Virus record (IMG/VR): IMGVR_UViG_3300027791_000172
Location: 1 to 20,421 of that record
DNA length: 20,421 nucleotides
Source: a virus
Reading direction: 5' to 3' (one strand)
Shown here: positions 1 through 20,421 of the stretch, in pieces
Layout of the letters: each line of letters opens with the position of its first letter
Position numbering within the stretch: the first letter of the stretch is position 1
Made by a program: the position numbers and the translations under genes
Notes under the pieces: model-generated
What the model was told of the DNA's origin: nothing
What the model saw: only the letters and a program-made list of their open reading frames with translations
Databases searched by the model: none

Positions 1-1
1 T

Positions 2-739
2 AACCTATGGAAACCAACACCTGGTAAACATACAGTCAGAATCGCTCCTTACCAATTCGACAAGGATAATCCATTTATCGAATTGTATTTTCACTATAAC
101 ATTAACAACAAAACTTATTTATCACCACAATCATTTGGTAGACCAGACCCTATTGTAGAGTTTGCGGATAAACTAAAAAGAATGGGTGACAAAGAAGATT
201 GGAAAGCAGCGAAAGCTATGGAGCCAAAACTTCGTACTTTTGTTCCTGTTATTGTTAGAGGTGAAGAAGGTGAAGGAATCCGTTTTTGGGGATTCGGTAA
301 AACTGTATATCAAGAAATTCTTGGATACATTGCTGACCCAGATTATGGTGATATCACAGACCCACTAAGTGGTAGAGATTTAACAATCGAATATAAATCA
401 GCTGAAGAAGCTGGTACGAGTTATCCAACTACTACCATTAGAGTTAAACCAAGTACATCTCCTATTACTGCAGATGAATCAAAGATTGACGGATTATTGG
501 AAGGACAAACCGAAATTACTGACTTATATTCAGAGTTATCTTACGATGAATTGAAATCTGTGTTAGAAGGATGGTTAAATCCAAACGCAGAAGGTGAATC
601 AAAACCTGTTTCAGCGGGATTATCTCAACCAACGGCTAGACCAGCTGCAGCAGCTCCGGTTCAACCAAAAGTAGAGATTAACGCTCCACAGAAAACTGAT
701 GATGTAGCGAATGCATTTGATGACTTGTTTAACAAATAA
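2..739 (+). CDS. 32: T4 gp32-like single-stranded DNA-binding protein (5' partial)
   Basis: The reading frame is open from base 2, so the gene starts upstream; 245 residues are visible. The visible start (LWKPTPGKHTVRIAPY, then FIELYFHYNI) matches the OB-fold core of T4-type SSBs, which coat single-stranded DNA at the fork and during recombination. A TTG at 83 could be called as a start, but the homologous residues upstream show it is internal. The tail is Pro/Ala-rich and then acidic (DDVANAFDDLFNK), like the gp32 C-terminal tail that recruits partner proteins. Unlike T4 gp32, the region aligning with its zinc ribbon (here YLSPQSFGRPDPIVEF) has no cysteine; the CPxC positions read DPIV. The gene sits 11 bases before uvsX, as expected for a replication-recombination operon. 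The family call is fairly secure; the exact full length is unknown. Confidence 0.85.
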   Translation, partial: NLWKPTPGKHTVRIAPYQFDKDNPFIELYFHYNINNKTYLSPQSFGRPDPIVEFADKLKRMGDKEDWKAAKAMEPKLRTFVPVIVRGEEGEGIRFWGFGKTVYQEILGYIADPDYGDITDPLSGRDLTIEYKSAEEAGTSYPTTTIRVKPSTSPITADESKIDGLLEGQTEITDLYSELSYDELKSVLEGWLNPNAEGESKPVSAGLSQPTARPAAAAPVQPKVEINAPQKTDDVANAFDDLFNK

Positions 740-750
740 AAACCAACTTA

Positions 751-1878
751 ATGGCGAAGAAGAAAGAAAAAGAACTGGATCTTGCAGACATCCTAGCGGG
801 TGAACTGAACAAACAATCCAAAGACCAAAAAGTAGCATTTTTCCTTAATGATGATGAAGCACCTACCAATGTAGATGGTTGGGTTTCAACTGGATGTGCT
901 ATGTTAGATGTGGCAATTTCGAATCGTCCTTATGGTGGTTTACCAGTTGGTAGAATAACTGAAATAACAGGATTAGAACAATCAGGAAAATCATTAGTAT
1001 CAGCCCACCTCCTTGCGGAAACACAAAAGCAAGGTGGTGTTGCTGTTCTTATTGATACAGAAACTGCAGTAAGTAGAGAATTTTTAGAAGCAATCGGTGT
1101 AGACGTTTCTAAATTACTTTATGTGACCGCAGATTCGGTTGAACAAATCTTTGATTTCACAGAAACTATCATTGAGAAAGTTAGAGAAACATCAAAGGAT
1201 AAATTAGTTACTATCGTAGTAGATTCAGTAGCAGCGGCCTCCACAACGAATGAGTTGGCTTCTGATTATAAGAAAGATGGATATGCTACCGATAAGGCTA
1301 TTATTATTTCCAAAGCAATGAGAAAGATTACCAATATGATTGGTAGACAAAAAATCTCATTGGTATTCACCAACCAACTTAGACAAAAGATGAACGCTAT
1401 GTTCGGAGACCCTTGGACTACAAGTGGTGGTAAAGCTTTAGCTTTCCATGCATCTGTACGATTGAGGTTGAAGAATATGGGGCAAATCAAGATGAAAGTT
1501 AACGGAGCTGATAGGACAGTTGGAATGAAAGTTCGTTGTCAAGTAGTAAAAAACAGAATGGGACCACCATTACGGTCAGCTGATTTTGAAATCTACTTTG
1601 ATAGAGGAATTGATAACTACGGTTCGTGGTTAGGAGTAATGAAAGATAATAAAATGGTAAAACAAGCTGGGGCTTGGTATTCATATGTTGATACTGATAC
1701 TGGAGAAGAAATTAAATTCCAATCCAAAGATTTCATAGTAATGATGGGAGAGAAAGAAGAGTTACGTGAGCAAATTTACAAAAAGATTTGTGAAGAAACT
1801 ATTTTACAGTATAAAGGTGATACTCTCGATATCGATAATATGGAAATTGATACAAAAGGACCTGGAATTAACGAGTAA
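751..1878 (+). CDS. uvsX: UvsX/RecA-like recombinase
   Basis: A 375-aa RecA-fold ATPase that would form filaments on single-stranded DNA and drive strand exchange and recombination-dependent replication, as UvsX does in T4. The Walker A motif GLEQSGKS lies at residues 74-81 and Walker B (LVTIVVDS) at 152-159. A DNA-binding L2-like segment follows (TNQLRQKMNAMFGDPWTTSG, about 207-226). The C-terminus is acidic, as is common in RecA family members. Length is close to T4 UvsX. It follows gp32 by 11 bases and is followed after 14 bases by a small ORF and the FEN nuclease, consistent with co-transcription. Assigning it to UvsX rather than bacterial RecA rests on the phage context and the gp32 neighbour. 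Confidence 0.92.
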   Translation: MAKKKEKELDLADILAGELNKQSKDQKVAFFLNDDEAPTNVDGWVSTGCAMLDVAISNRPYGGLPVGRITEITGLEQSGKSLVSAHLLAETQKQGGVAVLIDTETAVSREFLEAIGVDVSKLLYVTADSVEQIFDFTETIIEKVRETSKDKLVTIVVDSVAAASTTNELASDYKKDGYATDKAIIISKAMRKITNMIGRQKISLVFTNQLRQKMNAMFGDPWTTSGGKALAFHASVRLRLKNMGQIKMKVNGADRTVGMKVRCQVVKNRMGPPLRSADFEIYFDRGIDNYGSWLGVMKDNKMVKQAGAWYSYVDTDTGEEIKFQSKDFIVMMGEKEELREQIYKKICEETILQYKGDTLDIDNMEIDTKGPGINE

Positions 1879-1892
1879 AAACAAAAATCAAT

Positions 1893-2114
1893 ATGAGTAA
1901 ATTAGTTACAATGTTGAGATTAAGTGCTGAGGCTGATAGAGCCAAAGCACTTTTATCTCTAGATTTATTGGATAATAGGGCAGTTGGTATTGGAGACCAT
2001 TCTACTGAAGATTTCTACAAAAACGCAGAGGAAGCTCTGATTAAGTTAGTAGATGCAGATGATAGATTGGCAGCAATACAAAAATACTTCCCTCCAACAA
2101 AAGAAGTTATATAA
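1893..2114 (+). CDS. Hypothetical 73-aa protein between uvsX and the FEN nuclease
   Basis: I do not recognise a family. The product is soluble-looking, probably mostly helical, and rich in Ala, Leu, Asp and Glu (MSKLVTMLRLSAEADRAKAL at the start), with no cysteine, membrane segment or signal peptide. It starts 14 bases after uvsX and its TAA stop is immediately followed by the ATG of the nuclease gene, so translation is probably coupled and the protein may act in the same recombination/replication module. Its coding status is supported by tight packing and codon use like its neighbours. Confidence 0.7.
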   Translation: MSKLVTMLRLSAEADRAKALLSLDLLDNRAVGIGDHSTEDFYKNAEEALIKLVDADDRLAAIQKYFPPTKEVI

Positions 2115-3170
2115 ATGAAAGCACTATACAAGAACATTTTAGATTCGGTTGAAACTGATAGAACCCAAAATGTCAATAGACACAAGAATTCTCGTGTATT
2201 AATTATTGATGGGTTAAACACATTCATCAGATGTTGGTCATCAATACCAACTATGAATGAAGATGGAGACCACGCAGGTGGTGCAACCGGTGCATTAAAA
2301 TCAATAGGTTACGCAATAAGGCAAACTCAACCGACTCGTGTTGTTGTAGTGTTCGATGGTAAGGGTGGTTCAGCATCACGTAAGAAAAAGTTTAGTGGGT
2401 ATAAAGCTCAAAGAGATTCTAACAAACTTAGAGTAAATCGTGCTTATAAAGGTATGATGAATGATGAGGATGAAAGAGAATCTATGAAAAGACAATTCGT
2501 TTGGTTAAATGAAATGTTGGATGGGTTACCTTTAACAACTATGATTTACGATGGAGTTGAAGCAGATGATATAATGGCTTATATCTCTACCACACTTCTC
2601 AAGGAAGATGAACAAGCGGTAATTATGTCAACAGATAAGGATTTCCTTCAACTGATTGATGATACAACTATCGTTTGGTCACCTACCAAAAAGAAAATGT
2701 ATAATACAAAAATGGTAAAAGAAGAATTTGGTATTGAATCAAAGAACCTTTTATTATATAGAGTATTGGATGGAGATAAATCAGATAATATTCCTGGTGT
2801 TTATGGATGTGGAATTAAAACAGTATTGAAGAGATTCCCAGAAATAGGTGGAGAAGAGAAGTTATCAGTAGATGATTTATTACAACTTTGTGAAACTAAA
2901 TATGATGAGACAAAAGGTAAGATAAAGATATATAAAGATATTCTTGGTTCTAAAAACCAAATTTTATTAAACAGAGAACTAATGCAACTCGATGATGTTG
3001 ATATTAGTGGTACTATAAAAATGAATTCTTTAGATAGATTTAATGAACCTGTTCCTTCTCTAAACAAATTAGATTTTATGAAAATCCTCCTTAAATACAA
3101 GGTTATAGGAAACTTCGGTGATATCAATGATTGGTTAAAAACCACATTCGGTAACATCATTACAGATTAA
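2115..3170 (+). CDS. rnh: 5'-3' exonuclease / RNase H of the FEN family (T4 rnh-like)
   Basis: A 351-aa nuclease of the FEN-1/T4 RNase H superfamily, which removes RNA primers and 5' flaps from lagging-strand fragments. The conserved acidic metal-binding residues are visible in order: LIIDGLNTF (D32), VVVFDG (D81), VEADD (E149, D151, D152), STDKDF (D174, D176) and LDGDKSDNIPGV (D219, D221, D224). The last is followed by GCGIKT, the start of the helix-hairpin-helix-like DNA-binding turn. It is slightly longer than T4 RNase H, with about 25 extra N-terminal residues before the first acidic strand. The ATG abuts the stop of the preceding small ORF. A stable stem-loop begins at its own stop codon (3168-3261), so this is probably the end of the gp32-uvsX-rnh transcript. 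Confidence 0.9.
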   Translation: MKALYKNILDSVETDRTQNVNRHKNSRVLIIDGLNTFIRCWSSIPTMNEDGDHAGGATGALKSIGYAIRQTQPTRVVVVFDGKGGSASRKKKFSGYKAQRDSNKLRVNRAYKGMMNDEDERESMKRQFVWLNEMLDGLPLTTMIYDGVEADDIMAYISTTLLKEDEQAVIMSTDKDFLQLIDDTTIVWSPTKKKMYNTKMVKEEFGIESKNLLLYRVLDGDKSDNIPGVYGCGIKTVLKRFPEIGGEEKLSVDDLLQLCETKYDETKGKIKIYKDILGSKNQILLNRELMQLDDVDISGTIKMNSLDRFNEPVPSLNKLDFMKILLKYKVIGNFGDINDWLKTTFGNIITD

Positions 3171-3261
3171 TTTACTGGGTGATTGAAGCCAATCATAATA
3201 AAACCGATGATGTGTAGCCTCTGAGGTCCATAAAGCCGGACATCACCCGTAAATTATTTTT
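3168..3261 (+). ncRNA. Structured RNA / terminator-like element after rnh
   Basis: A long-range stem is seen directly: 3168-3175 pairs with 3249-3256 and GGGTGAT (3177-3183) pairs with ATCACCC (3242-3248), 15 pairs with only T3176 bulged. The stem is followed by five T residues (3257-3261), as in an intrinsic terminator. The roughly 58-base apical part is not a simple loop. ATCAT/ATGAT can form a 5-bp arm with a 10-base loop, and GTCC (3226-3229) pairs with GGAC (3238-3241) in an arm stacked directly on the main stem. A plain terminator would not need this. It could be a phage small RNA, a tRNA-like relic or a protected mRNA 3' end. I do not recognise a known riboswitch or ribozyme class. Confidence 0.6.
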
Positions 3262-3268
3262 AAAAAAA

Positions 3269-3300
3269 TTAGGTTATTACAAATATATTTCGTATATTTG
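3269..3300 (+). promoter_or_regulatory. Bacteroidota-type promoter for the helicase gene
   Basis: TTAGG at 3269-3273 occupies the -33 position and TATATTTG at 3293-3300 is the TAnnTTTG -7 element, separated by 20 bases when counted from TTAG. The block TTTCGTATATTTG is shared with four other promoters in this window, apart from the final base in one. The helicase ATG lies 26 bases downstream, giving a short leader without a Shine-Dalgarno sequence. Confidence 0.8.
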
Positions 3301-3325
3301 TATTCACAATTACTAAAACACTTAA

Positions 3326-4687
3326 ATGCAAGAACAAGTAGATACATTATCAAAATATGGGCAATCCTTTCAATCAAAGGTTCTTTCAGCTCTTCTTGTT
3401 GATGGTAAATTCTTAGATACTATATCTGAGATAACCACACCTAAGTTTTTCGAACATGATGCAAGTAAATGGATTGTTAGTGAAATATTAGAATATCATG
3501 AGGTATATAGACAACCACCAACACTAGATGTATTTAAATCTCAATTATCAAAAGTAGATAATCCAATTTTAAAGAAAACAGTAGTAGATCAACTACGACA
3601 CGTTTTCACTCAAGTTGGTAATGTTGATTTAGAATACATTAAGAATGAGTTTACGGATTTCTGTAAAAATCAAAACCTTAAAGGAGTTATATTACAATCA
3701 GTTGATTTACTTCAAGCTGGTCAGTATGATAAAATAAAAGTTTTAGTAGATAATGCAATGAAAGTTGGTACTGAAACCGATTTAGGACATGATTATAAGA
3801 TAGATTTTGATGAAAGAGCAAATGAATTAAAACGTTCTACTGTTCCAACCAATTGGCAACCTATAAATGATTTAATGGATGGAGGATTAGGACCAGGTGA
3901 ATTGGGAGTTGTAGTTGCACCATCAGGTGTAGGTAAAACTTGGATACTTACTGCATTGGGTGCAGATGCTGTTAGAAGAGGTTTAAGTGTGGTTCATTAC
4001 TCTATGGAGTTATCAGAACACTATGTGGGAGCACGTTATGATACTGTATTTACACAAATCCCCTCAACTGATTTAAAAGAAAGAAAAGAAGAGGTTAAAC
4101 ATAAAATAGAATCTTTACAAGGTAAATTACTTATTAAGTATTTTCCACCAAAGGGAGTTTCTGTAAGAAAGTTAAACCAACATATTGAAAAAATGATGAT
4201 TTCGGATAATAAACCTGATTTAATCATTGTAGATTATGCTGATTTACTATTATCTGATTCAAATAAACACGATTCAACATATGCTGAACAAGGTGGGGTT
4301 TATATTGACCTTCGTGGAATGGGTGGACAATTGGAAATTCCAATATGGACAGCATCTCAAACTAATCGTTCTGCTATTGATTCAGAAGTTATTGAAGCAG
4401 ATAAGATTGCAGATTCATATGCTAAAGTAATGAATGCAGATTTCATTATGAGTTGGAGTAGAAAATCAAAAGATAAATTGAATGATACTGCAAGAGCTCA
4501 CATCATGAAAAACAGATTTGGACCTGATGGAATTACGTTCCCATGTAAGATGAACACTAACACAGGATACATTGAAGTATATGATGGTAATTCACCAGAT
4601 GGTGTAATTGCAACAAAACAATCTGCAAGTGGACAGTTGGAAACTAAGAAATTACTTCATAAGAAGTATGTAGAAAACATGGGATAA
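3326..4687 (+). CDS. 41: Replicative DNA helicase, DnaB/T4 gp41 family
   Basis: A 453-aa RecA-fold hexameric helicase that would unwind the fork 5'-3' and recruit primase. The N-terminal ~150 residues resemble the DnaB-type helical N domain. The motor domain carries Walker A APSGVGKT at 198-205, SMELSE at 226-231, and Walker B LIIVDYADLL near 299-308. TASQTNRS (342-349) fits the DnaB sensor motif and KNRFGP (395-400) the arginine-finger segment. Length is close to T4 gp41 (about 475 aa). It has its own promoter at 3269-3300, and its TAA overlaps the ATG of the downstream methyltransferase by one base (TAATG), which suggests translational coupling. No primase (gp61) or helicase loader (gp59) gene is visible in this window. 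Confidence 0.93.
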   Translation: MQEQVDTLSKYGQSFQSKVLSALLVDGKFLDTISEITTPKFFEHDASKWIVSEILEYHEVYRQPPTLDVFKSQLSKVDNPILKKTVVDQLRHVFTQVGNVDLEYIKNEFTDFCKNQNLKGVILQSVDLLQAGQYDKIKVLVDNAMKVGTETDLGHDYKIDFDERANELKRSTVPTNWQPINDLMDGGLGPGELGVVVAPSGVGKTWILTALGADAVRRGLSVVHYSMELSEHYVGARYDTVFTQIPSTDLKERKEEVKHKIESLQGKLLIKYFPPKGVSVRKLNQHIEKMMISDNKPDLIIVDYADLLLSDSNKHDSTYAEQGGVYIDLRGMGGQLEIPIWTASQTNRSAIDSEVIEADKIADSYAKVMNADFIMSWSRKSKDKLNDTARAHIMKNRFGPDGITFPCKMNTNTGYIEVYDGNSPDGVIATKQSASGQLETKKLLHKKYVENMG

Positions 4688-5742
4688 TGATAAATTACGA
4701 ATCATTTGGTAAGTTCATTGAACATAATGAGTTAGATTTAGAATATCATAGGGTAACCCAAGATGTGTTTGAAATAGAAGATGTAGATACTGCATTGGAA
4801 ATTATTTTTAAATATCATCGTCAGAAAGGATTTCCTCATTATGATATTCCTACTCATAGGAGAGTACAACAATTTAAATCTTTAAAAAGATTTGATGAAC
4901 AAACGTTATTTAAAGATGGTAAAATAGACCAAACAATGCATGGATTATCACTTGCATGGACTTATTTTCCTCATTGGGTAGATGTGATTTGTGGTTCGAG
5001 TAAATTATCACCAATTGAATATTGGAATAACGATGATAAGTTAAAAGAGATTATTAGAAAAACTTGGAATTGGCAAATCAAACATGGTAGTGGTTCTTTT
5101 ACTTTAAATCGGTTAAGACAGAATTTAAAAATATATGGAGGGAATCAATCAGTATCCAATTTCAGACCTTCAGCAGCAAAATATATCTATAATACCTATG
5201 GAAATCAAGGAGTTGTATGGGATATGAGTTGTGGATGGGGAGGAAGGTTAATAGGATTCCTCACAAGTGATTGTAAGAAGTATATTGGTACTGAACCCTC
5301 AACTAAAACATTTGATGGACTAGAGAGGTTAAATACGGATATCAATTCGATTGGCAAAGAAGTAGAATTACATAAGTTAGGTTCAGAGGTTTTTAAACCA
5401 GAAAATGAATCTATTGATTTGTGTTTTACATCACCTCCTTATTTTGATACTGAAAAGTATGCAGATGAGGAAACCCAATCTTATAAAAAATATCCAACCG
5501 AAAGTGGATGGATAGATGGTTTTTTAAAAGATACGATTTCAAACTGTTATTGTAGTTTGAAAGTTGGTGGAAAGTTAATGTTAAACATCGCTAATACCAA
5601 AAAATATAAAACAATAGAAAACGAGACGATACGAATTTCTTCCGAAATTGGATTCAAACATACAGATACAATATATTTGATTTTATCATCTGTATCTGGA
5701 AATGGGGAAAAGTTAGAACCCATTTTTATATTTGAAAAATAG
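4687..5742 (+). CDS. DNA methyltransferase (TSPPY type), copy 1
   Basis: A 351-aa SAM-dependent methyltransferase, probably acting on the amino group of adenine or cytosine in DNA. The SAM-binding motif I reads DMSCGWGGRLIGF (179-191) and the catalytic motif IV is TSPPYFDTEKY (248-258). Only about 57 residues separate them, leaving no room for a recognition domain between, so target recognition would have to come from the long N-terminal half (residues 1-170) or the C-terminus. It is clearly related to the methyltransferase at 11867-13099: both have the GWG motif I, TSPPYF, a D/E-x-TQS element after it, and a C-terminus of the form EP-x-(F/W)-I. It could protect phage DNA from host restriction. 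No cognate endonuclease is nearby. Its start overlaps the helicase stop by one base. Confidence 0.85.
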   Translation: MINYESFGKFIEHNELDLEYHRVTQDVFEIEDVDTALEIIFKYHRQKGFPHYDIPTHRRVQQFKSLKRFDEQTLFKDGKIDQTMHGLSLAWTYFPHWVDVICGSSKLSPIEYWNNDDKLKEIIRKTWNWQIKHGSGSFTLNRLRQNLKIYGGNQSVSNFRPSAAKYIYNTYGNQGVVWDMSCGWGGRLIGFLTSDCKKYIGTEPSTKTFDGLERLNTDINSIGKEVELHKLGSEVFKPENESIDLCFTSPPYFDTEKYADEETQSYKKYPTESGWIDGFLKDTISNCYCSLKVGGKLMLNIANTKKYKTIENETIRISSEIGFKHTDTIYLILSSVSGNGEKLEPIFIFEK

Positions 5743-5761
5743 AGGATAGAATATCAAAAAA

Positions 5762-5803
5762 ATTATCACACACTTAATAAAAAAAAATAAACTGTGTGAT
5801 AAT
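5762..5803 (+). other. Stem-loop 1 in the leader upstream of the Hc1-nrd genes
   Basis: ATTATCACACA (5762-5772) pairs perfectly with TGTGTGATAAT (5793-5803) around a 20-base A-rich loop. On the + strand no T-run follows. On the - strand the stem is followed by seven T residues (complement of 5754-5760), so it would look like an intrinsic terminator for antisense transcription. It may also cap or stabilise the end of the helicase-methyltransferase mRNA. Confidence 0.6.
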
Positions 5804-5807
5804 AAAA

Positions 5808-5850
5808 AATTATCGGAAATCTATTCTGTTTTTAGAATTAGATGATAATT
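5808..5850 (+). other. Stem-loop 2 in the same leader
   Basis: AATTATC (5808-5814) pairs with GATAATT (5844-5850). After a four-base bulge, ATCTA (5819-5823) pairs with TAGAT (5839-5843) and TTCT (5824-5827) with AGAA (5834-5837), leaving T5838 bulged and a GTTTTT loop, 16 pairs in all. The outer strand ATTATC could instead pair with GATAAT at 5798-5803 of stem-loop 1, so the two hairpins have a mutually exclusive alternative. Confidence 0.5.
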
Positions 5851-5856
5851 ATAAAC

Positions 5857-5876
5857 ACCTCCTTACGATGAGGGGG
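5857..5876 (+). promoter_or_regulatory. Anti-Shine-Dalgarno-like sequence and G-rich hairpin in the leader
   Basis: ACCTCCTTA at 5857-5865 is identical to the usual 3' tail of bacterial 16S rRNA. CCTCC (5858-5862) can pair with GGGGG (5872-5876), allowing one G-T pair, to give a small third hairpin about 30 bases before the Hc1-like start codon. This is the only G/C-rich patch in an otherwise very AT-rich leader. The role is unknown: it could regulate translation or bind a protein, or be chance. Confidence 0.35.
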
Positions 5877-5905
5877 ATTAAATAAATTAATAATTAATAA
5901 ATTTT

Positions 5906-6076
5906 ATGGCAAATTCAAACGAAATTTTCGAAAACATTAAAGAGTTATATACTCAATTCGAAGCAGAACACAATGGTAGCTCAAAGGCTTCTGCATCACG
6001 AGCAAGAAAAGCAATTGGTGAAATCAAGAAACTTGTAACAGACTACAGAAAAGTATCAGTAGAAGAAAACAAGTAA
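5906..6076 (+). CDS. Hc1-like (histone H1-like) DNA-binding protein, 56 aa
   Basis: Start ATG at 5906 and stop TAA at 6074-6076. The product begins MANSNEIFENIKELYTQFEA and contains SKASASRARKAIGEIKKL, followed by a short basic segment ending TDYRKVSVEENK. This matches the pattern of the small histone H1-like (Hc1 family) proteins common in Bacteroidota: an N-terminal helix, a K/R-rich 'RARKA' helix, then 'FRK/YRK-x-S'. Those proteins bind and compact DNA non-specifically. A phage copy could compact or protect phage or host DNA. It is 11 bases before nrdB and downstream of the three-hairpin leader, so probably co-transcribed with the nucleotide reductase genes. A SET-like protein two genes downstream could in principle modify it. 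The family assignment is from memory of the pattern. Confidence 0.75.
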   Translation: MANSNEIFENIKELYTQFEAEHNGSSKASASRARKAIGEIKKLVTDYRKVSVEENK

Positions 6077-6087
6077 TCTAGATAACT

Positions 6088-7101
6088 ATGAGCAAATTAT
6101 TCGAAGAAAGAATACCATTCAAACCATTTGAATATCCGATGTACTACACCGAAGGGTGGCTTAAACAAGCACAGGCATTTTGGTTACATACTGAAATATC
6201 TATGCAAGGAGATGTCAAGGATTGGAATGAAGTACTTACTGAATCTGAAAAAAACTTAGTTGGTAATATTCTTTTGGGATTTGCTCAAACTGAGTGTGCA
6301 GTATCTGATTATTGGACTAATATGGTTACCGATTGGTTTCCTAAACACGAGATAAGACAGATGGCAATGATGTTTGGTTCACAAGAAACAGTTCATGCTA
6401 CTGCATATTCATATCTAAATGAAACATTAGGATTAGATGATTTCTCAGCGTTTTTGCACGAACCTGCAATTGCTGAGAAGTTTGAACTCCTAACTGCAAC
6501 ATCCAATGAATGGAAACATACAGATTTGGCAACAAATCCTATTGCAAGAAAAGAAGTTGGTAGAAGTTTAGCAATCTTCTCTGCATTTAGTGAAGGAGTA
6601 TCCCTATACTCTTCATTTGCAGTGTTGTACTCATTCCAAATGAGAAATATGTTAAAAGGGATTGGACAACAAATGAAATGGAGTGTAAGAGATGAATCTC
6701 TACATTCTAAAATGGGTTGCCAATTATTCAGACACATGAGTGATGAATTCCCAGAATTACTAGGAGATGCCAAAGAAGGTATCTACGAAGCAGCAAAACT
6801 TATCATACAATTAGAACACAACTTCATTGATATGATATTTGAACAAGGTGATTTAGAAAACCTTAAAAAGAAAGATTTAAAAAACTTTATCGTAAAAAGA
6901 GTAAATGAGAAACTTCTTGAACTTGGATATGAAGTAAAAGAAGGTACTGATGATTACTTTGAATATGATAAAAAATCAGCATCCGAATTAGATTGGTTCT
7001 ACCACTTAACCGGTGGATTGACACATACTGATTTCTTCGCTATTAGACCTACTGATTATAGTAAGGCAAATGAAGGTGAAGATTGGGGAGATTTATTTTA
7101 A
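6088..7101 (+). CDS. nrdB: Ribonucleotide reductase class I, beta subunit (NrdB)
   Basis: A 337-aa R2 protein that would house the di-iron centre and tyrosyl radical used by NrdA to reduce ribonucleotides. All expected ligands are visible: E69 (FAQTE), E100 and H103 with the radical tyrosine Y107 (QETVHATAY), E169 (FSAFSEG), and E203 and H206 (RDESLH). The 31-residue step from the first to the second carboxylate equals that in E. coli R2, where the first ligand is Asp; here it is Glu. Because the radical tyrosine is present, this looks like a conventional Tyr-radical enzyme. The gene lies 11 bases after the Hc1-like gene, and a SET-like ORF separates it from nrdA. Confidence 0.94.
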   Translation: MSKLFEERIPFKPFEYPMYYTEGWLKQAQAFWLHTEISMQGDVKDWNEVLTESEKNLVGNILLGFAQTECAVSDYWTNMVTDWFPKHEIRQMAMMFGSQETVHATAYSYLNETLGLDDFSAFLHEPAIAEKFELLTATSNEWKHTDLATNPIARKEVGRSLAIFSAFSEGVSLYSSFAVLYSFQMRNMLKGIGQQMKWSVRDESLHSKMGCQLFRHMSDEFPELLGDAKEGIYEAAKLIIQLEHNFIDMIFEQGDLENLKKKDLKNFIVKRVNEKLLELGYEVKEGTDDYFEYDKKSASELDWFYHLTGGLTHTDFFAIRPTDYSKANEGEDWGDLF

Positions 7102-7111
7102 AAAATAGTTA

Positions 7112-7531
7112 ATGACACCATTTGATTACTTAAATACAAGTATTAAATCATATCAACGAGTTAGTAGTTTACAAGGAATTGGATTATTTGCGTTGATTGA
7201 TATAAAAAAAGGTGAAACTCTTTTCCCAAAATGGAAAGGAGAAACAGATTGGTATAAAATAAAGTTTAGTGAGGCTAAACTATTACCAAGAGAAGTGTTT
7301 GCATACATACTTCGTTCATTTGTAAGTAAAATTGAAGATGATAACTCATATATCAATTTCAGATTAGTTAAAGATACTAATTTCTTATTTACAGAACCAT
7401 TATGCTTACTAAACTCAAAAGAAGAAAATGGTAACGTTGATTCCAGTTATGGAATTTCGTTATGTGATATAAAAAAAGATGAAGAACTGTATGGAAACTA
7501 TGAGTACAAACCAACAGTAGTTCTTATATAA
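7112..7531 (+). CDS. Small SET-domain-like protein
   Basis: A 139-aa protein whose ends resemble a SET lysine-methyltransferase domain. GIGLFALIDIKKGETLF (22-38) fits the N-terminal 'G-x-GlfA-x-x-dIkkGe' signature. DIKKDEELYGNYEY (119-132) fits the C-terminal 'dI-x-x-GEEl-x-x-dY' signature with its terminal tyrosine. Between them, LLNSKEENGNVD (99-110) stands where canonical SET proteins have an N-H-S/C-x-x-x-N motif; the histidine is not obvious, so activity is uncertain. Length equals a bare SET domain with no pre- or post-SET cysteine clusters. It sits between nrdB (10 bases upstream) and nrdA (20 bases downstream). The substrate is unknown; the Hc1-like protein encoded at 5906-6076 is an appealing candidate by inference only. 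Confidence 0.6.
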   Translation: MTPFDYLNTSIKSYQRVSSLQGIGLFALIDIKKGETLFPKWKGETDWYKIKFSEAKLLPREVFAYILRSFVSKIEDDNSYINFRLVKDTNFLFTEPLCLLNSKEENGNVDSSYGISLCDIKKDEELYGNYEYKPTVVLI

Positions 7532-7551
7532 TATAATTAATACTAAAATAA

Positions 7552-9333
7552 ATGGCTAAAAATTACGGTGAAGAATTGGGATGGGAACTTGATGTAGATT
7601 TTCCATCATGGGGAAATACTGAGATATATGTTAAAACAATATCTAAAGGATATTTACTTGTTGGTGAAAAACCAAAGGATGCATATTGGAGAGTTGCATC
7701 ACGAGTTGCAATGCGATTAGGTAAACCACAACTAGCAACCAAATTCTTTGACTATATATGGAAGGGTTGGTTGAACTTAGCAACACCTGTTCTTTCAAAT
7801 ACTGGTACTGATAGGGGATTGCCTATTAGTTGTTTTGGTATTGATGTAGCTGATTCCATATATGATATCGGTTCTAAGAACTTAGAATTAATGTTACTTG
7901 CCAAACATGGTGGTGGGGTTGGTGTTGGTATCAACCAAATCAGACCAGCGGGTTCTACTATTACAGGTAATGGAACATCTGATGGTGTAATACCATTTGC
8001 AAAAATATACGATTCAACAATACTCGCAACCAATCAAGGTTCGGTACGAAGAGGAGCTGCATCTGTTAACCTTAACATAGAACATAAAGATTTCGAAGAG
8101 TGGTTAGAAATCAGAGAACCAAAAGGAGATGTAAACAGACAATCATTAAATCTACACCAATGTGCAGTAGTAGGTGATAAGTTTATGAGAAAACTTCAAG
8201 ATGGTGATCCTGATTCTCGTAGAAAGTGGGGAAAATTATTACAAAAAAGAAAAGCAACTGGTGAACCATATATTATGTATAAGGGAAATGTTAATAAAGC
8301 AAATCCAGAAGCTTATAAGAAAAATGGTTTAAAAGTTCATATGACAAACATATGTTCTGAAATTACACTACATACCGATGAAAATCATTCATTTGTTTGT
8401 TGTTTATCTTCATTAAACTTATCCAAGTACAACGAGTGGAAAGATACTGATTTAGTTTATACAGCAACTTGGTTCTTGGATGGTGTACTTGAAGAGTTTA
8501 TACAGAAAGCAAAGAATATGAAAGGATTCGAACATTCTGTTGCATCTGCTGAAAAAGGTAGAGCATTAGGATTGGGAGTTTTAGGATGGCACACATATCT
8601 ACAACAAAATGGTATTCCATTTGAAGGTATGGAAGCACAATTCGAAACTCGTAAGATTTTCTCTCAATTAAAGATTGAATCTGAAAGAGCAAGTAGAGAT
8701 ATGGGTGAGGAAATGGGAGAACCATTGTGGTGTAGAGAAACGAATATGAGAAATACTCACTTAAGAGCAATTGCACCAACCGTATCTAATTCAAAATTAA
8801 GTGGAAACGTTTCTGCAGGTATTGAACCATGGGCTGCAAATGTATTCACAGAACAAACATCTAAGGGAACGTTTATTAGAAAAAATGCTGAACTAGAAAA
8901 AGTTCTAAGAAAAGCTGGTATCAATAATAAAGATACTTGGGATAAAATATTAGCTGATGGTGGTTCTGTACAAGATGTTCCTGAATTGGATAAGTGGTGT
9001 TACTTAAATGGAAAAATGTTATTATGTGCAGAAATAGGTGATGAGGATAGAACAAAAACATATCCTGTTAAAGATGTTTACAGAACTTTTAAAGAAATCA
9101 ACCAAATGGATTTAGTTAAACAAGCGGGCGTAAGACAACAATATATTGACCAAGGAGTTTCATTAAACTTGGCATTTCCATCGATAGTTGAACCAAAGTG
9201 GATTAACCAAGTAACGATGGAAGCTTGGAAACAAGGAATTAAAACATTGTACTACATGAGAACTGAATCAGTACTTCGTGGTGATATAGCACAAAGAGCT
9301 CTTGACCCGGATTGCGTAGCCTGTGATGGATAA
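7552..9333 (+). CDS. nrdA: Ribonucleotide reductase class I, alpha subunit (NrdA), without ATP cone
   Basis: A 593-aa catalytic subunit that makes deoxyribonucleotides. The R1 barrel is recognisable: LATPVLSNTG (76-85), the redox cysteine C94 (PISCFG), the AKHGGGVGVGINQIR segment near 117-131, active-site N266/C268/E270 (TNICSE), the second redox cysteine at C283 or C284 (VCCLSSLNL), paired radical-transfer tyrosines Y567-Y568 (TLYYMRTES), and a C-terminal CVAC pair (C588, C591) that would be re-reduced by thioredoxin. The N-terminus enters the R1 alpha domain almost at once, so the ATP-cone activity-control domain of E. coli NrdA is missing, which accounts for most of the shorter length. The likely reductant is encoded at 9902-10162. 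The stop overlaps the next start by one base (TAATG). Confidence 0.94.
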   Translation: MAKNYGEELGWELDVDFPSWGNTEIYVKTISKGYLLVGEKPKDAYWRVASRVAMRLGKPQLATKFFDYIWKGWLNLATPVLSNTGTDRGLPISCFGIDVADSIYDIGSKNLELMLLAKHGGGVGVGINQIRPAGSTITGNGTSDGVIPFAKIYDSTILATNQGSVRRGAASVNLNIEHKDFEEWLEIREPKGDVNRQSLNLHQCAVVGDKFMRKLQDGDPDSRRKWGKLLQKRKATGEPYIMYKGNVNKANPEAYKKNGLKVHMTNICSEITLHTDENHSFVCCLSSLNLSKYNEWKDTDLVYTATWFLDGVLEEFIQKAKNMKGFEHSVASAEKGRALGLGVLGWHTYLQQNGIPFEGMEAQFETRKIFSQLKIESERASRDMGEEMGEPLWCRETNMRNTHLRAIAPTVSNSKLSGNVSAGIEPWAANVFTEQTSKGTFIRKNAELEKVLRKAGINNKDTWDKILADGGSVQDVPELDKWCYLNGKMLLCAEIGDEDRTKTYPVKDVYRTFKEINQMDLVKQAGVRQQYIDQGVSLNLAFPSIVEPKWINQVTMEAWKQGIKTLYYMRTESVLRGDIAQRALDPDCVACDG

Positions 9334-9905
9334 TGGTTAGTTTATTATGTTCATCAAGAAGTGGTTCTACTAGTTTATCATTATATCTTTCAAAGATACT
9401 TGATTTAAAACTAGAAACACTTCCGTTTATAAAAGAAAGAGAAATATCTAGTTTAGAAGATGGTATATTTTACAAAATATTAATCCATCAACAAGCAAAA
9501 GGATATGATTCTTTATTTGACTTTGGTGAACAAATTATACTAAAATCTGATAAAATAATTTTATTGGATAGAGAAAATAAATTAGAACAATCAGAATCAT
9601 TGGCATTTAGAAAATCTAAATACGGTGATGATTTTTCTAAATACCATATACGAGAACCATATGGAAATATTGATGTTAATTTGGTAAATGAATGTATGTT
9701 TCATTATAAAGAACATAGTAGAGCATTATCACAATTATCTAAAAAACACAATATACCTTTGTTTACGTATGAGGAGATATATTTAAATAAAAGAATTGAT
9801 AGATTGAATGAATATCTTGGTATTGATAGAAATGAAAATCTTGAAAATTTATACATAAATAACAACAGAGATAGAATAATTAATTTAAAGGAAACAATGA
9901 TATGA
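9333..9905 (+). CDS. Sulfotransferase-like P-loop protein
   Basis: A 190-aa protein starting MVSLLCSSRSGSTSLSLYLS. The SSRSGSTSL loop (7-15) is the 5'-phosphosulfate-binding motif of PAPS-dependent sulfotransferases. IILLDRENKLEQSESL (75-90), with an Arg followed seven residues later by Ser, fits the 3'-phosphate-binding motif. It is shorter than typical members (about 250-300 aa), so it may be a compact or minimal form. The acceptor cannot be deduced; surface glycans, lipids or a modified base are possible. It overlaps nrdA by one base and thioredoxin by four, so it is translated as part of the nrd operon. No PAPS-synthesis genes are visible. Confidence 0.7.
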   Translation: MVSLLCSSRSGSTSLSLYLSKILDLKLETLPFIKEREISSLEDGIFYKILIHQQAKGYDSLFDFGEQIILKSDKIILLDRENKLEQSESLAFRKSKYGDDFSKYHIREPYGNIDVNLVNECMFHYKEHSRALSQLSKKHNIPLFTYEEIYLNKRIDRLNEYLGIDRNENLENLYINNNRDRIINLKETMI

Positions 9906-10162
9906 TACAAGTAAAGAAATTTTATGCAGAATGGTGTGGACCTTGTAAGGTACTAACACCTCTAATGGAAAATGTAAAATCTAAATTTAATAATGTAAAT
10001 TTTGAGGATATAGATATAGAAGTTCAATATGAAGTTGCACAGAAGTATCATGTACGTTCTGTTCCAACTGTTATTATTGAAAAAAATGGTGAAGAAGTAC
10101 AACGATTCACAGGAGTACAATCCGAAATGGCGTATATAAACGCTTTGAATGAAAACTTATAG
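9902..10162 (+). CDS. Thioredoxin
   Basis: An 86-aa thioredoxin. The active site WCGPC lies at residues 11-15 and the cis-proline SVPT at 53-56, followed by the typical strand and 'F-x-G' (RFTG). It is shorter than host thioredoxins (about 105 aa) because it lacks the first strand and helix, similar in size to T4 NrdC. It probably reduces the C-terminal CVAC of the phage NrdA. The ATG overlaps the stop of the sulfotransferase gene (ATGA), and a new promoter starts just after its stop, so it ends the nrd transcription unit. Confidence 0.92.
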   Translation: MIQVKKFYAEWCGPCKVLTPLMENVKSKFNNVNFEDIDIEVQYEVAQKYHVRSVPTVIIEKNGEEVQRFTGVQSEMAYINALNENL

Positions 10163-10169
10163 TAAATCA

Positions 10170-10201
10170 TTAGGATATATGAAAATAATTTCGTATATTT
10201 G
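10170..10201 (+). promoter_or_regulatory. Bacteroidota-type promoter upstream of the 80-aa ORF
   Basis: TTAGG at 10170-10174 and TATATTTG at 10194-10201, with 20 bases between TTAG and the -7 element. The block ATTTCGTATATTTG is shared with the promoters at 3269, 15358 and 19650. The next ATG is 16 bases downstream after an AAATAAATAA leader. Confidence 0.8.
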
Positions 10202-10216
10202 TAACAAATAAATAAT

Positions 10217-10459
10217 ATGGCAAGCATAAAAGTATTTATGAAGGATGAGGAAAAAGATAAACCAGTAATTGGAATCCCTCAAGTTCCTAAAAAATTAAGT
10301 AAACAACTATCAAATCAAGATGGAACTGAAATTGTTTATTTTGTAGATAAGAATTACGGATTATCAAATGGATTAGCAACAGCAATGAATTTTTCTATTT
10401 TACATCCAATGTCACCAAATATGTGTGAAATTAAATGTAAAATAGAAAGAATTGACTAA
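10217..10459 (+). CDS. Hypothetical 80-aa protein, paralogue of the next gene
   Basis: Function not recognised. It begins MASIKVFMKDEEKDKP and resembles the protein of the next gene along its length: MA-x-IK start, a K/R-DE motif, a proline-lysine segment before a Ser-Lys-x-Leu, a G-x-(E/P)-x-x-Y strand, and an F-x-x-x-HP-x-x-P element near the end. No membrane segment or signal peptide. With its private promoter and 16-base leader it looks like an early, highly expressed small phage protein, perhaps a host-takeover factor, but that is inference. Confidence 0.7.
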   Translation: MASIKVFMKDEEKDKPVIGIPQVPKKLSKQLSNQDGTEIVYFVDKNYGLSNGLATAMNFSILHPMSPNMCEIKCKIERID

Positions 10460-10475
10460 AGTTTATCCTAAATAA

Positions 10476-10507
10476 TTAGGTTATATCAAATAAATTTCGT
10501 ATATTTA
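10476..10507 (+). promoter_or_regulatory. Bacteroidota-type promoter upstream of the 85-aa ORF
   Basis: TTAGG at 10476-10480 and TATATTTA at 10500-10507, with 20 bases between TTAG and the -7 element; the last base of the -7 box is A rather than G. The AT-rich leader after it contains TATAAATA twice (10511-10518 and 10527-10534), identical to the T4 late-promoter core. In DNA this AT-rich that could be chance. Confidence 0.75.
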
Positions 10508-10537
10508 CATTATAAATAACTTAAAATATAAATAGAT

Positions 10538-10795
10538 ATGGCAGGAATTAAATTCGTACACAGAGATGAAACAACAGTAAAATTAAAAGCAACACCTAAA
10601 ATTGCCTTTAATAAGAGTAAAAAGTTAACTAGTTTAGAGGGTGGTGAGCCACTATATTATATACAAGTTGCTGAGGCATTTAGGTTAAAACTTGATACTT
10701 TCTGTGATTTTAATCAAAAACATCCAGTATATCCAGATTATAGTTTAATAAACATTCCTATAATACGAGATGAACGTTCAAAGGTATTTATTTAA
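10538..10795 (+). CDS. Hypothetical 85-aa protein, paralogue of the preceding gene
   Basis: Function not recognised. It begins MAGIKFVHRDETTVKLKA and shares with the gene at 10217 the MA-x-IK start, R/K-DE, a Pro-Lys segment, Ser-Lys-x-Leu, a GG-x-x-L-x-Y strand and F-x-x-x-HP-x-x-P. Together with the repeated promoter this suggests duplication of a promoter-plus-gene cassette followed by divergence. The stop is 17 bases before the HD-domain gene, so the promoter at 10476 probably also serves the genes downstream as far as the second methyltransferase. Confidence 0.7.
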   Translation: MAGIKFVHRDETTVKLKATPKIAFNKSKKLTSLEGGEPLYYIQVAEAFRLKLDTFCDFNQKHPVYPDYSLINIPIIRDERSKVFI

Positions 10796-10812
10796 AACAT
10801 AATATAGGTTAC

Positions 10813-11460
10813 ATGAAACAATATACAGACAAACAACTAGAAGAAAATTACAATAAATTCATTGCAGCGGTAAAGAGTTTATTCACAGGTGAAAGATTAG
10901 AAAAGTTACTACATATGTACAGTATGGAAGAACTTGGACCTAATCTAATGTTACAACCTGCAAGTGGTAACATAGGTTATCATAACGCATATGATGGGGG
11001 ATACATTGACCACATTATGAATGTAGTTAATAACTCAATCAGAATGATGAAGTTATATGAAGATGTGGGTGGAAAAATCGATTTCACTCGTGATGAATTG
11101 TTATTCGCTGCATTCCATCATGATTTAGGAAAACTTGGTAAAAAAGGAGTGCTTAATTACTTACCAAATAAATCTGAGTGGCATATTAAAAATCAAGGAA
11201 AGATTTATACAAACAATCCAGAATTACCATTCATGGATTTAACTGATAGAACATTTCTAACATTAAGTGATTATGGATTAACACATACGAGTAACGAGTG
11301 GTTTGGAATCAGACTAACTGATGGTATGTATGATGATGCAAATATCAAATACCTTAAAACTTATAATCCAGATAACACACTACGTTCGAACATACAATAT
11401 ATACTACATTGGGCAGACCATATGAGTACTTGTATGGAAAGGGATACTCAAAACAACTAA
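10813..11460 (+). CDS. HD-domain metal-dependent phosphohydrolase
   Basis: A 215-aa protein with the HD-superfamily metal ligands in order: H67 (GGYIDHIMN), H103-D104 (FHHDLGKLG) and a late Asp (HWADH, D202). HD enzymes hydrolyse phosphomonoesters or phosphodiesters, often of nucleotides. The substrate is not evident; hydrolysis of nucleotides or of signalling nucleotides would suit both the neighbouring dNTP genes and an anti-defence role. No signal peptide. It follows the 85-aa ORF by 17 bases, and its TAA overlaps the ATG of the HTH gene (TAATG). Confidence 0.85.
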   Translation: MKQYTDKQLEENYNKFIAAVKSLFTGERLEKLLHMYSMEELGPNLMLQPASGNIGYHNAYDGGYIDHIMNVVNNSIRMMKLYEDVGGKIDFTRDELLFAAFHHDLGKLGKKGVLNYLPNKSEWHIKNQGKIYTNNPELPFMDLTDRTFLTLSDYGLTHTSNEWFGIRLTDGMYDDANIKYLKTYNPDNTLRSNIQYILHWADHMSTCMERDTQNN

Positions 11461-11633
11461 TGAGATTAAGAGGGGAATCACATCCTAGATCAAAACTAAC
11501 TACCGAGCAAGTACTACAAATCAGAGAACTTTATTCAAAGGGATTTTCTACTAATGTAATTGCTCGTAACTTTAAAGTTTCTACTTGGAATATAGAAGAA
11601 ATTGTAAAGAGAAAAACGTGGACACATATATGA
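11460..11633 (+). CDS. Small helix-turn-helix protein, like the C-terminal part of HNH homing endonucleases
   Basis: I start it at ATG 11460, overlapping the HD stop by one base, giving 57 aa (MRLRGESHPRSKLTTEQVLQ...). A TTG further upstream at 11409 would only add translated shadow of the HD gene. The pattern 'GE-x-H/P-x-SKLT-x-x-QV-x-x-IR-x-LY-x-x-G-x-S-x-x-x-IA-x-x-F-x-VS ... IV-x-x-KTW-x-H' is the DNA-binding HTH that usually follows the HNH nuclease of phage homing endonucleases. No HNH catalytic residues are present. It may be a remnant of an invading endonuclease or a domesticated small DNA-binding protein or regulator. Its TGA overlaps the next ATG (ATGA). Confidence 0.7.
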   Translation: MRLRGESHPRSKLTTEQVLQIRELYSKGFSTNVIARNFKVSTWNIEEIVKRKTWTHI

Positions 11634-11851
11634 AATTCAATTTTAATAACGATAAGTATAAATTTAACTTCTCATTCCCAACTATAATATTCTCAATACC
11701 AACTGCTATAATAGGACATAGTATTCATGGTGGATTTTGGTGGACATTATTTGATTTATTCTTTTGGCCAATAGCATGGCTGAAGTGGTTAATATATCGA
11801 GATGTGAATGTTACAATAATAAAGAACGCATTTAGTTGGTTCTTAGAATAA
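11630..11851 (+). CDS. Small membrane protein, 73 aa
   Basis: I choose ATG 11630, which overlaps the HTH gene stop (ATGA), rather than the in-frame ATG at 11585 inside that gene. The product MKFNFNNDKYKFNFSFPTII... has one clear hydrophobic stretch (about 16-31) and a second, tryptophan- and phenylalanine-rich one (about 35-56, HGGFWWTLFDLFFWPIAWLK), so two membrane passes are likely. No family is recognised. Possible roles include superinfection exclusion or membrane takeover, by inference only. The next gene starts 15 bases downstream. Confidence 0.65.
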   Translation: MKFNFNNDKYKFNFSFPTIIFSIPTAIIGHSIHGGFWWTLFDLFFWPIAWLKWLIYRDVNVTIIKNAFSWFLE

Positions 11852-11866
11852 ATAAACTAATATATA

Positions 11867-13099
11867 ATGACTAACGGAGAAGATATATTATCAAAGTATA
11901 GAAAAGGCACTTTCGTTGGAGAATTTCCAACCATTTCAGAACATGATTTTGAATTATTAAAAGAAACATACCCGAAGGATACTGTTAAAGAAATGATGGC
12001 AGAATTATTCATGGAGTATCCAATACCATATGCTGATATTACTGAAGAAGATGCTTATAATGATTTTTTAAAACTTAAAGGTTTTAGATGGAGTGAGTAT
12101 CTTAAAGAAGGTGAATGGTTTCCACGAAAAGCAGCGGAATCTAAATATCCATTAACATACGATGGAAAACAACAATACTTTTCTCGTATCAATACAGGTA
12201 ACAGAGCATCTAATTATTTCCAACAACACAACAGATGGAGTGTAGATGGTTCAGTTTCACCAGGTCCAAAAAGAACTTGGGAAACGAAAGCATTTATGGT
12301 ATCTTTAATGGGAGCATCTTATTCTTTAAAATTACCACAAGTTGGTAAAAAGGAATTAAGAACAATGATTGGATTACGCAAGTATATATGTGCCCAGTTC
12401 AAGCCAAATGTTGCCAAGATGTTTTATGATATGAATAATGCTAAAACTGTACTTGATTTCTCAATGGGATGGGGTGATAGATTAGCAGGTGCATTTTCAA
12501 GTGAAACAGTTGAACATTATGTAGGGTTAGACCCTCGTAAAGAAAATCATCCTATCTATGAACAACAAAGAGATTTCTATACCAAACATACATCTTTCTT
12601 TGAAACACCTACCAAAACAAACTTCTATGAATCACCAGCAGAAGATTTCAACTATGATGAGTATAATGATTACTTTGATGTAGTATTTACATCACCACCA
12701 TACTTTTCAGTTGAAAGATATTCACACGATGATACACAGAGCTGGGTAAGATATAAAAACATAAACGATTGGAACAAGAATTTTTTACATACTACGTTGG
12801 GTAAGATTATACCAACAGTTAAGAAAGGTGGTATTATTGCAATTAACATCGCTGATGTTTATGCAAGTTCTAAAGGTGATAAGGGTTGGCTAGAAATTTG
12901 TAATCCAATGATTGAATACCTCACTTCTAAGGGATTAACTTATAAGGGGTGTATTGGTATGGAAATGGCAAAAAGACCTAATAGTGGTGGTGCAGGAACT
13001 GCTAAAGATGGACAACAGTATTCAGAGGAGAGTTTACAGTTGGCAGAAGAAACAAAAAACCAAACTTTTTGTGAACCTGTGTGGATAGTTCAAAAATAA
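11867..13099 (+). CDS. DNA methyltransferase (TSPPY type), copy 2
   Basis: A 410-aa SAM-dependent amino-methyltransferase. Motif I is DFSMGWGDRLAGAF (197-210), motif IV is TSPPYFSVERY (275-285), followed by DDTQSWVRY, and the late strand reads GGIIAINIADVY (321-332). It shares these features and the EP-x-W-I-V C-terminal end with the enzyme at 4687-5742, but is about 60 residues longer, with a different N-terminal half (1-190), where sequence recognition may lie. Two divergent members in one phage suggest two target sequences or an unusual substrate. It is the last gene before the promoter at 13111. Whether the product is N6-methyladenine or N4-methylcytosine cannot be read from motif IV. Confidence 0.85.
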   Translation: MTNGEDILSKYRKGTFVGEFPTISEHDFELLKETYPKDTVKEMMAELFMEYPIPYADITEEDAYNDFLKLKGFRWSEYLKEGEWFPRKAAESKYPLTYDGKQQYFSRINTGNRASNYFQQHNRWSVDGSVSPGPKRTWETKAFMVSLMGASYSLKLPQVGKKELRTMIGLRKYICAQFKPNVAKMFYDMNNAKTVLDFSMGWGDRLAGAFSSETVEHYVGLDPRKENHPIYEQQRDFYTKHTSFFETPTKTNFYESPAEDFNYDEYNDYFDVVFTSPPYFSVERYSHDDTQSWVRYKNINDWNKNFLHTTLGKIIPTVKKGGIIAINIADVYASSKGDKGWLEICNPMIEYLTSKGLTYKGCIGMEMAKRPNSGGAGTAKDGQQYSEESLQLAEETKNQTFCEPVWIVQK

Positions 13100-13110
13100 T
13101 TCACTTTTTA

Positions 13111-13142
13111 TTAGGTTATTCCAATAAAAAGTCGTATATTTA
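13111..13142 (+). promoter_or_regulatory. Bacteroidota-type promoter of the small-gene/lipoprotein unit
   Basis: TTAGG at 13111-13115 and TATATTTA at 13135-13142, with 20 bases between TTAG and the -7 element. The six bases before the -7 element (AAGTCG) differ from the ATTTCG of the other copies. It is followed by a longer leader (about 55 bases) than the other promoters. Confidence 0.75.
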
Positions 13143-13155
13143 CTTAGTAAATGTG

Positions 13156-13167
13156 TGGGAGTTCCCA
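13156..13167. promoter_or_regulatory. Inverted repeat just downstream of the promoter (possible operator or hairpin)
   Basis: TGGGA (13156-13160), two bases, then TCCCA (13163-13167). It starts 13 bases after the -7 element, so it would lie at or just after the transcription start, where a repressor site or 5' hairpin could act. It is absent from the other five promoters. Confidence 0.35.
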
Positions 13168-13197
13168 TTAATGTTAAACCTTAAAACTATATAAATT

Positions 13198-13464
13198 ATG
13201 ACTAATAAAATCGAAATGTTTGTGAAGAGTATTGAGGGAGTTAAGTTCACTCCTCCTCAGAAGAAGATAGTTAACCTCATCCTTAAAGGTTGGGAAATCA
13301 AAGTTGTGAATAAGCATAGAATGAATGGTGGAGAGATGATGTGGAAAACACCAAACGATTCATTAGAGTATGCTGGGAAAGTTTACAAAGCGTTTTTCAA
13401 CGTATTCTATCAGATAAAGAAACAAAAGGGAATCGAAGTTCCCACTAACCTATTTTGTAAATAA
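13198..13464 (+). CDS. Hypothetical 88-aa protein
   Basis: No family recognised. The product is basic and soluble-looking (MTNKIEMFVKSIEGVKFTPP at the start, KWxTPND-like centre, one terminal Cys). FTPPQKKIVNLILKGWEI could be a helix-turn-helix-like stretch, but this is weak. It is the first gene behind the promoter at 13111 and is followed by two more small genes, a cluster typical of early phage accessory genes. The leader ends TTAAACCTTAAAACTATATA before the ATG region; a similar TTAAAACCTTAAATT leader precedes the gene at 13590. Confidence 0.7.
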   Translation: MTNKIEMFVKSIEGVKFTPPQKKIVNLILKGWEIKVVNKHRMNGGEMMWKTPNDSLEYAGKVYKAFFNVFYQIKKQKGIEVPTNLFCK

Positions 13465-13467
13465 ACT

Positions 13468-13578
13468 ATGAATACACTAAAACACCATTTGGCTAGATTA
13501 GAAATGATGATGATGGAAGAACGTGGTATTATCATATCTTACGAAGAAGCATTAGAATTAACAAATAACAAATCTTAA
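13468..13578 (+). CDS. Very small ORF, 36 aa
   Basis: ATG at 13468, three bases after the preceding stop, and TAA at 13576-13578. The product MNTLKHHLARLEMMMMEERG plus 16 residues ending in ALELTNNKS is probably a single helix with a four-methionine run. It fills the only gap between two small genes and ends 11 bases before the next ATG, so translation is likely, but no homology is known to me. Confidence 0.5.
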   Translation: MNTLKHHLARLEMMMMEERGIIISYEEALELTNNKS

Positions 13579-13589
13579 AACCTTAAATT

Positions 13590-13778
13590 ATGATTAAAGC
13601 ATTAAAATCAAAACTACTAACATACCTTTTCACAGATTGGGTAAAAACTGAAACTGATTTAGAAACCTTAATGGTAACTAAAAAATACATTAAACTTAGA
13701 GAAATCGAGATTACAGGAATTAAACCAGTAATGGGATTCCGTTCACATATTGCAGAAGAAGACCAAGTGAATGGGTAG
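13590..13778 (+). CDS. Hypothetical 62-aa protein
   Basis: Not recognised. MIKALKSKLLTYLFTDWVKT at the start, then a Thr/Leu-rich segment and an acidic C-terminus (AEEDQVNG). No convincing membrane helix. Preceded by a TTAAAACCTTAAATT leader like that of the 88-aa gene. Its last eight bases overlap the start of the metallopeptidase gene in another frame, suggesting coupled translation. Confidence 0.6.
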   Translation: MIKALKSKLLTYLFTDWVKTETDLETLMVTKKYIKLREIEITGIKPVMGFRSHIAEEDQVNG

Positions 13779-14196
13779 ATATAAGTTCAAAAATAGAAAA
13801 TACCCAAAGGATTTTCAATCTGTATGTGACTATATAAAACACAAAAAAGGAGTTGTTGTAAAATTAGGACATATAACTTCTTTCATGGGACATTTTAATA
13901 GAACCATTTTTGTTCATCACAACTATGATTTAACAAATAATGGATTATATGCCTTACTACATGAAGTAGGACATGCGTTACAACCACCAACTGCTGTTGG
14001 TTCGAACTCGTATAAGAATATAGATGATGATACTAACAAACGAGAGTTTGAAATGGGTAGATTTGTAAATGAATTAAACGCATGGGAAATTGGATTATCA
14101 ATTGCTAATAAACTAAAAATTTCATTAAATAAAGATGATTGGAATAAACAAAAAGATGAGGCTCTTCTTACTTATTGGCCTAATAACTCTAAGTAG
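13771..14196 (+). CDS. HExxH zinc metallopeptidase-like protein
   Basis: A 141-aa protein with a zincin active site LLHEVGHAL (H64, E65, H68) and a downstream NELNAWEIG segment (E101 or E106) that would supply the third zinc ligand. The 'HE-x-GH ... E-x-x-AW' layout is typical of small single-domain phage and ImmA/IrrE-like peptidases. No signal peptide, so it probably acts in the cytoplasm, for instance cleaving a repressor, a host regulator or a phage precursor; the target is unknown. It overlaps the preceding ORF by eight bases, and its 3' end overlaps the lipoprotein gene by 62 bases (41 if that gene starts at 14156). Confidence 0.8.
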   Translation: MGRYKFKNRKYPKDFQSVCDYIKHKKGVVVKLGHITSFMGHFNRTIFVHHNYDLTNNGLYALLHEVGHALQPPTAVGSNSYKNIDDDTNKREFEMGRFVNELNAWEIGLSIANKLKISLNKDDWNKQKDEALLTYWPNNSK

Positions 14197-15340
14197 TTGT
14201 GAGCACGAAGAATTTGGTGAAATAGATATTCCACCACCTATATCTCAGACAATTTACAAAGAATCCTATTTAAATCAAAGAAGTGGAACATACTTCATTT
14301 GGGGAAATGGATCTGAAAGTTATAGTTTGAACATCGGAACAAATCAAACCGGTGGTACGTTGGAATTCTCACAAGGAGCATCATACTATGATGTTAACAA
14401 TGATGGATTTCAAGATATTTTAGCATGTCCATACTATGATGATGGTACAATACGAAGAGCATCTGCTCATTGGTTTATTAATGAAGGAGATGATAAAACT
14501 TACATAAAAGATTCTTCTTTTATAAATGACAATACGGATGGATTTACGGGACATAAGATATTAAAAACTGATGTAAATAATGATAATCTAGCTGATTTCA
14601 TTTTATTGGGAGTTGATGAAAGTCAACCAGGAAACTATGGAGGAAACTTTACGGTATTAATTCAACAAACAGATTCTACATTTAATGTTAATGAAGTTGA
14701 TAATGGATTTGGTCTATGGTATCATAACGGAGCTACAGGAGATATTAACGGTGATGGGAATGTTGATGTGATAACTGCTCAAGATATTTGGTATGGTGAT
14801 GGTACTGGTAATTTTACAAATTCTAATTTTGATTTACATCAATATACCAACCCTATTTTAACATATGAAATTATTGATATAAATAAAGATGGATTTAATG
14901 ATATGGTATTGGGTACACATGAGATTTATGGATATACTACATCAATTGTACTTGGCAAATCAAATGGATTTGATACTTCAAATACAGTAATCCCACTCCC
15001 AAACACTAACACAGAATATACCATGGACATTGAATTCATGGATATTGATAATGATGGTGATCTGGATATAATTGAAGGAAGATATGATGGCAATCGTTCT
15101 GAACTTGTATTATATATAAATCATAATCTAAATTTTACATTAGATACCACAATACTTTCAGAATCACTAGATGGTGGTGGTATAAATGGAAGTAGTGATA
15201 ACTATGGATGGACTCAATTCAAAATAGATGATATTGATAAAGATGGGGTTGATGATATTATTTGTGAAAATTATCATGATGGCATTTATAATGGATTGAA
15301 ACTAATAAATGGAGTGTGGGTAAAGCATATTTTTAATTAA
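14135..15340 (+). CDS. Surface lipoprotein with FG-GAP/VCBS-like repeats
   Basis: A 401-aa protein with a lipoprotein signal: basic N-terminus, hydrophobic LFLLIGLITL and lipobox LSSC at residues 19-22. The start may be ATG 14135 or the in-frame ATG 14156 (MRLFLLIG...), which gives a more typical signal peptide. The cysteine is followed by E-H-E-E-F-G-E, an acidic stretch of the kind that sends Bacteroidota lipoproteins to the cell surface. The body carries six calcium-binding-like D-x-(D/N)-x-D/N-G repeats: DVNNDGFQD, DVNNDNLAD, DINGDGNVD, DINKDGFND, DIDNDGDLD and DIDKDGVDD. This is the signature of FG-GAP/VCBS beta-propeller proteins. A phage-coded surface lipoprotein could block superinfection, mask a receptor or alter adhesion. 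It overlaps the metallopeptidase gene and ends just before the polymerase promoter. Confidence 0.85.
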   Translation: MIGINKKMRLFLLIGLITLSSCEHEEFGEIDIPPPISQTIYKESYLNQRSGTYFIWGNGSESYSLNIGTNQTGGTLEFSQGASYYDVNNDGFQDILACPYYDDGTIRRASAHWFINEGDDKTYIKDSSFINDNTDGFTGHKILKTDVNNDNLADFILLGVDESQPGNYGGNFTVLIQQTDSTFNVNEVDNGFGLWYHNGATGDINGDGNVDVITAQDIWYGDGTGNFTNSNFDLHQYTNPILTYEIIDINKDGFNDMVLGTHEIYGYTTSIVLGKSNGFDTSNTVIPLPNTNTEYTMDIEFMDIDNDGDLDIIEGRYDGNRSELVLYINHNLNFTLDTTILSESLDGGGINGSSDNYGWTQFKIDDIDKDGVDDIICENYHDGIYNGLKLINGVWVKHIFN

Positions 15341-15357
15341 AAATAATTATAAAACAA

Positions 15358-15389
15358 TTAGGATATATGAAATAAATTTCGTATATTTG
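15358..15389 (+). promoter_or_regulatory. Bacteroidota-type promoter of the DNA polymerase gene
   Basis: TTAGG at 15358-15362 and TATATTTG at 15382-15389, with 20 bases between TTAG and the -7 element. Nearly the same sequence as the promoter at 10170 (TTAGGATATATGAAA). The polymerase start (TTG 15415) is 25 bases downstream. Confidence 0.8.
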
Positions 15390-15414
15390 TATAAATAAAT
15401 AAAACAGAGAGAAT

Positions 15415-17931
15415 TTGTATCAAAATATCTATTATCAGAGAGAAAAAAACTTAATCCATCTTTGGGATTCTAAAAGAGGATATATGGCATATCCATACAC
15501 TAGATATGCATATGAAAGAGCAGAACGAGGTGAGTTTAAATCTATTTATGGAGATAAATTAACTAAGATTTACAAATTTAAAGGAGATGACCCAAACCTA
15601 TTCGAATCGGATGTACCTGAAACTACACGAGCATTAGTAGATATGTATTCAGAATCAGATGATGTTTCGGATGGACATGTTATTCTTACTTATGATATTG
15701 AGTGTGAAATGACAAGTGGTATACCAGACCCATTAGAAGCTACAAATGAATTAACATCAATTGCACTTCACGATTCGGCAACTAAGCAAGCTTGGGTATT
15801 GGTAATGGATAAAGAAGGAAAGATGGTAGAAAAAACTACCGATAAATGTATAGTTTTCCCATTCAGAGATGAACGAGATATGTTAGCGAAGTATTTGGAG
15901 TTATATGAAATGATTAACCCTTCAATCGTTACAGGTTGGAATATTGATTTCTTTGATACACCTATGTTATACAATCGTATTAAACGATTGATGGGAGAAA
16001 AGCAAGCAAATAGATTATCACCAATAGGACAATGTTTTTGGTCACCTTATCGTAAAAGATACTTCATGGCAGGTGTATCTTATTTGGATTACATCACATT
16101 ATATAAGAATTACAATTTTGGTGAACTACCGAATTACCGATTGGATACTATTGCACAAAAAGAATTGGGTAGAGGTAAGATTGAATACCAAGGAAACTTA
16201 GACCAATTATTCTCAGAAGATATTGAGAAATTTATTGAGTATAACTTAGTGGATGTTGAATTGGTTGTGGGGTTCGAAGAAAAACTTCAATTTATTGATT
16301 TATGTAGAGGTATTTGTCATGTTGGACACGTTCCTTATGAAGATTTCGTTTACTCATCAAAATACCTTGAAGGAGCATTATTAACGTATCTTCGTAGAGG
16401 AGGATTGGTTGCACCTAATAAACCTGCTGATAGAAGAGAGAAAATGGAAGCTCTTAAAGCAAATAAACAAGAAAAATTCATTGGTGCATATGTAAAAGCA
16501 CCAATTGTTGGTAAATATGATTGGATATATGATTTAGATTTAACATCTCTATATCCTTCTATTATTATGAGTATCAATATATCACCTGAAACCAAGATTG
16601 GTAAGATTCAAGATTGGGATGTTCAGAAATATCTAAAAGGTGAAACTGATACATACTATATAGATGATGATTCAATTACAAAAGAAAATTTAAAAGAATA
16701 TTTAGATAAATCTAAATTCTCAATAGCATCCAATGGAGTTCTATACAGAACAGATACAGTAGGATGTATACCTGGTATTCTTGACTTGTGGTTTGCAAAG
16801 CGAGTTGAGTATAAGGATGAGATGATAAAACAAGGAAATGCAGGAAACAAAGAAAAATATGCCTTCTATCACAAACGTCAGTTGGTTCAGAAGATTTTAC
16901 TTAACTCTTTATATGGTGTTCTTGGTCTTCCTGCCTTTAGGTTCTATGATGTTGATAATGCTACCGCTGTTACCACGACAGGACAGACAGTTATTAAGTC
17001 AACTGCTGATATGGCTAACATCAAGTACAATAAGGAATTGGGTACTCCTGATTTGGATTCTAATATATACATTGATACTGATTCTGTTTTCTTCTCAGCA
17101 GTTCCTTTAATGGATAAACGATTTCCTAATTGGAAAGATGAAGAACAAGATACAATTGCCGGTTATGTAAATGATATTGCAGAAGAAATGCAAGATTACC
17201 TTAATGATTTTTATGATATTTTATCAAAAAAGATTTTTAATGTAGATGTTGATAAGCACAGATTAGAAATTAAGAAAGAGTATGTTGCAAAGGCAGGATT
17301 GTGGATTGCAAAGAAAAGATACGCACAATGGATTATATCAGATAATGGTGTACCATGTGATAGGTTGGATGTAAAAGGACTGGATGTTAAGAGAAGTTCA
17401 TTCCCAAAAGCATTTCAAGAATGTATGGGTAAGGTTTTGATTGATATACTAAAAGGTGTAGGTGAAGAAGAACTTACTAAATATGTATTAGATTTCAAAA
17501 AGAATATGGAAAACCGACCTAACTCTGAAATTGCTAAGAATACGGCAGTAAAGAATCTTAAGAAATATATGCCGAAAGGAAAACGAGTACCATTCACTAC
17601 AATGAAAGGAACTCCAGCTCACGTAAAAGCGGCAATTGCATACAATGACCTTATAACACATTTTAAAGTACCATTTAAATATGGACCGATGGTAAATGGA
17701 GATAAAGTAAAGTGGGTATATCTTAAAGATAATCCACTAGGATTGGATGGTTTGGCATTCACAGGTTATAATGACCCACCACAAATTGAAGAATTCATTG
17801 AAACGTATATTGACCGTAATAAAATCTTTGAAAGAGAGTTACGATTCAAGTTACAAGATTTCTATGATGCGATTGGTTGGGGAGAAATGATTAGTGAACA
17901 AAAGACAGCAGAAAAGTTCTTTACCTTTTAA
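15415..17931 (+). CDS. 43: Family B DNA polymerase (T4 gp43-like)
   Basis: An 838-aa replicative polymerase with proofreading. Exonuclease motifs: Exo I YDIECE (D94, E96), Exo II GWNIDFFD (174-181), Exo III EYNLVD (275-280). Polymerase motifs: A DLTSLYPS (375-382), B KILLNSLYG (493-501), C YIDTDS (552-557). Length is near T4 gp43 (898 aa). The start is a TTG at 15415. An in-frame TAA at 15400-15402 lies only 12 bases before it and no ATG falls between, and the next in-frame ATG (residue 24) would remove YYQREKNLIHLWDSKRG, which reads as genuine coding sequence. A TTG start may lower expression. It has its own promoter at 15358 and is followed by groEL after 82 bases. Confidence 0.95.
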   Translation: MYQNIYYQREKNLIHLWDSKRGYMAYPYTRYAYERAERGEFKSIYGDKLTKIYKFKGDDPNLFESDVPETTRALVDMYSESDDVSDGHVILTYDIECEMTSGIPDPLEATNELTSIALHDSATKQAWVLVMDKEGKMVEKTTDKCIVFPFRDERDMLAKYLELYEMINPSIVTGWNIDFFDTPMLYNRIKRLMGEKQANRLSPIGQCFWSPYRKRYFMAGVSYLDYITLYKNYNFGELPNYRLDTIAQKELGRGKIEYQGNLDQLFSEDIEKFIEYNLVDVELVVGFEEKLQFIDLCRGICHVGHVPYEDFVYSSKYLEGALLTYLRRGGLVAPNKPADRREKMEALKANKQEKFIGAYVKAPIVGKYDWIYDLDLTSLYPSIIMSINISPETKIGKIQDWDVQKYLKGETDTYYIDDDSITKENLKEYLDKSKFSIASNGVLYRTDTVGCIPGILDLWFAKRVEYKDEMIKQGNAGNKEKYAFYHKRQLVQKILLNSLYGVLGLPAFRFYDVDNATAVTTTGQTVIKSTADMANIKYNKELGTPDLDSNIYIDTDSVFFSAVPLMDKRFPNWKDEEQDTIAGYVNDIAEEMQDYLNDFYDILSKKIFNVDVDKHRLEIKKEYVAKAGLWIAKKRYAQWIISDNGVPCDRLDVKGLDVKRSSFPKAFQECMGKVLIDILKGVGEEELTKYVLDFKKNMENRPNSEIAKNTAVKNLKKYMPKGKRVPFTTMKGTPAHVKAAIAYNDLITHFKVPFKYGPMVNGDKVKWVYLKDNPLGLDGLAFTGYNDPPQIEEFIETYIDRNKIFERELRFKLQDFYDAIGWGEMISEQKTAEKFFTF

Positions 17932-17933
17932 AC

Positions 17934-17968
17934 TGACAATTTGTCATGTTTAAGTAAAGTGGTATAAT
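17934..17968 (+). promoter_or_regulatory. Palindrome and possible sigma70-like promoter before groEL
   Basis: TGACAATTTGTCA at 17934-17946 is a perfect 13-base palindrome with a central T. Its right half contains TTGTCA (17941-17946), and TATAAT lies at 17963-17968 after 16 bases, close to the classic -35/-10 layout. No TAnnTTTG element is present here, unlike the other transcription units. The site could be an operator for chaperonin control. In AT-rich DNA the TATAAT may be chance. Confidence 0.4.
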
Positions 17969-17986
17969 AAGTGAACTATAATATAA

Positions 17987-19633
<1,647 letters not shown>

Positions 19634-19649
19634 AATAAATCCAAAAAAG

Positions 19650-19681
19650 TTTGGTAGTCTCAAATAAATTTCGTATATTTG
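19650..19681 (+). promoter_or_regulatory. Bacteroidota-type promoter of the sliding clamp gene
   Basis: TTTGG at 19650-19654 (the canonical TTTG -33 box, where the other five promoters have TTAGG) and TATATTTG at 19674-19681, with 20 bases between TTTG and the -7 element. The block AAATAAATTTCGTATATTTG matches the promoters at 15358 and (except the last base) 10476. The clamp ATG is 42 bases downstream. Confidence 0.82.
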
Positions 19682-19722
19682 TACAAATAATAAATTATAA
19701 TTAAGTAAATAAATAAGTAAAC

Positions 19723-20421
19723 ATGGAAAAACAACAATTAAATCGCTTCATATCGAAGTACAATCTTGCAGGTTTGGTAGAATCTGTAAAATGGGAATCA
19801 AAAGATGGATCTTTAACAACATCATTCATCTCTGATGATAAATCAGTATTGGGCTCAGTAACAATGAAAGACTTTGAAGGTGATAACGCAGACTTTGGTG
19901 TGTATGACACAACTAAACTTTCAAAAATGTTATCAGTTCTTGGTAATGATGTAGACTTTTCAATATTAGATATTGATGGTAAATCAGTATCTTTGAAATT
20001 CAAAGACAAATCAACATCTGTAAATTATATGTTAGCTGATTTATCAGTTATCCCTAATGTACCAGATTTGAAACAATTACCAGATTTCAATTCTGAAATT
20101 AAATTAGATTCAAACTTTATATCTACATTTATTAGAGCAAAAGGAGCTTTACAAGATGAGAACAACTTTACATTTACTTGTAAGGATAACAAAGGAAGTA
20201 TTGTATTAGGTTATTCAAACATTAACACTAACAGAATTAACATCGATGTTGATTGTACGTGTGATGGTGATATAAAACCTATATCATTCTCAGCAACATA
20301 TCTAAAAGAGATTTTAGTTGCAAACAAAGAAGCAACTGATGCAACCTTAAAGATATCATCTCAAGGATTGGCACACATTTCTTTTACAATCGATAATTAC
20401 GAAAGCAACTACTATCTCGTG
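19723..20421 (+). CDS. 45: DNA polymerase sliding clamp, T4 gp45-like (3' partial)
   Basis: ATG at 19723 opens a frame that runs without a stop to the window edge (233 residues visible). The product starts MEKQQLNRFISKYNLAGLVE and has the alternating strand pattern of a PCNA/gp45 fold, with DTTKLSKMLSVLG (about 66-78), DIDGKSVSLKFKDKSTSVNYMLAD (about 86-109) and acidic surfaces. It would tether the polymerase at 15415-17931 to DNA and, in T4-like phages, also activate late transcription. T4 gp45 is 228 aa, so only the last residues are probably missing. The assignment rests on fold pattern, length and neighbourhood with gp43; the clamp-loader genes gp44/gp62 are expected just downstream. It has its own promoter at 19650. 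Confidence 0.8.
   Translation, partial: MEKQQLNRFISKYNLAGLVESVKWESKDGSLTTSFISDDKSVLGSVTMKDFEGDNADFGVYDTTKLSKMLSVLGNDVDFSILDIDGKSVSLKFKDKSTSVNYMLADLSVIPNVPDLKQLPDFNSEIKLDSNFISTFIRAKGALQDENNFTFTCKDNKGSIVLGYSNINTNRINIDVDCTCDGDIKPISFSATYLKEILVANKEATDATLKISSQGLAHISFTIDNYESNYYLV

Follow-up and report, generated by a model that had tools for sequence, protein, structure and literature searches.

A protein of 139 amino acids encoded in the replication operon of a marine, Bacteroidota-type phage belongs with high confidence to the SET family as a diverged member, and is probably a minimal, SAM-dependent protein-lysine methyltransferase. Its gene is optional cargo in the variable slot that separates nrdB from nrdA, and it has repeatedly been gained or lost while the gene for a histone-like Hc1 protein remains. 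A methyltransferase related to guanidinoacetate methyltransferase (GAMT), which adjoins SET genes in related phages, is a more consistent partner of SET than Hc1.

The replication operon and its leader

The stretch of DNA analysed here (the window) is a virus record of 20,421 bases. Its replication operon encodes a gp32-like SSB, RecA, a FEN-like exonuclease, DnaB, a DNA-methylase-like protein, Hc1, NrdB, the SET protein, NrdA and thioredoxin, followed later by PolB and GroEL. The nearest cultured relatives of the NrdB are those of Flavobacterium phage immuto and Cellulophaga phage phi14:2, with 51-52% identity. The Hc1-like protein of 56 amino acids (PF07432; positions 5906-6076) is encoded by the first gene of its unit, and most related contigs conserve that gene ahead of nrdB. 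It is followed by nrdB for the small subunit of class I ribonucleotide reductase (6088-7101; 337 amino acids; PF00268, E=7.3e-55), the SET gene (7112-7531) and nrdA for the large subunit (7552-9333; phrog_84, E=6.9e-152), which forms the far border of the cargo slot. All of these lie on the plus strand, and the Hc1, nrdB and SET reading frames are separated from their neighbours by gaps of only 10-20 bp. Thus both reading frames that the sequence-only reading of this DNA had singled out, the histone-like and the SET-like, are present, with nrdB between them. Elsewhere in the window, two related DNA-methylase-like proteins (4687-5742 and 11867-13099) each match phrog_12517, and a 401-amino-acid FG-GAP-repeat protein with a lipoprotein-like signal (LITLSSC) is encoded within the replication region (14135-15340).

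The leader of the Hc1 unit (5844-5880, plus strand) contains a box, ATAATTATAAACAC, followed by a hairpin (CCTCCTTA/TGAGGGGG). The hairpin forms in 42 of 55 distinct leaders with 28 different stems and a mean z of -2.9 against mononucleotide shuffles, so that the stem varies while its pairing is kept. A single copy of the exact 12-base box (AATTATAAACAC) is present per locus in 59 loci; it always precedes Hc1, by about 60 bases. A general phage promoter was rejected, because in the loci examined the exact 12-mer is found only upstream of Hc1. The element may combine a promoter with a leader hairpin for the Hc1-nrd unit. An Rfam search of the window gave no match.

The SET-domain protein

Residues 22-130 of the 139-amino-acid protein match the SET profile PF00856 with E=2.5e-4 and 21.8 bits, 0.6 below the cut-off of 22.4. 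All 36 of its aligned relatives match SET at E<=0.1 (best 4.3e-7), several of them passing the cut-off (22.4-25.5 bits), which supports the family assignment of the sequence-only reading. When a profile of the family was searched against the PDB, the top matches were only SET histone methyltransferases, with weak E-values (best 0.0045). The gene has a dN/dS of about 0.18-0.29 against seven relatives; this purifying selection marks it as a selected coding gene and not a chance reading frame.

An AlphaFold model based on the 36-sequence alignment is confident (pLDDT 89.4, pTM 0.78); an earlier model from 13 sequences was poor (pLDDT 50.1) and was set aside. With the confident model, Foldseek places SET domains in the top ranks with a probability of 1.00 and 93 PDB matches at E<=0.001, and among viral models it again finds SET proteins, some of them from uncultured Caudovirales. 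The superpositions onto SET domains are nevertheless poor (TM 0.3-0.46, rmsd about 14 A): local geometry agrees but overall packing does not, and the model therefore does not confirm the knotted SET core. Structure prediction favours a SET domain by its matches and not by its global superposition; a SET fold is considered very probable.

Among the top Foldseek matches are likewise small viral SET domains, namely a protein of uncultured Caudovirales (A0A6J5L8Y2), E3T5I8 of Cafeteria roenbergensis virus and vSET of PBCV-1 (PDB 3kma), which share about 13-24% identity with the window protein. vSET acts on histone H3 of its eukaryotic host. The family of the window differs from these proteins in lacking the histidine of the NHSC motif and in residing in a bacteriophage replication operon. 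No relative of the window SET was found in a phage collection by tblastn at E<=1, and no relative of the SET or of the window Hc1 was found in genome contigs among the stretches matching narrow scan patterns, so that bacterial homologues may exist. A PADLOC search linked SET to no defence system.

Five residues are invariant in the 36 aligned sequences: G22 and G24, which form a GxG near the N-terminus, N101, and E125 and Y130 of a C-terminal GEEL..Y motif. The NHSC motif is degenerate throughout the family, its asparagine (N101) being kept and followed by serine or threonine where histidine is canonical. SET activity could therefore be lost or altered, and the fold might be inactive or re-purposed, for example to bind or scaffold the methyltransferase, as fusions of SET to that enzyme and to DUF6065 might also suggest. 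The invariance of the motif asparagine, the GxG and the C-terminal tyrosine in 36 of 36 sequences makes this unlikely. Moreover, PRDM9 is active though it has no canonical NHSC motif. A lysine methyltransferase activity is the more probable role of the protein, in which SAM would be bound via the GxG and the N101 region and Y130 would serve lysine methylation.

A variable slot beside a constant Hc1

Relatives of the operon were gathered with three baits, SET, Hc1 and the accompanying methyltransferase. Their commonest arrangement is Hc1 followed by nrdB and nrdA. The slot between nrdB and nrdA contains SET alone (as in the window), the methyltransferase then SET, a fused methyltransferase~SET, a methyltransferase~2OG-Fe(II) oxygenase, an oxygenase, MazG, SET plus MazG, or nothing. 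The nrdB-nrdA interval could be read in 99 loci, of which 72 have both SET and Hc1, 26 have Hc1 without SET and one has SET without Hc1, a ratio that is not a prevalence because the sample mixes loci recruited by SET and by Hc1. Hc1 is present in 98 of them, and the one locus without it is on a 5-kb contig that starts at nrdB. Mapped onto a tree of 41 distinct NrdB proteins, SET switches between present and absent eight times by parsimony, and at least six of these changes are forced by well-supported branches, while Hc1 stays. SET is thus an optional cargo gene, and Hc1 is a constant, separate core gene of these phages. SET of the window family was absent from 25 Hc1-containing contigs of 11-113 kb. 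The sequence-only reading had placed SET and Hc1 in one operon and had envisaged a functional pair of a histone and a lysine methyltransferase; the survey of related phages finds the two often together, but they are not gained and lost together, as six to eight changes of SET beside a constant Hc1 testify.

The Hc1 family assignment itself is sound: residues 5-56 match PF07432 with E=2.4e-9 and 37.3 bits (cut-off 23.5), covering profile positions 1-56 of 57. The description of the protein as rich in lysines was overstated, for 7 lysines and 3 arginines stand against 8 glutamates and 1 aspartate, giving a nearly balanced charge (pI 8.0). The phage protein stops where the Pfam domain stops, and a basic lysine-rich tail is absent. 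In Chlamydia, one part of Hc1 is described as dimerising while a lysine-rich C-terminal tail binds DNA (PMC2848022); compared with that account, the phage protein corresponds to the dimerising part alone, without the DNA-binding tail. Compaction of DNA by the phage protein would follow from the family name only, since nothing follows the Pfam domain and the charge is nearly balanced. PF07432 has already been reported in phages, namely in jumbo phages termed 'moraphages' with predicted Bacteroidota hosts (PMC12619734). By description, these are like the window phage in encoding an Hc1-like protein and a family B polymerase and in their Bacteroidota hosts; they differ in that the paper describing them mentions no SET domain.

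The proposal that SET tunes DNA compaction by methylating lysines of the phage Hc1-like protein or of a host Hc1 draws on a chlamydial precedent, which is contested. Methylation of Hc1 was found for the SET protein cpnSET of C. pneumoniae (Murata 2007, cited in PMC3980110), but not for the secreted C. trachomatis NUE (PMC2904774). Both are bacterial-type SET enzymes of genomes that also encode Hc1, and they are likened to the window by description. In the phages themselves, one clade (L147-L166) fits such coupling better than the explanation preferred here. It has the order DnaB-Hc1-SET-MazG-NrdB'-NrdA', in which SET follows Hc1 after 5-10 bp (5 bp in L152) and lies apart from the methyltransferase. 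Its NrdB' and NrdA' are about 31% and 37% identical to those of the window and represent a distant xenologous pair; Hc1, SET and MazG are retained upstream, so that SET either outlasted the replacement of nrdAB or came with it. A tight dependence of SET on a particular NrdAB is thereby excluded, whereas coupling to Hc1 is compatible with this arrangement. SET directly follows Hc1 in 12 of 44 distinct SET proteins, all 12 from this clade, and five lysines of the phage Hc1 (K27, K41, K42, K49 and K56) are invariant. On the other hand, Hc1 proteins are letter-for-letter identical in phages with and without SET in two cases (the window and L015; L050/L116 and L047/L049/L053), and therefore no SET-dependent residue is visible in Hc1. 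In one phage (L118), about 34 kb separate SET from Hc1, which there follows GroEL. Hc1 was not detected in SET-containing contigs with a DUF6065~SET fusion (L129-L134, up to 105 kb), in L121 (73 kb) or in those with SET followed by the methyltransferase (L200-L204 and L207, up to 326 kb), an absence that is tentative, less so at 326 kb, because the completeness of these records is not established. With the missing lysine-rich tail and the negative result for NUE in addition, Hc1 is probably not a dedicated substrate, and its methylation by SET is improbable. Modification of the ribonucleotide reductase encoded by the flanking genes is more improbable still: in the window and in many relatives the two nrd genes do enclose SET, but the slot also takes unrelated cargo (MazG) or nothing, and SET persists beside distant NrdAB xenologues and also occurs far from nrd genes.

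The methyltransferase partner and protein modification

The methyltransferase beside SET matches GAMT structures in the PDB with E=4.8e-14 over the cofactor-binding part only (residues 23-119). The GAMT family also includes RMT2-type arginine methyltransferases. In PADLOC, the enzyme matched mad2 only via the methyltransferase region. It precedes SET in the nrd slot for nine distinct SET proteins of Hc1-containing loci and at another locus in three phages (L118, L119 and L165), follows SET in L200-L204 and L207, and is fused to SET in L014/L122, L117 and L121. Such a variety of gene orders, with fusions in addition, argues more strongly for a functional link than one conserved neighbourhood would. 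The methyltransferase is absent from the window itself, and many SET genes, including that of the window, have no adjoining one.

Other SET-containing loci were seen among the contigs. A contig of 213 kb that also has Hc1 and the methyltransferase-SET pair encodes a second, canonical SET protein (FINHSETPN, 117 amino acids) adjoining thymidylate synthase (L167:1154-1507, minus strand). The fusion of DUF6065 to a SET domain in L133 (7158-8420) adjoins PolB. A jumbo phage contig (L202:1151-8558; also L207) encodes a HINT/intein-like protein of 751 amino acids, a conserved protein of 47 amino acids, SET, the methyltransferase, four 2OG-Fe(II) oxygenases, a radical SAM protein and an SGNH hydrolase, which as a cluster may be read as a set of protein-modifying enzymes. 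The N-terminal part of its HINT protein is also present in four of the tested Hc1-containing phage contigs.

The preferred explanation is that the window protein is an accessory SET enzyme, most likely a protein-lysine methyltransferase, carried in the variable slot of a conserved replication operon. It would be expressed alongside the replication and dNTP genes, and its target would be some protein of phage or host, though not Hc1, in the infected cell or the virion. SET would often act beside the GAMT/RMT2-type methyltransferase and, in relatives, also beside 2OG-Fe(II) oxygenases, and their association suggests protein-modifying enzymes that may share a target or a pathway. A bolder and rather doubtful extension is that large Bacteroidota phages carry a mobile cassette in which SET, the GAMT/RMT2-like methyltransferase and 2OG-Fe(II) oxygenases modify one phage or host protein, the window SET being a single-enzyme remnant or version of it.

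To our knowledge, bacteriophage SET proteins have merely been annotated and none has a known function; within the papers searched, the only match was a review on Chlamydia, and nothing published on SET enzymes of phages came up. This family, which lacks the usual histidine and occurs together with hydroxylases and another methyltransferase, is readily accessible as a model. The finding that SET and Hc1 do not come and go as a unit spares effort on a tempting, weakly founded model of phage chromatin, and it raises the better question of a common target of SET and the GAMT-like enzyme. If the cassette is real, it would be a phage system that combines lysine methylation, further methylation and hydroxylation.
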